DNA of 64,000 nucleotides from Pelotomaculum schinkii (lineage in GTDB: Bacteria > Bacillota > Desulfotomaculia > Desulfotomaculales > Pelotomaculaceae). The stretch lies in NCBI RefSeq assembly GCF_004369205.1, contig NZ_QFGA01000002.1, forward strand, positions 682,001-746,000, written 5' to 3'. Under the pieces are notes generated by a model that was given only the letters and a program-made list of their open reading frames with translations, did not search any database and was not told the DNA's origin. The translations under genes and the position numbers were made by a program. Positions 1-64,000 of the stretch are shown here, in pieces (position 1 is the stretch's first letter; every line of letters begins with the position of its first letter).

Positions 1-1907
1 AGTACAGCGCCCGTTATAAAAATTATTAAACCAAACAACAATGAGGATGAGGCGTTCAGAGCGCCGGATTTACTAAAGGCCTCCAGCAGGTGTGCCGTCA
101 CTCCCCCGATGAGAAATGCCAGAGCGTAAATGACACACCAGAGAAGGATCCCCTCGCGCCATCCACGTTCTTTTAATATGACCATGGTTGAGGCAATGCA
201 AGGGACAGTCAGGGTCAAGGTAAGCATTACCACGAAATCCTGGATGGGAAGCATATGCAGGTTCATAATGGTGGCCGCTCCAAATTCCTTGCGGATAGCG
301 CCCATGATGAAGACATCGGCAATTTCCGGCGGCAGGTGCAGCCAGTTTACAGTAAGCGGCGTGAGCAGCGCGCGCAAACCCTGCAGGAGTCCCGTAACCT
401 CCAGAATACTTAAGAATAGAGCTCCCCCTGCAAAAAGCGGCAAGGCTTCTTTTATAAAATTATAAGATCTTGTCCAGGCCTTTTTTATAAAATTTTTCGG
501 CTGCGGCAAACGCAACGGCGGCAGTTCAATCAGAAGCGGGGCGGGAACACCCGGCAGATAGCGCGCCAAAAACGTCCCGGTGGTAGTCAGGATGCTAAAG
601 AGAATTAGAATATACAGGAGCAGGTAAGTTGGACCCAGCCGGGCAAACACAGCCATAATAATTGCCATCTGGGCAGAGCAGGGAACACCAAAGGCCAGTA
701 AAAAAATGGCAATGCGTCGCTCCCGGTCCGAGTTTAGCAACCTGGTGCTGATGCAGGCCATAGTAACGCAGCCAAAGCCCAGGATCAGTGGAATGACAGC
801 CTGCCCGTTTAACCCCAGAGCGCTCAGACTCCGGTCAACCAGGGTGGCGATCCTCGGGAGGTAGCCTGAATCCTCAAGAATGGCCATGACGAGGAAAATC
901 CCCAGTACCAGCGGCAAAAGGAGGCCGATCAGGTAGGTCACGGTGAGGGTCAGCACACCGTACTGGCCCGCTAAAATAGTTGTCAGCACCGACCCGGGAC
1001 CCAGCAAGCCGCCCAGCAGCGATTGAATCGCCGGTTCATAGTAGCCACTCATCATTGGTTCGGTAAAGCCCACTAGATACTGGGCTATAAAGACACCAAC
1101 CAATTCGTAGATACCCCAGAGGGTCAGTAACAGAAGCGGAAAGCCGGTAACAGGAAGCAGCATCCAGCGCCCCAGCTTGTCGGCAAATCCCTGATTTTCA
1201 CCGGCTTCCTTAACTACCAGAGAGGCAATCTGGTTGGCCCTTTCCCGGCGGCTCCGGTAAATCGACTCCAGCTCAGCGCCGGGAGCAGCCCCGCAGCGCT
1301 GGCTGACTGCGGGATCCCCTTCCAGGATCAGCAATGCCTCGCCCCTGCTGCAAGGGGTACTGACCTGGCTTATTTTTTCCAGTAGAGCACTGTCCACCAG
1401 CCCGGGCCGCGCCTGGTAGATTTTTTCCTTGAGTTCATCAATACCCGTATGGTGGACAGCCACTGTACGGACAACGGGGATGCCCAGGAGTTCTTCCAGG
1501 AGAGCATGGTTAATCCTCATCCCCCCCCGCTCTGCTTCATCCGCCATATTAAGGGCCACTATGATCGGGACGCCCATATCAATTATCTGCAAAGTAAGGA
1601 ACAAATCCCGCTCCAGGTGGACCGTATCGACGATATTTACCACTATATCCGCCGCGAGTATAATGTCACGGGTGATTTCTTCTTCTTCACTGTAGCTCGA
1701 AACACCATAAACCCCGGGCGTATCAATCACGACATCACCGTTATAACGGCCACAGGCTATGTCGAGAGTGGTCCCGGGGTAATTTGCGACATCCGCATAT
1801 AATCCTGTGAGAGCATTGAAGAAAACAGATTTACCTACGTTGGGATTTCCGGCCAGGACTATTTTCTTCCCGCCTGCCGGAATCCTGGACTCAATTCCAT
1901 CGTTCAC
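1..1907 (-). CDS. feoB: Ferrous iron transport protein B (FeoB), C-terminus beyond left edge
   Basis: Membrane Fe(II) uptake protein with an N-terminal GTPase. The reading frame stays open from a GTG at 1907 to base 1, about 635 codons, so the 3' end lies outside the window. The G1 loop GNPNVGKS is at residues 20-27, followed by the switch region NYPGTT, the G3 motif DTPG and the G4 motif NMAD. The rest is a series of hydrophobic segments typical of the FeoB permease, with gate-like motifs including LGFGCV and the cysteine-containing GVPCSAQ. The GTG start is supported by AAGGGTG about nine bases upstream; the nearby ATG is in another frame. feoA lies upstream on the same strand behind a Fur box, so iron repression is likely. 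Confidence 0.95.
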   Translation of the reverse strand, partial: MNDGIESRIPAGGKKIVLAGNPNVGKSVFFNALTGLYADVANYPGTTLDIACGRYNGDVVIDTPGVYGVSSYSEEEEITRDIILAADIVVNIVDTVHLERDLFLTLQIIDMGVPIIVALNMADEAERGGMRINHALLEELLGIPVVRTVAVHHTGIDELKEKIYQARPGLVDSALLEKISQVSTPCSRGEALLILEGDPAVSQRCGAAPGAELESIYRSRRERANQIASLVVKEAGENQGFADKLGRWMLLPVTGFPLLLLTLWGIYELVGVFIAQYLVGFTEPMMSGYYEPAIQSLLGGLLGPGSVLTTILAGQYGVLTLTVTYLIGLLLPLVLGIFLVMAILEDSGYLPRIATLVDRSLSALGLNGQAVIPLILGFGCVTMACISTRLLNSDRERRIAIFLLAFGVPCSAQMAIIMAVFARLGPTYLLLYILILFSILTTTGTFLARYLPGVPAPLLIELPPLRLPQPKNFIKKAWTRSYNFIKEALPLFAGGALFLSILEVTGLLQGLRALLTPLTVNWLHLPPEIADVFIMGAIRKEFGAATIMNLHMLPIQDFVVMLTLTLTVPCIASTMVILKERGWREGILLWCVIYALAFLIGGVTAHLLEAFSKSGALNASSSLLFGLIIFITGAV

Positions 1908-2006
1908 CGGGTCACACCCTTAATAAAAATTTTCAGTAATAAGCTCCGAGTCCAAGGAATTCGGTATGAACAAATGAACCGGTTTTTCAGGTCATAGCTC
2001 AGAAGA

Positions 2007-2137
2007 GTCGTAAGGCGCAGGGCGTAGGGCGTAAATATTTGAGCAGTTCTTAATCTTTAAGGCTTCTCATAACTCTGACCGGCAGGTAAAAGATAATGCG
2101 ATGTTCTTTTTACGCCTTACGGCTTACGCCCTACGAC
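2007..2137. repeat. Imperfect inverted repeat with GGCGTAGGGCGTAA-type arms
   Basis: Two 29-base arms at 2007-2035 and 2109-2137 match as inverted repeats at 24 of 29 positions. Each arm is built from short GGCGTA/GCGTAAG units. The repeat fills the 300-base gap between feoA and feoB and carries no credible gene. It may be an intergenic repeat of the host genome or a processing hairpin in the feoAB transcript. Confidence 0.6.
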
Positions 2138-2213
2138 CTTTCGTGTGCTTTTCAAGATAATATCATACACATTTTCCATCCTCCTGTGATTACCAATGCA
2201 ATACAGATAGCTT

Positions 2214-2432
2214 TTAGCATGGCTCAACCGAGATGGTTTTGGCCAGATTGCGGCCGATGGCTATTTCCTGCTTGTTGCGGGTCACCACTACCGGCCCTGC
2301 GGGAACAACCTCCCGGCAGGTTACAACCGCTCCTTCCGACAAACCGAAGCGTATAGCCTGAACCCGGACACGGTCGTTGGGAATTTCCGTAATTTTAACA
2401 ACCTGTCCTCTACTGGCCTTGTCTAATTGCAC
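2214..2432 (-). CDS. feoA: Ferrous iron transport protein A (FeoA)
   Basis: Small cytosolic SH3-like protein that works with FeoB in Fe(II) uptake. About 72 residues, the usual size. The fold is seen in the GQVVKITEI start, the AIRFGLSEGAVV segment, the central VVPAGPVVV strand and the terminal IGRNLAKTISV. I chose the GTG at 2432 because GGGGAGGTGA ends a few bases before it; an ATG at 2459 would add nine residues but has no ribosome site. It lies upstream of feoB on the same strand, separated by about 300 bases holding an inverted repeat, so it may be co-transcribed with feoB. A Fur box is just upstream. Confidence 0.93.
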   Translation of the reverse strand: MQLDKASRGQVVKITEIPNDRVRVQAIRFGLSEGAVVTCREVVPAGPVVVTRNKQEIAIGRNLAKTISVEPC

Positions 2433-2476
2433 GGTTGTCACCTCCCCAAATAATGACAACGATGAAGAACAATGGA

Positions 2477-2494
2477 GATAATAATCATTATCAT
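2477..2494. promoter_or_regulatory. Fur box upstream of feoA
   Basis: GATAATAATCATTATCAT. Around a central C (2486) the arms match 7 of 9 positions, as in the 7-1-7 Fur operator. It sits about 45 bases upstream of the feoA start. Iron-dependent repression of feoAB by Fur is well established in other bacteria. Confidence 0.8.
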
Positions 2495-2656
2495 TATACA
2501 GTGATAAAGAGAACCATTCTCACTTAAATTATAAGGGAGCTGCTAAGGATTAGCAATAATTATTTTTGACGCAAAGGGACAAAATATACTGAATCCCTGC
2601 TTTTCTACAGCTGGGTCACGATTACAAAAAAATAAGAGGAAGGGGAGGCATTTTAC

Positions 2657-2800
2657 ATGTCCAGCATCGATACCAAAGGTATGCAGGTAGCGGAATTGAC
2701 CGACGAACAATTTACCCAACTGCGTAAGTTGGAACAGAATTTGAATAACGCGAGCGGCAACCAACAGGAAATTTACTTGCTGGCTGTAACCAGACGCTAA
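2657..2800 (+). CDS. Small hypothetical protein, 47 aa
   Basis: Short reading frame with a strong ribosome site (AGGGGAGG, six bases before ATG 2657). The product is hydrophilic, Gln/Asn rich and ends LLAVTRR. It contains a predicted helix (LTDEQFTQLRKLEQ) and has no membrane segment. It is divergent from feoA and is followed by a 9-bp hairpin. I do not recognise a family. The ribosome site and the downstream hairpin argue for a real gene. Confidence 0.55.
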   Translation: MSSIDTKGMQVAELTDEQFTQLRKLEQNLNNASGNQQEIYLLAVTRR

Positions 2801-2803
2801 GAA

Positions 2804-2840
2804 GAACTAGACATAAATCAGCATTAGTTAAGTCTAGTTC
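2804..2840 (+). terminator. Hairpin after the 47-aa gene
   Basis: Perfect 9-bp inverted repeat (GAACTAGAC at 2804-2812, GTCTAGTTC at 2832-2840). No clear T-run follows, so termination is uncertain. A GC-rich hairpin follows at about 2850-2880. Confidence 0.4.
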
Positions 2841-3189
2841 CACCCCCGGGGTCTGCCGGTTTTACGCCTCCGGCGCCCCCGGCCAATAATTTAATCTTTC
2901 ATAAGAAGTTTTGTTGACAGCGAACATCAAAAACCGCTGAGTAAAAGAGCATAGGGGAAGGAAAACAAATACCAGGACAGCCAATATACAAGTACACCAT
3001 TCTTTCACGCTATCCCCCGGTTTATGTCATATTTCAGCTCATCCCGCTTTCATACTATCAGTTTTTTTATGACACCATTACTTCATCATTATAGGGTTAT
3101 TATAACTTGACTGGTATGAAGAGGCATGGCAAGGAAACCATCCCTATACCTAATTTTTTTTACAACCTTTCAATACTCTTTGGTTCTAA

Positions 3190-3218
3190 TTGTTACCACA
3201 CCTTCCATGGTGTATAAT
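3190..3218 (+). promoter_or_regulatory. SigA-type promoter for the MFS gene
   Basis: TTGTTA (3190-3195), 17-base spacer, TATAAT (3213-3218). The -10 is perfect. It lies inside the longest possible reading frame of the transporter, so translation should start downstream of it. Confidence 0.55.
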
Positions 3219-3278
3219 GACTCTAATAAACGGCTTAAGACAGACCTCCAGTTCTTACGGGGAGGAGTTGCTCAATTT

Positions 3279-4472
3279 TTGCATGAACTGAAAATAATCC
3301 TTTCCTCTAAAAGAGATCTTGGCCTTTTGATGGTCCTTTTTTTAATGGAATTCACCAGAGGCGCCTTCTTCCTTACTTTTCTTCCTCTCTATGCGGTGAA
3401 TTACCTGAGCATATCGGTGGCGGCAGCCGGGCTGGCCGTATCAGCCCACTACTTGTTCGAAACGCTGTTTAAAAGCACAGCCGGCTGGGAGTTGGACCGG
3501 CGCGGCCTGTGGGTCATCCACCTGGGGCTCCTGTTGGGCCTGCTCGCCCTGTTTATCATTAAATTACAGCCAACGACTTCCGTACTGATTGCCGGCTCGG
3601 CTTTTTTCGGGCTGGCCGTATCACCTGTCTGGCTGGCTGTTATCAGCAATGTGGCCCCGGTTCAGTCAAGCGACCGGGCCGCTCGCGTGGGCGTGGTCTT
3701 TGCCGTGTGGCTGGCCGGAGGCGGCGGTGGTCCGGTGGCGATCAATTTCTTTATTGTAAATGACTACGGGCTGGCTTTCTGGCTCTTGATCGGCCTTTGG
3801 ATTTTAGCCATGCTGGTTGCCGCAGTAACACTAAGGGGACCCGGAGGGATCACTGTTGGCGGCGCCGGTTTTTCCTTTAACAAAGAAATTGTAAAATTGG
3901 CGCAGAACCAGGCCGTCAAAAAAATACTTCTGCCAGGGATGTTCCTGCAGACCTTGTCGGGGGGGCTGTTGCTGCCGCTATTGCCCATCTACGCTCAGAC
4001 TGAACTCGGTCTTAACCCCAACCAGTACGCCTTTCTTCTCCTGTCCGCCGGATCAGCGGCGGCAATCTCCTTTCTGCCGATGGGCCGTCTGGCCGACCGG
4101 GTCAGGCTTAAAACCCTGCTGGGCACAGGATTCGCTATGACAGCCTTGTCACTTGCCCTGTTTTCGGCGGCCAGGGGAATGGTCAGCGTCTTTCTTCTTG
4201 CTGCCCTGCTGGGGTTTTCATACGCTATCGTCCTGCCTGCCTGGAACAACCTGCTGGCCAAAGTTATCTCGCCTGACCGGCAGGCTACCGGCTGGGGCGT
4301 GTTTGCAACTATTGAGGGCGCGGGCATTGCCATCGGGCCTGCCCTGGGCGGTTTGGTAGCGCGGTCCTTCGGGATTTCGGCCGTCATAATGCTTACCGTA
4401 ATGCTCCTGGCGTCAATGGCCTGCTTCTATTTTGCCTACCCGGTTGAAAAGCTGTTTGCAAGGACCAGCTAA
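3279..4472 (+). CDS. Major facilitator superfamily (MFS) transporter
   Basis: Integral membrane transporter with about 12 predicted helices in two halves split by a basic loop near the middle. MFS signature-like loops follow helices 2 and 8 (GWELDRRG and GRLADRVR). The frame is open back to 3126, but a good promoter lies at 3190-3218 and the first residues of the long form (TTFQYSLVLIVTT) do not fit an MFS start. The TTG at 3279, 11 bases after GGGGAGGAG, gives a normal protein of about 398 residues with a short cytosolic tail before helix 1. The polysaccharide deacetylase gene follows within 20 bases, suggesting an operon. Substrate unknown. Confidence 0.8.
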   Translation: MHELKIILSSKRDLGLLMVLFLMEFTRGAFFLTFLPLYAVNYLSISVAAAGLAVSAHYLFETLFKSTAGWELDRRGLWVIHLGLLLGLLALFIIKLQPTTSVLIAGSAFFGLAVSPVWLAVISNVAPVQSSDRAARVGVVFAVWLAGGGGGPVAINFFIVNDYGLAFWLLIGLWILAMLVAAVTLRGPGGITVGGAGFSFNKEIVKLAQNQAVKKILLPGMFLQTLSGGLLLPLLPIYAQTELGLNPNQYAFLLLSAGSAAAISFLPMGRLADRVRLKTLLGTGFAMTALSLALFSAARGMVSVFLLAALLGFSYAIVLPAWNNLLAKVISPDRQATGWGVFATIEGAGIAIGPALGGLVARSFGISAVIMLTVMLLASMACFYFAYPVEKLFARTS

Positions 4473-4487
4473 AAGGAGTTGTATGCC

Positions 4488-5828
4488 TTGGATACGCCTT
4501 TCATAGATACGCCTTTCATACAAATCTTGTTACTGCTGTTTTTGTCTTACGCCGTTGCGCCGACTGTTCTAATCCGCTTCGGCAGGATCGGCGCTATTTC
4601 CCGCGCCCCCAGAGGAGGCGGCAGGGTTGCTCTCACCTTCGATGACGGCCCGGACCCTTTCTATACACCGCAGATCCTGGGAATTCTCAGGGACCACCAG
4701 GTAAAAGCCTGTTTCTTTGTGGTCGGTTCAAAAGCCAGGGCCAACCCTGAACTGGTAAGGCAAATCGTAGAAGCCGGTCATGAGATTGGCAACCATGGTT
4801 TCTGGCATAAGCCGGTCTGGTTATTGGGACCGGTATCAACTGCTAGAGACATTATTGAGACCAACCGTACTATAGAGGAGTTCACCGGGCAAAAAGTGCG
4901 GTATTGCCGCCCGGCCTGGGGGCTCTTCAACCTTTTTTCCATCGCCTATTACCAGCTTAAGGGATTGAAAGTGGTGCTCTGGACCTTTATGAGCTGGGAC
5001 TGGACAAAAGGAACCTCGCCTGAAAGCATCACCAGGAAAGTATTGAACCGGGTTCGTGACGGGGCCATTCTCATCCTGCACGACAGCGATAAGACCGCCG
5101 GAGCGGCCAGAGGCGGCCCGGCTCATGTGATTGAGGCCCTTCCCGCAATTTTGCGGGGACTGCAGCAAAAAGGCTTGCGGCTTGTCCCCTTGGAGGAATT
5201 CACCATGAAAAAGCACCGTCTGACTGTTAAAAGCTGCTTCCGGCGGGTTTGGGGCGTATACGATTGGACTATTCGAAAGTTAAGCGGAATCCGGGACCTG
5301 CGAGAAGGCAAAAGCTCTTTTTTCAGGATCGCCCTCAGGCGATACAGAGGTAAGGACTGGCCCATGCCGGACGGCAGCGTGTTGAAAGCCGGAGAAACTT
5401 ACATGGAACTCCATATCAACAATGAGCGCCTGCTTGATACCATCGGGGACAATGTTAAAGTCGAGCGTACAGCCCTGATCGCGTTGCGGGAAGTCCGCAG
5501 CGAGCTTCCTGTCATAGCCAGGTTACTGGAATTAGACAACCGTTATCGCCATATAAAGGCGCTCTTGGCCATCACCCTGCTCCACCGCGGTACCGAACAC
5601 CTCGGGTTCACCGCTTATGATATGCCTAAAGGACCTTTACGTACTCTGATCAGCTGGTATGAACGCTGGATGCTCGGACTATACCACCCCGGCGGTTTTA
5701 AAAAGCTGGGGGCTTACCGGGATAAGCTTGTACCCAAATATATTGTTATGACCAGGCAGGATTTGATGCAGCGCTACCTCCCTGCCGGGTTGGGCGTAGG
5801 TGAATTGGACGTGGGTCGTGGGACGTGA
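4488..5828 (+). CDS. Polysaccharide deacetylase with C-terminal YkoP-like domain
   Basis: One N-terminal membrane segment (IQILLLLFLSYAVAP), then a NodB-type deacetylase domain with motif 1 TFDDGPD, motif 2 GNHGFWHK, motif 3 near CRPAWG and motif 5 ILHDSD. These supply the metal ligands and catalytic Asp/His of carbohydrate esterase family 4. About 200 further residues resemble the C-terminal part of Bacillus YkoP-type proteins. It likely removes acetyl groups from a cell-wall or exopolysaccharide sugar on the outer face of the membrane. The TTG at 4488 has AAGGAG nine bases upstream; the TTG at 4479 touches the ribosome site. A 15-base tandem duplication codes the repeated DTPFI at the N-terminus. 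The stop codon lies inside a 7-base tandem repeat. Confidence 0.85.
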   Translation: MDTPFIDTPFIQILLLLFLSYAVAPTVLIRFGRIGAISRAPRGGGRVALTFDDGPDPFYTPQILGILRDHQVKACFFVVGSKARANPELVRQIVEAGHEIGNHGFWHKPVWLLGPVSTARDIIETNRTIEEFTGQKVRYCRPAWGLFNLFSIAYYQLKGLKVVLWTFMSWDWTKGTSPESITRKVLNRVRDGAILILHDSDKTAGAARGGPAHVIEALPAILRGLQQKGLRLVPLEEFTMKKHRLTVKSCFRRVWGVYDWTIRKLSGIRDLREGKSSFFRIALRRYRGKDWPMPDGSVLKAGETYMELHINNERLLDTIGDNVKVERTALIALREVRSELPVIARLLELDNRYRHIKALLAITLLHRGTEHLGFTAYDMPKGPLRTLISWYERWMLGLYHPGGFKKLGAYRDKLVPKYIVMTRQDLMQRYLPAGLGVGELDVGRGT

Positions 5829-5850
5829 GACGTGGGACGTGGGACGTGGG
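5808..5850 (+). repeat. Tandem 7-base repeat (GACGTGG) x6 at a gene end
   Basis: Six 7-base units of GACGTGG or a one-base variant. The third unit, GACGTGA, provides the TGA stop of the deacetylase gene. A related three-unit array ends the glcF-like gene at 8773-8793. Confidence 0.8.
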
Positions 5851-6142
5851 AATATCCTGCATTCCTATGGGGCCAAAGATTTGTGCGCATGAACCAAATA
5901 TTATTTTTCAACAAACTTCCAATTAGAAAGGCAACCTTATGGTAACACCTGACTTCTATAATGTGGTGCAATTTCAATCGGCATAAAACTGCGGAGCAGT
6001 TTAAGGGATTACCACTAAGTCCTTAGTATACTGCATTCTTTCGGGTCATGTGCGAATGAATTCGCACCTACATTTTTTGAGCGATCTGTGTGTGTTTTCA
6101 GAGTAAAATGTTATTTTATCAACTTCTCAGTTAACAAACGAG
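5851..6142 (+). other. Intergenic region with one terminator-like hairpin
   Basis: No gene seen. Hairpin GTGCGAAT/ATTCGCAC at 6050-6067 is followed by six T at 6073-6078 and may terminate transcription. The stretch TATACTGCATTC at about 6027 recurs near 8848. Confidence 0.5.
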
Positions 6143-7582
6143 GTGGAGAGTTTGGGCCATCAGGACCTTGGCGTGGAACTTAAGAGGATATTTCCCCCGG
6201 AACGGGTTCTCACCTCTGAACTTGAACGCAGGATGTACAGCTACGACAGCTCGTTCATGGCCAGGTTCCACAGTTTCGTGCCGGACGCGGTGGTACTGCC
6301 CCGATCCACTCAAGAAGTGTCCGCCCTAATGAAATTGGCCTCACAGCGGCGCATACCGGTAATTCCGCGCGGCGCCGGCAGCGGTGAGACCTGCGGCTGC
6401 CTGGCGGTGCGCGGCGGAATTGTGGTCGACCTCTCCGCCTGGGACGCCATCGAGGAGGTTGACGTCGCCAACATGCAGGTTTTTGCCAGGCCCGGGGTGG
6501 TCCACTATAAGCTGAACGAGCACCTGGCAGGCTTCGGACTGTTCTTCCCCCCCGACCCCGGCAGCACCCGCATGTGCACTGTCGGCGGGATGGTCGCCAA
6601 TAACTCCAGCGGCCTGCGGGCGGTTAAGTACGGGACTACGGAACAGTACGTGCTCGGCCTGGAGGTGGTCCTGCCGGACGGACAGGTGATCCAGACCGGG
6701 GGCTCCAACAACTGCCGGGCTTTGAAAAACGTCTCGGGACTCAACCTGACCAAACTGTTCGTGGGGTCGGAAGGTGTCCTGGGTATTATCACCAGGATCC
6801 GCCTGCGGGTATGGCCGCGCCCCAAGGCGCGAGGCATGGCCATGGCAGTATTCAGCGAACTGGAACAGGCCCCGGCGGCCGTTCTCGACGTGTATCAGTC
6901 CGGCATTCTCCCCTCCGGTATTGAAATCCTCGATACTTCGGCCATTCAAGCCATTAATATGTACAAACCCGAAATAAATCTCCCCAGCGCCGAGGCCATC
7001 CTTATTTTCGAAGTGGACGGCAACCCGGCGGGGGTAGCCTGGGAAGGGCAGCAGATTGCTGAAATAGTTGGCAGGCGCGCTGTTTCTGTGGAATGGGCCA
7101 CCGACCCGGCCAGGATGGCCGACCTCTGGCGGGGCCGCAGCGTTGTGGCCGTCGCCGCAGCCAGACTGCGTCCGGACGGCAGCAGGATCTTCGCCGGCGA
7201 GGACATCAGCGTCCCCTTAAGCCGGGTAACCGAAGCTTTGCGCCGGATCAAGGAATTGAGCCGGAAACACGACGTGGCAGTGGTAAACTACGGCCATATC
7301 GGCGACGGCAACATCCATACGGCCCCCGTAATCAACCTGGACAGCAGCGCTGAGGTGCAGCGGGCCAATGCCCTGGTGGATGATATACACCGTTTGGCCA
7401 TTGCCATGGGAGGCTCCACTACCGGTGAGCACGGGGTTGGCGCCGTAAGAAACCAGTATACCATGGACGAGCATGGTGAAGCGGCGCTTGTCATGAAACA
7501 ACTGAAGGAAACATTGGACCCCCTTAACATTATGAACCCAGGCAAACTTTTGCCCCCGGAAGGGGGCAAGGACCGTGCCTGA
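6143..7582 (+). CDS. glcD: FAD-linked oxidase, glycolate/D-lactate oxidase subunit GlcD
   Basis: FAD-binding 2-hydroxyacid dehydrogenase subunit, about 479 residues, the usual GlcD length. The PCMH-type FAD domain has PRGAGSGETCG and GGMVANNSSG in the first 160 residues. The C-terminal FAD-oxidase domain ends with NYGHIGDGNIH, TTGEHGVG and LDPLNIMNPGKL. It oxidises glycolate, D-lactate or a similar hydroxy acid and passes electrons to the Fe-S partner encoded next. Start is GTG 6143, or TTG 6152 just after AGGTGG. It overlaps the next gene by 8 bases, so the two are translationally coupled. Confidence 0.9.
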   Translation: MESLGHQDLGVELKRIFPPERVLTSELERRMYSYDSSFMARFHSFVPDAVVLPRSTQEVSALMKLASQRRIPVIPRGAGSGETCGCLAVRGGIVVDLSAWDAIEEVDVANMQVFARPGVVHYKLNEHLAGFGLFFPPDPGSTRMCTVGGMVANNSSGLRAVKYGTTEQYVLGLEVVLPDGQVIQTGGSNNCRALKNVSGLNLTKLFVGSEGVLGIITRIRLRVWPRPKARGMAMAVFSELEQAPAAVLDVYQSGILPSGIEILDTSAIQAINMYKPEINLPSAEAILIFEVDGNPAGVAWEGQQIAEIVGRRAVSVEWATDPARMADLWRGRSVVAVAAARLRPDGSRIFAGEDISVPLSRVTEALRRIKELSRKHDVAVVNYGHIGDGNIHTAPVINLDSSAEVQRANALVDDIHRLAIAMGGSTTGEHGVGAVRNQYTMDEHGEAALVMKQLKETLDPLNIMNPGKLLPPEGGKDRA

Positions 7583-8786
7583 GGACCTGGAAGGGTTAAA
7601 AGAACAATACCTGCGCTGCGTGCGCTGCGGGCAGTGCCGCTCGGTCTGCCCTGTTTTCGAGGTGGTAAAGAACGAGACTGCCACCCCGCGCGGCAAGGTT
7701 TTTCTGGCACACCTTTTGGCAACCGGTGAAATAGAAGCGAACTCACAAGTACAAGCCCAACTCTCCCGGTGCCTCCTCTGCCGTTCCTGTTCAAAGGAAT
7801 GTCCTTCCGCCATTCCAGTCCACCAAATCGTTACCGCTGCCCGTGCCGAGCTCGCCGTAAAAGTGCCTTCCCCGGTGAAAAGGCTGGTATTCAGGAAAAT
7901 CTGGACCAGGCCGCGCCGCCTGGCTCTTGCAGCGGGGGTAACCCGCAATATCCAGGCCCTGGGCCTGGACAAACTGGGCCTTTACTTACGCCTGCTCCCG
8001 CCTGGTTTTGCCCTGCCGGGACGCCTGCCCCGCCGGCCCGCGCACACCATCATCCCCGCTATAACACCGGCCACCGGAGAAACCAGGCTGCGGGTGGGCT
8101 ATTTTCTAGGCTGCTCCACCAACTTCCTGTTCCCCGCCGCAGCGGCAAGTACAGTGGCAGTCCTCTCCAGCCTCGGCTGTGAAGTGGTCATTCCTCCGGA
8201 ATTAAAATGCTGCGGCCTGCCCCAACTGGCAAGCGGCGAAGCAGCTGCCGCCTCCGCCCTCGCTTCAGCCAATAGCGAAGTTTTTCGGCGTCTTAATGTG
8301 CAGGCCGTGGTCAGCGACTGCGCTTCCTGCACCGCAACCCTCAAAGAGAGTCCGGAATTCGACGGGCTCAAGGTGACGGAACTGTCGGAGCTGCTGCTTG
8401 AATTAATTCAAAAGTACAGCCCGGGGCTAAAACAAATTCAAAAACCGGTAACCTATCACGACCCCTGCCACCTGGCCAAAGCGCAGGGGATTACGGCCGC
8501 GCCGCGAGAACTGCTGCGCCTTACCTGCATGGATTTCAGGGAAATGGACGGCGCCGCGGACTGCTGCGGCAGCGGGGGCGCCTTTGCCCTGTACCACTAC
8601 CGGACCAGTATGTCCATCCTGAATAAGAAAATTGCCAACATAAAAAAAAGCGGCGCGGAAATCGTCGCAACCTCCTGTCCCACCTGCATTATGCAACTGC
8701 GCCACGGACTGGCCGCCCACGGCTGTAAAACCGATGTGGTCCATACGGTCGAGCTGCTGGGAAAGACATTGGGACGTGAGACGTGA
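7575..8786 (+). CDS. glcF: Iron-sulfur subunit GlcF of glycolate/D-lactate oxidase
   Basis: About 403 residues. Two [4Fe-4S] motifs, CVRCGQCRSVCP and CLLCRSCSKECP, lie in the first 80 residues. Two CCG domains follow (CCGLPQLASG with DCASCTA, then DPCHLAKAQG and CCGSGGAF). This is the standard GlcF layout, an electron carrier for the GlcD flavoprotein. It starts at GTG 7575 inside the end of glcD. The last residues (LGRET) are coded by the GACGTGA tandem repeat that also supplies the stop codon. Confidence 0.92.
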   Translation: MPEDLEGLKEQYLRCVRCGQCRSVCPVFEVVKNETATPRGKVFLAHLLATGEIEANSQVQAQLSRCLLCRSCSKECPSAIPVHQIVTAARAELAVKVPSPVKRLVFRKIWTRPRRLALAAGVTRNIQALGLDKLGLYLRLLPPGFALPGRLPRRPAHTIIPAITPATGETRLRVGYFLGCSTNFLFPAAAASTVAVLSSLGCEVVIPPELKCCGLPQLASGEAAAASALASANSEVFRRLNVQAVVSDCASCTATLKESPEFDGLKVTELSELLLELIQKYSPGLKQIQKPVTYHDPCHLAKAQGITAAPRELLRLTCMDFREMDGAADCCGSGGAFALYHYRTSMSILNKKIANIKKSGAEIVATSCPTCIMQLRHGLAAHGCKTDVVHTVELLGKTLGRET

Positions 8787-8793
8787 GACGTGG
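8773..8793 (+). repeat. Tandem 7-base repeat (GACGTGA/G) x3
   Basis: Three units of the same 7-mer as at 5808-5850. The second unit contains the glcF stop codon. Confidence 0.75.
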
Positions 8794-9089
8794 GTATATT
8801 TTTCAGTCGCCGGTCGTCAGATGTCCGACGTCGGAATATGTTGTTGTATACTGCATTCCTATTAGCTTCATGGCAGGGGGACGGTTCGTGACAGTGGGAA
8901 TACAAGCCCACCATCAAATATATTCTTTTTTATGAATTTGCATTCGTACGGACTGTTTTGTTGACCAGCAGTCCGTTGCATATTTGCAAACATATTGTAA
9001 CTGAACTGCACGTCGTAACATATTATAGCAAATATAGGAACAGGGCACATTTACATAATTATAAACTTTTTAACAAGGGGGCCTCGTTA
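8794..9089. other. Intergenic region, no gene seen
   Basis: AT-rich. It contains TTGCAAACATATTGTAAC at 8984-9001, close to two direct repeats at 27656 and 27701. Leader or promoter of the small gene at 9090 is likely here, but no clear promoter boxes were found. Confidence 0.4.
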
Positions 9090-9209
9090 ATGGATTCTTC
9101 ATTCGTTCAGCGCAGGCAAACATTTTTTGCCAATTTCTTAGCTTTTTTTTCTTTTATCCTATCAGTAATTAAGTTTTTCTTCCGTTTACTCAACCGGTTG
9201 GTTGGTTAA
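9090..9209 (+). CDS. Small hypothetical protein, 39 aa, one hydrophobic segment
   Basis: ATG 9090 has AAGGGGG upstream. The product has an N-terminal polar stretch (MDSSFVQRRQ) and a Phe-rich hydrophobic helix (FLAFFSFILSVIKFFF), ending with basic residues. It could be a small membrane peptide. A textbook terminator follows directly, which supports a real transcript. Not recognised as a known family. Confidence 0.5.
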   Translation: MDSSFVQRRQTFFANFLAFFSFILSVIKFFFRLLNRLVG

Positions 9210-9216
9210 AAATTCA

Positions 9217-9239
9217 AGCCGGAACAACCCGGCTTTTTT
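9217..9239 (+). terminator. Intrinsic terminator after the 39-aa gene
   Basis: Stem AGCCGG/CCGGCT (9217-9222 and 9229-9234) followed by six T. Confidence 0.8.
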
Positions 9240-9266
9240 GTTGGAATAATATTTTGGAAAGGGCCG

Positions 9267-9797
9267 TCAGAAGATTTTCTTCCAGGGTTCCCCTTGTTCC
9301 CGGTCAAGCCGCCGCGATTCCCACTCCACATCATCCCTGATCAACGGTTCCTGCAAAAGTTCCTCCCAGGCCAACCGGGCCCGGACCAGAAAACGTCGTT
9401 CAAGAAGACCCAGGTCGCCTGCCTTAACCAGCGGGCAAAGCAGGGAGGCCGCCTGGTCAAGCCTCATCTCAAGATTTCCGTCAGGAGTCAGGTAAGGTAC
9501 GACGGGAAAAGTCCGGCAGGCAAAAGGCCTTTTATCTCTGGGACATGCGCCGTTACAACTGACAAAGCTAACGCTGCCGGTCCAACTCGGGCAAAACTCG
9601 TATTCCTCCGTAGAGTGCTCCTGCCAGCATAACCATTCCTCGTTTTTGTTGAACATTACCTCCTCACCCGGCAGCAAGTACATCCCCACCCCCTGCTCCC
9701 ACTCCGAACAGCAGGCCGCGCCACAGATTTTGCCGCAATCCGCCGCGAGGGGCGTTACATCCTCCAAAAGCCTGTAAATTCTTTTCCAGTTAATCAT
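9267..9797 (-). CDS. YkgJ-type cysteine-cluster protein
   Basis: About 176 residues. The cysteine pattern is CGKICGAACC near the start and CNGACPRDKRPFACR in the middle, as in the YkgJ/FliB-type family thought to bind Zn or an Fe-S cluster. Biochemical role not established for this branch. I chose ATG 9797 because GGGAG lies eight bases upstream; a start at 9824 would add nine residues without a ribosome site. The HtrA-type protease gene ends just upstream on the same strand. Confidence 0.7.
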   Translation of the reverse strand: MINWKRIYRLLEDVTPLAADCGKICGAACCSEWEQGVGMYLLPGEEVMFNKNEEWLCWQEHSTEEYEFCPSWTGSVSFVSCNGACPRDKRPFACRTFPVVPYLTPDGNLEMRLDQAASLLCPLVKAGDLGLLERRFLVRARLAWEELLQEPLIRDDVEWESRRLDREQGEPWKKIF

Positions 9798-9827
9798 CCA
9801 TGTACTCCCAAAGCTATTACACATATT

Positions 9828-10973
9828 TTAATTGATATTCCTGGGTTTCTCTGCGATGGTTATGCTCACGCTACGAAGCTCCTTTTTGCGAACCACGAGG
9901 GCATTGACACTGGCGTTGACCTGACAGGCTTTAATCGCAGCGACCAGATCGTCTGCGTTGCCGATCTTGTTCGCGTTGAATTCCATAATCACGTCACCCT
10001 GTCTCAAACCTGCTTTATCAGCCGGGCTGCCGCTGATAACTCCTACCACCAGCGCTCCTTCAGCCTTATCCAGCCCCAGGGAACGGATGGCGTCCTCGTC
10101 CACGGAACGGACCTGCACACCTATCCAGGGCCGTACGGCAATAACGTTATTTTTGAGGTCCTCCAGCACCCGCGCAACGGTACTGGTAGGAATAGCAAAA
10201 CCGATCCCCTGGGCCTCGGCGTTGATGGCCGTATTAATCCCCACCACTTCACCCCGCAGGTTTAAGAGAGGCCCTCCACTGTTGCCGGGATTGATGGAGG
10301 CGTCGGTCTGGAGCAGGTTTTCGTACTGGCGGTCGTTCACCGCAATCGGTCGTCCCTTGGCGCTGATTACACCGGTCGTGACCGTGTGATCCAAGCCGTA
10401 AGGATTGCCAATGGCAATGACCCAGTTGCCGACCCTGATCTGGTCTGAGTTGCCCATGGGCAGGAAAGGCAAGTCTTTACCCGCATCCAGTTTTAGAAGG
10501 GCGAGGTCCAAATCGTAGTCCGCGCCCACCACCCTGGCCGGCAGATCCTGATCAAAACCGGTCACAGTGACGGTAATCTCATCAGCTCCGTCAACAACAT
10601 GCTCATTGGTTAAAACATAGCCGTCAGCCGATATAATAAACCCCGAGCCAAGGCCCTCTTGCTCCCGTTGCCTTTGGGGAAGCCCGAAAAATTGGCGAAA
10701 AAACGGGTCATCCACAAAGGGATTGCCGGAAGCTCCGGTATTTATCCGGGTCGATATCTTCACCACAGCAGGGCTGGTTTGAGACACTACATCAGCGATG
10801 GCGTCAGGCCCCACCCCCGGCAACTGTTCAGCAGTAGCAAGACCGCCTCCCTCATCCCCCTGTTTTGCGGGATATAAATCCTTGACAAGCTGGCAACCTC
10901 CGGCGAACATCACTCCAGCGATTAAAGCTGCCACCGCAACAATAACAAGAGTACGTCTCCAGTTTGTATACAA
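9828..10973 (-). CDS. HtrA/DegP-type serine protease with one PDZ domain
   Basis: Membrane-anchored, outward-facing quality-control protease of about 381 residues. The N-terminal hydrophobic segment (residues 9-26) ends in FAGGC with Cys27, which could be an anchor or an atypical lipobox. Catalytic triad: His125 in TNEHVVDG, Asp156 in DLDLALL, Ser232 in GNSGGP. A PDZ domain follows from about residue 280 (RPWIGVQV, SPADKAGLRQGDVI). The start is TTG 10973 with AGGGGGGA upstream. Such genes often answer envelope stress, but no operator was recognised. It is divergent from the next gene. Confidence 0.92.
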   Translation of the reverse strand: MYTNWRRTLVIVAVAALIAGVMFAGGCQLVKDLYPAKQGDEGGGLATAEQLPGVGPDAIADVVSQTSPAVVKISTRINTGASGNPFVDDPFFRQFFGLPQRQREQEGLGSGFIISADGYVLTNEHVVDGADEITVTVTGFDQDLPARVVGADYDLDLALLKLDAGKDLPFLPMGNSDQIRVGNWVIAIGNPYGLDHTVTTGVISAKGRPIAVNDRQYENLLQTDASINPGNSGGPLLNLRGEVVGINTAINAEAQGIGFAIPTSTVARVLEDLKNNVIAVRPWIGVQVRSVDEDAIRSLGLDKAEGALVVGVISGSPADKAGLRQGDVIMEFNANKIGNADDLVAAIKACQVNASVNALVVRKKELRSVSITIAEKPRNIN

Positions 10974-11145
10974 ACTCTTTCCCCCCTGCGTAGTATTCCT
11001 TAATTATCATAGCACAAGTTTTTTTTTGAACAATAAAGAAATTCTCAAAATAAGACCACCCCAGGCAATATTGTTTTGTACCAATGTCACAAAAAAGCGC
11101 TGAGCCGGGTTATATACTACAGGTAAAAAAAGGTGGGATTATTCG

Positions 11146-11817
11146 ATGACTTTTTGGTCAAAAAAGGTAGTCCTGTGGTTGTTGCTTATCGCTGCAGGAT
11201 TAACTGCCGGACTGCTTGCCGTCGACCGTTTTGTCCAGAAAAGGGGAGCGGCATATATCGTCGCTCAGGGCAGTTGCCCCAACCTGCAGGCGGCTGTCGT
11301 TTTGGGCGCTTACGCTTCGCCGGACGGCTGGCTCTGCCCTATGCTCGCGGACAGGGTAACAACCGCGGTGGAGCTATATAAGGACAAGCGTGTGCAAAAA
11401 ATCATCATGTCCGGCGACCACGGCCGTACAGACTACGACGAGGTTAACCAGATGCGCAGGTACGCGGAAAAATTGGGCGTACCGCCTGAGGATATCTTCA
11501 TGGACCACGCCGGCTTCTCCACCTTTGACAGCTTGTACCGGGCCAGGCAGGTATTTTTGGTGGATTCCGCGGTGGTGGTAACCCAGTCCTACCACCTGCC
11601 GAGGGCAGTATACGCCGCCAGGGCTCTAGGTATTGAGGCGGCCGGCGTGTCCGCCGACAGGCAATTGTACGCCGGCGCCTGGTTCTACAGCCTGCGAGAA
11701 ATACCTGCCCGCCTTAAAATTTTTGCCCAAATCCACCTGCTCCATGCCAAACCACGCTTTCTGGGAGAAGTAATTCCCGTCAGCGGGGACGGACGGCAAA
11801 CAATGGATGGGCTTTAA
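11146..11817 (+). CDS. SanA/YdcF-like (DUF218) membrane protein
   Basis: About 223 residues. One N-terminal membrane helix (VVLWLLLIAAGLTAGLLAV) precedes a DUF218-type domain with VVLGAYAS, IIMSGDHG, DHAGFSTFDSLYRA and VVTQSYHLPRA. This pattern matches SanA/ElyC-type proteins linked to envelope barrier function or sugar-lipid metabolism; exact reaction unknown. AAGGTGGGA precedes ATG 11146. It is divergent from the HtrA gene. Confidence 0.82.
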   Translation: MTFWSKKVVLWLLLIAAGLTAGLLAVDRFVQKRGAAYIVAQGSCPNLQAAVVLGAYASPDGWLCPMLADRVTTAVELYKDKRVQKIIMSGDHGRTDYDEVNQMRRYAEKLGVPPEDIFMDHAGFSTFDSLYRARQVFLVDSAVVVTQSYHLPRAVYAARALGIEAAGVSADRQLYAGAWFYSLREIPARLKIFAQIHLLHAKPRFLGEVIPVSGDGRQTMDGL

Positions 11818-11996
11818 GCAATCCGGCCTGACCGCTTTTAGCATTTTGGATGTAGTCTTTTTGGGGGGAAGAAAAATAATACGCAACAACGGCTGCACTA
11901 AAGTTGAACATGTTTTTGGATCCAGTCCGGTCCTAACTTGCAGGATTTTGGAAGAGTATAAGGAAGTAATATTTAATCAAAGAAAGGGGTGCAGGT

Positions 11997-12407
11997 ATGT
12001 ATAAAAAAATACTTATCCCCGTGGACGGATCCGAAAAAGCGTCTTTGGCTGCCCGTCAGGCAGCCGAACTGGCTTCCATACTTGGCTCCGAGGTTACGCT
12101 TTTTCACGTGGTGCCGATCCTGCCGGTGGATCGTTTTCGCAGTATAGTGATTGAGGAGTCAAGGCTCCAGGGTAAAGAACTGCTGGAGCAAGCAAGAAAG
12201 GAATTAGACCAATTCAATATCACAATTGACACTGACATGGTTCCCGGCCATCCGGCAGATGCAATTTGCCTGAAAGCAAGAGTTGACAAATATGACCTGA
12301 TTATCATGGGCAGCAGAGGTCTCAGCGGCGTTAAAGGTTATCTGATGGGGAGCGTTAGCAGCGCCGTTACCCGTTATGCCCCTTGCTCGGTTCTTATAGT
12401 ACGTTGA
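11997..12407 (+). CDS. Universal stress protein, UspA family
   Basis: 136 residues, one Usp domain. It starts KKILIPVDGSEKA and ends with the ATP-binding signature GSRGLSG followed after nine residues by GS, then APCSVLIVR. A nucleotide-binding cytosolic stress protein. AAAGGGGTG precedes ATG 11997. GC-rich inverted repeats including GGGGCGCGCCCC (12439-12450) follow and may end the transcript. Confidence 0.93.
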   Translation: MYKKILIPVDGSEKASLAARQAAELASILGSEVTLFHVVPILPVDRFRSIVIEESRLQGKELLEQARKELDQFNITIDTDMVPGHPADAICLKARVDKYDLIIMGSRGLSGVKGYLMGSVSSAVTRYAPCSVLIVR

Positions 12408-12556
12408 TAAAAAAACGCAGCCGCAATAAAATGTCTGCGGGGCGCGCCCCGTCTCAAGCTCCCCTCCATATTATGATATATAGTGTTCCTATGTTAATAG
12501 ATATATAATAGAATGACCAACGGAATCAGTCCCCGCGAGAAAGGAGGTCTTAAACG

Positions 12557-12931
12557 GTGATCAGTGTTGAGCTGGCTAAAGAACTGGCAAAGTATTTACC
12601 CTGGGAGCCAAAGGTTGGCGACCTTACCATAGTCTACGGTGATGGTGGAGAAGAGATCATTGAACCGATTATACCCAAGCATGAAAAGGAGAACAAAATC
12701 GTCCTGTCCCTGCGCAACGTTGGCCACCTGATCTGGCTTCCCAGGCTTACCATGCTGCTCTACGAGCTAAAAAAACGAGCCGGTAAAGGCTTTTCTCTCT
12801 CTTACGACAAGGATACCGACAAGTGGCGCTATCAAGACGATTGTTTCGAAAGCTGCCACGACAACCCGGAAGATGCGGCAGCCACAGCCCTGCTCAGGCT
12901 GCTGCAGAAAGAAGAACACAAAAAAGCATGA
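12557..12931 (+). CDS. Conserved-looking hypothetical protein, 124 aa
   Basis: GTG start nine bases after AAGGAGG. The product is acidic and soluble, with LTIVYGDGGEEIIEPI near residue 22 and a C-terminal helix. It has the residues CFESCHD near residue 98 but no complete metal motif. Not recognised. It stands alone between the usp gene and a convergent Lon-type protease, and shares a bidirectional terminator with it. Confidence 0.65.
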   Translation: MISVELAKELAKYLPWEPKVGDLTIVYGDGGEEIIEPIIPKHEKENKIVLSLRNVGHLIWLPRLTMLLYELKKRAGKGFSLSYDKDTDKWRYQDDCFESCHDNPEDAAATALLRLLQKEEHKKA

Positions 12932-13016
12932 ATTCTCACCCACATTTGAGCAACATTTTAGCGGCCGAAATGTTTTCGGCGCAGTTACTTGAAAAACTTT
13001 TCGGCTTGACGCTGTA

Positions 13017-13041
13017 AAGAGCCCCGAGGGGCTCTTTTTAT
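13017..13041. terminator. Bidirectional terminator between convergent genes
   Basis: Stem AAGAGCCCC/GGGGCTCTT (13017-13025 and 13028-13036) with T-rich flank on the plus side. A second hairpin, GCCGAAA/TTTTCGGC, lies at 12963-12980. Confidence 0.8.
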
Positions 13042-15473
13042 TTCACCTGACCCGCCGTTTTTTTGCGCCGGGTATTAGCCCCCGCCTTGCGCAGACCTTC
13101 GTTGTATGCGTGGATTTTTTGGTCGACCAGGCGGAACACGGTGCCGTCCGGGTAGTTGCCGTATTCCCCCGGCTGACCCGCCGGCACGCCGCTTAGAAGC
13201 TCAATCCCCTCTTCGATGTTTCTGACTGCGTAAATATGAAACAGGTCATTTTTTACAGCCTCTACCACATCCTCTTTGAGCATCAGGTTGCTCAGGTTTT
13301 GCACCGGGATAACCACGCCCTGGTCGCCGGACAGGCCCTTGGCCCGGCACAGGTCAAAAAAGCCTTCAATCTTTTCAGTAGCGCCGCCGATCGGTTGAAT
13401 TTCACCGAATTGGTTGACCGAACCGGTTACAGCCAGACCCTGCTTCAAAGGAAGGCCCGCCAGACTGGACAAAATAGCATATAGTTCCGCGCTGGAAGCG
13501 CTGTCCCCCTCCACCCCGTCGTACAACTGCTCAAAGGTAATTTGGGCCGTAACCCCCAGCGGCTTGCCCTGGGCAAACTTGCCGCCCAGGTAACCTCCAA
13601 GGGTTAGCACTCCCTTGTTGTGGATGTTACCGCTCAAGTTCGTTTCCCGCTCAATATTTATCACACCGCCGCGCCCCATATAGGTCCTGGCCGTAATGCG
13701 GATTGGCCGCCCAAAAGTGTAATCACCAGAGCTGCTTATAGAAAGGCCGTTGACCTGACCCACTACAGCGCCGTCGGTATTAATCATTATAGTTTCCTGC
13801 AGTACCATCTCCTGCAGCTTTTCTTCGATCCTGTTGGAGCGATAAATCTTTTCCTTGATAGCCTTGTTGACGTGTGAGCTTTCCACATACCTGGAATTTT
13901 CCACCTTTGCCCAGGCCGCGGCCTCACTGACTATTTCAACCACCTCATTAAAGCGAGTGGAGAGCTTGTCCTGGGCTCCAGCCAGACGCGAGCAGTGTTC
14001 AATCAGCCTGGCCAACCCCTCCCTGCTGAAGTGTTTCAGGTTTTCCCGCCGGCAGACCGAACTAATAAAAGAAGCATAATGGCGAAGATTTTCCGGACTA
14101 CGGAGCATTTCCGTATCGAAGTCAACCTTTACCTTGAACAGCTTTTGAAAATCTTCGTCCAAGCTGTAAAGCAGGTGATACAATACCGGATTGCCGATCA
14201 TGATTACTTTAACGTTCAGGGGAATAGGCTCCGGCCTGAGGGTAGCCGTAGGTACCAGACGGTACTGCTCTCCAATGTTTTCGACCATGGCTTGGCGGTA
14301 TTTCAGCGCTTTTTTTAGTGTATCCCAAATGAAGGGGTCAGCCAAAACGTCTTTTGCCTGCAAGATCAGGTACCCGCCATTGGCACGGTGAATGGCGCCC
14401 GGCTTGACCATCATAAAGTCCGTATTCATGGACAGTACCTGGCTCCGGTATTCAATTTTCCCGAAAAGGTTGTAATAGCTGGAACTGGGCTCAATAACGA
14501 CCGGAGCTCCTCCGTTCAGCCCGTTATTCACGAACAGGTTTACTTTGTAACGGTTAAAAGGGTCCACTTCCTCCTGGGAGAGCTGTAATAGCTGCTGGGC
14601 AGGATGAGATTCGGAGCTTTTGAACAAATCCAGTTTACCAGTTAAGTCTTTCAGGACTATTTCAAGGTAATTGAGAACAGCAGGGAATTCTTTGTACTTT
14701 TCCTGTAGTTTGCCGAGCAGTGGCCCGGCTGCAAATAGAGCGATCTGCTTCTCCAGTTCGTCAATTTGTTCCTTTGCCTGTTTTTCCAGCATCCGACCGG
14801 TATGGAAGGCGCCTTCCAGCTTTTTCCTCAGTTTACGGCCTTTCTCTTCCATGTCCCACCTCTGCTGGGGAGGCAGTTTCTCATAATCCTCCTGGGACAG
14901 CGGCTCTCCGTCCTTGAGGGGTATAAACACCACCCCTTTGGATGTTTGCTTGACGTTAAAGCCGGCTTCTCCGGCCTCCTCTTCAAGCTGTTGAAAATAG
15001 CCGGCCATTTTCTGGCTCACCGATTGTACGATGGCGTCCTTTTGTTGTTCATAGTCCCCGCCTTCAAAGGCCTTTGGTAAGGCTACGCGCAGGTCGGACA
15101 CAAACTCTTCCATGCTCTTTTGGAAACCACGGCCCTCGCCTGCCGGCAGGGCAACAGCCAGGGGACGGTCCGGCTCGGCGAAGTTGTAAATATAACACCA
15201 GTCACTGGGCTGGGACCGTTTTGACGCCGTCTGAGCAACAACCGCTTGAACGTAAGTGCTCTTGCCGGTGCCGGGCTGGCCCACCACAAAAATATTGTAA
15301 CAGGGGGCATCCATGGCCAAGCCGAACTGCATCGCGCGCACAGCCCGCTCCTGTCCGATAAAACCGTCAAGAGGCGGCACATCCTCAGTAGTCATGCAGA
15401 AATCAAGTTCCTCCGGCTTACAGGCCCTTCTCAGCCTTTCAACTGGAACCCTGTGCAATTCCAAATTATTCAT
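13038..15473 (-). CDS. Lon-family ATP-dependent protease, LonB-like
   Basis: 811 residues. Walker A GQPGTGKST at residues 65-73 starts an AAA module interrupted by a long coiled insertion (about residues 150-260, rich in Lys/Glu/Gln). The C-terminal Lon proteolytic domain has the Ser-Lys dyad: Ser658 in EGDSASSAE and Lys701 in GATEKIEG, spaced 43 residues as in Lon. There is no N-terminal LAN domain, so it fits the atypical Lon-like group (AAA_32 plus Lon_C) common in Clostridia. Cytosolic protein turnover is expected. ATG 15473 has GAGGGGGC upstream. It stands as a single gene. Confidence 0.9.
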   Translation of the reverse strand: MNNLELHRVPVERLRRACKPEELDFCMTTEDVPPLDGFIGQERAVRAMQFGLAMDAPCYNIFVVGQPGTGKSTYVQAVVAQTASKRSQPSDWCYIYNFAEPDRPLAVALPAGEGRGFQKSMEEFVSDLRVALPKAFEGGDYEQQKDAIVQSVSQKMAGYFQQLEEEAGEAGFNVKQTSKGVVFIPLKDGEPLSQEDYEKLPPQQRWDMEEKGRKLRKKLEGAFHTGRMLEKQAKEQIDELEKQIALFAAGPLLGKLQEKYKEFPAVLNYLEIVLKDLTGKLDLFKSSESHPAQQLLQLSQEEVDPFNRYKVNLFVNNGLNGGAPVVIEPSSSYYNLFGKIEYRSQVLSMNTDFMMVKPGAIHRANGGYLILQAKDVLADPFIWDTLKKALKYRQAMVENIGEQYRLVPTATLRPEPIPLNVKVIMIGNPVLYHLLYSLDEDFQKLFKVKVDFDTEMLRSPENLRHYASFISSVCRRENLKHFSREGLARLIEHCSRLAGAQDKLSTRFNEVVEIVSEAAAWAKVENSRYVESSHVNKAIKEKIYRSNRIEEKLQEMVLQETIMINTDGAVVGQVNGLSISSSGDYTFGRPIRITARTYMGRGGVINIERETNLSGNIHNKGVLTLGGYLGGKFAQGKPLGVTAQITFEQLYDGVEGDSASSAELYAILSSLAGLPLKQGLAVTGSVNQFGEIQPIGGATEKIEGFFDLCRAKGLSGDQGVVIPVQNLSNLMLKEDVVEAVKNDLFHIYAVRNIEEGIELLSGVPAGQPGEYGNYPDGTVFRLVDQKIHAYNEGLRKAGANTRRKKTAGQVK

Positions 15474-15681
15474 AACGGAGCCCCCTCAGTATCAGACTTT
15501 TTTCTAAGGCTAATGATATAAATACTACGTTATTTGAAGACCACCTTCTTTACCGCCTTTTTAACTTTTTTTATTGGCTTAGATACCCTGGTTCTCAAAA
15601 ATAATAAGCCCGCCATGAGGCGAACCCGCTTCAAAAGGATGACACTACCACGAAACGGTGCCAAAGGTAGATTTGCTGTCA

Positions 15682-15710
15682 TTGACATAGGCAGCGGCAA
15701 ATGCTAAAAT
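15682..15710 (+). promoter_or_regulatory. Promoter of tRNA-Leu
   Basis: TTGACA (15682-15687), 17-base spacer, TAAAAT (15705-15710), 27 bases before the tRNA. Confidence 0.8.
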
Positions 15711-15736
15711 ATCTATGCGCTATGTAAGAGCCATAT

Positions 15737-15825
15737 GCCCGAGTGGCGGAACTGGCAGACGCACAGGACTTAAAATCCTGCGGGGATTAAACCCCGTACC
15801 GGTTCGATTCCGGTCTCGGGCACCA
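15737..15825 (+). tRNA. tRNA-Leu (UAA anticodon)
   Basis: Acceptor stem GCCCGAG/CTCGGGC, anticodon stem CAGGA/TCCTG with loop CTTAAAA (anticodon TAA), a long class II variable arm (CGGGG/CCCCG) and T-loop GGTTCGATTCC. The CCA end is encoded. Its 3' end is the likely attachment site of the adjoining integrase island. Confidence 0.97.
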
Positions 15826-15831
15826 AATATC

Positions 15832-15866
15832 AAGGCTTCCAGGGTTTTGGAAGCCTTTTCCTTTTG
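15832..15866 (+). terminator. Terminator after tRNA-Leu
   Basis: Stem AAGGCTTCC/GGAAGCCTT (15832-15840 and 15849-15857), then TTCCTTTT. Confidence 0.8.
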
Positions 15867-15916
15867 CCTATTTTTTTATTTTCGGTAACATTTCAGTAAC
15901 ATTTGTTTTTTGGGAG

Positions 15917-17075
15917 TCACTTTTTAAAAAGAATATCATCTAATCTATCAGCGGCTTCCTTCTGTAAATTAGGTGCAATGTGGGAATACAGGTCCATAGT
16001 TATACTTATGTTGCTATGCCCTAGCCGTTCAGATACTACCTTTGGGTGTTCTCCTTGCTGCAGGAGGAAACTCGCGTGAGCATGCCGTAGTTGGTGAAAG
16101 GTTACTTTATAGCCTGCATTTTCGGTAGTCTCCTGAAACCTCTTTGTCACTGTGGCCGGAATAATAGGTCGCCCATCCTGCAAACAACAAACAATATCTT
16201 TGTCCTCGTGGCCCTCACCAAAAGCAAGCTTTTTCTTTTTCTGCTCTGTTTTATAGGCCTTTAGCGTTTTAACTACGTTTGGTGATATTGCAACCGACCG
16301 CTGGCTTGTTTTGTTCTTGGGCTCCTTAAAGAACACTCCTTCTTCTTTTGTAACGTAAAGGCCTCGCCTAATATGAATAATTCCTTTTTTAAGGTCAACG
16401 TCATTCCAGGTCAACCCCAGTATTTCAGCGCGCCGTGCTCCGGTTGTTACCGCCAGGAACACCGGCATATACATATAAATTCCTTTAAATAGGTCTATAA
16501 TTTTGTTGGCATCAGCTACCGGCAGGAATTTAATTTCATGCTTAACCTTCCGCGGGGGCTTTACCGCATCGGCAGGGTTACGGGGTATCATTTCCAATTC
16601 GAGGGCATGTTGTAGGGCTTCCCTTAACACTCTGTGGTGCTGGCTTACTGTCGTAGGGCTCAAACCAACGCCCAGGGCTTTCGTTTTGCCATCTTTCCGG
16701 CCACTCTCCAGGGCCTTATCGTAATAGTCCCTTATGTGCTTCGGCTTTAAGTCCTTTAATGGGATCATACCCAACTCCGGAATAAGGTGTTTTTCGATAA
16801 TCATTTTATGACCTTCATAGGTGGTGAGAGCAAGATTTTGCTTCCCGTAGGATTTTAACAGTTAGCCATTCCCGCAGCGTCATTTTAGCTGGTTCGCTAT
16901 AGGTTCCCTTATTAACATCGTTGATAGTTTCTGTTAACCAGTTGTCAGCTTCTTTTTTGCTCTTGAAGGTTTTCTTCTTAAGCTTTTCCTTGCCGGTCAC
17001 AGGATCCGGCACTCTCAGCATAGCACTATAGGTGTCACCGCGTTTACCTTCATTTTTAATAACTGTTCCTCGCAT
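15917..17075 (-). pseudogene. Tyrosine integrase, disrupted by a one-base frameshift
   Basis: Phage/ICE-type site-specific recombinase. The N-terminal arm-binding part (from ATG 17075, GGAGGG seven bases upstream) reads GTVIKNEGKRGDTYSA and ends after TLREWLTV. The core and catalytic part resumes in another frame with LTTYEGHKMIIEKHL. Removing one base from the four-T run at 16853-16856 (plus strand) joins the two into one protein of about 385 residues. Catalytic residues are visible: Arg in GARRAEILGL, HQLRHAHAS, GHSNI and Tyr in DLYSHI. It lies just after tRNA-Leu, the classic position. It could be a sequencing error, a pseudogene, or slippage-dependent. Confidence 0.85.
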
Positions 17076-17346
17076 AATAAACCCTCCTCGCATAAAAATA
17101 TGCGTACACACATGCCCCCGCTAAGGTAGCAGTAAAACCTTCACAACCTTTCAACCTTCACAAACCGTGCCGTTGCTGGATTTTTTACTGAAGGTTGCTT
17201 TCAATGAACCTTCACAGTGAAGGCTTACAACCGTCATTTTAATATTATTGGAGCGGGACATTGCCCGCCACGTTAAGGAAACATTTCCTTAACGTGAATA
17301 GCGTCTGCCCCTGCTTTTATTCACATCCAATAACCTGGCTAGAAAA

Positions 17347-17571
17347 CTATTTCTCGGCCTTTTCTTTTTTCTTGGCCTCAATCCACTGGAGAAAGTCCTG
17401 TTTGTCGACTCGCTTTGAGAACCCTATTTCAAAATTAGGTATACCACCGAAATCTGGTTTTAGTTGGAACAGTTCATACACTCTGCGACGCGAAATACCG
17501 AGATAGTCAGAAATATGTTGGGCTGTCAAGATATCGGGTAATGATTCAGCAGTATAGTTTTGTTTGGGCAT
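17347..17571 (-). CDS. Excisionase-like helix-turn-helix protein
   Basis: 74 residues with one MerR/Xis-type HTH (LTAQHISDYLGISRRRVYEL, about residues 15-34) and a basic C-terminus (EAKKKEKAEK). It lies directly upstream of the integrase on the same strand, as expected for a recombination directionality factor. An orphan helix-turn-helix regulator is the alternative. Confidence 0.75.
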   Translation of the reverse strand: MPKQNYTAESLPDILTAQHISDYLGISRRRVYELFQLKPDFGGIPNFEIGFSKRVDKQDFLQWIEAKKKEKAEK

Positions 17572-17621
17572 TTTAATCTAACCCCCCCCTCACTTTGATG
17601 GTAGCCTAAAGTTTGGAATTT

Positions 17622-17981
17622 TTACTCGACCCCTATAGCCTGACTTAATAGATTTTTGCTCTCATCAACATAATTACTTACAATGTCAATAAATTTAAAA
17701 ATGTAATCATATTCCCAATACCATTTTTGAGCTTGGGCCTTGCGCATAGCATTACTTGGGGTCCTGGCACTAGATATTAAACTGGGATCTGGTTTTTCAT
17801 GAAACCCATATTCCTGCAACCAATGGTTTAATAACGTGTCTGCCTTTTCAAGTTTCAAAAGAGCGTTCTCAATAGCAACGGTTTGCTCAAAGAGTTCTTC
17901 TTTTGATTTCTTAATATCATTTTGAGAATCTTCTGCTCCGAATGCTACGGTTACCCTGTTGTTTAAATTTTTAATAGCCAT
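17622..17981 (-). CDS. Hypothetical protein, about 119 aa
   Basis: ATG 17981 follows AGGAGGG with suitable spacing; a longer frame to 18026 lacks a ribosome site. The product is helical and soluble, with a Lys/Glu-rich first half (KKSKEELFEQTVAIENAL) and a Tyr/Trp-rich middle (QKWYWEYDYIFKF). No family recognised. It is part of the integrase-side gene group of the island. Confidence 0.6.
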   Translation of the reverse strand: MAIKNLNNRVTVAFGAEDSQNDIKKSKEELFEQTVAIENALLKLEKADTLLNHWLQEYGFHEKPDPSLISSARTPSNAMRKAQAQKWYWEYDYIFKFIDIVSNYVDESKNLLSQAIGVE

Positions 17982-18255
17982 AGTGAACCCTCCTGTCAAA
18001 TAATTGGAAACATTGTATTTTGACATTTTCCCGCAGGAGGTTTTATAATATGAACAACTCCTTTGGGGGTGGACACAGGAAGGACTTGCTTTGGCGGGCT
18101 GGCCTTCCTGTTTTTATTTTTATAAACTATCATCCCCCTCGTTATGCATACCATAAACTGCAATATGCCTACTAGTTACTTCACATTGTAGCCCCTGAGC
18201 TATAAATTGTCAACTACATTTTGCAGTTATGTGTCGTCATAATGTAGAAATTAAT

Positions 18256-18283
18256 TTGCATAATGCATAGTATTTGCTATAAT
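18256..18283 (+). promoter_or_regulatory. Promoter of the XRE-HicB-HicA operon
   Basis: TTGCAT (18256-18261), 16-base spacer, TATAAT (18278-18283). The palindromic ATGCATA within the spacer could be an autoregulatory site. Confidence 0.65.
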
Positions 18284-18305
18284 TACATTGAGGTGAATGC
18301 TAGTT

Positions 18306-18560
18306 ATGGAAATAAAATGTAATTTGAGTACTATTATGGGTTCAAGACGCTTAAAAATCGTGGACCTTCACAATCTAACGGGTATAGCCAGGGATACAAT
18401 AAGCTCCCTATATAATGAAAAGGCAAAAGGAATAACGTTTGAGGTAATGGCCAAACTTTGTGCTGCCCTTGACTGCCAGCCAGGAGACTTGTTTGAATAT
18501 ATTAAGGAGGAGGCTGCCACCGATGCCACGCAAGTTCAAAGTTATCCTTACCTGGGATAA
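18306..18560 (+). CDS. XRE-family helix-turn-helix regulator
   Basis: 84 residues, Cro/C1-type HTH (RRLKIVDLHNLTGIARDTI then LYNEKAKGITFEVMAKLCAAL), ending DLFEYIKEE, typical of small XRE regulators. The ATG at 18306 has AGGTGA nine bases upstream; the ATG at 18297 is too close to it. It overlaps the hicB start by 38 bases, so the three genes form one transcript and this protein may repress it. Confidence 0.82.
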   Translation: MEIKCNLSTIMGSRRLKIVDLHNLTGIARDTISSLYNEKAKGITFEVMAKLCAALDCQPGDLFEYIKEEAATDATQVQSYPYLG

Positions 18561-18750
18561 TGACGCTCAGGTCTATGTTGTAACCGTTCCCGCTTTACCG
18601 GGCTGTCTTACCCAAGGCAAGGACAGGGAGGAAGCGCTGGAGCGGGTCCAGGAAGCCATAACAGGCCATATTGAAGCTCTAAAGCTAATAGGACAGCCGA
18701 TCCCTCAGGGAGATGTTGAATTTGCTGAAGTGCAGGTCAGTGTTTCATGA
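18523..18750 (+). CDS. hicB: HicB-family antitoxin
   Basis: 75 residues with the HicB partial RNase H-like fold: KVILTWDNDAQVYVVTVP, then LPGCLTQGKDREEAL and a helix VQEAITGHIEALK. AAGGAGGAGG precedes ATG 18523. It should bind and neutralise HicA. There is no C-terminal DNA-binding domain, so DNA binding is probably supplied by the XRE protein just upstream. Confidence 0.85.
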   Translation: MPRKFKVILTWDNDAQVYVVTVPALPGCLTQGKDREEALERVQEAITGHIEALKLIGQPIPQGDVEFAEVQVSVS

Positions 18751-18971
18751 CTAGGATGCCCAGGGTTACCGGTAAGAAGGTTGTAACAGCCCTTAAAGGG
18801 GCTGGATTTATTGTGGTCAGAGTAAATGGAAGCCATCACCACTTATATAAGCCGGGTAGCAACCTGGTAACAGTACCTGTTCACGCCGGGGAGACCTTAA
18901 GCCCTATGCTTATCAAAAGCATTTTAGAGCAGGCGGGCCTCACCATTGAAGAATTCATAGAATTGTTATAA
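18747..18971 (+). CDS. hicA: HicA-family toxin (mRNA interferase)
   Basis: 74 residues, dsRBD-like HicA fold: VTGKKVVTALKGAGF, then GSHHHLYKPG carrying the catalytic His, and VPVHAGETLSPMLIKSIL. It cleaves mRNA in related systems. It overlaps hicB by 4 bases (ATGA). The order antitoxin then toxin is the reverse of the classic hicAB order. Confidence 0.88.
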   Translation: MTRMPRVTGKKVVTALKGAGFIVVRVNGSHHHLYKPGSNLVTVPVHAGETLSPMLIKSILEQAGLTIEEFIELL

Positions 18972-19073
18972 CCCCGCTCCTCCCGGTGCCGAGCCTTTCC
19001 TTTAACGGTTAGGAAACACGCCTTTTACAGAGAAGGGAACGCAGATGGTTTTTTTTTATAAACAGGTAATTTC

Positions 19074-19319
19074 TTTGCAATGCAAAAACGCAGTTGTCAG
19101 ATTTACCTTTGGGCACAAATTCCACATTGATGTGGAATTTGGCATTGTTCAAAAACCGTCCGATTTCTAAATTGGTCAACGTTGACCAATTTATCCCGAT
19201 GTGCAAAAACCAAAGTTTCATGCAAGTAGCAAAAGATTTTCAGATTCGCCAACGTTGTCGGATTTGAGGTGTATCCAGGCTGTTTACTGGTCTTCTAGGC
19301 GTGCCTAGAAGACCAGTAA
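19074..19319. repeat. Cluster of four long palindromes
   Basis: Four unrelated inverted repeats in 246 bases: 19074-19086 (TTTGCA, one-base centre), 19116-19141 (12-bp arms, CAAATTCCACAT, two-base centre), 19168-19193 (perfect 26-bp palindrome centred on AACGTT) and 19284-19319 (17-bp perfect arms, two-base centre). No convincing gene occupies the stretch. Possible roles are operators, a transfer origin or a recombination region. Confidence 0.85.
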
Positions 19320-19350
19320 CAATTGACATCTATTCACATTTTATTACAAG

Positions 19351-19370
19351 AAAAAAGAGCCCTGAGGCTC
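19351..19370 (-). terminator. Terminator of the small proline-rich gene
   Basis: Stem GAGCC/GGCTC (19357-19361 and 19366-19370); on the minus strand it is followed by six T. Confidence 0.75.
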
Positions 19371-19389
19371 AAATACATGAAATTATTAT

Positions 19390-19530
19390 TTATTTACTTG
19401 GTGGTTTAGGAGTGCTAGGCCGAGCCCCTCTTGATGAGTTCTTGTCAATATTTGGTGGTAACGGTCTAGGTGTTGTAGGTTTTTGACCTCGCCCTTCTTG
19501 TATAGGTTTGGGATTATTTTTATCTGCCAG
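19390..19530 (-). CDS. Small proline-rich protein, 46 aa, apparent CTG start
   Basis: Frame ADKNNPKPIQEGRGQ, then TTPRPLPP and a PKPPSK end. GGAGGCG lies seven bases before a CTG at 19530 and no ATG/GTG/TTG is available in frame, so CTG initiation (or a mutated ATG) is implied. It follows the DUF6338-like gene on the same strand by 18 bases and ends at a good terminator. Disordered and basic; function unknown. Confidence 0.5.
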   Translation of the reverse strand: MADKNNPKPIQEGRGQKPTTPRPLPPNIDKNSSRGARPSTPKPPSK

Positions 19531-19548
19531 TTTAAACGCCTCCTTCTA

Positions 19549-20151
19549 TTAATCTAGAAATTCTATTATTTTTATTTGTTTTCCATTTACATATACACCT
19601 GGGCCTTTAACCTCCCTCTCGTCACCTTCTTTTTCAGTAATAGACACATCAGCAAGAAACATTTCATTATTGTTAGGATCGTCAGAATAATAATCTGCCC
19701 AACCAATTAATACAGTTCCATCGTTTAAAGTTACTCTTAACCACTTTTTGGGGTTACTTACAAAAACGTCGTACCAAACACTGATACGGGATGATTTTTT
19801 AGTTATCTTTAAATACCTTAAAAGATTATATAAAATATCATAATTAATTACTAATGAAATAAATAACCCGAGCAATATGCTTAAAAAAACCAAATATAAA
19901 AGCATCATATTGCTTGTAATCTGTAAGGTATTATCTGTGTATATAACAGGAAAAATGCTAGATGAAAAAACAAAATTAAATAGTATATTAAGAATCAAGC
20001 TATAGGATAAGCTCTCAGTAATTCTTTCCATACTATCCTTTGGTCTATTCACTACTAAAGCGTCTCTTACTAAGGTAGTTAAAAAACCGGGAAGTAAAAA
20101 GACAATTATTTGGAGAACATTATTTAATCCATTAATAACAGCCAACCTCAA
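19549..20151 (-). CDS. DUF6338-like membrane protein
   Basis: About 200 residues. Membrane segments: NVLQIIVFLLPGFLTTLV, then two more between residues 45 and 107. A soluble C-terminal domain follows with WLRVTLNDGTVLIGWADYYS. The pattern of an N-terminal LPGFL helix and a C-terminal strand-rich domain is that of DUF6338 proteins, which often sit in accessory regions; function unknown. Start is TTG 20151 or the TTG six bases later, both behind AAAGGTGA. The downstream small proline-rich gene is probably co-transcribed. Confidence 0.6.
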   Translation of the reverse strand: MRLAVINGLNNVLQIIVFLLPGFLTTLVRDALVVNRPKDSMERITESLSYSLILNILFNFVFSSSIFPVIYTDNTLQITSNMMLLYLVFLSILLGLFISLVINYDILYNLLRYLKITKKSSRISVWYDVFVSNPKKWLRVTLNDGTVLIGWADYYSDDPNNNEMFLADVSITEKEGDEREVKGPGVYVNGKQIKIIEFLD

Positions 20152-20192
20152 TCACCTTTACATAACAAACTTAAATCCTACTCTAACATGAG

Positions 20193-20211
20193 AAAAGAGC
20201 CAAAGGCTCTT
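20193..20211 (-). terminator. Terminator after the IS-interrupted gene
   Basis: Stem AAGAGCC/GGCTCTT (20195-20201 and 20205-20211) with a T-run on the minus strand. Confidence 0.65.
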
Positions 20212-20225
20212 AGTAGCTATATTAT

Positions 20226-20372
20226 TTACTTAATTACTTGTTTCATGTTATCAGGTAAAAACATAGTAAGGCTCCTAAAAGAAGTACGTTCAGCTAATTC
20301 TGCTACAGTGTGAAATTTCAAAAATGTGTTTTGTATATCTTCAACAGAGCTTGGTGAGATAGCTGTATATTC
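20226..20372 (-). pseudogene. 3' part of a small gene split by the IS21 element
   Basis: Codes the last 46 residues (TAISPSSVEDIQ to NMKQVIK) plus a duplicated target site at 20367-20372. Joined at that site to the fragment at 23124-23222, it gives one uninterrupted 79-residue protein with a ribosome site and a terminator. Product family unknown. Confidence 0.8.
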
Positions 20373-20439
20373 CGCTAAGAAAAAACACCTAGACCGCCGA
20401 AGTTGAACACTAAGACCGTTTAAATTGAACAATCATTCC

Positions 20440-20685
20440 GTAGTGGCTGTACATTGATAACTAAAGGATCACATGGTATACTCAAACTGCTTTTACTTTT
20501 AAGCAGGATAGGGCAACACTGAGGAGTGACCCGAGCGGCTTAAGAGTTTTGCGGGGAGAGTGATGCCGGTGAGCGTCGCTCTTTTTTTGTTAAAAGCAAC
20601 ATAACATCACTCTCTTTGGAAAACTAAGCGATAAACCTCGGGAGTTTGAGGGCAGAGCCCTCAATAGCCGTAAGGCTGTTTTGAA
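20440..20685. other. Non-coding structured segment inside the IS21 element
   Basis: About 245 bases between the left end and istB with no gene. Inverted repeats: CTGCTT/AAGCAG near 20487-20505, a 10-bp pair GAGAGTGATG (20556-20565) with CATCACTCTC (20605-20614), GAGGGC/GCCCTC (20648-20662) and AGCC/GGCT just after. The last two lie beyond the istB stop and may terminate it. Confidence 0.5.
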
Positions 20686-21432
20686 TTATCTGTTGGCAAT
20701 ACCCTTGCGCTCCCGCATAGAGTTTTTACCGTCGATAAAAATGGTGTAGGAATCATGCACAATGCGATCTGAAATGGCATCGGCCAGTGTCGGTTCGCCA
20801 ATTTTATGATACCAACCGCCGATCTCAAACTGGGAACAGAATATGGTAGAAGCTTTTTTGTAACGAGATTCTACGATCTCAAGCAGATCGCGGGCTTCGC
20901 TTTCCTTGAGCGGAAACAGAAGCCATTCATCCAAAATGAGCAGCTTTACCTGTTTGTAAGCTTTGATGACCTTGCGGTATGTCCCCTCACCGCGTGCAAT
21001 GGCCAATTCACCCAGCAGATCGGGAAGCCGTACATATTTAACCGTGTAAAAGTTTCGGCTGGCAGCCATGCCAAAAGCATTTGAGAGGTAGGTTTTTCCG
21101 CTACCCGTGGCTCCAAGGATTATGATGTTATGGGCTTCTTGGATGTAGTTACAGCTAGCCAAGCGGATGATTTGAGCTTTGTCGAGTTTGCGATCGTCAT
21201 GATACTCAATGTTCTCAATACAAGCGTCATTGAAGGCAAAACCCGCGTTTTTGATCAAGCGCGACAGCCGATTGTTTTTACGGGCTGCCCATTCGGCATC
21301 GATCAGCAGACCGAAGCGTTCTTCAAAAGCCATGTCAGACAAGTTTGCGTTTTTGAGCTGTTCCCGGAATGCTGCAGCCATGACACTAAGCTTCATTTCG
21401 TGAAGCTTGGCTACGGTTGAATCGTTTAGCAT
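20686..21432 (-). CDS. istB: IS21 helper ATPase IstB
   Basis: 248 residues, DnaC-like AAA+ ATPase that assists IstA transposition. Walker A GATGSGKTYL and Walker B LLILDEW are present, after the IstB N-terminal region (LHEMKLSVMAAAFREQ). Overlaps the istA stop by 7 bases, the usual arrangement. Confidence 0.95.
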   Translation of the reverse strand: MLNDSTVAKLHEMKLSVMAAAFREQLKNANLSDMAFEERFGLLIDAEWAARKNNRLSRLIKNAGFAFNDACIENIEYHDDRKLDKAQIIRLASCNYIQEAHNIIILGATGSGKTYLSNAFGMAASRNFYTVKYVRLPDLLGELAIARGEGTYRKVIKAYKQVKLLILDEWLLFPLKESEARDLLEIVESRYKKASTIFCSQFEIGGWYHKIGEPTLADAISDRIVHDSYTIFIDGKNSMRERKGIANR

Positions 21433-22964
21433 TTTCCATCCCTCCTGCTGTAGTAATCGGCTCCTCGTGTGAGTCCAAACTCAGAGGAGGAATGGCCCGG
21501 GGTTTCTTTCGGCAGCTTGTCCTGACCGGATTTTAAGATGGCCTGAACGCTCTTCAAGCTAGGCTGTACAGTGTAGGACAATGCTTTGGTGCAGGCCGAT
21601 TCAAGGCGCTCCACCGAATATTTGTCGGCCAGTTTCAAAAGAGCCATACAAGCCTTGTAGCCCTGCTGCTCGACTTTGTGACTTCCTAAAAACAGGTTAA
21701 TGACAGCGCTTGTATTCTCACCGATTTTGGCTGCCCAGGATTTAAAGCGGTCGCCGTTCCAAGACACATATTTTTGATGATCTGGTGGCATATGGGCTTC
21801 CAGGGTGCTGTATTGATTGCTCCTACCATAGAGCCGGGGATGAGAACAAATGCGATTGCCTTGGAAGAAGACCTCAATCACATTGCGGGTAATCCTGACA
21901 TCAACTTTCTGCTTGATGTATTCAAACGGCACCGAATACTTCTGGGTCTCCACACTGATATGGTAATTGTATTGAACAGTGGCAATCTTCCAGGTCGCCA
22001 ATTCAAATGGCTTTAAGGGCAACGGCAGCAAGAAGGGTTTTTCCTCATCGAACAAGGTGGCTCTGCTCCCGTTCTTCTTCTGAAAAGGTTTCTCTAGAAA
22101 AACCATTAGCTTTTCCCGAATGGCAGCATTCAGCTCTCGTAACGATAAAAACTGCTGATTACGCAGAGCAGCGAGTATCCATGTTGAGATGATGCCGACC
22201 GATCCTTCTACCGTGGGTTTATCTTTGGGAGCCCTAACTCTGCATGGAATAACCGCTGTACCATAATGTTCAGCCATCTCCTGATAGGTCTTGTTAATAA
22301 CTGCTTCGCCTTTCGTCACCTTCTCCACGCCGGTTTTTAAGTTGTCCGGTACCATAATGCGAGTGATTCCACCGAAGAAGCGATAGGCGTTGATATGGGC
22401 GGTAATCCAGCTCTCCTGATTTTGTGAAAGGAAGGCTTCCACATAGGCATAGCCGCTGTATGGCAGGGCAGCCACAAACACATAGGCTTGGATAATCTCT
22501 CCCGTGTCTGTGTCGATGATCCTGGCGGTTTGTCCCGCCGAGTCTACCTCCATGATTTCCCCAGGCTTACGGTGAATGTGCATGGTTGCCTTGGTGCTTT
22601 TCACATAGTCAGCGTAATATTTGTTGAACTGGGTCGACTTGTACGGTACTTGCCCGGATTCGCGACACTGGTCGCAGTATTCAAGCCATAACAGAGTTAA
22701 GGTCACACCGCTTTTCGCCATCTCACGATGGATGTAGTCGTAATTCGGCATTTTGTACGCGGGCTTAGCGCTCTCCGAAGAAAAAAGGCGCTGTGACAAC
22801 TCCTTGTCGGACATTTCGGCCACTGTCTGCCAACTTAGCCCTTGATCCTTTGCTCTTTGAAGCACGTTAATAACCGTGGTTCGAGAGCATCCGCATCCAG
22901 ACGCAATGCGGCTGTTGTTGATTCCGAGGCTATGTAGCCGCAGAATCTCTTTGTAACTGGTCAT
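21426..22964 (-). CDS. istA: IS21 transposase IstA
   Basis: 512 residues from ATG 22964, which has AAGGAGGG nine bases upstream. N-terminal helix-turn-helix (ILRLHSLGINNSRIASGCG), then an rve-type DDE domain with Asp in MEVDSAG, Asp in VPDNLKT and Glu in PTVEGSV. The C-terminal strand-rich domain (YSVPFEYIKQKVDVR) is typical. It appears intact. Confidence 0.95.
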   Translation of the reverse strand: MTSYKEILRLHSLGINNSRIASGCGCSRTTVINVLQRAKDQGLSWQTVAEMSDKELSQRLFSSESAKPAYKMPNYDYIHREMAKSGVTLTLLWLEYCDQCRESGQVPYKSTQFNKYYADYVKSTKATMHIHRKPGEIMEVDSAGQTARIIDTDTGEIIQAYVFVAALPYSGYAYVEAFLSQNQESWITAHINAYRFFGGITRIMVPDNLKTGVEKVTKGEAVINKTYQEMAEHYGTAVIPCRVRAPKDKPTVEGSVGIISTWILAALRNQQFLSLRELNAAIREKLMVFLEKPFQKKNGSRATLFDEEKPFLLPLPLKPFELATWKIATVQYNYHISVETQKYSVPFEYIKQKVDVRITRNVIEVFFQGNRICSHPRLYGRSNQYSTLEAHMPPDHQKYVSWNGDRFKSWAAKIGENTSAVINLFLGSHKVEQQGYKACMALLKLADKYSVERLESACTKALSYTVQPSLKSVQAILKSGQDKLPKETPGHSSSEFGLTRGADYYSRRDGKC

Positions 22965-23123
22965 CTCTATGACCCTCCTTGAATTTATTTGCACCTTTCA
23001 GATGCATAAATTCAATTTAGCAGAAAGGTCATATCCGGTGTTCAACTTTGCCGGAAAGGGTGTCCAGTTTCAAACGGAGACACTGTTCAATCTCAGCGGT
23101 CAAACTGTTCAGTTTGACCCGGC

Positions 23124-23222
23124 ATATTCAATAGCAGAATAATATAATTGTGTTAATTCAGTAGCAACATCTAAAGTATTTCTTTGGATTGGTGTTGGTT
23201 TAACCTTGATTTCCTCAGACAC
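23124..23222 (-). pseudogene. 5' part of the small gene split by the IS21 element
   Basis: GTG 23222 with GGGAGGTGA upstream starts SEEIKVKPTPIQRNTLDVA; the frame runs 33 codons to the duplicated target site. See the fragment at 20226-20372 for the rest of the 79-residue product. Confidence 0.8.
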
Positions 23223-23371
23223 GCTTTTCACCTCCCTTTTATCTTTGCTATTCGACAAGATGGTTTTTTATCCTTGACAAAAATACTGACATATTGCGAC
23301 ATAATATTTATGCTGGTTGCGAAGGATTTGTAGGCGATAACTCTTCATTTAAAAAAGATATTCTTCCTGGA

Positions 23372-23417
23372 TTATAAAATAACAATAGCCAAGGGAAAAG
23401 GGACTCCCCTTGGCTAT
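23372..23417 (-). terminator. Terminator of the orphan RNA
   Basis: Stem ATAGCCAAGGG/CCCTTGGCTAT (23385-23395 and 23407-23417), then TGTTATTTTAT on the minus strand. Confidence 0.7.
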
Positions 23418-23772
23418 GCCCCACGCTTTTTTACCCCAACATACCCTGCAGACTCCTTTTGGGCTCAAAAGATGGTATCTTCTGAGTTATCCAAAAGGTT
23501 GGTCACTAAGGGTCCCTTCCCTAGTTTCTTGAGGTAGACTATTACTTTGGCTGCTGTGGCCCGGCCAAATCAACCCCCGTCGCTAACAGTCAGAGGGGCT
23601 TACTAACCTTCCCGGATTGGGTCCGTTTTACGCCCGTCGGCGGAGAGGGGGCGAGTTCTCTCAATGCGCCCTCTTTGGGTTAGCTAGTATTGCTTGTCCT
23701 CCCTTGAGGTACAGGGGGAATTCAAAAATTGGGCCAAAAAGACCAACTCCTATCTCCCCCAAAAGGGTTGTT
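23372..23772 (-). ncRNA. Orphan structured RNA, about 400 nt
   Basis: A complete transcription unit without a gene: promoter at 23779-23807, about 360 bases of dense secondary structure, then a terminator at 23385-23417. Helices visible by eye include 23603-23608/23678-23683 closing a junction with three hairpins (23613-23625, 23631-23642, 23644-23674), 23575-23578/23595-23598, 23546-23551/23564-23569, 23505-23512/23519-23525 and a coaxial pair 23455-23462/23491-23498 enclosing 23464-23473/23477-23486. At least two helices contain G-U pairs only if the minus strand is transcribed. It does not match the tmRNA, RNase P or 6S features I know. It lies just right of the IS21 element in the island. 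Confidence 0.7.
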
Positions 23773-23778
23773 AATACA

Positions 23779-23807
23779 ATTATATAAATTTATCCCAGCG
23801 TTTTCAA
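23779..23807 (-). promoter_or_regulatory. Promoter of the orphan RNA
   Basis: On the minus strand TTGAAA (23802-23807), 17-base spacer, TATAAT (23779-23784). Expected start near 23772. Confidence 0.75.
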
Positions 23808-24024
23808 CAAAATTCCCCAAGATTCAATAGCCAGTTTTATGTTAAGCTCGAACTAGTTAGCGCCTCATCCTCAAGCTCTGCCAAGATTTTTCCGCACCAG
23901 TAAACATTCATCCGAAGAAGGCTATAAAAAAGTTCAGTGTGCTTCTGTTCGTTCAGTTCGTTATGTTTTGATAATTCTTCTTCTGTTTGCGGCTCATAGT
24001 TACCTGCCCGTATAATATCCTCCT

Positions 24025-24381
24025 TATAAAGTAGTCCTCTACCCTGCCGAAGAAGGCGGCTATGCCATCGAAATCCCGGAACTTCCCGTATGCATCAGCC
24101 AGGGGCAAACCTTGGAAGAGGCATATGAAATGATACAAGACGCGAAAAGAGGCTGGCTTGATATTGCCCTGCAAGATGGAGAAACAATCCCCGAGCCAAC
24201 CAGGGCGGAAGAATACTCTGGCAAGTTTAATATTCGTATGCCCAGGTCCCTCCACCGGACACTTGTCGAAAAAGCCAAAGAAGAAAACGTCAGCCTCAAT
24301 CAATATATTAACTACCAGCTTGCTCGCGGGGTTGGACATCCTTTCAACACTGTCAAAAGTAAAAATAATATAAAATCATAA
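24025..24381 (+). pseudogene. HicB antitoxin with CopG-like tail, start codon lost
   Basis: The frame reads YKVVLYPAEEGGYAIEIPEL, then VCISQGQTLEEAYEMIQDA and an Arc/CopG-like tail RMPRSLHRTLVEKAKEE with SLNQYINYQLARG. This is a near full-length HicB of the DNA-binding type. The expected first Met-Lys is missing: a TAA lies three codons before the first family residue and no start codon or ribosome site precedes it. Translation could begin only at an internal TTG (24112), losing half the domain. A terminator follows. Confidence 0.75.
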
Positions 24382-24399
24382 AAATAGATAAGACCTAGC

Positions 24400-24422
24400 A
24401 GGCACCTTTAAGGTGCCTTTTT
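24400..24422 (+). terminator. Terminator after the HicB relic
   Basis: Stem AGGCACC/GGTGCCT (24400-24406 and 24412-24418) followed by five T. Confidence 0.8.
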
Positions 24423-24425
24423 AAA

Positions 24426-24641
24426 AGCTACTCATCCAGAGAGATTATACAAATACTACTAAAAGACGGCTGGTACCATATCGAAACGATAGGCGACCAT
24501 CACCAGTTTAAGCACCCCACCAAAAAAGGCAAGGTGACGGTAACCCATCTCGTGAAAGACGTTCCCATCAAGACCGCAAAAAGTATATACAAGCGGGAAT
24601 TTCCATCAAGTAATTCTCACCTAATAATATTTGGAGGAGAA
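24426..24641 (+). pseudogene. HicA toxin relic without start or stop
   Basis: Frame: SSREIIQILLKDGWYHIETI, then GDHHQFKHPTKKGKVTV and VPIKTAKSIYK, a recognisable HicA with its catalytic His region. No start codon exists between the terminator at 24400-24422 and the first residues, and the frame has lost its own stop, running straight into the next hicB. A GTG at 24534 would give only the second half. Confidence 0.75.
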
Positions 24642-24644
24642 AAA

Positions 24645-25055
24645 ATGTTTAAAGACAGGTATGTTTATCCAGCAATCTTTGACTATGCCGATGACGGCAT
24701 ATCTATTGAGTTTCCGGACCTGCCAGGCTGCTTGCCTTGTGCTCAAGATACAGAAGAGGCTCTTAAAAATGCTAAAGAAGCGCTTGGCCTGCATCTCTAT
24801 GGAATGGAACGGGATAAAGATATGATCCCCGAGCCAACGCCGGTCAACAAACTAAAGGCTAAGAAAAACCAGGTAGTGGTTCTTGTTGAGATTTGGATGC
24901 CTACTATTAGAGATGCAATTGAGAATCGATCGGTTAAGAAAACTCTTACTATCCCCAAGTGGCTTAACGACCTGGCCGAGGAAAACAAAGTCAATTTCTC
25001 GCACGTTCTCCAGGATGCCTTAAAAAACCATCTCGGCGTTAAAGCTTATAAGTAA
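24645..25055 (+). CDS. HicB-family antitoxin with C-terminal DNA-binding tail
   Basis: 136 residues. GGAGGAG five bases before ATG 24645 decides the start over the longer frame. HicB domain: YVYPAIFDYADDGISIEFP, DLPGCLPCAQDTEEALKNA. The C-terminal part (KKTLTIPKWLNDLAEENKV, then HVLQDALKNHLGV) is a ribbon-helix-helix type tail for operator binding. The cognate HicA just upstream is decayed, so this antitoxin is now an orphan. Confidence 0.8.
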   Translation: MFKDRYVYPAIFDYADDGISIEFPDLPGCLPCAQDTEEALKNAKEALGLHLYGMERDKDMIPEPTPVNKLKAKKNQVVVLVEIWMPTIRDAIENRSVKKTLTIPKWLNDLAEENKVNFSHVLQDALKNHLGVKAYK

Positions 25056-25064
25056 GAATGAACG

Positions 25065-25187
25065 ATGAAAAAACTAAATTACTACCTGAACCTAAGCTAT
25101 GAGATAAAAATAAGAAAGCTTTCCGAACTCAATAATTTGGCTGGCCCTTTAACAGTTAGTTTTATTATAGTTACTATTGACTTCTAG
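25065..25187 (+). pseudogene. N-terminal relic of a HicB-like protein
   Basis: 40-codon frame starting MKKLNYYLNLSYEIKIRKLSE, which looks like the start of another HicB-type protein, then losing the family pattern before a TAG. No clear ribosome site. The following 280 bases hold only short fragments (e.g. a frame ending FEKDNDKVFLNVTID near 25385) and no intact gene. Confidence 0.4.
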
Positions 25188-25436
25188 CTCCTTTTCGCAC
25201 CTCAACCTTGCCCTGGAAAAATGTTTTTACTCATTATATGATAATTCAATAATTACCTCGTCACCCTCACTGGCAAAATATTAACTACACTTAGAGTAAT
25301 AGAAACCTTTAGAGCAATGAATAATTCTATCGTAAAATTTGAGAAAGATAATGACAAAGTTTTTTTAAATGTGACAATAGATTAAGTTAGACAGTAAAAA
25401 AACTGAAATGTTTTGATGGTTTATTTTTTATTCCCC

Positions 25437-25462
25437 AAAAAGCCCCGCTTAAGAGCGAGGCC
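25437..25462 (-). terminator. Terminator of the 108-aa gene
   Basis: Stem GCCCCGCT/AGCGAGGC (25442-25449 and 25454-25461), T-run on the minus strand. The same terminator sequence recurs at 33355-33382. Confidence 0.75.
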
Positions 25463-25469
25463 TTCACTA

Positions 25470-25796
25470 TTATTTTACGGTTGATACTTTTAAACCAGCC
25501 TTTATTAGATCGCTTAAGGTATCAGCATTACCATTTGTCACCAGCATTAGCCTATATGGTGGTTTTGTTTCCACACCTTTAATAATAAACTCTGTATTAA
25601 GAATCTTAATTCTAACAGGAGTTTCTTGAGACGATTTGTTATATTCCTCTGCAATTTTTTCTACTAGGAGCGGTTCTACTTTGAGGGTCATTTCATAACC
25701 CGAAAGTGTTGCTTTTGATGTAACGCCCATAAAACCCATGGGAAGGAAACTATCTAGTTCCAGCTGTTGCAACTCCTCATTTGTTAGGATAATCAT
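25470..25796 (-). CDS. Hypothetical protein, 108 aa
   Basis: ATG 25796 follows AAGGG with normal spacing. The product is soluble; it starts MIILTNEELQQLELDSFLP and has alternating strand/helix character with VRIKILNTEFIIKGVE in the middle. No family recognised. It stands alone with its own terminator in the island. Confidence 0.6.
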   Translation of the reverse strand: MIILTNEELQQLELDSFLPMGFMGVTSKATLSGYEMTLKVEPLLVEKIAEEYNKSSQETPVRIKILNTEFIIKGVETKPPYRLMLVTNGNADTLSDLIKAGLKVSTVK

Positions 25797-25890
25797 TCAT
25801 TGCCCTTCTTCCTATTTATTGATACATTGTAGTATATACCGTTTAGGTATATACTGTCTATAAGATACACTCAGTAGAACAAACACAAAA

Positions 25891-25923
25891 AAAGCCGCCT
25901 ACCCCGAGAGGTAAGCGGCTTTC
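25891..25923. terminator. Bidirectional terminator-like hairpin
   Basis: AAAGCCGC plus CTACC pairing with GGTA plus AGCGGCTTT. The minus strand has seven T after it, so it likely ends the 62-aa gene. Confidence 0.7.
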
Positions 25924-25950
25924 GTATGTCTGCGGATTTAGTTTGTCCAA

Positions 25951-26139
25951 TTATTCAATCGGTTCTGGGGCAACGGTTGAGGCAGATGTGTCTACGGCAG
26001 CCGTTACGTCGGTGGTCGTAGTAATTACGATGCTGCTGACCAGATCTCCTGCCCCCTGAATAGCCTTCTCCTTCTCCCTTTCAAACCGTATCAACAAAGG
26101 CTTGTAGATGTGTCTAAGTTGCTCCAATAATCCCACCAC
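25951..26139 (-). CDS. Small hypothetical protein, 62 aa
   Basis: GTG 26139 (or TTG 26130) behind AGGTGG. Basic first half (LRHIYKPLLIRFEREKEKA), then a Thr/Val/Ala-rich tail. A terminator follows. The minus-strand start region, which reads VG then LEQ, resembles a 34-codon frame starting near 27255, so it may belong to a small repeated gene family. Function unknown. Confidence 0.45.
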   Translation of the reverse strand: MVGLLEQLRHIYKPLLIRFEREKEKAIQGAGDLVSSIVITTTTDVTAAVDTSASTVAPEPIE

Positions 26140-26241
26140 CTATAAAAATAGCCGTCCTGCTACGGCGGCAAATAAGCAGATTATTTTCTTGTTTATCACC
26201 CCCTCTCCTGGTAAAATATAGACAAAAAGGAGGTTTTGCCT

Positions 26242-27180
26242 ATGCGAAAACTTGTCGTAGCGTTGGCGGTTACGGTGATGGTGCTGGGTTGGGCTGGGGT
26301 AGCTGGGGCATATTGGACTGACTTAATCTACCAAATTACGCCTTTTAACCCCTTGGGAGCAGAAAGCACTGCTGAAATTAATCACACTTATATAGACCTA
26401 TCAAATGTATCTAACAACTCAGTGATTGCTCATACCTACCTTGGAGCCGCCCAATCGCTCACGATAGACAGTTTTAGTGTTCAGGAACAAACGTATATGG
26501 AAGCCAAGGACAAGATAACAAGATATGTTTTTGAATTGACTAATCGTTACCGCCCGGATACAGATTTAGCGTTAAGCGGTGGTGATTATTTACCCACAGT
26601 CCATGTTTATACTTATGGTGCCATGAAAGATGAGGCTATGTGGGCTATTGTTAATGGCTTGCCGGACTGCTTGAATAATCCTCCTGTTGGCCGCAATGAT
26701 AATAACGGCGAAGATGGTAACGGTTCTTGGATTGATGAATATTCTCCAGCTCAGATAGGGTCAACCATAGCCGCCAGCATCTTTACAATTAACAGCAAGA
26801 CTTATACTACCCCTGACGGATCTATTGTCACTATGGACGTAACTCCAGAAATTATTGGCAATAAGGCATATGTTCCAGTGCGATTCTTGGCGTATTCTCT
26901 CGGCGTTCCGGAAGAAGGTGTCCAGTGGGACGGTGCAACAAGAACAGTCACTATCACTAAAGATGATACAACTATTAGTCTGACTATCGGTAGCAACATC
27001 GAAATCGTAAACGGTGAACCTGTACAGATGGATGTCGCTCCCTATATTAAAGATGTTGAAACGGGCGGCAGAACCATGCTCCCCGCCCACTGGGTTGCTG
27101 AGCCGCTTGGGGGTAAAGCGTTATGGAATGAAGTCACTCAGCAAGTGACGATTAAGCTTCTTCAGGAGCAGGGTCAATAG
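26242..27180 (+). CDS. Secreted protein with copper amine oxidase N-terminal-like (stalk) domain
   Basis: ATG 26242 lies seven bases after AAAGGAGG. A signal peptide (KLVVALAVTVMVLGWAGVAGA, cut before YW) shows export. The middle is a domain of unknown type. The last 130 residues match the Cu_amine_oxidN1 or stalk domain: an MDVTPEII strand, AYVPVRFLAYSLG, VQWDGATRTVTI, then a second half with TMLPAHWVAEPLG and LWNEVTQQVTI. In Clostridia such domains are non-catalytic cell-surface or wall-associated modules. A likely promoter (TTGTTT, 17 bases, TAAAAT) ends just upstream. Confidence 0.8.
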   Translation: MRKLVVALAVTVMVLGWAGVAGAYWTDLIYQITPFNPLGAESTAEINHTYIDLSNVSNNSVIAHTYLGAAQSLTIDSFSVQEQTYMEAKDKITRYVFELTNRYRPDTDLALSGGDYLPTVHVYTYGAMKDEAMWAIVNGLPDCLNNPPVGRNDNNGEDGNGSWIDEYSPAQIGSTIAASIFTINSKTYTTPDGSIVTMDVTPEIIGNKAYVPVRFLAYSLGVPEEGVQWDGATRTVTITKDDTTISLTIGSNIEIVNGEPVQMDVAPYIKDVETGGRTMLPAHWVAEPLGGKALWNEVTQQVTIKLLQEQGQ

Positions 27181-27430
27181 ACCCTGCTCCTTCTTTTATA
27201 GAATCTTTTTCAGCATAGGGCGTAATATGAATAATCCATTGCTCCAATCCCCCCCACCTCCGGCAACAAAATAGCCGCCCGATAAGCGGTAAAACAAAAA
27301 ACACCCTCGGGTGAGAGTGCTTTATAATGACCTGTTAATTTTTTACCTAATTATTTCCTCTTATGTTATAATAATTTTACAACAGAAAGGCTCAGGGCGG
27401 TCGGCATTCCCTCCGGAAGGAGGTGGTGCC

Positions 27431-27514
27431 ATGGAAGTATATCAAACGTTAACACTAATGATCTCCTTTGGAGCATTGGTGGTTTTGATACTTTCTTTCC
27501 ATAATAGGAAATAG
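27431..27514 (+). CDS. Putative holin-like toxin, 27 aa
   Basis: ATG 27431 follows AAGGAGGTGG. The peptide starts MEVYQTLTLMISFGALVV and ends LSFHNRK: one membrane helix with a short charged tail. This matches the Hol_Tox / TxpA-BsrG-like group of type I toxins (VYQxLxLM start, SFG, hydrophobic core). A perfect TATAAT lies upstream near 27364. The stop codon is part of a 10-bp hairpin (AATAGACCGC with GCGGTCTATT). In type I systems an antisense RNA overlaps the toxin end; none is proven here. Confidence 0.7.
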   Translation: MEVYQTLTLMISFGALVVLILSFHNRK

Positions 27515-27586
27515 ACCGCCCCATCGCAAAGGTTAGCGGTCTATTCCGTCTACCTTAAAGCCGACCGCCCATAAAGCGGCTGTTGT

Positions 27587-27619
27587 GAGGAACCATGCTA
27601 CCAACATGGTTCCTCTTTT
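27587..27619 (+). terminator. Terminator downstream of the small toxin gene
   Basis: 11-bp perfect stem GAGGAACCATG/CATGGTTCCTC (27587-27597 and 27605-27615) followed by TTTT. Confidence 0.8.
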
Positions 27620-27655
27620 AATTTTACACATTTTCTAAATTCAGTATACCACACT

Positions 27656-27717
27656 TTGCAACATATTGTTACTAAGTTTCAAATCATCATAGGCAGCTAT
27701 TTGCAACGTATTGTTAC
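27656..27717 (+). repeat. Direct repeats TTGCAAC(A/G)TATTGTTAC
   Basis: Two 17-base copies at 27656-27672 and 27701-27717 differing at one base, spaced 45 bases start to start. A related copy is at 8984-9001. Confidence 0.7.
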
Positions 27718-27932
27718 GCTCCAACCTTGTGGCTGTCTGGCCCGCCTTCCCAGGGAGTTCAGGCCAGAGGTTTCCCACCTTGCGGCGGAGGCTTGGCGAG
27801 CGTTACCGCGCTGCACGAAGTTCTCTGCGGCACTTCTCGCCTATAGGACGCCGAATCGACCTACATCTATTTAAACATTTATTAACATAAATTTCAAGCG
27901 CTCTCCTCCAACCGCTTCAATGTACACCAGGG
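27718..27932. other. GC-rich orphan segment, no gene
   Basis: About 150 bases (27720-27870) much richer in GC than the surrounding island. It contains pairs such as GGCCCGCC and short inverted repeats, but no reading frame I trust. Origin unknown: possibly a fragment of a structural RNA or a repeat from elsewhere. Confidence 0.4.
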
Positions 27933-27965
27933 GATGAGCGCATCCTTGGTAAGGATGCGCTCATC
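27933..27965. terminator. Perfect 15-bp hairpin
   Basis: GATGAGCGCATCCTT/AAGGATGCGCTCATC with a three-base loop (27933-27947, 27951-27965). Lies after the 45-aa minus-strand gene; T-rich sequence follows on the plus side. Confidence 0.65.
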
Positions 27966-27992
27966 GGCACTTCCTTTTTCAGCTATAAACAT

Positions 27993-28130
27993 TTATATAA
28001 TATTGTCGATTTTTTCGGCGCCCGTCATAACCTTATTGAGCCTATTTAATACCGCTTTTGCAGCACTGGAGCGACCCTGGTTGTACTCCAGGAACAATTT
28101 TGACCAATTATGTGCTGCGGTCCGGCCCAT
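27993..28130 (-). CDS. Small hypothetical protein, 45 aa (MGRTA family)
   Basis: ATG 28128-28130 preceded by GAAGGTGAGGTG. The product starts MGRTAAHNWSKLFLEYNQG and continues with an Ala/Lys helix. A decayed relative starting MGRTAKHNW lies at 28646-28787. Both are on the minus strand in the island. Function unknown; possibly a small DNA-binding or replication-associated protein. Confidence 0.5.
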   Translation of the reverse strand: MGRTAAHNWSKLFLEYNQGRSSAAKAVLNRLNKVMTGAEKIDNII

Positions 28131-28206
28131 CACCTCACCTTCTTCTATCAGTTCTTAAATCACTTTTATAATGATATAATTAACAAAAAACTGGAGGTAT
28201 TTACAT

Positions 28207-28590
28207 ATGCACATAAGAGAAACAAAAAGAGAAAGACGTGCTGATGGTAATATCTTGGTAACAATAGTTTGTTATAATGATTGTGAATATGAAATGGGAT
28301 ATTTAAAATATACTAAACCTAACCCTGAGTCTAGTATTGAAGTAAATCTGCAGGAGATTATTGTTGTTGAACCTAGGCGTCATGGTTTAGGTACATTCCT
28401 GATTAACTACTTAAAAGAGATAACTAGAACAAGGCATAATTCTGTTCCGATAATTGTTCCCAATATATCATCTCTTGAATATTTTGATGAATGTGAGGAA
28501 CTTGAAGGAATTATAAAATTTTACGAAAACAATGGCTTTACTGTAAGAAGATTATCTAATAGTGAAGCTGAAGGTGTATACCGTTTTTGA
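28207..28590 (+). CDS. GNAT-like acetyltransferase
   Basis: 127 residues, ATG 28207 behind CTGGAGG. The acetyl-CoA pyrophosphate loop pattern is EPRRHGLGTFLINYL (R-x-H-G-L-G) after a beta strand IIVVE, followed by IIKFYENNGF near the C-terminus, the usual GNAT motif B. Substrate unknown. AT-rich codons set it apart from core genes, in keeping with the island. Confidence 0.7.
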   Translation: MHIRETKRERRADGNILVTIVCYNDCEYEMGYLKYTKPNPESSIEVNLQEIIVVEPRRHGLGTFLINYLKEITRTRHNSVPIIVPNISSLEYFDECEELEGIIKFYENNGFTVRRLSNSEAEGVYRF

Positions 28591-28645
28591 TTTTTCATCT
28601 GCTCCAAAATTAGTTAGATAACCAATAAACCTTTAGAATAATCCA

Positions 28646-28787
28646 TTAAATTCCATCCTTCTGTAACTCATTCCTGACCTGGTTCGGGTTTAACTTGTGC
28701 TTGCGGGCATAGGTCGATATGGTCGCATAATCATCCTAACAAAACTCCTTGAATAGTTTTCCAGTTGTGTTTTGCAGTCCGACCCAT
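28646..28787 (-). pseudogene. Decayed MGRTA-family gene
   Basis: Starts MGRTAKHNWKTI, then a one-base insertion and a TAG interrupt it; the correct frame resumes with DDYATISTYARKH and ends VRNELQKDGI. The resumed segment resembles a helix-turn-helix tail. Confidence 0.5.
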
Positions 28788-28815
28788 TGCCTCCACCTTC
28801 TTACAAAAAAATTAG

Positions 28816-28935
28816 TTAATCCCATTTCACCGCACTTTAGTCGCTAAGGCCAAAGAGGAGAACGTCAGCCTCAATCAATACATTAACTACCAATTGGCCC
28901 GCAGTGTCGGGCATCCGGTTAAACCGGTTAAGTAA
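28816..28935 (+). pseudogene. HicB C-terminal relic
   Basis: Frame IPFHRTLVAKAKEENVSLNQ then YINYQLARSVGHP, nearly the same as the tail of the HicB relic at 24025-24381. The front half is absent. Confidence 0.7.
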
Positions 28936-28987
28936 GCAGGAGAGCCATAAAGGGTCGCCTTTATTTTTTGCAAAACAAAGGGGCTGT

Positions 28988-29032
28988 AACAAGGTTCTAC
29001 AGGATGCTCTAAAAGAGAGACTAGGTGTATAG
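28988..29032 (+). pseudogene. Second HicB C-terminal relic
   Basis: NKVLQDALKERLGV then stop, matching the tail of the hicB gene at 24645-25055 (VLQDALKNHLGV). Confidence 0.55.
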
Positions 29033-29067
29033 CACAGGCACAATGGATGTCGGTTGTGCTTCAACCT

Positions 29068-29475
29068 CTACCTCGCTTTACTACTGAATTTTTTGTAGAA
29101 CTTCTTAGTCAAATAGAGTGTTGCTTTTATCGCCAAAAACACGCTAAGTATAGCTATAAACCCCCATAGTCCTGAAACGATGTCGGCAAATTCCATGGCG
29201 CCTCTTCCGGTTATTTTTTGCTCAATTTCCAATCCAAACACGACCACTATCAGGACCGTACAAGTATAAATGAAAGAAATAACTGAGATACTCCATCTGG
29301 TAACATACCTGAAAATTAGATCAGATAGTACAAAGATTGCTGTGCCAATAATCCCAACAAACCAGAAATGAAGGTCTTTATCTGTTAAACCGAAGCCCAG
29401 GAATCTAAAAATGTTTACTATAAAATCATGCAAGTAATTTATGACGTTAACCAAAATCAATAAAGCTTTTTCCAA
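29068..29475 (-). CDS. Small membrane protein, 135 aa
   Basis: TTG 29475 with GGGGTG eight bases upstream. About four hydrophobic helices (for example LHFWFVGIIGTAIFVLSDLI and WGFIAILSVFLAIKATLYL) and a basic C-terminus (KKFYKKFSSKAR). No family recognised; could be a holin-like or island-specific membrane protein. Confidence 0.6.
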   Translation of the reverse strand: MEKALLILVNVINYLHDFIVNIFRFLGFGLTDKDLHFWFVGIIGTAIFVLSDLIFRYVTRWSISVISFIYTCTVLIVVVFGLEIEQKITGRGAMEFADIVSGLWGFIAILSVFLAIKATLYLTKKFYKKFSSKAR

Positions 29476-29562
29476 GTTTAGCGCACCCCGTAGAATTTAT
29501 TTTAAGTTGGTAATACTACATTATACTATACCTGCCTTTTTGGATATGAAAATTTAGCAAAA

Positions 29563-29583
29563 TTGCCGCCTTCCCGGCGGCAA
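29563..29583. terminator. Terminator-like hairpin
   Basis: TTGCCGCC/GGCGGCAA with a five-base loop; minus-strand side is followed by TTTTGC. Confidence 0.5.
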
Positions 29584-29589
29584 AATTAT

Positions 29590-29720
29590 TTCACCTGAAT
29601 AGTAGCTTACCTGGGCGTATATCCTGGAGGTATCTAGAGCTTTGAGTGACCAAGATTGCCCTGGATATACTCCAGCGGAGCGCCCCAATTGAGTAGGTGT
29701 ATTGCGTAGGATGCCGGTTC
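29590..29720 (-). pseudogene. C-terminal relic of a second tyrosine recombinase
   Basis: One minus-strand frame reads SYAIHLLNWGAPLEYIQ then GNLGHSKL and stops (29634-29636); the next frame continues LDTSRIYAQVSYYSGE. Together they give the end of a XerC/D-type recombinase with GHS and the catalytic Tyr region, broken by a frameshift and lacking everything before it. It lies beside the kinase gene at the right end of the accessory region. Confidence 0.6.
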
Positions 29721-29800
29721 TGGGGAGCTCCCTGTAACCGGCGTGATCATAGCTCCAGATTATGTAAAGAAAGCTCGAGCGAGAAATACGAAAACTGCGG

Positions 29801-31429
29801 CTAATCAGCTTCACAGGAGTCTTTAAACCTGACAAAAAATTGCGTACCGTCAGGACTTGTCTTAAATTCAATCCTGGAATTATGACGTTCAGCAATGCTG
29901 TAACAAACAGCCAACCCTAGACCTGTGCCGGTTTCCTTTGTGGTATAAAACGGTGTTCCTATTTTTGGCAGTATATCATCCGGGATCCCTTTACCCTGAT
30001 CCTGAACTGCTAAAACAACTTCCCCCGCGTCCTGGTAAGTTTTTATCGTAATTGTACCCCGGTGTTCCATAGCCTCCATCCCGTTGCGCACAAGGTTAAA
30101 GATGATTTGCTTTATTTCTTTTTCATCAAGAGACATATCCGGAATTTCAGCCAGCTCGAAGACAACGTTATAGTCGCTTTTAGTAGCATCGGCTTGCAGT
30201 AAAGGAGCAATCGAACTAATAATACTATTAAGGTTATTCATCTTTTTTTCTATCGCCTTATTTTTAGCCAGAGATAAAAACTCGGTTATAATCGAATTAG
30301 CCCGATCCAGTTCATTCATCATCAGTGTGAAATATTCTTTGTCCGCAGAGTAAAGTTCTTTTTTCCCAAGCAGCTGTAAAAATCCCCTTACCGTTGTCAT
30401 TGGGTTCCTGACCTCGTGGCCTATTGCCGCAGCCATTTCACCCACCAGGTTTAATCTGTCCAAACGGGCCATCTCAAGTTGCAAGCCCTTCTTTTCTGTA
30501 ATATCTTCTGATATCTTAAGGAAATTGGTTGTCATACCATCGGCGTTTTTAAAAGCAGTAAAATAAGTATGCTCCCAGAATGAATCGGAGTTCTTTTTCT
30601 TGATAAGCAGTTCACCGCTCCATTCTTTCCCTTCCCGTACTTCTTCATATATCTGCTCATAAAATTCAGCGGGCTCACTTCCCAGGCGGCTTATATTTAA
30701 ACCGGTTATATCTTCACTTGCATATCCGGTAACCCGGGTAAACTGCGGATTGACAAATTCAATATTTCCATCTGTATCCGTTAATACAATTATCGCCGGG
30801 CTCTGTTCCACAATGCGGGATAATTTAAAGGTCTGTTCCTCCGCAAACTTACGCCTTTCAATTTCTCCCTGTAATTCGTCCAAATTTTCCTGCAGCCGCT
30901 TCCGGCTCTCCGCTTCAAGATTGGTGATGCTGCCGATAAACCAGCCCATCAAAAACATTACGCTGATGAGAATAAGATTTTGTTCAAATGCCTTTATAAC
31001 GGGTTCGTGATAGAACAACATGCTGCTCAACGTCAGGAAGGCGGAACCCAAAAAAGCAATGAACAGGCCGCCGTTTTTGCCCAGTACGGTGGCAGCCACA
31101 ATAACAGGCAGCAGTATTGCCACCTGTTTGCTGTATGGGTCGTGCGGGAATTGCAGCAAGACAAATGCGGTAACGAGAATGGGAAAAATAACATAAGCTA
31201 TTTTGATATATAGAATTTTCTTTTGATTTAACAATCTTTCCAAAAACTTATACAAAAAAGCTGCCACAACACCTATTGTTCCTGTAATAAGAGCAAAATA
31301 AAGATTTAAAATAGAGCTAAAGCTTTTGCCTAAAGAAAAGGAAATAAAAAAAATCAATATGCAGGCCATCTGAACCCCGATAATATATTCAAAAATTTCC
31401 CACTCCCTGGTTTTTTTGATATCCGTCAT
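29801..31429 (-). CDS. PAS-domain sensor histidine kinase of an Agr-like system
   Basis: 542 residues. Six hydrophobic segments fill the first 170 residues, then a short coiled coil, a PAS domain (about 205-315: IVLTDTDGNIEFVNPQFTRV), HisKA with the phospho-His in GHEVRNPMTTVRGF, and HATPase_c with NLVRNGMEAM, DQGKGIPDD and TGTGLGL. The layout is of the KinB/NtrB sporulation-kinase type and not the classic AgrC type. It follows agrD by about 60 bases, with a strong terminator between them, so its level may be set by read-through. No response regulator gene is nearby. Confidence 0.88.
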   Translation of the reverse strand: MTDIKKTREWEIFEYIIGVQMACILIFFISFSLGKSFSSILNLYFALITGTIGVVAAFLYKFLERLLNQKKILYIKIAYVIFPILVTAFVLLQFPHDPYSKQVAILLPVIVAATVLGKNGGLFIAFLGSAFLTLSSMLFYHEPVIKAFEQNLILISVMFLMGWFIGSITNLEAESRKRLQENLDELQGEIERRKFAEEQTFKLSRIVEQSPAIIVLTDTDGNIEFVNPQFTRVTGYASEDITGLNISRLGSEPAEFYEQIYEEVREGKEWSGELLIKKKNSDSFWEHTYFTAFKNADGMTTNFLKISEDITEKKGLQLEMARLDRLNLVGEMAAAIGHEVRNPMTTVRGFLQLLGKKELYSADKEYFTLMMNELDRANSIITEFLSLAKNKAIEKKMNNLNSIISSIAPLLQADATKSDYNVVFELAEIPDMSLDEKEIKQIIFNLVRNGMEAMEHRGTITIKTYQDAGEVVLAVQDQGKGIPDDILPKIGTPFYTTKETGTGLGLAVCYSIAERHNSRIEFKTSPDGTQFFVRFKDSCEAD

Positions 31430-31455
31430 GTAACTATTACCCCTTTAACAGATAT

Positions 31456-31489
31456 CATAAAAAGAGGTGGCTGCCCACCCCTTTTTATG
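31456..31489 (-). terminator. Terminator between agrD and the kinase gene
   Basis: 15-bp stem (31456-31470 with 31475-31489), one U-G pair in the minus-strand RNA, T-rich 3' arm. It would attenuate transcription into the kinase. Confidence 0.75.
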
Positions 31490-31491
31490 TA

Positions 31492-31623
31492 TTATTTTCT
31501 GAGAGATTCAGGGACTTCAGGCTGGTATTGGCCAAAACCACAAGCGCTGGCGGAAGCTATCCCGGCGAGGAATGTCATCACCGTTACCGCCAAAAGAAAC
31601 AGCTTATTAGCCAAACCCTTCAT
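31492..31623 (-). CDS. agrD: AgrD-type cyclic lactone autoinducer peptide precursor
   Basis: 43 residues. GGAGGTG precedes ATG 31623. Amphipathic leader (MKGLANKLFLLAVTVMTFLA), a short core with one Cys (ASACGFGQYQ) and the acidic recognition tail PEVPESLRK. This is the AgrD pattern of Clostridia: AgrB cuts after the core and the Cys forms a thiolactone ring. The ring size cannot be fixed, but Cys-Gly-Phe-Gly-Tyr/Gln lies in the right place. Start overlaps the agrB end by 17 bases. Confidence 0.88.
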   Translation of the reverse strand: MKGLANKLFLLAVTVMTFLAGIASASACGFGQYQPEVPESLRK

Positions 31624-32272
31624 TTTTTTCACCTCCTTGTCTCAAAATAAAGGTGCGGTCAATAAAATTCATCAATTGATGTCCAGGCCCGGTCAACATA
31701 AAACTGACCCAGATGAGACAAAAAGCGAGGCTTGCCTGTACCACTTTGGCGTGTTCCCAGACACTGTCGCGCAATATGATCGTGATTGCTGCAGCCAGCA
31801 AAAAAACCAACAGGGAGTATATTTTAAGTTTTTTCCGTCTGACCGGTGAAACAATCGGCGCGGCGGGGTTGTCAACCGGAGCTAATTTAATGATCGCGGT
31901 AAAACCTATTAATAATGCAAGTAAAGCGATGATATCAAGACCAATTTGACTGTATTTGGGAAAAAACATAGCGCCCAAAGACATTAAGGTAGTCGACAAT
32001 ATTGTAATGAAAGCGCACCGCCAGGGAGAGTCGGAGTGCGCGCCGCCGGCGGTGTGCCGGAATAAAAATAAAGTGGCCAGGATGGCAATAGTGGCCGGTA
32101 AAATCCCCAGCAAAAAGCCGATCAGCAATATAGCGGAGAGGTTTAGCGAGTTGATGATGATGATGTCGGTGGCATAGGCCAGGACCATTTCTTTTTCCTG
32201 GGAAGCGCCGGTTTTCGCGCGCAAGTAGCTTGCCAAGCGCCTGCTGACGGCCATGTAACTCATACTCTCCAC
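31607..32272 (-). CDS. agrB: AgrB-like peptide-processing membrane endopeptidase
   Basis: 221 residues with about five to six membrane helices. Catalytic His79 and Cys86 lie in RHTAGGAHSDSPWRCAF, the AgrB signature. It processes AgrD into the autoinducing peptide and helps export it. Start GTG 32272 (GGGAGGG upstream) or ATG 32263, which overlaps the TGA of the previous gene. Confidence 0.92.
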   Translation of the reverse strand: MESMSYMAVSRRLASYLRAKTGASQEKEMVLAYATDIIIINSLNLSAILLIGFLLGILPATIAILATLFLFRHTAGGAHSDSPWRCAFITILSTTLMSLGAMFFPKYSQIGLDIIALLALLIGFTAIIKLAPVDNPAAPIVSPVRRKKLKIYSLLVFLLAAAITIILRDSVWEHAKVVQASLAFCLIWVSFMLTGPGHQLMNFIDRTFILRQGGEKNEGFG

Positions 32273-32727
32273 ATACCCTCCCTGGGTCTTTTAAACTTCG
32301 CGTACAAGATCGCGAGCAGAATTATAACTACATTCTGCGGGAAGCCAATCATTTTCCACAGAACCCAATTCGTGTCCGGCAGGGTGCTTATATTTAAATC
32401 TAAAAAGTGTGAAAATATGATGTTGTTTAATGATTCAACTGTCGCTACTATTGCTTCAGTGACAAAAGAAGCAATAAATACACTTGATAATTTTGATCTG
32501 GTTGCTTTGCACAATAGAACAACCATGGAAAGGATTAAGAACGCCGTGTGCACCCCAAAAGACGCGCCGGCTGTCCTAATTAGATATATGGCTATACAAA
32601 TGATAGTTGCTGTGGGTATAACAAGCAGCCACCTGATCGGGACCCTTAAAATAGCTAACACTAAGGCAAATGTGCCAGTCATTTCGGGGATGCCCTGCAG
32701 CAGAAACCAAACAAATTTTGTGTCCAT
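32260..32727 (-). CDS. Membrane protein of the Agr-like operon, 155 aa
   Basis: Four to five hydrophobic helices over the whole length (MDTKFVWFLLQGIPEMTGTF, RWLLVIPTATIICIAIYLI, and a last one LWKMIGFPQNVVIILLAILY). No catalytic domain. It overlaps the agrB start, so it is the first gene of the operon. It resembles a free-standing AgrC-type sensor region, which suggests a role in peptide sensing or export, but this is inference. Confidence 0.7.
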   Translation of the reverse strand: MDTKFVWFLLQGIPEMTGTFALVLAILRVPIRWLLVIPTATIICIAIYLIRTAGASFGVHTAFLILSMVVLLCKATRSKLSSVFIASFVTEAIVATVESLNNIIFSHFLDLNISTLPDTNWVLWKMIGFPQNVVIILLAILYAKFKRPREGMWRV

Positions 32728-32919
32728 GGGTCTGCCTCACTCACAAGACGTCTTACTTATTGTTTCGACAAAAAGCTGATATCACCTAGCAATATAACTT
32801 AAAATATTCAGACACATTTCGATAAATCTCGACATTATTCCGGGGACCATACACTCCTCATGAGTTGACTGGTTTCTATACGTCTCTTTGGATTGTCCAT
32901 ACCATATTTCTATAAAAAT

Positions 32920-32945
32920 AAAAAAAACCGGATTGGTTCATCCGG
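32920..32945 (-). terminator. Strong terminator upstream of the Agr operon
   Basis: Minus-strand stem CCGGAT/ATCCGG (32928-32933 and 32940-32945) then eight T. It is preceded by another hairpin, AATATCC/GGATATT near 32976-32995. It could end read-through from the small gene at 33048 or act as an attenuator. Confidence 0.7.
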
Positions 32946-33022
32946 ATCCCTAACAAAACACATTGTTTCATGGTGGAAATATCCGCCGGGGGATATTGGT
33001 TATCCCGCTCAGCCAGATGGAA

Positions 33023-33042
33023 AACCCCTCCATAGAGGGGGC
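33023..33042 (-). terminator. Terminator of the 54-aa gene
   Basis: CCCCTC/GAGGGG stem on the minus strand followed by TTTT. Confidence 0.65.
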
Positions 33043-33047
33043 AAAGT

Positions 33048-33212
33048 TTATTGTTTTTCCTCACTTGCTAATATTTTTATTGCCTCTGTTTCTTCAACTG
33101 TTTTAAGGCATTTTTTCAATTGATCGGTCTCAATTTCTCCGCAAATTATCACAACAATACTATCTTCGATTTCTATGCGGCAGTTGTATTCTTTTTCCTT
33201 CCCAATTACCAC
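33048..33212 (-). CDS. Small hypothetical protein, 54 aa
   Basis: GTG 33212 with AAAGGAGG about twelve bases upstream, a rather long spacing. Product: VVIGKEKEYNCRIEIEDSIV, VIICGEIETDQLKKC, then a helix to EEKQ. Two-strand plus helix character, acidic, with two Cys. A terminator follows. No family recognised. Confidence 0.5.
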   Translation of the reverse strand: MVIGKEKEYNCRIEIEDSIVVIICGEIETDQLKKCLKTVEETEAIKILASEEKQ

Positions 33213-33354
33213 CGGTATATGCTCCCTCCTTTTTTTGAAATGAATTCCTGACTACCCTTGTCTTAAAATATACTATGACATACGATTGTAATTCATTAAT
33301 AATTCCAAGAAAAAAGCTCCGGCCACAGAACCTGGAATAATAACCATAAAGCAC

Positions 33355-33382
33355 AAAAAGCCCCGCTCCGGAGAGCGAGGCG
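33355..33382 (-). terminator. Repeated terminator module
   Basis: GCCCCGCT/AGCGAGGC type hairpin with a T-run on the minus strand, same as at 25437-25462. No minus-strand gene is seen directly upstream, so it may be a remnant. Confidence 0.5.
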
Positions 33383-33536
33383 ATATCCCGCGAAAAAACC
33401 GTCTCAAATGGCGGGCCTAAGTTTACTACAGTCGGTCAGAACCAAAACAAGGGCGGTAGAAGGTAAAAGTTTACAGCATAAATGTTTTGACAGAATAAAG
33501 GTTTTATTCAATATGCATAGAATTTACTTTTTGTTA

Positions 33537-33628
33537 CTCCGAGTCCGGAGACCTAAGGTATGAAGCGCTATGGTCCCGGACCGATAGGGTTTGCTTGGAA
33601 ACGGGCAAGCCTCCCGTGTGGAAAGGAG
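33537..33628 (+). ncRNA. Riboswitch-like structured leader of the aldehyde dehydrogenase gene
   Basis: CTCC/GGAG (33537-33540, 33625-33628) closes a junction of two arms. Arm 1: GTCCGG/CCGGAC (33543-33548, 33576-33581) leading to an exact 11-nt tetraloop receptor, CCTAAG (33552-33557) with TATGG (33569-33573). Arm 2: ten pairs, 33588-33597 with 33602-33611, capped by a GAAA tetraloop (33598-33601). A GAAA loop and its receptor facing each other is a riboswitch-style tertiary contact. A terminator follows at 33656. It could be a Moco/tungsten-cofactor-type RNA, but I cannot confirm the class. Confidence 0.6.
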
Positions 33629-33655
33629 CATGTTTTTTTTGCTATGCTTTTTTAC

Positions 33656-33676
33656 CGCACGTGCGTGCGGTTTTTG
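33656..33676 (+). terminator. Terminator in the leader of the aldehyde dehydrogenase gene
   Basis: CCGCAC/GTGCGG stem (33656-33661 and 33665-33670) then TTTTTGTTTTT, 43 bases before the coding start: an expression platform for the leader RNA. Confidence 0.8.
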
Positions 33677-33718
33677 TTTTTGCAAGAAAAATTTCAAACT
33701 TGTTGGAGGATTGGGATA

Positions 33719-35140
33719 GTGGTTCAAGAAGTCTGTTTATTTATCAATGGAAACTGGATGACTACCAGGCAGAAGGAAAAAGTAATAAACAAGGCAACCG
33801 GTAAAGCTATAGCTGAGTTTTTTTTAGCCGGACCGGCGGAAGTTGATGCTGCTGTTGCCGCTGCGCTGGAAGCGTCCAGGACGAAGAAGTTATCTCCTTA
33901 CAGTCGCTTTGAGATACTCAAAAAAGCAAGCGAACTATTAATGGACCGGCAAAGCGAACTGGCCTCCATAATTTCTCAGGAGGTTGGGAAAAACATTAAA
34001 GAGGCAATGGGAGAAGTTGCCCGCGCTTCCCAGACGCTATTGATTTCCGCAGAAGAAAGCAAACGGATCAAAGGAGAAATCGTTCCTATCGCCGGTTCTC
34101 CCGGCAATGAAAACCGCCGGGCATGGACCATACGCGTCCCCCGGGGGGTGGTCTGCGCCATTACACCCTTTAATTTTCCACTCAACCTTACCTGTCATAA
34201 AATTGGCCCGGCCATCGCAGCTGGAAATACTGTCGTTTATAAGCCGGCCAGTGCAACTCCCATCATCGGGGCCAAATTGTGCGAGATCATGGCGGAGGCC
34301 GGCTTGCCTGCAGGCTGCTTAAATATGGTTATGGGGCCTGGCGCTTTGGTCGGCGACGCCCTGGCCAGAGACAAGCGTATTGCTTACTATAGTTTTACAG
34401 GAAGTTCTGAGGTGGGGATAAAGCTTAAGACTTCAGTTGGCTTAAGGCCTATTTCCCTGGAACTTGGCGCCAACTCACCCACGATAGTGCATAGTGACGC
34501 GGATATAAACGCAGCGGCTGAGGCCTGTGTCCGTTTTGCCTTTGCCAACGCGGGGCAGGTATGTATATCCGTGCAGCGGGTATATGTTCACCGCCCGGTT
34601 TATGATGCGTTTTGCAGGCGGGCTGTCTCCCTGACCGGGACCTTAAAAGTCGGCGATCCTTTGGAGCCAGCCAACGATTTAGGTTCCATGATCAGTGAAA
34701 ATGAATCAGCAAGGGCTGAGGAATGGATTCATGAAGCCGTTGCCGGAGGCGCCGAGATATTGATTGGCGGCCGCCGCCGCGGACCGTTCCTGGAACCTAC
34801 CATATTAACCAATGTTCTTCCTGAAATGAAGTGCGTTTGTAATGAGATTTTTGCCCCCGTTTTCTGCATTATTGCCTATGATACAATTGATGAAGCCATC
34901 GCTTTAGCCAATGATTCCCGTTATGGACTGCAAGCGGGTGTGTTTACTAATTCCCTTGAGATTGCATGCCGTTGCGCTGAAGGACTGGAAGCCGGCGGGG
35001 TAATTATAAATGATGTTTCTACCTTCCGTACAGACCTTATGCCCTATGGCGGCTGGAAGGAAAGCGGCACAGGTAAAGAGGGGCCTCGTTATGCAATAGA
35101 GGAGATGACTGAAGAAAAAGTCGTTGTGATAAAACTCTAG
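33719..35140 (+). CDS. NAD(P)-dependent aldehyde dehydrogenase
   Basis: 473 residues from GTG 33719, nine bases after GGAGG; the frame is open further upstream but through the leader RNA. ALDH family: TPFNFPLN with Asn152, LELGANSP with catalytic Glu248, NAGQVCIS with catalytic Cys282, and EIFAPVF. It oxidises an aldehyde to an acid with NAD(P). Length and motifs fit the succinate-semialdehyde/lactaldehyde/non-phosphorylating GAPDH group; the substrate is not clear. Control by the upstream leader and terminator is likely. A CCCGGC/GCCGGG terminator follows at 35182. Confidence 0.92.
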   Translation: MVQEVCLFINGNWMTTRQKEKVINKATGKAIAEFFLAGPAEVDAAVAAALEASRTKKLSPYSRFEILKKASELLMDRQSELASIISQEVGKNIKEAMGEVARASQTLLISAEESKRIKGEIVPIAGSPGNENRRAWTIRVPRGVVCAITPFNFPLNLTCHKIGPAIAAGNTVVYKPASATPIIGAKLCEIMAEAGLPAGCLNMVMGPGALVGDALARDKRIAYYSFTGSSEVGIKLKTSVGLRPISLELGANSPTIVHSDADINAAAEACVRFAFANAGQVCISVQRVYVHRPVYDAFCRRAVSLTGTLKVGDPLEPANDLGSMISENESARAEEWIHEAVAGGAEILIGGRRRGPFLEPTILTNVLPEMKCVCNEIFAPVFCIIAYDTIDEAIALANDSRYGLQAGVFTNSLEIACRCAEGLEAGGVIINDVSTFRTDLMPYGGWKESGTGKEGPRYAIEEMTEEKVVVIKL

Positions 35141-35181
35141 TGCCGGCATCAGCAAGAATATACCCAACCGTCCCAGAACTA

Positions 35182-35204
35182 CCCGGCCAAAGTGCCGGGG
35201 TTTT
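35182..35204 (+). terminator. Terminator after the aldehyde dehydrogenase gene
   Basis: CCCGGC/GCCGGG (35182-35187, 35194-35199) then GTTTTGC. Confidence 0.75.
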
Positions 35205-35344
35205 GCTTCTTATAATATTTCTTTATGATTACTTCACCAGTACATGACAAAATATACAATACAAGTGCTTCAGCTATAGTTTTATTGTATAATTTAAATA
35301 AGACAAAATAAGAATAAAATACAATTATACCAATGGGGGATAGT

Positions 35345-35842
35345 ATGGATTTAATTCGAGAGTCAGACCTTCCCGGAATCGGACGAAAGTTTCAAATCAA
35401 TACACGCAGTGGAGATAAGCTCGTTGTTGTTATTCACGATGACGGAAGGCGTGAAATCTATCATTTTGATAACGATGACCCCGAAGAAAGCATATCAATG
35501 GTTACACTTGATGATGCCGAGGCCCGCCGTGTGGCAGGTATTATCGGCGGCATGTCCTATATGCCGAGGGATTTGGAATCGGTTGATGTGTGTTTTGATG
35601 AAATGTTTATTGAATGGTACAAAGTTGAGCCGGGCGCCAAATCGGCTGGTATGACGATCGGCGATTTGGGCATTCGCAAAAGAACAGGCGCCACTATTAT
35701 TGCTATTGTGAAACGTGACCAGATCAAAATAATCAATCCCGGGCCGGAGCAAATAATCAGGGAAGGGGCAACCCTGGTGATATTGGGCGAGAGGGCAAAG
35801 GTAAAAGCCTGTAAACACTTAATCCAGCACGGGAGTCTTTAG
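35345..35842 (+). CDS. khtT: KhtT-like regulatory subunit of a cation/proton antiporter
   Basis: 165 residues from ATG 35345 (GGGGGAT upstream), the same length as Bacillus KhtT. N-terminal half: LPGIGRKFQI, HDDGRREIYHF, EARRVAGIIGGM. C-terminal half is a TrkA-C (RCK_C) domain, GMTIGDLGIRKRTGATIIAI and GATLVILGER. It gates the membrane subunit encoded next, probably by nucleotide or ion binding. The next gene starts three bases later. Confidence 0.88.
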   Translation: MDLIRESDLPGIGRKFQINTRSGDKLVVVIHDDGRREIYHFDNDDPEESISMVTLDDAEARRVAGIIGGMSYMPRDLESVDVCFDEMFIEWYKVEPGAKSAGMTIGDLGIRKRTGATIIAIVKRDQIKIINPGPEQIIREGATLVILGERAKVKACKHLIQHGSL

Positions 35843-35845
35843 GTA

Positions 35846-37096
35846 GTGGAGCAGCATTTGCTCTTTGAAGTTGGGCTGGCCCTGGGCATTATTGCGTTTG
35901 CCGGCCTATTATCCTCCCGCTTGCGGTTTTCAATTGTACCGTTGTTAATACTGGCCGGGATGCTTGTTGGACCACAAACGCCACATTTTGGGGTTCTTGA
36001 TTTTCGCTTCATAGATAGTGCTCCATTAATTGAATTCCTGGGACGTTTGGGTATACTCTTTCTTTTGTTTCACCTGGGACTCGAGTTCTCCGTCGGAAGG
36101 CTGGTAAAGGCGGGCCGTTCCATTATTCGGGGTGGAATTATTTACATGGCAATCAACCTGACCCTCGGATTGCTGTTGCCCTTTTTACTGGGATGGCCGT
36201 TTAAGGAAATCTTAATCGTGGCAGGGATTACAACAATCTCGTCAAGCGCCATCGTTGCCAAAATGATTGTTGACTTAAAGCGTACGGTTAGGCCGGAGAC
36301 AGAAATGATCCTTGGCCTTATGATGTTTCAGGATGTTTTTGTAGCTGTTTATCTTTCTGTTGTATCAGGCCTTGTCTTAACTGGGGCAACGTCTACCATG
36401 AATGTATTGGCTTCAGCAGGACTGGCGCTGGGATTTATTATTGGAATTGTCTTCCTGGGACGTAAGCTTCTCTCACAGTTAAACAGATTATTAAATATTC
36501 CCTCTGATGAAGTATTTATGCTGGTGTTGTTTGCAATTCTTGTAATCATTGCCGGGTTCTCGGAAACCATCCATGTTGCAGAAGCTATCGGGGCCTTGTT
36601 GGTGGGTCTGGTACTTGGTGAGACTGAGCACCGGGAACGGATTGATAAGCTTGTGGTTCCCTTTCGAGACTTATTTGGGGCAATATTTTTCTTTAGTTTT
36701 GGGCTCAGCATCGATCCCCTTGCTCTTGGTGGGGCTGTCTTGCCTGCTTTAGCGGCTGTTGGCTTGACATTAACCGGCAACTTTGCCTCCGGGATGATCG
36801 CCGGCCGTATGTCTGGATATTCCCATATGGCCTCTACCAATGTAGGCTTGACCATAACATCGCGTGGTGAGTTCTCCATTATTTTAGCAAAACTCGCCAT
36901 GGCCGGAGGTCTGTTGCCTATCCTGCAACCTTTTGCGGCTCTTTATGTCCTTATTTTAGCAGTGCTGGGACCTTTGTTGACCAAGGAATCCAGGTGGATC
37001 TACATCAGCCTGAGTCGAATATTCAGATGGCCCGCATTAAAAGACAAAGAAAAACCAAAGCAAAAACAAAAGAAAGCAGTCGCAGAAAGTTACTGA
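35846..37096 (+). CDS. khtU: KhtU-like K+(Na+)/H+ antiporter, CPA2 family
   Basis: 416 residues with 12-13 hydrophobic segments. CPA2 features: FHLGLEFS after helix 3, ITTISSSAIVAKM in the fifth to sixth helix, and FFFSFGLSIDPLA near residue 285. The tail is Lys/Gln rich (KEKPKQKQKK). Exchanges K+ or Na+ for protons and is controlled by the KhtT-like partner. GTG start. Ends before a bidirectional terminator. Confidence 0.88.
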   Translation: MEQHLLFEVGLALGIIAFAGLLSSRLRFSIVPLLILAGMLVGPQTPHFGVLDFRFIDSAPLIEFLGRLGILFLLFHLGLEFSVGRLVKAGRSIIRGGIIYMAINLTLGLLLPFLLGWPFKEILIVAGITTISSSAIVAKMIVDLKRTVRPETEMILGLMMFQDVFVAVYLSVVSGLVLTGATSTMNVLASAGLALGFIIGIVFLGRKLLSQLNRLLNIPSDEVFMLVLFAILVIIAGFSETIHVAEAIGALLVGLVLGETEHRERIDKLVVPFRDLFGAIFFFSFGLSIDPLALGGAVLPALAAVGLTLTGNFASGMIAGRMSGYSHMASTNVGLTITSRGEFSIILAKLAMAGGLLPILQPFAALYVLILAVLGPLLTKESRWIYISLSRIFRWPALKDKEKPKQKQKKAVAESY

Positions 37097-37157
37097 CAAA
37101 TAAAGAGAAACTCTTATATATTTAAGTCCAGTTGGAGGCGCACTGCCCGTCGCGCAC

Positions 37158-37187
37158 AGAAAGGACGACTGAATCGTCGTCCTTTCT
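37158..37187. terminator. Bidirectional terminator
   Basis: Perfect 12-bp stem AGAAAGGACGAC/GTCGTCCTTTCT between khtU and the CoA-transferase relic. Confidence 0.85.
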
Positions 37188-37189
37188 CC

Positions 37190-37465
37190 TTAGCTGGTCT
37201 TTTGGTTGATTATTTCTTTTAATTGACCCCATTCAGGTTGAAATATTCCCTCCGGCATCAGCTTCAAATCAGGTGATAGAACCGGTTTGATATCCATGTG
37301 GGCCAAAACGTCTTTTTCCAGATCGCTGCCGGGCGCAATCTCGATTAGGGTCATGCCTTCCTTTTCAAGTTTAAATACAGCCCGTTCTGTAATATACATG
37401 GCAGGCTTGTTAATACTTTGCGCGTACTTCCCGCTGAAGGCAATCTGCTCACAAGCTACTATAGT
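37190..37465 (-). pseudogene. C-terminal relic of a family I CoA-transferase
   Basis: The minus frame reads TIVACEQIAFSGKYAQSINK, then PAMYITERAVFKL, IEIAPGSDLEKDVLAHMD and LMPEGIF. This matches the last 90 residues of YdiF-like CoA-transferases, such as the intact genes at 37536 and 49280, but is a different version. No start, and the first 430 residues are missing. The intact plus-strand CoA-transferase gene begins about 70 bases further on. Confidence 0.8.
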
Positions 37466-37535
37466 CCATATTAAGATGTGTAATAATAGTACAAAAAATG
37501 GTACAATAAAACCGAAAATGTAAAGGGGTGATAAT

Positions 37536-39095
37536 ATGGCTCAAATAATAACTTCAAAAGAAGCTGCAAATCTGATTAATGACGGGGATGTAATAGTTAC
37601 AGGAGTCGATGGTCTTACCGGATGGCCTCAGGAAATCGTGGATGCTATAGAGGAACGTTTTTTACGTGAAGGACATCCAAAGAACATTACCTCTATCAGA
37701 GCATCTGGAGGAGGTAATTTTACTTCACCGACTGCAGAATCTCAATATTTGCATGAAGGAATGATGACGAAAAGTATTTCATCATTCGTGAGTGTATGTC
37801 CGGATCTTGCAAAGAAAATAACTGATAATAAAATTATGGGCTGGATGCTGCCGCTAGGAGTTTTTTATCAGATGTACCGGGAGATCGGCAGAGGCATGAA
37901 TGGCGCCATGTCAAAGGTTGGACTTGGCACATTTATGGATCCGAGAAATGACGGCGGTAAATTAAATCAACTTACAATAGATAAAGGTGAAGATCTCGTT
38001 AAATATGTTCCTGATTTTATGGGTGAAGAATACCTTTACTATACGCTTCCCAAATTAAATATAGGTCTCATGCGAGCTACGACGGCTGATAAACACGGAA
38101 ATATAAGCTGTGAAAAGGAGCCTATAAATATTGGACTACTTTCACAAGCACAGGCGGTAAAAGCAAACGGTGGAATAGTAATATGTCAGGTAGAAAAAAT
38201 AGTCGAAGTCAATCAAATACATCCTCGAATGGTCAAGGTTCCGGGTATATATATTGATTATATTGTGGTTGCGGAAAAGCCTGACGAAATTATGCAGAAC
38301 TGGATTAGAAGCAATAAAGATGGATATAATCCAGCATTCACAGGTGAAGCAATTGCCGAATTGGAAGAAATTAAGCCAATGCCGTTAAACGATGTGAAAG
38401 TTATGTGCAGAAGAGCTATAAAGGAATTTAAACCTGGATACGTAATAAATTTCGGAATTGGCATGCCAACATCTATCCCAAATGTCCTGAATGAAATGGG
38501 GCAAAGCGATATGGTTACAATGATTACCGAAACAGGATGCATAGGAGGAGTCCCTGCCTTGGGAAAGGATTTCGGATGCAGCTGGAATGTAGAAGCTTTA
38601 TGTGATCATGGTGATCATTTCAGCTTATTTGACGGAGGAAACCTCGACGCGGGAATTTTTGGATTGAGCGAGGTCGATGAAAAAGGTAATGTAAACACGA
38701 GTCATCTAAATGGAAAAATTGGCGGGGTAGGCGGATTTGCTAATATTTCTTTGTCATCAAAGCATTTGATCTTTATAGGCACATTTACAGCCGTTGGGAT
38801 AGAAACCAAAATTGAAAATGGCAAAGTGATAATTGTAAAAGAAGGGAAATTCAAAAAGTTTATCAAAAAATGTGATAAGACAACTTTTGTTGCTGAGGAA
38901 TCGCTGAAAAAAGGCAACGATATTGTATTTATTACAGAAAGATGCGTAATAAGACGAGATAAAAGAGGCATGGTTCTTGAAGAGGTTGCTCCGGGTATAG
39001 ATATTCAAACACAGATACTTGACCAGTGTGAGTTTAAATTAATAATACCTGACGGCGGTCCTAAACTGATGGATCCTGAACTATTCAAGGAATAG
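37536..39095 (+). CDS. Family I acyl-CoA:carboxylate CoA-transferase (YdiF-like)
   Basis: 519 residues. Swaps CoA between an acyl-CoA and a free acid such as acetate, propionate or acetoacetate. Catalytic Glu332 lies in ITETGCIGGVPA, matching the YdiF position. N-terminal part ITSKEAANLINDGDVI and the C-terminal IGTFTAVGIETKIE and ITERCVIRR are typical. AAGGGGTGA precedes ATG 37536. Codon use is clearly more AT-rich than in the catabolic genes to the right, which suggests recent transfer. It is the only plus-strand gene of the catabolic region and has its own terminator. Confidence 0.9.
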   Translation: MAQIITSKEAANLINDGDVIVTGVDGLTGWPQEIVDAIEERFLREGHPKNITSIRASGGGNFTSPTAESQYLHEGMMTKSISSFVSVCPDLAKKITDNKIMGWMLPLGVFYQMYREIGRGMNGAMSKVGLGTFMDPRNDGGKLNQLTIDKGEDLVKYVPDFMGEEYLYYTLPKLNIGLMRATTADKHGNISCEKEPINIGLLSQAQAVKANGGIVICQVEKIVEVNQIHPRMVKVPGIYIDYIVVAEKPDEIMQNWIRSNKDGYNPAFTGEAIAELEEIKPMPLNDVKVMCRRAIKEFKPGYVINFGIGMPTSIPNVLNEMGQSDMVTMITETGCIGGVPALGKDFGCSWNVEALCDHGDHFSLFDGGNLDAGIFGLSEVDEKGNVNTSHLNGKIGGVGGFANISLSSKHLIFIGTFTAVGIETKIENGKVIIVKEGKFKKFIKKCDKTTFVAEESLKKGNDIVFITERCVIRRDKRGMVLEEVAPGIDIQTQILDQCEFKLIIPDGGPKLMDPELFKE

Positions 39096-39155
39096 CGTTA
39101 GGTCTTTGGTCTGACTAGCAGGAATATTGATTTCAAATTTAGTTGATACGAGCAT

Positions 39156-39182
39156 CCTGGGGGCCTTTTGCCGGCCCCCAGG
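39156..39182. terminator. Bidirectional terminator between convergent genes
   Basis: CCTGGGGGCC/GGCCCCCAGG (39156-39165 and 39173-39182). Confidence 0.8.
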
Positions 39183-39223
39183 CAATAACTGTAGTTACTT
39201 ATCAAGTTGTCACTAATTGACTA

Positions 39224-40843
39224 TTACTTTTTATTGGGCCATTCCTCGGGATATTTTGGTGTTTCCCAATCCTTAATTTCCATCATCCAGGGCGCCCGTT
39301 CTACGAACTCGTCGGTGCCGAGGGGAACCGGCGGGTGGCATACCCATAGCGGGTCAAGTTCCGCCTTGATTTTCAGCATCCACTCGTGGTAATTCGGTCC
39401 TAACTTGGGCCCGGTCAAATACAGGGGCTGGTGGGAACCCAGTAATGACGTGTAATATCCATGTTTGATATTCATCTTAGATGTTTCCACGTAGAATTGA
39501 TCCACGGGGTGGGTATCCTCGCGCTGATCCCAATAAATCAGATACTCTGAGTAACCCATGTGGCCGCCTTCGCAAACCATGGTCCAGCCCGGGTCACCAT
39601 GATCCGGCATCAGGGGCGGCGTATACTTTGCCTTCAATTCCGCGTAAGTTGGACCGTGGGTTTCAGCGTGGGGGATGGACTCCTGAATGTAGTCAACTGA
39701 AACATAAGATCCACACATGAGCCACATACCCGCCGAATCGGCGTTCTTGATCCATGACTCGTCTGAAGGCTTGGTGCGCCGTGGCTTGCCGCCCAATTCC
39801 TTAATAAAAATATCATTCAGTACGTTTTCTTGATATACCAGATCGTCTTCCGAGGTGAAACCGATAATCAATACACGTACCAGGTGGAAATTCTTAAGTG
39901 TTTCAGGCGACTCCTTATCCCATAATTCCCAAAACTCTTCCTTGTCTTCCGCCTTGGCAATTACACGCCAGAATACAGGTACCTTGGTAACCGCGCCGCC
40001 TACCATGGCCTTGCCTATTTCGTACATGGCCTTATTCTCTGCTTCTCTGCTGGGCACCTGGTAATTAATCCATTTGACCCGTTTCTCCGGCAGGGTCAAC
40101 GCGGTACTGGGTGAAATTCCTTCCGGAACCAGCCTCTCTTCCTGGAAGGGCATGACCTTAACGGCCATTTTGGTAACTATGCCCAAACAACCCAGCACAC
40201 CGGTGTAACCTCTCAAAATACCCCGCAGGTCGGGGCCAATCCCTTCACCCCAGAAACCATCATCACCTGCAGCCAACGAACCCAATTTGACCAGTTCCCC
40301 ATCCGGCAGCACCAGCTCAAGCCCCAGGATCCGCCGCATCGGCAGGCTCACCCTCAAGCTTAATGGGGACCACCCGTCACTGATAAGGTTGGCTATGACC
40401 GAGCACTGGGCGCCGCCGCCGCCGACAACAGTGTAAGCGCCGCGCTTCATGCATTCCTCCTGGAAGGGTGAGAAAACGACACCCGGCTGGATGGTAGCAT
40501 AAAAGTGAGCGTCATCGAACTCAAAGTCCTTCATCCTCTTCATGTCGATGATTAGCTCATTTTCCTCGTGGCAGTGGGAGCGTGGACCGTAGAACCCTGT
40601 TGAATACGGCACATAGGGCACCTTGTAACGGTTGCATATTTTCACTATTTTCTGCACGTCTTCTGTTGTCCTTGGCAGAATTACGGCGGCAGGCAACTTT
40701 GTCATTACCCGCTCATAGCCGGCTCCAGCTTCGTAGCCGCCAGCTCCGGACTTGTATGCGGCCATGATGACCGGATCATCAGAAAGATACTTTGCGCCAA
40801 CGACAGTTTCCAGTGCTTGCAGCGCTTCTTTAACGATGGCCAT
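39224..40843 (-). CDS. FAD-linked oxidase, large type, module copy A gene 3
   Basis: 539 residues. PCMH-type FAD-binding domain (AAVILPRTTEDVQKIVKIC, VPYSTGFYGPR, GGGGAQCSVIANL, ILGLELVLPDGE) followed by a long FAD-oxidase C-terminal domain (EGGHMGYSEYLIYWDQRED, TSKMNIKHGYYTSLLG). Oxidises a hydroxy acid, alcohol or similar compound with FAD. It is colinear with the gene at 52674, and the C-terminal part is of the vanillyl-alcohol-oxidase superfamily rather than GlcD. Last gene of the operon starting at 43661; ribosome site GGAGGG. Confidence 0.88.
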   Translation of the reverse strand: MAIVKEALQALETVVGAKYLSDDPVIMAAYKSGAGGYEAGAGYERVMTKLPAAVILPRTTEDVQKIVKICNRYKVPYVPYSTGFYGPRSHCHEENELIIDMKRMKDFEFDDAHFYATIQPGVVFSPFQEECMKRGAYTVVGGGGAQCSVIANLISDGWSPLSLRVSLPMRRILGLELVLPDGELVKLGSLAAGDDGFWGEGIGPDLRGILRGYTGVLGCLGIVTKMAVKVMPFQEERLVPEGISPSTALTLPEKRVKWINYQVPSREAENKAMYEIGKAMVGGAVTKVPVFWRVIAKAEDKEEFWELWDKESPETLKNFHLVRVLIIGFTSEDDLVYQENVLNDIFIKELGGKPRRTKPSDESWIKNADSAGMWLMCGSYVSVDYIQESIPHAETHGPTYAELKAKYTPPLMPDHGDPGWTMVCEGGHMGYSEYLIYWDQREDTHPVDQFYVETSKMNIKHGYYTSLLGSHQPLYLTGPKLGPNYHEWMLKIKAELDPLWVCHPPVPLGTDEFVERAPWMMEIKDWETPKYPEEWPNKK

Positions 40844-40857
40844 ATTCTAACCCTCCT

Positions 40858-42186
40858 TTATAACGAAGCCAGGATGACTTCAGATATATCCAGTACCTGC
40901 AGTTTTTCACCATTTGCTTTAGCGGCTTGCGAGAAATTGTTCTTGCAGAAAGGACAGGCTGCCACAAGAGCTTCCGCTCCTACTTCCCGTACTTCATCCA
41001 GACGTTCCCTGGCTGAGGAACCGGCCAAATCAGGGAAGGCCTCTTTAGTGCCGCGGCCTGCGCCACAGCAGAAGGCGTTTTCCCTTAAACGCGGCATTTC
41101 GATTAAATTAAGCCCCGGAATGGCCTTCAGGATATTCCTCGGCTGCGCATAAAGCCCTGACGTACCGCGCCGCCTGTGCAGCCTTGGTTCAATACAGCCC
41201 ATCCAGCCCCGCTCGCCGGACCACGGGGTCCACGGGTCACAGAGCCTGCTGACGCCACAGGCGTCATGATAGGTAAGATTGAGATTGACACTCTTGGCCG
41301 GCTTCAAGCTGCCGCCGGCAAACGCCTCATCTGCAAACTCCAACAGGTGCGCGACTTTGAAGCCCAGGTCATCGGTAGAGATACCCAGCATCTTCGGATA
41401 ATCCACTTTCCACATCCGGTAGCACTCAGCGCAGGAGGTGAGAAGGGTTTTGGCGTCGGCTGCCTTAACTGCTTCCACATTGCGCCTGGCAATTGCTGTG
41501 GCTTCGTCGATCATACCCACCGAGTACAGCGTATTGCCGCAGCACCACTCGTCCTGCAGCAAGCTGAAAGGAGTACCTGAGGCGTTAAGAATTTTGGCGG
41601 TCGCCTGACCGATCTCCGGATTTGTATAGGAAGCGGAGCAGCCGGCAAAATAAAGTACATCTGCTTTTTCGGCAACTTTGATATCCTTGGTAAGCCATTT
41701 GCCCCGGTTACCATGTGGAGAGCCAAACTGGTTATGGCTTTTCTCGATATTTTGCGCAATTTTTTTATGGGCGGGCATGGGACCGGCCCCATCCTTGACG
41801 GCCTTGACCCTCATTGCTTCAAGGGTTAATCCTATCTCCAGGTCGAGATTTCTCTTGCATCCCACGTCACAAGCGCCGCAAAGCGTGCAGGCGTAAAGGA
41901 CCTCCAACAGCTTATCCGACCATGGCAGCTGCCCCTCATCCAGGGCAATACCGATTCTCATTTTGCCTGCGCAATTGTAGGCCTCAAAATCATTCCACAC
42001 ACCGCTTGGACACCTGGTGGTGAATTTCATACCCGGGCTATAGGTATGATCTACCCAATAACCGCCCTTGCATTTGATGCAGTGGTCCATATCGTATCTG
42101 AAGTTTTTCAGGTTTTTGACATCCAGGGCTACTTTTTCCTTTGGTGTATCATAGCGCTCTTTATTTAGTTCGTTAATTCTGGACAT
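40858..42186 (-). CDS. Fe-S protein with CCG domains, module copy A gene 2
   Basis: 442 residues from ATG 42186, which has AAAGGAGGAG upstream. N-terminal cluster motifs: CIKCKGGYWV and CTLCGACDVGCKR. Then CCG-type domains: YFAGCSASYTN, EWCCGNTLYS, SCAECYRMWKVDYP, YHDACGVSRLCD and NAFCCGAGRG. It resembles GlcF/HdrD-type electron carriers with two [4Fe-4S] sites and CCG cysteines. Lies between two FAD oxidase genes with gaps of 20 and 14 bases, so it probably wires the two flavins together. Compared with copy B, CIKCKGC has become CIKCKGG. Confidence 0.9.
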   Translation of the reverse strand: MSRINELNKERYDTPKEKVALDVKNLKNFRYDMDHCIKCKGGYWVDHTYSPGMKFTTRCPSGVWNDFEAYNCAGKMRIGIALDEGQLPWSDKLLEVLYACTLCGACDVGCKRNLDLEIGLTLEAMRVKAVKDGAGPMPAHKKIAQNIEKSHNQFGSPHGNRGKWLTKDIKVAEKADVLYFAGCSASYTNPEIGQATAKILNASGTPFSLLQDEWCCGNTLYSVGMIDEATAIARRNVEAVKAADAKTLLTSCAECYRMWKVDYPKMLGISTDDLGFKVAHLLEFADEAFAGGSLKPAKSVNLNLTYHDACGVSRLCDPWTPWSGERGWMGCIEPRLHRRRGTSGLYAQPRNILKAIPGLNLIEMPRLRENAFCCGAGRGTKEAFPDLAGSSARERLDEVREVGAEALVAACPFCKNNFSQAAKANGEKLQVLDISEVILASL

Positions 42187-42206
42187 ATTTTTCTCCTCCT
42201 TTCTCC

Positions 42207-43661
42207 TTAGAAACACAAGTTTCCGGGATTCATGATGTTGTTGGGGTCAAAGATCTTCTTAACCCGCTTCAATAATGAAGTATAGGAGCCTGCCCGCTCG
42301 TACATCATTGGCGCCAGCACGCCATAGGGCCTGGTGAAATAAGCCCCTTCGTTGATAAGAGCTGCTGCGGCTTCCTTGTATAGGTTGGCGATGTTTGCCT
42401 TTTCGCTTGCATCTGCGGGATTATAGAAAAAGGTGAACTCCAACTGGCAGGCCCTGTTGTGCTCGATGGGCTGTACGTACACACCGAGATCTTCAGGTTT
42501 GTAACCGTACTTAACAGCCACAGCCTGGACCGTTTTCACATAAGCCGGGGTGGCTTTCGGCTTGCAGATGAAGAAGAGGCTCTGGGAAGCGCCTTTCCAC
42601 TGGTTCTTCCAATATACTTCCTTGGGCCAGGGATTTCTTAATAGAGGCAGAAGCTTTTTCCCGATCCCGGGGAAACCGGGCAGGTTATCGGTAAGAGCAA
42701 TATCCTTGAATTCATTCTTCATTACCCCGTTAAGGAATTTCTCTTCATAGGCTATTTTCTCTTCGGGGCGGCGCACGAGGCCGCAAATGACCACTACCAG
42801 GGTCCAGGGCGGCAGGGCCTTCCGCAGTGCTGCAAAATCATCGGGCCATTTATCGGCAAGAATCGTGGCCAGATCAACATTATTGAGCAGCAGGACCTCC
42901 TCGCCAATTCTTCTCGGTAGAATTCTATAAAGGAATTCCTGGCCGCGAGCCAAATCAGTAATAGGCGCGAAAAGAACTTTGTCTATCTGCGGCTTGTGTT
43001 CGATTTTAAGGTTTGACCAGGTTAACGCACCCATGGTACCCTGTGCGCCCTGGACTAAACGGTAGAAGTCAAGGCCTGGGCCTGAGGGGTTACTACCATG
43101 GGCTTTGGATTGGGGGTACCCGTGTACGCTGGCTGAACCGCCTCTAAAAATATCACCGTTGGGCCAGACAACTTCAAAACCCTGCATGGGCTCGTTATAT
43201 TCATAAACTGTATTGGTCGGCACTTCCCTTTCGAGATAATCGGTAAGGACTGAACGATCCTTATGCGGACAAAGCGGCATAACCATCCGCATCCCCTGCT
43301 TATCCAGTTCCGGCGCCAACTGCCCCCAGGTTACACCAGGTTCAATGCGAATCCGGCGGTCAAAGACGTCAATTTCGATAATCTTGTTCATTTTGCCAAG
43401 GTCCATGACGATTCCGCCCTGCTTGGGTATAGTACTGCCATGGAAATGCACCTTTGAACTGACCGGCACCACCGGAACGTTGTTCTCGTTGGCCCATTTC
43501 ACCACCGCTGAGACCTGTTCCGATGACTCGGGCTGCACCACAATATTGGCCATTCCGGCAGGCAGGAGACTTAAATCCTGTGCATACTGCAGAAGGTCAT
43601 CCCTTAAGTCGCTCACGTTCTCCTTACCAACAATCTTTTCCAACTCGTCCTTTATGCTCAT
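42207..43661 (-). CDS. FAD-linked oxidase, GlcD-like, module copy A gene 1
   Basis: 484 residues; AAGGAGG before ATG 43661. PCMH-type FAD domain: SIKDELEKIVGKENVSD, VVPVSSKVHFHGSTIPKQGG, VTWGQLAPEL. C-terminal domain ends FDPNNIMNPGNLCF, the GlcD-type end. First gene of the three-gene operon. Colinear with the gene at 55690. The substrate is unknown. Confidence 0.88.
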   Translation of the reverse strand: MSIKDELEKIVGKENVSDLRDDLLQYAQDLSLLPAGMANIVVQPESSEQVSAVVKWANENNVPVVPVSSKVHFHGSTIPKQGGIVMDLGKMNKIIEIDVFDRRIRIEPGVTWGQLAPELDKQGMRMVMPLCPHKDRSVLTDYLEREVPTNTVYEYNEPMQGFEVVWPNGDIFRGGSASVHGYPQSKAHGSNPSGPGLDFYRLVQGAQGTMGALTWSNLKIEHKPQIDKVLFAPITDLARGQEFLYRILPRRIGEEVLLLNNVDLATILADKWPDDFAALRKALPPWTLVVVICGLVRRPEEKIAYEEKFLNGVMKNEFKDIALTDNLPGFPGIGKKLLPLLRNPWPKEVYWKNQWKGASQSLFFICKPKATPAYVKTVQAVAVKYGYKPEDLGVYVQPIEHNRACQLEFTFFYNPADASEKANIANLYKEAAAALINEGAYFTRPYGVLAPMMYERAGSYTSLLKRVKKIFDPNNIMNPGNLCF

Positions 43662-44119
43662 GGTGTCCTCCTTTCAATTGAAAAAGCGTTAATTGTGGAT
43701 CTCCATGGAAATTTTAATAGTTAATTTACAGCACAATCTTCATAAAACCACCTCCAATAGTGAAGATTCCTTGATGTTGGTTAATTCTCTCCGGGATGAA
43801 TAAGAAGATTTTTAAGTTCCAATAATCCCTATGCTATTATCGGGTAATCTATTATAGGTTATAGTAGTTTGTGAAAATTGTCATAACCACTTCTATAAAT
43901 ATGGGGCCTTTTTGCGAGCACCCAAATTCTTATATCAGTAAGGCGCCTCCCTTATTTATTTGATTAAATTATAAATGGATGAAAAACTATAATCTATTCA
44001 CGTTTCCGAGGAATCCGAGCCGGAAAAAAGCTTGGTTTTTCTTCACTTCATACGAAAAGGTCCGGTTGCCCATATCAAGGCAGCCGGACCTTTTTTACAA
44101 TCGTTCACTTGGTGAGAAT
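43662..44119. other. Upstream region of module copy A
   Basis: No gene. Contains AT-rich direct/inverted motifs (ATCTATTATAGGTTATAGTAG near 43849-43869) and the repeated hairpin block at 44055-44096. The operon promoter should be here, but boxes are not clear. Confidence 0.4.
44055..44096. terminator. Repeated terminator hairpin, copy 1 of 3
   Basis: GGTCCGGtTGCC with GGCAgCCGGACC (44059-44070, 44079-44090), T-runs on both sides. Similar hairpins with similar flanks are at 57681-57713 and 63241-63282. Confidence 0.8.
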
Positions 44120-45508
44120 TTATCTCTTTAACAGGGTCTCTCCATAATATCGATACAACTTAATGGCCAACAGGAGCTCAAGCTTTGTATCTTTATCCTT
44201 CAAATCAAGGCCGGATATTTTTTCAGCTTTTTCCAGGCGGTATCTAAGAGTGCTTGGATGGATGAACAGCTCCCTTGCCGCGCTTTGAATACAGCAATCT
44301 TGTTCCAAATAACAGGCCAGGGTTTCAATCAGGTTTGTATTATGTTCAACACCATACTCGTACAGTTTTCCAATGATGCGCCGTACAAACTCTGACAGGG
44401 TTTGATCGTTGCCTGGCTGCGGCAGAATGCCCATCAGCCGCAGGGAATGATAGTAAAACACGCCTTCTTCAGTACCCGGTTGGGGGCCCGTAAATGATAT
44501 AACCTTGCAGGCTTCGGCAAAGGCCACCCTATAGTCCCGCGGATAAAAACACTGGCGGCCTACACCTATTTTTACCTTACATTGCGTAAAGGTTATTTTG
44601 AGCGCTTCAAATATAACCTGAAGGTACTCAGTTACAACTGATGATTCCAGTTTTCTTCCGTCAGTTGATTGAACCAACAGTACCGCTTGCTCATCATTAA
44701 CAGCGATTACATTGGCATTCAGATCAAGGTCACTGGTAATACTAAACAAAACATCTTCTATTTGCTGCTGTCCGGTCGCATTTTTGATTTGGATGACAGC
44801 CAAAACCATCTCCCTGGACAGATCCAGACCGAGGATCCCTTTTTCCCATTGAATGATATCGTCCTTGCCTTTATCATTGATAAGGCCGAGGATCAATGTT
44901 CTCCTCATTTCATCTTTCAGTTCCACTTGCGCATGCCGCAGAGTCACCAAAAAGACCAGGCTGTGCAGCGCAGCTTTGATCAATCTCATTTGATTCCAGT
45001 CTAATTCTTTTATAAATACGTGTAGATATCCTTTAATTTTGTTTTTTATTACAAAAGGGAATATTTGTCTGGGGTAGGTTACCCCGTAATCCGGCAGCTC
45101 CGGTAATTCTATAGGCTGTCCGGAACTCTGCGCCAGGTGGACATAATTAATGATCCTCGGATCAACACGCTGAGGCTTTAAATATTTTTTCCCTTCTCTT
45201 TTCTTAATGTGTGTAAAGGTGGTCTCATTATTATTAGACCGTGCAAGGACACGGAAAAATTCATCCTCGATAAGGATGCTCGTCTGACACTTTTTGGCCA
45301 GTAGATCAGCTATACCTTGATAGCCTCGCCCATTCACAATGATTTCCATAAATTGATCATAAAACGCATCCACTTCAAAATCGTTGGGATTAAGCAACTT
45401 TGTCCCCATAATTTCGTTTACCCCCAATGTTATTTGTGCAAAATGCGCATAAGACATTAAGAAGATGCCGACGGAATTCCTAAACCCAACAATACGTGTT
45501 AATGTCAT
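44120..45508 (-). CDS. PucR-family transcriptional regulator
   Basis: About 430-462 residues depending on start (ATG 45409 is behind GGGGGT; the frame is open to 45508). The C-terminal PucR HTH_30 domain has LIETLACYLEQDCCIQSAAR then ELFIHPSTLRYRLEKAEKIS. A GGDEF-like middle domain (VIQIKNATGQQQIE, VKIGVGRQCF) is typical of the CdaR/PucR group. It probably senses a substrate of the neighbouring catabolic genes and activates them. A close paralogue is cut by the right edge of the window at 63296. Confidence 0.88.
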   Translation of the reverse strand: MTLTRIVGFRNSVGIFLMSYAHFAQITLGVNEIMGTKLLNPNDFEVDAFYDQFMEIIVNGRGYQGIADLLAKKCQTSILIEDEFFRVLARSNNNETTFTHIKKREGKKYLKPQRVDPRIINYVHLAQSSGQPIELPELPDYGVTYPRQIFPFVIKNKIKGYLHVFIKELDWNQMRLIKAALHSLVFLVTLRHAQVELKDEMRRTLILGLINDKGKDDIIQWEKGILGLDLSREMVLAVIQIKNATGQQQIEDVLFSITSDLDLNANVIAVNDEQAVLLVQSTDGRKLESSVVTEYLQVIFEALKITFTQCKVKIGVGRQCFYPRDYRVAFAEACKVISFTGPQPGTEEGVFYYHSLRLMGILPQPGNDQTLSEFVRRIIGKLYEYGVEHNTNLIETLACYLEQDCCIQSAARELFIHPSTLRYRLEKAEKISGLDLKDKDTKLELLLAIKLYRYYGETLLKR

Positions 45509-45532
45509 TATATCATTGAAGCTTAAAAAAAC

Positions 45533-45568
45533 ATAACCCTGTCCGGGGCAGAAACCAGACAGGGTTAT
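45533..45568 (-). terminator. Terminator of the first acyl-CoA dehydrogenase gene
   Basis: ATAACCCTGTC/GACAGGGTTAT (45533-45543, 45558-45568), then seven T on the minus strand. Confidence 0.9.
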
Positions 45569-45626
45569 CAGTAAAACAGTTGCGCATCAAAATGCTGGTA
45601 TTGTATGCTAAAACGTTATTGAGCCA

Positions 45627-47153
45627 CTAAAACATTCTATCTTTGGTTACAAATTCCGGAGCCCACCTGTAGTATTCCTTGGGATAGGCTTTCTTCAGGC
45701 CTTTGTAGTTGGCCTTGACGAGCTGCAGCCCGCCTTTTTTGGTCCGGTAGGTCATGACCAGGCCCTGTTCTTCCAGAGCGTCTAGTACCTTGACCAGAGC
45801 TTCGTCATCAGCCTCAATGTATTCCTTAATATCGCCCAGGGTCATATGCAGACCCTGGTTGACCCTGTAGTCTTCGCCCAACACGGCCAGAACATTGTCT
45901 TCGCTCAGAGCCAATTTCTTCTCAACAGGTCCTGCCGCCGGCACCGGCACACCCAGCCTTTCGCTGATAACCCGGCGCGGCATCTGCATGTCTTCCGCCA
46001 TCAGCTTGAGGCCGGACCTGAAAATAACCAGCCTGCAAGCTTCCAAAGTACCGCCTGCAATATAATCCGTCTTGGCAACTTCAAAAATGTTCTGGATCGG
46101 GTAGAAACGGTTTACCCCGTCACCGCCCATAACCTGTGTGGCGTCACAGCTTGAGGCAAATGTGTTTTCAGCGCCAACGGCCTTGACCATGCTGGCTTCA
46201 ATCGTAATGTCCTTACCAAGGTCCCAAAGGTATGCCGTGTAGTAGACAGATATACGCGTCGTTTTGAGCCGCGAGATGATGTCCGCGATCCTGGTCTGGT
46301 TGCCGGCGATATCGATGGTAGGCCGGCCGAACTGGACCCGTCTTTGAGAGTAAGGTACAGTATACTGCAACAACATTCTCTGCCAGGCAACGGCGGAAGC
46401 AGAAATCAGAGTCCTTTCAAAATTGAGGCCGTGCATCAAAACTTTCCAGCCTTCACCCTCCTGGCCAATCCTGTTTTCCACCGGTACGATTACATTATCG
46501 AAATCCAGAGAACCATTTTGTACATTCTCGAACCCGAGGATCTCATTGATCCTTTCCGAGGAGAAACCGGGTGTACCTTTTTCAACAACAAAAGCGGTGA
46601 GATGGCGGTGTTTTTTGATATCCTCAGGGTTGCTGCTCGTCCTCGTATACACGATGTAATGCTGCGCCACGCCGGCACCGACGATAAAACGCTTTTTGCC
46701 GTTAAGGACATAATGGTCGCCTTCCAGTTTTGCTTCCACTTCCATGCCGGAAGCATCAGTGCCGGCAGTCACCTCGGTAATAGCAACGCACCCAAGCTCA
46801 CCTTGGGCGATACGCGGCAGATACTTTTTCTTTTGTTCTTCCGTACCGAAGTCAAGAAACTGCATCAGGCCGCCCATCATATTTCCTACGATGATCCTGC
46901 CCATACCGGGACTATAGCTGTGAACTTCCTCAGCCACGATGCAACCGCCTGTGCAACCCAGGCCCATTCCACCATATTCCTTGGGGATGGCAGCGCCTGT
47001 AAATCCTGTTTTGCCAAACTCTTCATATAAATCGAAGGGGAATTCTCTCGCCCATCTGGTTTCCATTTCCCGACCCGCGATCTTTTGCATAAATGCTTTT
47101 ACATCTTTTGCCAGCTGCTTGTGCTCTTCACTCCACCAGGGAAAGAAATCCAT
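45627..47153 (-). CDS. Acyl-CoA dehydrogenase with C-terminal extension (copy 1)
   Basis: 508 residues from ATG 47153 (AAAGGAGG upstream; the longer frame to 47267 lacks a site). ACAD core: FDLYEEFGKTGFTGAAIPKE, AITEVTAGTDASG, RFIVGAGVAQHYIVYTRT and QRRVQFGRPTIDIAGNQ. The base position used by MCAD reads AGGTLEAC with no Glu. A Glu is present in GLNFERT, the position used by isovaleryl-CoA dehydrogenase, so the enzyme can still be active. About 110 extra residues follow the core, with a helix-turn-helix-like pattern (LHMTLGDIKEYIEADD, LDALEEQGLVMTYRTKKGG). Electrons should go to EtfAB. Its own terminator follows. Confidence 0.88.
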   Translation of the reverse strand: MDFFPWWSEEHKQLAKDVKAFMQKIAGREMETRWAREFPFDLYEEFGKTGFTGAAIPKEYGGMGLGCTGGCIVAEEVHSYSPGMGRIIVGNMMGGLMQFLDFGTEEQKKKYLPRIAQGELGCVAITEVTAGTDASGMEVEAKLEGDHYVLNGKKRFIVGAGVAQHYIVYTRTSSNPEDIKKHRHLTAFVVEKGTPGFSSERINEILGFENVQNGSLDFDNVIVPVENRIGQEGEGWKVLMHGLNFERTLISASAVAWQRMLLQYTVPYSQRRVQFGRPTIDIAGNQTRIADIISRLKTTRISVYYTAYLWDLGKDITIEASMVKAVGAENTFASSCDATQVMGGDGVNRFYPIQNIFEVAKTDYIAGGTLEACRLVIFRSGLKLMAEDMQMPRRVISERLGVPVPAAGPVEKKLALSEDNVLAVLGEDYRVNQGLHMTLGDIKEYIEADDEALVKVLDALEEQGLVMTYRTKKGGLQLVKANYKGLKKAYPKEYYRWAPEFVTKDRMF

Positions 47154-47632
47154 ATTTTTTTCCTCCTTTAAGATTATAGTGATTGATTGCAGATTGCCAT
47201 TGATAATGCGTATTCCTATGTGGCCGGGGTTTAAGTCGATCGTTTCCAGGTTATCCCTTAGCCCCAACTCTTACGCTCCCGGTAACGGTCTTGTTGTCCT
47301 TCCCCCTTTGCTGCTTAATTTAACTCTAGGGAAGTCTTTTCGATAAACAGTTGGTTATTTCCCCAGGGGTTAGAATGACTGCTATAGTTGATAGTATAAT
47401 CAATGGTTTTAGTATCACCTATAGTAGTTGCCGCAGAAAAAAAGCTCTATTTCAAAAACAGAAGCATGTTAAATAAAACACTTTCTATGATACTATTTTA
47501 GAAGATGTTCAGGTCAAACAACATCTACAAAGGCTAGATAGATCTTTTATTAACAATAGTAATTGTATAGTAGTGTATTTAAAAGATCAAGTCTAAATTT
47601 ATCTTAAACGGTGCGCCAGGCAGGCTTTACCA

Positions 47633-47678
47633 ACTTAAAAGTCCTGTCCTCAGAGTCAGCTGGACAGGACTTTTAAGT
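47633..47678. terminator. Perfect 17-bp terminator hairpin beside the dehydrogenase relic
   Basis: ACTTAAAAGTCCTGTCC pairing with GGACAGGACTTTTAAGT (47633-47649, 47662-47678). Confidence 0.8.
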
Positions 47679-47696
47679 ACAACCTGCGTGTACTTC

Positions 47697-47944
47697 TTAT
47701 ACGATATTCTGCGCTTTTACCAATATTCTATCCTCTGTTGCCCAGGTCGGGAACCACCTGTGGTATTCCTTCGGATGCGCCACTTTCAGGCCAGTAGGTA
47801 ACCTTGACAAGCTGGATGTCCTTTTTGTTCCGCAAGACCATGACATAGCCTTTTTTTTCCAGGGCGGCGTCATCAGCGGCAATATATTCTTTGCTATCGC
47901 CCAGCGTCATATGCAGGCCGGGGTTGATCTTGTATAATAAATTA
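47697..47944 (-). pseudogene. C-terminal relic of an acyl-CoA dehydrogenase
   Basis: Nearly the same DNA as the last 230 bases of the gene at 51000 (INPGLHMTLGD, EYIAADDAALEK, GYVMVLRNKK) but with a deletion of about 21 bases, further indels that shift the frame, and no N-terminal part. A recent partial copy. Confidence 0.85.
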
Positions 47945-47982
47945 AGGAAAGTAAGAATTAAGATATGAATGAAGGTGACTAA

Positions 47983-48261
47983 ATGATAAAGATTGAGTTT
48001 ACCGATGACGCTAAGGATTATATCCGCAAAAAAAACGCCGATTCCATTACCGTAGATATGATGTCATTTTACTATGGGGGCCAATACAATGAACCTGTCG
48101 TATCACACGGTAAACCAACTTCACCTCAAAATTACGACTTAGTAGTTGTAAACGGGATTAAAGTCTATATTTTTAAAGGCGCCGAAACCGAACCGGATGG
48201 GATTACAATATCCGTAGCAGAAGGTAATCAAAGACTGCATGTAGCAGGGGTTGGTTTATGA
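47983..48261 (+). CDS. HesB-like / CC-Se motif family protein lacking the Cys or Sec
   Basis: 92 residues, GAAGGTGAC before ATG 47983. FTDDAKDYIRKKNADSITVD, then GGQYNEPVVSHGKP and VYIFKGAETEPDGITI. It is the paralogue of the in-frame-UGA gene at 48562, but the glycine loop GGxGG has become YYGGQ and the key Cys or Sec is absent. Such small HesB-related proteins are thought to take part in sulfur/selenium or cluster handling; this copy may have lost that role. Confidence 0.7.
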   Translation: MIKIEFTDDAKDYIRKKNADSITVDMMSFYYGGQYNEPVVSHGKPTSPQNYDLVVVNGIKVYIFKGAETEPDGITISVAEGNQRLHVAGVGL

Positions 48262-48499
48262 CAAACTGGGTTAAAGTAATGGAAAGAAAAATCTAACATA
48301 TAAGAGCCGGCAGCCTGATTGCATTGCATACGCTTTAATTCTGCGTTTTGAGCCAGGGAAGAGTGCTTGCAAGGCATCGCCTCCACAAAATTTTACGCAT
48401 TACCCTTTTTAGAACCGTCCGCCTTTCCGATTTAAACATTCAATTAAAAAGAGACCGTTCTCACGACCTCCAGTAGCTTTTTCTCCCCAAGTTAAAAGT
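48262..48499. other. Intergenic, no gene seen
   Basis: About 240 bases; GAGACCGTTCTCACGACC near 48450 and no trusted reading frame. Confidence 0.4.
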
Positions 48500-48541
48500 A
48501 AGCCCGGCTTTATTCCGGCCAGGCCGGAATAAGCCGGGCTT
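48500..48541. terminator. Very strong bidirectional hairpin
   Basis: About 20 paired bases with a one-base loop and one bulge: AAGCCCGGCTTTATTCCGGC against its complement, between the convergent genes 47983 and 48562. Confidence 0.85.
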
Positions 48542-48561
48542 ATTCCTCACTTACTCAACAC

Positions 48562-48870
48562 TTATCCCAAATCAGTTTGTGCATATACTAACCCTGATAC
48601 GCGCAGCCAATTAAATGCACTCGGCTCAACTTCCAGGAATATTTTAATTCCATCCGGTTCGCTTTCGGCGCCTTTAAACATATAGACTTCGAGCCCGTTC
48701 GCATTCACTAAATCGTACTTTGCAGTAGAAAGCGGTTTGCCTGCTGACACGGCAGGTTCCCAGAAATTGCCTCCTCATCCGCCTAAATTCATCATATCCA
48801 CTGTAATCGAGTCGGCGTTTTTTTGGAGGATATAATCCATGGCGTCATCGGTGAACTCAACCTTTAGCAT
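48562..48870 (-). CDS. Predicted selenoprotein (HesB-like / CC-Se motif family), in-frame UGA
   Basis: 102 codons from ATG 48870, with GGAGGGAT eight bases upstream. The frame is LKVEFTDDAMDYILQKNADS then TVDMMNLGG, UGA at codon 32 (48775-48777), then GGNFWEPAVSAGKPL, VYMFKGAESEPDGIKI and a normal TAA. The UGA sits exactly in the glycine-rich loop where this family carries Cys or selenocysteine. A hairpin CCTGC/GCAGG with a seven-base loop begins about 18 bases after it, the distance of a bacterial SECIS. An ordinary nonsense mutation is the alternative, but sequence on both sides is well kept. Confidence 0.75.
48740..48756 (-). promoter_or_regulatory. Candidate bacterial SECIS element
   Basis: Stem CCTGC/GCAGG, loop CGTGTCA on the minus strand, 18 bases downstream of the UGA at 48775-48777. 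Longer weak pairing extends on both sides. Confidence 0.5.
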
Positions 48871-48973
48871 TAAGTCATCCCTCCTTCTTTTTTACTTTCT
48901 TAGTAATATATGATATTCTACACTATATTTTAATTTTCCTCCCTCTAATACCACTTGTCTTTATAATAGTTTT

Positions 48974-48995
48974 TTTGAAACGTATACGTTTCAAA
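48974..48995. promoter_or_regulatory. Perfect 22-bp palindrome, likely operator
   Basis: TTTGAAACGTA and its exact complement, centred on TATA at 48983-48986. It lies about 105 bases upstream of the selenoprotein gene, next to a TATAAT on the plus strand (48962-48967). Resembles an operator for a dimeric repressor. Confidence 0.6.
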
Positions 48996-49204
48996 CTTGC
49001 TGAGCAGACAAAAAAACCACCTAATGTTTAGGCGGTTACACAAAAAATACTGAAATGAGTATGGCACAATTATATTACCATATTTTAAGGGATTTTGCTA
49101 TGCTTTATAGTATTTCTACATTAAAGCAATTCCTGAAGTTATTTAAATGCAAGATAGGCATTACCAACACCGAAATTTTTTATCTGATAACGTTTTTTAA
49201 AGAT
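48996..49204. other. Intergenic, no convincing gene
   Basis: AT-rich. A 62-codon plus-strand frame at 49055-49243 has no ribosome site and runs into the terminator. Confidence 0.4.
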
Positions 49205-49237
49205 AACTGGGGGTCTCTCATAAAGTGGCCCCCAGTT
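49205..49237 (-). terminator. Terminator of the CoA-transferase operon
   Basis: AACTGGGGG/CCCCCAGTT (49205-49213, 49229-49237). Confidence 0.75.
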
Positions 49238-49279
49238 CAATAATACAATCTTAAGGCTTAAAAATATTTATGCGTCTTC

Positions 49280-50899
49280 TTAGATTGCACCCTTAGCTTC
49301 CAGGTAAGCCTTCAAGCCGCCCCATTTTTCCTGGAACAGCTCAGCCGGCATCAATTTCGGACCGCCTTCGGGGATGATCGGCTTGAATTCCATTTGATCC
49401 AAAATATGAGTCTGCAGATCGATGCCAGGCGCTATTTCTGACAGAAGCAGGCCCTGAGCAGTCCCTACGAATACGCATCTTTCTGTTACATACAGGATTT
49501 TGTGTCCGTCATGCACGGCTTGCTTCAAGCTGAAGGAGTTCTGTGGAATCTTTTTAACGAACTTCTTGAACTTGCCTTCTTTGTCTATAACCAGCTTGCC
49601 GTCCTCGATATGTGTTTTAATGCCGCCTGCAGTAAAGGTGCCTATAAATACCGCGAGCCTGGATGTAGCACAAATGTTCATAAATCCACCTACACCCTTT
49701 AATACGCCGCCCATTAAGCTTGTATTCAAGTCACCATTTTGGTCCACTTCGCCCAAACCGAAAGCGCCAAACTCCAATCCGCCGCCGTCGAAGAAGTTGA
49801 AGTGGTCGCCCTGGTCGGATAAGGATTCGACATTGTAGTGAGCGCCGAAGTTTATGCCTGCGGCGGGTACTCCGCCAACTGCGCCTGATTCTGAAATCAG
49901 AGTAAGGGCGCCGCTGATGCCCTCTTCAGCCAATATACTGCCAACCATCTGGGGCATACCCAGACCGAAGTTGGCTTTTGCGCCAAGAGTTACTTCCATG
50001 GCAGTTCTTCTTAATGCGACTTTAACTCCATCGAACGGGATTACATCTGCCCCGGTTGATACGTCGACCTTGGCTTCCCCTGTGAATGCGGGATTATATT
50101 TTCCGCCTGTAGTGCTGAGGCGTCTTTCCGGCTGCGTCTCAACAACGATATAGTCTACATAGATTCCGGGAACTTTAACCATCTTGGGATGGATTGTGCC
50201 GGTTTCAACGACTTCTTCTACCTGGACAAAAACCTTGCCGCCGTTAGCCCTAACAGCCTGGGCAATTGTTAACATTTCAAGATTGTAGGGCTCTCTGTCG
50301 GTAGAGATGTTGCCGTTTTTGTCGGCCTTGGTTCCTCTCATCCAACCGACATTGAGGTCCATGCCTTTGAAGAACAGTATTTCTTCTCCCCTGAAATCAG
50401 GGATGTACTCAACAAATTGCTCTTTGCTGTCTTTAGCTAACTGGTTGATTGCTCCGCCGTCCACACGGGGGTCGACAAAGGTGTTAAGACCGCATTGGGA
50501 CAAGGCGCCCTTCATGCCTCTGGCTTGTTCCTTGTAAACCTGTAACAGGGTACCCAAGGGCAGGTTCCAGCCTGCTATTTTATTACTCATTAATTGCTCG
50601 GTTAAGAAATCGGAGCAGGCAGAGTGCGAGCAAACCCATCTTTCCATCAAACCGGTATGCGCCAGATGGTCTTCACACCGGCAAAAACCATTTTCTTTAG
50701 TAGCTGCAAAGCCCCCGCCGCCTGCCGCGTGGGTATAGCCGATGCTTTTGGGATGACTGGTCTCCAAAAATCTCTTTTCAACTTCCATTAAAATTTCTTC
50801 CGGCGTCCCGGAGCATCCAAATGTGGCAACTGCAATGTTGTCGCCATCATTGATCAAATACGCGGCTTCCTTAGCCGTGATAAATTTCGGTTTTGACAT
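49280..50899 (-). CDS. Family I acyl-CoA:carboxylate CoA-transferase
   Basis: 539 residues from ATG 50899 (CGGAGG upstream; the frame is open to 50953). Same family as the gene at 37536 but less AT-rich: FITAKEAAYLINDGDNI, catalytic Glu in LISESGAVGGVPAAG, IGTFTAGGIKTHIEDG and VTERCVFVG. Lies 100 bases after an acyl-CoA dehydrogenase on the same strand, so it probably activates the acid that the dehydrogenase then oxidises. Confidence 0.9.
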   Translation of the reverse strand: MSKPKFITAKEAAYLINDGDNIAVATFGCSGTPEEILMEVEKRFLETSHPKSIGYTHAAGGGGFAATKENGFCRCEDHLAHTGLMERWVCSHSACSDFLTEQLMSNKIAGWNLPLGTLLQVYKEQARGMKGALSQCGLNTFVDPRVDGGAINQLAKDSKEQFVEYIPDFRGEEILFFKGMDLNVGWMRGTKADKNGNISTDREPYNLEMLTIAQAVRANGGKVFVQVEEVVETGTIHPKMVKVPGIYVDYIVVETQPERRLSTTGGKYNPAFTGEAKVDVSTGADVIPFDGVKVALRRTAMEVTLGAKANFGLGMPQMVGSILAEEGISGALTLISESGAVGGVPAAGINFGAHYNVESLSDQGDHFNFFDGGGLEFGAFGLGEVDQNGDLNTSLMGGVLKGVGGFMNICATSRLAVFIGTFTAGGIKTHIEDGKLVIDKEGKFKKFVKKIPQNSFSLKQAVHDGHKILYVTERCVFVGTAQGLLLSEIAPGIDLQTHILDQMEFKPIIPEGGPKLMPAELFQEKWGGLKAYLEAKGAI

Positions 50900-50999
50900 T
50901 ATACACAAACCTCCGTTTACTGAATTTTCAAAAATCTTTACTGATAGATGCAATAATCACATGTGATTATTGCATCTAAGCAACCTTATAAAGCCTTTT

Positions 51000-52523
51000 C
51001 TAGAATACCCGCTCCTCAGTTGCCCAAGTCGGGAACCACCTGTAGTATTCCTTCGGATGCGCCACTTTCAGGCCATCGTAGGTGGCCTTGACAAGCTGGA
51101 TGCCTTTTTTGTTCCGCAATACCATGACATAGCCCTTTTCTTCCAGGGCGACAATGGCTTTTTCCAGGGCAGCGTCATCAGCGGCAATATATTCTTTGAT
51201 ATCGCCCAGCGTCATATGCAAACCGGGGTTGATCTTGTAGTCTTCAGCCAATACGGCCAGAAGATTATCTTCACTCACAGCCAGTTTCTTCTCAACAGGT
51301 CCCACTGCAGGCACAGGAACGCCCAGTTTTTCGTCGATGACACGGCGCGGCATCTGAATATCCTCCGCCATCAATTTAAGAGCAGACCTGAATATGGTCA
51401 GCCTGCAGGCTTCCACGGTACCACCGGCCACGTGCTCAGTCTTGGAAACTTCAAAGACGTTCTGTACCGGGTAGAAGCGGTTCACACCGTCTCCTCCCAT
51501 AATTTGCGTGGCATCATTTGCCGACTGCAGGGTGATTTCAGCGCCATAGGCCTTAACGGCACTGGCTTCAATGGTAACATCCTCTTCCATATCCCAAAGG
51601 TATGCCGTGTAGTATACTGCAATACGCGAGACCTTTAACCTGGTCACGATATTGGCAATTTTGTCCTGGTTAGCGGGAATATCGATGGTGGCTTTGCCGA
51701 ACTGGACCCTCCGCTGTGAATAAGGAACGGCGTTGTTCAATAAAAGCCTCTGCCAGCCGATTGTGCCGGCGGAAATTACAGTTCTCTCAAAATTAAGTCC
51801 CGCCATCATTATCTTCCAGGCTTCACCCTCTTCACCGATCCTGTCTTTTTCCGAGACGATCACGTTATCAAAGTCGAGGGAGCCATTCTGCACGTTCTCA
51901 AACGCGAGAATCTCATTGAGCTTTTCGCAGCTGAAACCGGGTGTGCCCTTTTTAACCACAAAAGCGGTGAGGTGACGGCGCTTTTTGAAATCTTCCGGAG
52001 CATCGCTTGTTCTGGCATACACAAAATAGCGATCAGCGACACCAGCTGCAACGATAAAGCGTTTTTTACCGTTCAGGACGTAATGATCTCCTTCTTTTTT
52101 GGCGGTTAAGGTTATTCCTGCAGCGTCAGTTCCGGCTGTCATTTCAGTGATAACAACAGCCCCAATTTCGCCGCTGGCGATAGCGGGCAGGAATCTCTTC
52201 TTCTGTTCTTCCGTACCGGCTTCGATAATCTGCCGCAAGCCGCCGTTCATATTGCCCACGACGATCCGGCCAATACCCGGCATTAATGTGTGCAATTCTT
52301 CAGCCAGGATGCAGGCGCCTGTCGCGCCCAGTCCCAAGCCGCCGTACTCTTTGGGGATAGCAGCGCCGATGTAGCCTCTTTTGCCTATCTCTTTATATAT
52401 TTCAAAGGGAAATTCTCTGGTCCATCTGGTTCTCGCATCAATTGGCGCGATTTCGTTACAAAATGCTCTTACCTCTTGTTGAAAAGCTAATTGCTCTTCT
52501 GTCCACCAGGGAAATCCTTTCAT
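51000..52523 (-). CDS. Acyl-CoA dehydrogenase with C-terminal extension (copy 2)
   Basis: 507 residues; AAAGGAGG before ATG 52523. Colinear with the gene at 45627 through the whole length, including AGGTVEACR in place of the MCAD-type Glu, GLNFERT with a candidate base Glu, and the winged-helix-like tail (LHMTLGDIKEYIAADD, EEKGYVMVLRNKKG, YYRWFPTW). Linked to the CoA-transferase that follows. Its upstream gap holds a 16-bp terminator and an AT-rich inverted repeat (ATAGTAATAT/ATATTACTAT). Confidence 0.9.
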   Translation of the reverse strand: MKGFPWWTEEQLAFQQEVRAFCNEIAPIDARTRWTREFPFEIYKEIGKRGYIGAAIPKEYGGLGLGATGACILAEELHTLMPGIGRIVVGNMNGGLRQIIEAGTEEQKKRFLPAIASGEIGAVVITEMTAGTDAAGITLTAKKEGDHYVLNGKKRFIVAAGVADRYFVYARTSDAPEDFKKRRHLTAFVVKKGTPGFSCEKLNEILAFENVQNGSLDFDNVIVSEKDRIGEEGEAWKIMMAGLNFERTVISAGTIGWQRLLLNNAVPYSQRRVQFGKATIDIPANQDKIANIVTRLKVSRIAVYYTAYLWDMEEDVTIEASAVKAYGAEITLQSANDATQIMGGDGVNRFYPVQNVFEVSKTEHVAGGTVEACRLTIFRSALKLMAEDIQMPRRVIDEKLGVPVPAVGPVEKKLAVSEDNLLAVLAEDYKINPGLHMTLGDIKEYIAADDAALEKAIVALEEKGYVMVLRNKKGIQLVKATYDGLKVAHPKEYYRWFPTWATEERVF

Positions 52524-52559
52524 TTTACTACCTCCTTTAATGTAAATACCGGATTTTGA

Positions 52560-52584
52560 TAGTAATATACTGAATATTACTATA
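52560..52584. promoter_or_regulatory. Inverted repeat upstream of acyl-CoA dehydrogenase copy 2
   Basis: ATAGTAATAT and ATATTACTAT with a five-base spacer, followed by GATAATACTATATG. It is 40 bases before the gene, so it could be an operator or part of the promoter. Confidence 0.5.
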
Positions 52585-52621
52585 TCTGATAATACTATAT
52601 GTGAGAATCACCTCATTATAG

Positions 52622-52658
52622 AATTACCTGGGCTATTGTTAAAATAGCCCAGGTAATT
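52622..52658 (-). terminator. Terminator of module copy B
   Basis: AATTACCTGGGCTATT/AATAGCCCAGGTAATT, perfect 16-bp stem with a short loop. Confidence 0.85.
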
Positions 52659-52673
52659 AAACGTACTATATTC

Positions 52674-54281
52674 TTACCACTTACGCATTGGCAGTTCTTC
52701 CGGAACTTCCCAATCTTTGATTTCCTGCATCCACGGCGCCCTGTTGACAAATTCGTCATGAGCAAGGGGCACCGGCGGGTGGCTGATCCATTGCGGGTCG
52801 AATTCTTCCTTGACCTTCAAAAGCCAGGTGTGATAGTTCGGGCCATACATCGGTCCGGTCAGGAACAGCGGCTGGTGAGGTCCTAACAATGAAGTATAGT
52901 AGCGGTGTTTGATGTTCATCTTCGAGGTGTCTACATAGAACTGGTCCACACCTTTGATGTCTTCGCGATGGTCCCAGTAAATGAGGAACTCGGAGTAACC
53001 CTGGTGGCCCATTTCGAAGCCCTGGAACCAACCGGGATCGCCGAAGTCCGGCATGAGCGGCGGTGTGTATTTCCGCTTGAGTTCGGCATAGGTTTCACCA
53101 TGCTGTGTGGCCTGGGTGAGAGATTCAATGATATAGTCAACTGATACGTAGGAACCGCACATGAGCCACATGCCTGCCGAGTCGGCGTTTTTAATCCAGG
53201 ACTCGTCTGAAGGCTTGGTGCGAGTCTGAGTTCCGCCCAGTTCCGTCATAATGTCGTTTAAGACTCTTACCTGATAGTCGAAATCTTCTTGAGAGGTATA
53301 GCCTACCACCAGCACCCTGACGATGAAGAAGTTCCTGAGGCTTTCTTCATTTTCAACCAGCCAGAGTTTCCAGAATTCTTCTTTGTCCTCAGCCTTGGCG
53401 ATAGCTCTCCAGAACTTGGGAACCTTCGTCAATGCGGCGGCGATTTCAGCATGGCCAATTTGATACATGGCCTCAACCTGTTCTTTCTTGGAGGGCATCA
53501 GGAAGTTAAACCATCTTACCCGCGGCGGCAGGGCCAGGGCAGTGTTGGGAGCAATACCGCTCGGCTCCAGCTTCTCAGGCTGGAAGGGCAGGGTCTTGAT
53601 CGCCATCTTGCTGACAATACCAAGGCAGCCGCGCAGTCCGGTGAAACCTCTCAACAGACCTCTTAAGTCGGGGCCGGGACCCTCACCCCAGAACGGGTCG
53701 TCCATGACTGCCAGTGAACCCATCTTCACTACGTCGCCCTCGGGCAGAACCAGTTCGGTGCCGAGGATACGCCTGTGCGGCAGACCAATCCTGTGGCTCA
53801 GGGGGGACCAACCGTCACCGATGAGGTTACAAATGGCCGAGCACTGTGCGCCGCCGCCGCCGATAACGGAGTAGGCGCCTTTGTTCAGGGCTTCCTGCTG
53901 GCAGGCTGCCAGGGTTACGCCGCTGCCCACATCAAAGTAGAAGTGTTTCTCATCATATTCAAACTGGTTGGTCCGCTTCAGGTCGATAATCAGCTCGTTT
54001 TCCACGTGGCAGTGGGTACGGGGACCATAGAAACCTGTTGAGTACGGTACGTACGGTACATCATAGCGGGCGCAGATTTTCACGACCTTCGAGATTTCTT
54101 CTGTATTCTTGGGGAGACAAACAGCATGCGGCAGAACGGTCATAACACGCTCATAACCGGTACCGTTTTCATAGCCGGCCGGACCTGAACGGTATCCTTC
54201 CATAACAGCCGGATCTTCGGAAATATACCTATCTCCCACAACCGCTTTAATAGCGTTGTATGCTTGTCTATTGATGCTCAT
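52674..54281 (-). CDS. FAD-linked oxidase, large type, module copy B gene 3
   Basis: 535 residues. Same order of motifs as 39224: AVCLPKNTEEISKVVKICAR, VPYSTGFYGPR, GGGGAQCSAICNL, ILGTELVLPEGD, then MGHQGYSEFLIYWDHRED and TSKMNIKHRYYTSLLG. Last gene of the second FAD/CCG/FAD operon, 12 bases after its Fe-S gene. Substrate unknown. Confidence 0.88.
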   Translation of the reverse strand: MSINRQAYNAIKAVVGDRYISEDPAVMEGYRSGPAGYENGTGYERVMTVLPHAVCLPKNTEEISKVVKICARYDVPYVPYSTGFYGPRTHCHVENELIIDLKRTNQFEYDEKHFYFDVGSGVTLAACQQEALNKGAYSVIGGGGAQCSAICNLIGDGWSPLSHRIGLPHRRILGTELVLPEGDVVKMGSLAVMDDPFWGEGPGPDLRGLLRGFTGLRGCLGIVSKMAIKTLPFQPEKLEPSGIAPNTALALPPRVRWFNFLMPSKKEQVEAMYQIGHAEIAAALTKVPKFWRAIAKAEDKEEFWKLWLVENEESLRNFFIVRVLVVGYTSQEDFDYQVRVLNDIMTELGGTQTRTKPSDESWIKNADSAGMWLMCGSYVSVDYIIESLTQATQHGETYAELKRKYTPPLMPDFGDPGWFQGFEMGHQGYSEFLIYWDHREDIKGVDQFYVDTSKMNIKHRYYTSLLGPHQPLFLTGPMYGPNYHTWLLKVKEEFDPQWISHPPVPLAHDEFVNRAPWMQEIKDWEVPEELPMRKW

Positions 54282-54293
54282 TGTTACACCTCC

Positions 54294-55670
54294 TTATATT
54301 TCAACTGAGGCAGCGATAAGCTCAGCTATATCCATAACTTTCACGCTGCCGCCGTCTTCTTTGGCAACCTGGGCAAAGTTGCTCTTGCACCACGGGCAAG
54401 CGGATACAAGAACCTCGGCTCCAACTGCTTTAACCTCTTCCAAGCGATGGTTGGCCGCAAATTTGGAGAATTCCGGATAAGCTTCTTTCGTGCCACGACC
54501 GCCGCCGCAGCAGAACGCATTCTCACGGATCCTGATCGCTTCAGTGAAGTCAGCGCCGGGGATAGCATTCAACAGGTTGCGGGTTTGCGCATAGAGGCCT
54601 TGTCTGCCACGCCTTCTCAGCATTCCGGGATAAATCATACCCATCCAGCCGCGTTCGCCCTTATAAGGTTTCCAGGGGTCGCACAGTCTGCTGACGCTGC
54701 ATGCGTCATGGTAGGTGAAGCGCACGTCAACCGGTTTGGTCAACTTCAGCTTGCCTGCTGCCAGCGCTTTGTCGGCAAATTCAATCAGGTGCAGGACTTC
54801 AAAGCCAAGGTCTTCCGTGGCGATGTCGAGCATCTTCGGATAATCGACCTTCCACATACGATAGCATTCAGCGCAGCTGGTCACCAGGGTTTTAGCGCCT
54901 GTGGCCTTCACTGCAGCAACGTTGGCTTCGGCCATTTTCTTGGCTTCATCAAACATACCAATGGAGAAGGGAGTGTTGCCGCAGCACTTCTCGTCTTTCA
55001 AGAGCATGAAGGGAGTGCCGGTGGCGTTGAAGATCTTCGCCGTCGCCTGTGCGATAGCGGGATTGACATAGGCGGAAGAACACCCTACAAAGTAGAGGAC
55101 ATCGGCCTTGTCGGCAACTTTGATGTCTTTCGTTACCCACTTGGTTCTGCTTTCAGTGGCCCCGAAATAGTTATTCTTTTTGGCGATATTGTCGACGACC
55201 TTCTTGTGAGCCGGCAGAGGAGCGGCGCCGTCTTTGACAGCCTTGACCCTCAGGGCCTCAAGGGACAACTCGATTTCCAGGTCGAGGTTACGTTTGCAAC
55301 CCACGTCACAGGCTCCGCACAGCGTACAGGCATAGAGGATTTCCAGGAGCTTGTCCGTCCATTGCAGTCTGCCTTCTTCAATGGCCAGGCCGATTCTCAT
55401 TTTGCCCATGGCGCCGTAAGCGTCAAAGTCATTCCAGAGGTTGCTGGCGCATCTGACCGGGAAAGACATGCCGGGGTTGTAGGTATGCTCTACCCAGTAG
55501 CACCCTTTGCACTTAATGCAGTGCTCCATGTCATAGACAAAATTCTTCAGGTTGGTAATATCAAAAGTGAGTGGCGTTTTTGGCGTATCATAGCGGTCAC
55601 CTAGTTTATCAACTACAGATGCTTCTTTTCCTAAATTATGAGGGCCCGCCAACTGATCATATTTTGCCAT
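54294..55670 (-). CDS. Fe-S protein with CCG domains, module copy B gene 2
   Basis: 458 residues; AAAGGAGG before ATG 55670. Cluster motifs CIKCKGCYWVEH and CTLCGACDVGCKR, CCG motifs VGCSSAYVN, KCCGNTPFS, SCAECYRMWKVDYPK, YHDACSVSRLCDP and FCCGGGRG. Full set of cysteines, unlike copy A, where one is Gly. Predicted electron carrier between the two flavoproteins of the operon. Confidence 0.9.
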   Translation of the reverse strand: MAKYDQLAGPHNLGKEASVVDKLGDRYDTPKTPLTFDITNLKNFVYDMEHCIKCKGCYWVEHTYNPGMSFPVRCASNLWNDFDAYGAMGKMRIGLAIEEGRLQWTDKLLEILYACTLCGACDVGCKRNLDLEIELSLEALRVKAVKDGAAPLPAHKKVVDNIAKKNNYFGATESRTKWVTKDIKVADKADVLYFVGCSSAYVNPAIAQATAKIFNATGTPFMLLKDEKCCGNTPFSIGMFDEAKKMAEANVAAVKATGAKTLVTSCAECYRMWKVDYPKMLDIATEDLGFEVLHLIEFADKALAAGKLKLTKPVDVRFTYHDACSVSRLCDPWKPYKGERGWMGMIYPGMLRRRGRQGLYAQTRNLLNAIPGADFTEAIRIRENAFCCGGGRGTKEAYPEFSKFAANHRLEEVKAVGAEVLVSACPWCKSNFAQVAKEDGGSVKVMDIAELIAASVEI

Positions 55671-55689
55671 GTTTCTTCCTCCTTTCTCC

Positions 55690-57144
55690 TTAGAAACACA
55701 AGTTTCCGGGATTCATAATATTGTTGGGGTCGAATACTTTCTTAACACGCTTCAAGGTCATGGTGTAGCTGGCAGCTTTGTCGTATACCATGTCAGCGAT
55801 CTCGCCGTAAGGCCTTGAGAAGAAAGCGCCGGCGTTCATGAGAGCAGCTGCGGCTTCACGGTTGATCTTGGCAACCATGGCTTTTTCCTGCTCGTCTTCC
55901 GGGTTGTAGAACAGGCTGAATTCAACCTGGGCGGCACGGTTGTGCTCGATCGGCTGGATGTATTTGCCGATATCGGCGATGGGATAACCGTTCTTGGCGG
56001 CGATTGCATCCATAATCGCAACTTGTTCTTTTGCCTTGCCAGGTCTGGTGATGTAGAAGATATCCTGGACGCCGCCTCTTAAGCGATCCTTCCAGTACTT
56101 GACATCTGCCGGCCACGGAGACCTAAGCATCGGCATAAGTTTTCTTCCCAGGCCGGGGAAGCCGGGCAGTTTATCAGAAAGCGGCATATCGGTGAATTCA
56201 CCACGTAAAACTTCAGTGAGGAATTTTTCTTCGTAGGCGATTTTTTCTTCCGGCCTTCTCATAACGCCGCTGATGGTCAGGATGAGTGTCCACGGCGGGA
56301 GCTTGGCGGCGAGTTCGTCAAAATCCTCAGCCTTGTCGGCAATGATTGCGGCGAGGTCAACGTTGTTGAGGAGGAGGCATTCCTGGCCAATCCTTCTCGG
56401 AAGGATCCTGTGCAGGAAGTTGTTGGCATATTCCAGATCGGTAACCGGAGCAAAATAGATCTTGTCTATTTTGGTCTGGTGTTCAATCTTGGCGCTCATC
56501 CAGTTGACAATACCCATGGTGCCCTGGGAGCCCTGCATAAAACGGTAGAAGTCAAGGCCTGGGCCGGAGGGATTGGCGCCTCTTGATTTTGAATCGGGGA
56601 AACCGTTAACGGATGCAGAACCCATTCTAAAGATGGAACCGTCAGCCCAGGTAACTTCCATCGACTGGGTCGGCTCACCATAATCATAAACGATATTCGT
56701 CGGAACAGCCCTGTCCAAGGTGTCGGATAATACTGAACGGTCCGGGCGGGGCAGCAGCGGCATAATAGTCCGCATACCCTGTTCCTTCAAAGCAGCGCAG
56801 TACTGGCCCCACGTTACACCGGCTTCAAACCTGGCCAAGCGGTTGGCTTTGTCAATCTCGAGGATTTTATTCATCCTCTTCATATCGACAACAACGCCAC
56901 CCTGTTTCGGTATGCTGGAACCGTACAAGTGTGTCCGGGAACTAACGGGCACTACAGGGATGTTATTTTCGTTGCAGTATGCAACGACCTTTCCTACTTC
57001 TTCCGAGCTACCAGGCCATACCACGGCGTCTGCCATGCCTGACGGAAGGAGACTCAAATCTTTAGCATACAGTTGAAGGTCTTCCACTGTGTCGCTGACG
57101 TTCTCCTTCCCAACAATCTTTGCTAACGCGTCCTTGATGCTCAT
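55690..57144 (-). CDS. FAD-linked oxidase, GlcD-like, module copy B gene 1
   Basis: 484 residues from ATG 57144 (AAAGGAGG upstream; the frame is open to 57210 without a site). MSIKDALAKIVGKENVSD start, VVPVSSRTHLYGSSIPKQGG, VTWGQYCAAL and the FDPNNIMNPGNLCF end, as in copy A. First gene of the operon. Confidence 0.9.
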   Translation of the reverse strand: MSIKDALAKIVGKENVSDTVEDLQLYAKDLSLLPSGMADAVVWPGSSEEVGKVVAYCNENNIPVVPVSSRTHLYGSSIPKQGGVVVDMKRMNKILEIDKANRLARFEAGVTWGQYCAALKEQGMRTIMPLLPRPDRSVLSDTLDRAVPTNIVYDYGEPTQSMEVTWADGSIFRMGSASVNGFPDSKSRGANPSGPGLDFYRFMQGSQGTMGIVNWMSAKIEHQTKIDKIYFAPVTDLEYANNFLHRILPRRIGQECLLLNNVDLAAIIADKAEDFDELAAKLPPWTLILTISGVMRRPEEKIAYEEKFLTEVLRGEFTDMPLSDKLPGFPGLGRKLMPMLRSPWPADVKYWKDRLRGGVQDIFYITRPGKAKEQVAIMDAIAAKNGYPIADIGKYIQPIEHNRAAQVEFSLFYNPEDEQEKAMVAKINREAAAALMNAGAFFSRPYGEIADMVYDKAASYTMTLKRVKKVFDPNNIMNPGNLCF

Positions 57145-57680
57145 TTTGTTCCTCCTTTCAGATAAAAAAACTTTAACCATGTATTCCCATAGACCAGTTT
57201 TTGAGAACATTCTACAAGAAGCCCTCTCACTGAATGGAAACCAAACTGGGTTTTAAATAACTGCCTATTAAATTTGCTGCATAAACTTTCAGTTGGCTAG
57301 ATTTCTTCCATTCCCCCTTTCACCATTGCGTCACGCTAGCCTCCTTTTCTTCAAATACAGTTACGTTTCGCAAATTAGCAACAATTTCACAGGCTATATT
57401 ATTGGCTGTAATATAATACTAAGTTTTAATATTGATTATAGTAATACATGAAAAAAATAACAGCTTTCAAATAATCCTTTTTCTATATTCAATTATCAAA
57501 AAAATATTGCGCTGTAGTATAATATATAGTAGTATTAGATGTATTAGTTTAACTGCCCGCTTTGTACATTTGAGAACTATTACAACTAAATTATATCTAC
57601 AGTTGTTCGCCCAATCTATTGACTCTTTTGACAAACCTTAAGCATAAACAGAAATTATTTTTGTTAACACTATACAAAAC
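57145..57680. other. Upstream region of module copy B
   Basis: About 535 bases without a gene. AT-rich with TATATTATT-type boxes near 57400-57430. The right 80 bases (57600-57680) resemble 63185-63240, including GACAAACCTTA and TTTTTGTTAAC. Likely promoter and operator region. Confidence 0.5.
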
Positions 57681-57713
57681 AGTCCGGCTGCCAGATATAA
57701 CGGCAGCCGGACT
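57681..57713. terminator. Repeated terminator hairpin, copy 2 of 3
   Basis: AGTCCGGCTGCC/GGCAGCCGGACT, perfect 12-bp stem. It ends the etf-MoxR-VWA operon. Confidence 0.8.
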
Positions 57714-57829
57714 GTATATTTCGTTGGATAAACCTGACTGACCAGGGGCTTAACGGCTATCCGAAGTAATTTATTTGTATTATTATCATACAAATATGGT
57801 TTCACATTCCCCGCGATTCGATAAGCTTT

Positions 57830-58393
57830 TCATCTCCGGATTATGTCAAGCATCCCATATTTACACCGAAACTGGCCTCCTGCAATGGAACCATCTACTT
57901 CCTCAACTGCCACCTCCGGAGAAACAAGCCTGGTTGAAGTTGGGACAACTGCAAAACTAGCCCCGGTCCAGATTATCATCATCGGCTCTGCAGGGATCTC
58001 ACCAATAATAAGTCGGCCCTTGGAGATAGAGAGTTGAGATGGTTCCACATTCAGTATTCTCTGGTTCGCCTCGGAAAAATAATCATAGATTACTTCAATG
58101 GTAATTCCCAGCAAATCCAAAAGGTCATTGGAGAACCTGGTAAGCATTGGTGGATTCGCTTTTACCGACAAATATTCATCGGCCGGAAATAGCGGATGAG
58201 AAGCAAATTCCTCAGTTGTATCCTCAGGGTCTGTTGGACCAACCGTAACATTTCTATTGGCCAGTGAAATCCTGTCGACACCAGCCTTAATCAGCGGTTC
58301 GGTTTTTATCGGAATGCCGTGCGGCACCACATAAGTATAATCATCAAGCCTCAAGACGTCAAAAGGTATATCTATTTCACGGTCATAGGACAA
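57830..58393 (-). CDS. Hypothetical protein, 187 aa, last gene of the etf-MoxR-VWA operon
   Basis: Soluble, acidic, strand-rich. It starts MSYDREIDIPFDVLRLDD and contains TYVVPHGIPIKTEPLIKAG, and near the end MMIIWTGASFAVVPTS. No cluster or nucleotide motif is seen. Follows the VWA gene by 33 bases, so it probably works with it, for example as an adaptor or substrate. I do not recognise the family. Confidence 0.7.
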   Translation of the reverse strand: MSYDREIDIPFDVLRLDDYTYVVPHGIPIKTEPLIKAGVDRISLANRNVTVGPTDPEDTTEEFASHPLFPADEYLSVKANPPMLTRFSNDLLDLLGITIEVIYDYFSEANQRILNVEPSQLSISKGRLIIGEIPAEPMMIIWTGASFAVVPTSTRLVSPEVAVEEVDGSIAGGQFRCKYGMLDIIRR

Positions 58394-58426
58394 TTTTAAG
58401 CACCTTCTCTCATAAAAATTGGGGAA

Positions 58427-59410
58427 CTACCTGATACACACTCTTCTAACCGCCTCGGCCATACCCTCCAGGTTTTTAACATCAAACAGTCCTGTAGCTG
58501 ATCCGATAAAGGGACGGACATAGGTATCAAAATAAGACATATCCTCCTCCTCGTCTACAACTACGCGGAAGATATAGAAGGCTTTTGTCTTGCGGTAAAG
58601 TTTTCTTACTTCCAGAGAAGATTTCTCGGGTTCTGAAGTAAACAGGTCTGATAGCATGAGCACAACCGTTTGAGGTGAGAACTTGTCATGATGATCTTCC
58701 TGCAATGTTTTTAGAGCATAGTAAATACTCGTTGTACCGCCCCAGTTTTCCCTTAACTGCATGACACTGACAGTGTCCTGCCAGGTCTTCCCGAGATCTT
58801 TCGTTACATGTTCAAGATCCTGGGCAAAGATAAAGATTTCCTTTTTCGACAACTCAAGGCCAACCGCCTGAATTAGTTGGATCAGCATCTTGATCCATAC
58901 CTGCATCGAACCGGAAGTGTCCAGGATGATTACGAGCCGGGGTTTTTTAATAACCCTGGTTTTATACTTAAGATCAATCATTACTCCACCCGTTTGGATG
59001 GAACGTCGCAAAGACCTCCTGTAGTCAATCTGCACATTCACTTTGCTGCGCCTGCGGTTACGGGACAGCGTAGAAACCAGCCGTTGCGCAATTTTACGCA
59101 TCTGGATTCTGGCATCTTGCACGTCATCTTCAGTTATCTCGTCTTCCTGAACTGTCAAATACCCACTGCTGACTCGTTCAGTATTAACGACCAGCCCCTC
59201 TCCTGATAAGGGTTTGGTACCCTTGCGGCCCTGATATACGGCAGGCTCATCGGCAGGTATTGCTAAAACACCGCCGGGGCCGGACTTCAGCCTCTGGGTA
59301 TCAGTGGGTAGTTTTTTAACAGGCAACCTGAAAAGTGCTGCAAGCCATTCCCAGTAGTTCTGGCATTGCTCTCTGATAATTTCAAGAGTTAGAGGTTTTT
59401 GCACACCCAT
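58427..59410 (-). CDS. VWA-domain protein, CoxE-like
   Basis: 327 residues. The C-terminal von Willebrand A domain has the MIDAS motif DTSGSMQ, then GGTTSIYYAL and VLMLSDLFTS. The N-terminal half is basic and helical. Forms a pair with the MoxR-type ATPase gene, overlapping its end by 22 bases. Such MoxR/VWA pairs act as chaperone-like machines that insert metals or mature enzymes, e.g. CO dehydrogenase. Confidence 0.85.
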   Translation of the reverse strand: MGVQKPLTLEIIREQCQNYWEWLAALFRLPVKKLPTDTQRLKSGPGGVLAIPADEPAVYQGRKGTKPLSGEGLVVNTERVSSGYLTVQEDEITEDDVQDARIQMRKIAQRLVSTLSRNRRRSKVNVQIDYRRSLRRSIQTGGVMIDLKYKTRVIKKPRLVIILDTSGSMQVWIKMLIQLIQAVGLELSKKEIFIFAQDLEHVTKDLGKTWQDTVSVMQLRENWGGTTSIYYALKTLQEDHHDKFSPQTVVLMLSDLFTSEPEKSSLEVRKLYRKTKAFYIFRVVVDEEEDMSYFDTYVRPFIGSATGLFDVKNLEGMAEAVRRVCIR

Positions 59411-60321
59411 TTCCCGCCACCTTTCTTCCTAAACGACTCTTGATCCTCCCTGGTCTTTAAAAAGAGCGAGTTCAATGTATTCAGGAACGTAGGTTCTAAG
59501 GCGGACAACTTGATATTTACTGCAGACTGGGCCAGGTCCAGGCTTTCCGATATGGACGGGGGTTTTAAGAGCTGCAACTCTACCCGCAACAAGTGCATGG
59601 TACGGGCAATCTGCAGAGCTAAAGCAGGGCGAAGACCATCAACCTTGCGCATCAGGATGGTAGCCTCCCGGTTCATCGTCGGAAAGTCAATATATAAATA
59701 GACACACCTTCTGCGCAGCGCGTCACCTAAGTCTCTCACAGCATTTGAAGTTAATATTACCGGGGGATGAGACGCAGCCTTTACGGTACCAAATTCCGGT
59801 ATTGATACTTGAAAGTCCGAAAGGATCTCCATAAGGAAAGCCTCAAACTCCGGATCCACTTTGTCAATTTCATCAATAAGCAAAACAGGGGTTTTCTCAG
59901 CCTGAATGGCGGCCAGCAGAGGTCTTGGGAGTAAATAATCCGCCCCAAAGACATCGTTTTTGCCGCCTCTTTGGATATCAAGGATTTGTTTTTGGTAGTT
60001 CCATTCATACAGCGCTTTTCCCTCATCCAGTCCTTCATAGCACTGCAGGCGAATCAACTCCGCATCCAGGAGTGTCGCCAAAACTTTCGCTACCTCTGTT
60101 TTGCCGCTGCCAGGCGGTCCTTCAACCAAAAGAGGCTTGCCCAACCCAAGCGCCATATAAACAGTGAATGCCTCTTCATCCGAGCAGATATAGGAACATT
60201 CCTTTAACATTCTTTCTTTTAGCGACTGGGGCGTCATTTGACTGATCAAATGCTGCAGCCCCTCCGTTTGGCCGGTCTTGCCCACAGTATCGACCGCTGA
60301 CTTAGCCAATCTGATATTCAA
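59389..60321 (-). CDS. MoxR-family AAA+ ATPase
   Basis: 310 residues; TTG 60321 with AAAGGAG upstream. Walker A EGPPGSGKTE, Walker B LLIDEIDKVD, sensor ILTSNAVRDLGDALRRRC. It powers the VWA partner. In the same operon as etfBA, 36 bases after a small membrane gene. Confidence 0.9.
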   Translation of the reverse strand: MNIRLAKSAVDTVGKTGQTEGLQHLISQMTPQSLKERMLKECSYICSDEEAFTVYMALGLGKPLLVEGPPGSGKTEVAKVLATLLDAELIRLQCYEGLDEGKALYEWNYQKQILDIQRGGKNDVFGADYLLPRPLLAAIQAEKTPVLLIDEIDKVDPEFEAFLMEILSDFQVSIPEFGTVKAASHPPVILTSNAVRDLGDALRRRCVYLYIDFPTMNREATILMRKVDGLRPALALQIARTMHLLRVELQLLKPPSISESLDLAQSAVNIKLSALEPTFLNTLNSLFLKTREDQESFRKKGGGKWVCKNL

Positions 60322-60357
60322 TTTTTTATCAACTCCTTTGTCAATATTATAGGTGAA

Positions 60358-60537
60358 TTAAGATGCTCCCCAGTGAAATATCAGGGCAATGCTGTAAGTA
60401 ACAAGGATGGAGACAAACAGGCAGATGACCGAGACGCCAAATCGCTGCCATTGACTTGTGATGCTGCGGCTTAAGATATGCCCTGCAACCGGGAACGACA
60501 TCCCCAATAGCGCAGCAAGAATAATGGCTTTCAACAT
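60358..60537 (-). CDS. Small membrane protein, 59 aa
   Basis: ATG 60537 with GGGGTGAG upstream. Two hydrophobic helices (LKAIILAALLGMSFPVAGHIL and VSVICLFVSILVTYSIALIF). Lies between etfA and the MoxR gene; could anchor ETF or the chaperone to the membrane. No known family. Confidence 0.65.
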   Translation of the reverse strand: MLKAIILAALLGMSFPVAGHILSRSITSQWQRFGVSVICLFVSILVTYSIALIFHWGAS

Positions 60538-60551
60538 ACCACTCACCCCTT

Positions 60552-61541
60552 TCATGACGCCAATAGTTTTTTGCACTCTTCAGTGAGGAGAGGCACCACC
60601 TCAAACAAATCGCCAACGATGCCGTAGTCCGCTACCTTAAAGATGTCCGCCTCGGGATCCTTGTTAATGGCCACGATGCATTTGGATGAGCTCATCCCGG
60701 CCAGGTGCATGGTTGAGCCTGAAATACCGCAGGCAATATACAAGGCAGGTGAAACGGTCTTGCCGGTTTGGCCTACCTGAAAGCTTTGGGGAATCCAGCC
60801 GGAGTCGACAGCGGCCCGGGAAGCGCCCACCGCCGCACCCAGGACATCAGCCAGTTCCTCCAGAATTTTATAGTTTTCCGGCCCCTTCATACCGCGGCCG
60901 CCGGAAACGATAATATTGGCCTCGGTCAGTTCCGGACGGGTGGAAATCTGCATCACAACGTCTTTGATAACCTGCCTTAAGTCTGTTTTTTCCAGATGAA
61001 CAGCTACATTTACCACTTCAGCGCCGCGCCCGGCCCGCGGCTCGTCAGCAGTGAGCACATTGGGGCGAACCGTGGCCATCACGGGCTTTAGCTCGGGGCA
61101 TACCGCCTTTACGAAAGCCTTGCCGGCATAAACCGGACGCACAAAGACAAGCTGCCCGCCGCTCAGTTCCACGCCGGTGCAATCGGACATAAGACAGGTC
61201 TTTACTTTCTGGGCCACCCTGGCGGCCAGGTCGCGGCCCAGCACGGTGCAGCCAAGCAACAACACGGAAGGCTCTTTTTCCATAATCAGGTCGCCCAGCG
61301 CCTTGCTGTAGGCGTCGGTAGTATATTGGGCCAGCATATCGTCATCAGCCAGGTAGACTTTATCGGCGCCATATTCTGCCAGCGTGGAAGCCAAACCGGA
61401 AACTCCTTTGCCGAAAAGGAGGGCGCTCACTTCTTCACCGGTCTCTGTTGCAAGCTTGCGGCCGGCGCTTAACAGTTCAAGGGTTACTTTTTTTATTTTT
61501 CCATCACGGTGCTCTGCAAAAATCCAGATACCCTTTGCCAT
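60552..61541 (-). CDS. etfA: Electron transfer flavoprotein alpha subunit
   Basis: 329 residues. C-terminal FAD domain with VSGGRGMKGPENYK, GASRAAVDSGW, QVGQTGKTVSP and ISGSTMHLAGM, all ETF-alpha signatures. Accepts electrons from the acyl-CoA dehydrogenases and passes them on. Starts with AKGIWIFAEHRDG, no extra ferredoxin domain. Gap of 15 bases from etfB. Confidence 0.95.
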   Translation of the reverse strand: MAKGIWIFAEHRDGKIKKVTLELLSAGRKLATETGEEVSALLFGKGVSGLASTLAEYGADKVYLADDDMLAQYTTDAYSKALGDLIMEKEPSVLLLGCTVLGRDLAARVAQKVKTCLMSDCTGVELSGGQLVFVRPVYAGKAFVKAVCPELKPVMATVRPNVLTADEPRAGRGAEVVNVAVHLEKTDLRQVIKDVVMQISTRPELTEANIIVSGGRGMKGPENYKILEELADVLGAAVGASRAAVDSGWIPQSFQVGQTGKTVSPALYIACGISGSTMHLAGMSSSKCIVAINKDPEADIFKVADYGIVGDLFEVVPLLTEECKKLLAS

Positions 61542-61556
61542 GTGGCTTTTCCCTCC

Positions 61557-62330
61557 TTAGATAATTTTGGCTGTTTCCCGTAAGATACGGCATAATTCAC
61601 GCGCGGCTTCCGGCGCTTCGCCGGGCACAAGCTTGCAGGCGGCCCGGGGCGCGGGCAGGAAATAGGAAATCGCCTTCACTTTTGGCGCGATTTGAGCGGC
61701 ATCAAGGCCGAGTTCGGACAAAGAAAGCTTTTGGAAAGGTTTTTTCTTGGCCTGCATGATCCCTCGCATGGTAGGGTAGCGTGGCTCGTTGAGGCCCTTT
61801 TGGGCGGTAATCAAGGCCGGCAGGGGGACCTCCACGACCTCGCTGCCGCCTTCAATATCCCTGGTGGCAACAGCTTTGGCGTCCTCAATGGTGAGCCTGG
61901 TGACAACATTTACCTGGGGCAAGCCAAGCAATTCGGCCACTCTTACCGCCACTTGAGCGGAACCATCATCAACAGCGCGCCAGCCCGCCAGCAACAGGTC
62001 AAACTCCAGGCCGCCCAGTACTTTGGACAGTACCAGAGCGGCGGCATATTCGTCGCTGCCGGCCATATTGTCGTCAGTAACCAGTATTGCTTTATCGGCC
62101 CCCATGGCCAGGGCCTGGAGCATGGCGTCCTGGGTTTCCGGCGCTCCTGCCGAAATGACTGTAACTTCCCCGCCGTGCTTCTCCTTAAGCCGCAGAGCCT
62201 CTTCAACGGCAAATTCGTCGTAGGGATTGATAATCAGGTTGACACCCTGGCGCTCAATTTGCCCACTGGCATCCAAACTGATTATTGCCGCAGTGTCAAA
62301 AGTTTGTTTCATCAGAACCGCAATCCTCAT
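61557..62330 (-). CDS. etfB: Electron transfer flavoprotein beta subunit
   Basis: 257 residues from ATG 62330, GAGGAATA upstream. MRIAVLMKQTFDTAA, LIINPYDEFAVEEAL, LLAGWRAVDDGSAQV and ALITAQKGLNEPRYPTMRGI: standard EtfB. First gene of the six-gene operon etfB-etfA-small membrane-moxR-vwa-hypothetical. Confidence 0.95.
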   Translation of the reverse strand: MRIAVLMKQTFDTAAIISLDASGQIERQGVNLIINPYDEFAVEEALRLKEKHGGEVTVISAGAPETQDAMLQALAMGADKAILVTDDNMAGSDEYAAALVLSKVLGGLEFDLLLAGWRAVDDGSAQVAVRVAELLGLPQVNVVTRLTIEDAKAVATRDIEGGSEVVEVPLPALITAQKGLNEPRYPTMRGIMQAKKKPFQKLSLSELGLDAAQIAPKVKAISYFLPAPRAACKLVPGEAPEAARELCRILRETAKII

Positions 62331-62505
62331 ATTATTCCTCCTCGACATAGCTCGAAAAAAGTGATTCCTATCACAATCATTTTCAAACGCCTATTCCAAT
62401 TCCAGGAGCCCAGCATAACAAGACAGGGCGTAAACAAGGAATTTTCTTCCACGCTTACACCTTTTTAGACTGAACGATATTGATTTATTTAAATGGTTCA
62501 AATGC

Positions 62506-63045
62506 TTACTCATCGATACCTATTTTTCGTATAACATCCTGTAAAATTTTTTCTTCTGCTCCGCGTAAATAAATTAGATTTTTAATAATGATTCTTTTCT
62601 TATTTTTGAGATCTTCCTCAGATGTATAGATTTCTTTCATTCCTTGTATGTTTGCTCTAACTTTCGCAAGCCTTTTTTTTAAACAGCTGTTTATTTCGCC
62701 TGGAGACAGCAAATTGCAGGCTTCAAGCCCAACATTAAGATCCAGGTAATACCATTCGAGATTAGAAAGCAGTCTTTTCGAAACTTCAACCAAAGCCGCC
62801 CGGCCGGAATCTGTAATATAATACCTTTTCCTTTCAGGCATTTTACCCTCTTTTTCATTTTTTGAGCAAACCAAGCCTTTTTCTTCTAACTTTATTAACA
62901 CCCTATAGATAGAGGCCACACCGATCCTGACCCATCTCTTCATTTCCCGCAATTCAATAGCCTTATCAATTTCATAGGCGTAGGATGGTTTTTCATTTAC
63001 AATATGGAGAAGAATAACCTCTATATTCGATAATAATTGCTCCAT
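62506..63045 (-). CDS. PadR-family transcriptional regulator
   Basis: 179 residues. Winged HTH of PadR type (VILLHIVNEKPSYAYEIDKA, VRIGVASIYRVLIKLEEKGL, KMPERKRYYITDSG) and a helical dimerisation tail. Likely controls the etf operon downstream or itself, in response to a phenolic or other ligand. ATG start with no strong ribosome site. Confidence 0.85.
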   Translation of the reverse strand: MEQLLSNIEVILLHIVNEKPSYAYEIDKAIELREMKRWVRIGVASIYRVLIKLEEKGLVCSKNEKEGKMPERKRYYITDSGRAALVEVSKRLLSNLEWYYLDLNVGLEACNLLSPGEINSCLKKRLAKVRANIQGMKEIYTSEEDLKNKKRIIIKNLIYLRGAEEKILQDVIRKIGIDE

Positions 63046-63240
63046 TGTTCATACGCCCTATAATATTATTAACTACCTATTTAAGACATTTTATTGTGAT
63101 TTTTTTACCTTATTATGAAATGCGTTAAACCATGACATTTCATTATATATATAAATTGTAATGCAAACAATTCATATAATCTATTAGCTCTTCTGACAAA
63201 CCTTACACATAAAGATACTTTGTTTTTGTTAACTTCATAC
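63046..63240. other. Upstream region of the PadR gene
   Basis: AT-rich, no gene. Contains the segment shared with 57600-57680 (GACAAACCTTA, TTTTTGTTAAC). Promoter boxes are not clear. Confidence 0.4.
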
Positions 63241-63282
63241 AAAAAGGCCCGGCTGCCAGATTTTCGGACAACCGGACCTTTT
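63241..63282. terminator. Repeated terminator hairpin, copy 3 of 3
   Basis: AAAGGcCCGG with CCGGaCCTTTT and flanks like the other two copies. Confidence 0.65.
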
Positions 63283-63295
63283 AATTATTTGTAAG

Positions 63296-64000
63296 TTAGA
63301 CCTTCCAGAGAAGATCTCCCTGATACCTGTAGAGCTTAATAGCCAGCTGAAGCTCCAGCTTTGTATCATTGTCCGCCAAGTCAAGACCGGATACTTTTTC
63401 AGCCTTTTCCAGGCGGTACCTCAAAGTGTTGGGATGAATGAATAACTCCCTCGCCGCACTTTGGATACAGCAATTGTGCTTTAGATAACACTCCAGGCTC
63501 TCAATCAGGTTGATATTATGGGCGATACTATAATCGTGCAGTTTTCCCAAAATAAGACGCACAAATACCGGCAAGGTTTGCTCATTTACCGGATGCAGCA
63601 GGACTCCCATCAACCTCAAAGAATGATAGTAAATTACGCCTTCTTCGCTCCCTTGTTTGGGCCCCGTAAAAGAGAGAGCCTGGCAGGCTTCGTTATAAGC
63701 GACCTTATAATCCCGTGGCTTAAAGCACTGGCGTCCAACACCTATCTTAACCTTACAGCCGGAAAAAATCATCTTCAGGCCCTCAAATATCACCTGAAGG
63801 GATTCATTCACTACCGTTGATTCCAACGTGTAGCCTTCCGATGGTTGGACCAGCAGCACCGCCTGCTCATCATTAATGGCGATGGCGCTGGCATTTATAT
63901 AAAGGTCGCTGATTATGCTGCGTAAAACCTCTTCTATTTGCCATTTCCCCGGCGCCTCCTTAATTTGCACAACCGCAAAAACAGCTTCCCGGGACAGATC
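63296..64000 (-). CDS. PucR-family regulator, N-terminus beyond right edge
   Basis: About 235 residues in the window. Same layout as the gene at 44120: AVVQIKEAPGKWQIE, VKIGVGRQCFKPRDY, then the HTH YLKHNCCIQSAARELFIHP with NTLRYRLEKAEKVSG. The frame is open through base 64000 (DLSREAVFAV), so the 5' part is outside. Confidence 0.9.
   Translation of the reverse strand, partial: DLSREAVFAVVQIKEAPGKWQIEEVLRSIISDLYINASAIAINDEQAVLLVQPSEGYTLESTVVNESLQVIFEGLKMIFSGCKVKIGVGRQCFKPRDYKVAYNEACQALSFTGPKQGSEEGVIYYHSLRLMGVLLHPVNEQTLPVFVRLILGKLHDYSIAHNINLIESLECYLKHNCCIQSAARELFIHPNTLRYRLEKAEKVSGLDLADNDTKLELQLAIKLYRYQGDLLWKV

Follow-up and report, generated by a model that had tools for sequence, protein, structure and literature searches.

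A FuFi-1 RNA gene in a decayed phage-like island of Pelotomaculum schinkii: a 5' domain beyond the Rfam model, a predicted micro-ORF and a covarying kissing loop

The phage lambda OOP RNA has a promoter and a terminator of its own and is located in the cII/replication region, opposite to the lytic operon; it is short and overlaps cII (PMC5869508). GOLLD and ROOL, RNAs of phages and prophages whose function is unknown, form kissing loops, which are partly intermolecular (PMC12286853). Small RNAs coding for peptides have been described as common (PMC5521070). In the case of FuFi-1 (RF02986), only the catalogue entry was found in the literature and no function. The Rfam model of FuFi-1 consists of 175 positions, starts at stem 1 and covers the 3' half of the RNA only.

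The window, the whole stretch of 64,000 nucleotides of P. schinkii DNA analysed here, was scanned with Rfam 15. The scan resulted in a complete match (model 1-175) to FuFi-1 at 23383-23590(-) with 71.8 bits, the gathering cut-off for RF02986 being 59.6 bits. The features determined at the locus are the following, in the direction of transcription.

23802..23807, minus strand: -35 box TTGAAA (promoter scan; a similar promoter layout lies 5' of nearly all homologues)
23779..23784, minus strand: -10 box TATAAT, 17 bp from the -35 box (promoter scan)
23383..23771, minus strand: predicted complete RNA of about 388 nt, from promoter to terminator (Rfam, folding, promoter/terminator scan, 5'-domain model)
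23708..23768, minus strand: 5' domain (model R1 built from 27 other members with the window left out, 30.8 bits)
23763..23770, minus strand: P0 5' strand CAACCCUU at the RNA 5' end, pairing with 23578-23571 and pseudoknotted with P3
23754..23760, minus strand: P1 5' strand GGGGGAG, pairing with 23720-23714
23747..23751, minus strand: putative Shine-Dalgarno (SD) sequence AGGAG, the strongest anti-SD match of the RNA (-12.0 kcal/mol against a mean of -3.7 elsewhere)
23684..23737, minus strand: micro-ORF MAQFLNSPCTSREDKQY, UUG start at 23737, 17 codons plus stop
23714..23720, minus strand: P1 3' strand UUCCCCC, within the micro-ORF
23599..23687, minus strand: insert domain, helix 23687-23678:23608-23599 enclosing three hairpins (predicted fold)
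23571..23578, minus strand: P0 3' strand GGGGGUUG, within the internal loop of FuFi-1 stem 1
23383..23590, minus strand: Rfam FuFi-1 match, model 1-175 complete
23549..23566, minus strand: P4 hairpin, equivalent of the family's GCAGAACCaaAACUGC (Rfam alignment)
23505..23525, minus strand: P6 hairpin ACUAGGG-AAGGGAC-CCUUAGU, its 7-nt loop 23518-23512 being the kissing partner L6
23455..23498, minus strand: P7, a two-part long helix whose size varies across the family (Rfam alignment and predicted fold)
23385..23417, minus strand: terminator hairpin of 14 pairs with a T-rich tail; its loop segment 23404-23398, GUCCCUU, is the kissing partner L8

The promoter TTGAAA-17-TATAAT at 23807..23779 (-) matched the consensus at 11 of 12 positions and was the top promoter-like site within the 2.9 kb scanned. 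The -10 box of the family lies a few nucleotides 5' of the P0 5' strand, and the RNA start is expected close to 23771 on the minus strand. The folding energy of the minus strand of the 401 nt 23372-23772 was determined to be -154.1 kcal/mol (z -3.92, equalled by none of the shuffles), whereas the plus strand folded less well (z -2.05). Better support than the folding statistics was provided by the compensatory changes through which the helices are kept in the 39 family members. The locus is a genuine minus-strand RNA gene with its own promoter and terminator. An earlier note, made from the letters of the sequence, had described a stand-alone structured minus-strand RNA in a mobile island with this promoter, a terminator and dense minus-strand pairing, and this description was borne out by the promoter match, the 14-pair stem at 23417..23385 (-) with its T-rich tail, and the strand difference in z together with the compensatory changes. 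The three-hairpin junction and the stacked pair at 23455-23498, which it had drawn, were also present in the predicted fold. At the position of the window insert domain, 23599..23687 (-), most family members carry a variable insert. The note was likewise right that the RNA is not tmRNA, RNase P or 6S: none of these had an Rfam match at the locus, where FuFi-1 alone reached the gathering score, and the tRNA-like domain and tag that mark a tmRNA were absent.

The assignment of the RNA as an orphan, possibly of a new family, did not hold, as the Rfam search which the same note had proposed yielded a strong match to a known RNA, the outcome named there as speaking against the proposal. The suggested distant membership in a class of large ornate RNAs had to be abandoned as well: ROOL, GOLLD and other ornate RNAs gave no Rfam match at the locus, even at E up to 10. 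According to the Rfam alignment, stem 1, P4, the P5-P7 junction and the terminator follow in the window in the FuFi-1 order, and the P4 loop sequence GAACCAAAAC of the family has diverged. The window FuFi-1 is the sole copy in the 4.4-Mb genome. Among 398 genomes of the phylum, FuFi-1 was detected in one further genome, L003 (Peptococcaceae), with 88.3 bits, where it adjoins Bro-N and Rha antirepressors. The window RNA has relatives in FuFi-1 and L003 and is therefore not an orphan; the locus adds a new member to FuFi-1, a bacterial RNA family already in the catalogue, and does not represent a new family. The remaining sub-threshold Rfam matches in the window, including rli52 and miRNA, were regarded as chance scores, and the signal for RF02986 in the B. 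subtilis control was below the cut-off and disappeared with stricter filters.

Blastn with the window RNA against 100 related genomes, phages and plasmids resulted in the self-match only, and blastn with two relatives against phages and plasmids in zero matches, because the sequence of FuFi-1 diverges too fast. Extra members were obtained by running patterns derived from the FuFi-1 core and its upstream region on viral and bacterial contigs. Eleven loci of the first pattern lacked the FuFi-1 core and were dropped as chance matches. After the removal of chance matches and duplicates, the comparison set consisted of 39 full-length sequences including the window. The check for homologues and covariation envisaged in the note came out negative by blastn and positive with the pattern-found relatives, in which P0, P1 and the kissing loop covary. 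Of the members scanned with Rfam, all scored above the FuFi-1 cut-off apart from those of a second subgroup (L005, L023, L024, L035, L037, L039). Five of these six were scored, at about 46-52 bits with the FuFi-1 model, and L005 falls below the cut-off; the architecture is common to all six.

A 5' domain between the promoter and the FuFi-1 start, missing from the Rfam model, was present in all 39 full-length members, and the predicted full FuFi-1 RNA is roughly twice the catalogued length. In the window, this domain (also given as 23708-23771 (-)) lies upstream of the Rfam-covered part. The match of model R1 at 23768-23708(-), 30.8 bits, compares with 16.6 bits for the runner-up in the window, and is the highest in the entire genome. 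The 5'-domain pattern GACCAAACTTTTGANTTTGCC had 10 matches in 2.9 million viral contigs; by inspection all 10 had the FuFi-1 core downstream, and those scanned with Rfam exceeded the cut-off. Over 348 genomes of one family, R1 had six strong matches, exactly the six with FuFi-1 above the cut-off; all six belong to the training set of R1, and therefore exclusivity and not independent discovery is shown. A 32-bit R1 match in L114 was rejected, as it resembles an ordinary mRNA start and the FuFi-1 match was absent. A natural 5' truncation was observed in L011 / L031, where the 5' domain with the SD and start is deleted and the -10 box abuts the ORF remnant.

The helices P0 and P1, which are not included in the Rfam model, and the kissing loop were studied with a swap test, in which each member's strand was paired with its own partner and with partners from other members. 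P0 was found to covary across the family with z=6.2 and P1 with z=4.8 (0 of 2000 permutations in both cases), compared to z -0.3 for the control segment. The strongest signal of those tested was that of the kissing loop, z=11.8 with 0 of 5000 permutations, whereas the four control segments resulted in z of -0.5 to 0.7. The terminator loop is complementary to the P6 loop over 5-10 bases in 37 of 38 members, L047 being the sole member without this complementarity. In the window, AAGGGAC (23518-23512), carried on a 7-bp stem, is fully complementary to GUCCCUU (23404-23398). Changes on both sides were detected at 7 of 7 pairs of the kissing helix in the 18-member alignment, with 95.2% of cells paired, and the entire structure had 138 double-changed cells against 41.8 in shuffles. 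A covariance model is unable to express a kissing loop. The window copy keeps the 5' domain, P0, P1 and the kissing loop, that is, the extended features of FuFi-1. Two further pairings were rejected: a pseudoknot of the SD with the GCUCC segment of the ORF is conserved yet did not covary (z -0.4), and neither did the ORF start and the conserved segment GGGUAAACAAAUUUGG as pairing partners (z -0.3).

The 5' domain contains a micro-ORF whose start and frame are conserved family-wide, in disagreement with the earlier statement that there is no reading frame inside. The purine-rich SD was the best anti-SD site in 37 of 39 members; the mean duplex energy in the family was -14.3 kcal/mol, against -2.5 kcal/mol elsewhere in the same RNAs. 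The start is at the shared codon in 35 of 39 members (UUG in 31, AUG in 4). In the remaining four, the start codon is lost and an in-frame AUG lies one or three codons upstream; in two of these (L028, L033) the displaced start is poorly spaced from the SD. The window MAQFLNSPCTSREDKQY is homologous to the family consensus MTKLLNLP(A/V)PLI, the commonest peptide type, of which the micro-ORF stops after about 12 codons. In the second subgroup the micro-ORF is longer by whole codons ahead of the P-x-P motif, and this motif is mostly retained where P1 was not seen. L038 and L005 deviate from the LPxP motif. The in-frame BLOSUM value was 0.71, compared to -0.19 and 0.01 in the other frames, although it did not exceed the column-shuffle control. 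The synonymous-change test for peptide selection was not significant compared with column-shuffled controls, therefore the nucleotides of the ORF could be conserved for the RNA structure. Because of the SD energy and the conserved start and frame, translation is regarded as likely: the conserved SD would bind ribosomes, and an ORF of roughly 12 codons is probably translated. Its product is perhaps a functional micropeptide. The micro-ORF is a warning against labelling such RNAs non-coding.

The window RNA lies in an island with a split integrase, HTH_17 and Cro/C1-like genes, HicBA, HicB relics, IS21 and an adjoining tRNA-Leu; this island is a decayed prophage or similar phage-like element. 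The integrase, HTH_17 and Cro/C1 HTH_26 genes are 5-8 kb from FuFi-1, and IS21 is inserted between. The tyrosine integrase, 15917-17111 (-), is split in two frames, the catalytic part being apart from the Arm domain, and adjoins tRNA-Leu 15737-15825, a sign of a decayed integrated element. A repeat of the tRNA end that would bound the island was not found in the window; its sole further genomic copy lies some 480 kb off. At 24112-25055 (+), two ORFs code for HicB-type antitoxins and no HicA gene adjoins them, and HicB and HicA occur as a complete pair at 18460-18971. About 4 kb from the FuFi-1 gene, 27379-27612 (+) contains a unit that resembles type I toxin-antitoxin systems; it had an Rfam BsrG match of 73.4 bits over a 27-aa peptide, MEVYQTLTLMISFGALVVLILSFHNRK, matching Pfam Hol_Tox. 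Elsewhere in the window, a PAS histidine kinase beside an AgrB-family protein, 29801-32272 (-), resembles an agr-type peptide signalling pair, and a molybdenum/tungsten cofactor riboswitch was detected at 33525-33644 (+) with 66.2 bits.

In the relatives, a Cro/CI-type HTH gene was found at most 2.2 kb downstream of FuFi-1 in 28 of 36 loci, at a distance from the RNA of about 0.1 to more than 1 kb. The downstream HTH genes were co-directional in 30 cases and opposed in 11. The nearest one is directed at the RNA in 9 of the 28 loci, therefore the layout is not uniform. Integrases and S24 and M78 proteins are also encoded downstream. On the upstream side, replication loaders, Bro-N/KilAC antirepressors and the like were present; the genes there are mostly oppositely oriented (49 of the 71 ORFs that reach 100 aa), and all 12 upstream HTH genes are divergent. 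In three members of the second subgroup (L005, L037, L039) the RNA is located between a divergent pair of HTH genes. FuFi-1 of the relatives is located in prophages, in the lysogeny control region of temperate phages, upstream of a CI-type repressor gene and mostly on the same strand. In the window, the repressor is gone or displaced by IS21 and the HicB/HicA genes, and a cis role may therefore be lost there.

FuFi-1 is most likely a regulatory RNA of the phage lysogeny region. We lean towards reading the window locus as a FuFi-1 gene remaining in a prophage or phage-like island that has decayed, and coding for an autonomous, fold-closed regulatory RNA of lysogeny control. The mechanism that we infer is as follows. 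The housekeeping promoter would drive expression in the lysogen; P0, which joins the 5' end of the RNA to the core, and the kissing loop, which ties the terminator hairpin to P6, would hold the RNA as a closed, long-lived fold, and the closed RNA would regulate the lysis-lysogeny module. That expression from its own promoter in the lysogen, the closed long-lived fold and the regulatory action all apply is plausible, if somewhat short of probable. Translation of the micro-ORF may switch the 5' domain between open and closed, or the encoded peptide may participate; ribosome loading could be an input or an output because the codons of the micro-ORF form one strand of P1. The complementary L6 and L8 loops could also join two copies of the RNA into a homodimer. 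A more far-reaching proposal, which we consider doubtful, is that FuFi-1 represents a new class of dual-function switch RNAs setting the lysis-lysogeny decision in temperate phages of Firmicutes, with a conserved micropeptide or ribosome-loading ORF inside a self-locking fold, the terminator hairpin of which makes kissing contact with an internal hairpin.

The same data were weighed against other explanations. The leader-peptide-like ORF and the terminator, which in most loci precede a CI-type gene of the same direction, together with the overlap of P1 by the micro-ORF, would suit a leader that acts in cis and attenuates the lysogeny (repressor) transcript: translation of the leader peptide would decide between the terminator braced by the kissing loop and read-through into CI, like an establishment-type transcript. 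This is unlikely: the distance to the repressor varies as given above, in 9 of 28 loci the first HTH gene has the opposite direction, a competing anti-terminator helix was not seen, and the window copy retains all interactions despite IS21 after its terminator. FuFi-1 might instead be chiefly a tiny mRNA whose active product is the peptide of roughly 12 aa, in the role of an antirepressor, a signal or a membrane peptide, with the 3' structure stabilising or controlling the mRNA. The start and frame, retained by all 39 members, and the in-frame extension of the second-subgroup ORF with P-x-P mostly surviving where P1 was not seen, are consistent with that role, which we nevertheless hold to be quite unlikely given the non-significant column-shuffle test and the compensation that keeps most pairs of the 300-nt remainder, beyond the need of an mRNA stabiliser; to our knowledge, moreover, no known peptide is homologous to the product.

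An antisense RNA of the lytic operon, positioned like lambda OOP and pairing over its full length with the early transcript of the opposite strand, would account for the opposite orientation of most upstream genes and all upstream HTH genes and for the replication or antirepressor genes on that side. Plain antisense action, however, requires neither an elaborate conserved fold nor an ORF, and in some second-subgroup members the RNA is flanked by divergent repressor genes, outside any operon, which makes this explanation very unlikely. Compatible with any function in the relatives is the somewhat unlikely case that the window copy is a dead relic, unexpressed in a degraded element. The integrase split in two frames, the IS21 alongside, the second att site that was not found and the single diverged copy of 71.8 bits point in this direction, whereas the near-consensus promoter and the intact P0, P1, P6, 7-bp kissing pair and terminator argue against it. 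A regulatory RNA of lysogeny control continues to be our preferred reading. With the full transcript, the kissing loop, the micro-ORF and the location at the repressor end, an unexplained motif becomes a testable phage regulator.

In comparison with the catalogued FuFi-1, the window RNA shares the order of stem 1, junction, P6/P7 and terminator in a complete match above the cut-off, and the 39 full-length members, the window among them, differ from the RF02986 model in the extra 5' domain with P0, P1, the SD and the micro-ORF. RF02986 lacks the 5' domain, P0 and the micro-ORF; the full transcript, the kissing loop, the micro-ORF and the location at the repressor end together provide an improved search model. 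The phage-switch location is undescribed as far as our search extended; the original description of FuFi-1 lay outside it and may mention the location or a pseudoknot. FuFi-1 resembles OOP in its own promoter and terminator and in its position, and no homology is claimed; in contrast to the short OOP, it is 300-400 nt long, highly structured and ORF-bearing. Dual-function sRNAs and FuFi-1 are both structured RNAs with an SD and a short ORF near the 5' end, and the window copy has such an ORF with an SD and a conserved start and frame. The FuFi-1 ORF of about 12 codons is very short, unlike those of other dual-function sRNAs, and we know of no sequence shared between them. GOLLD and ROOL are often located close to tRNA islands and not to a repressor; with both of them FuFi-1 shares its phage linkage and a covarying kissing loop.
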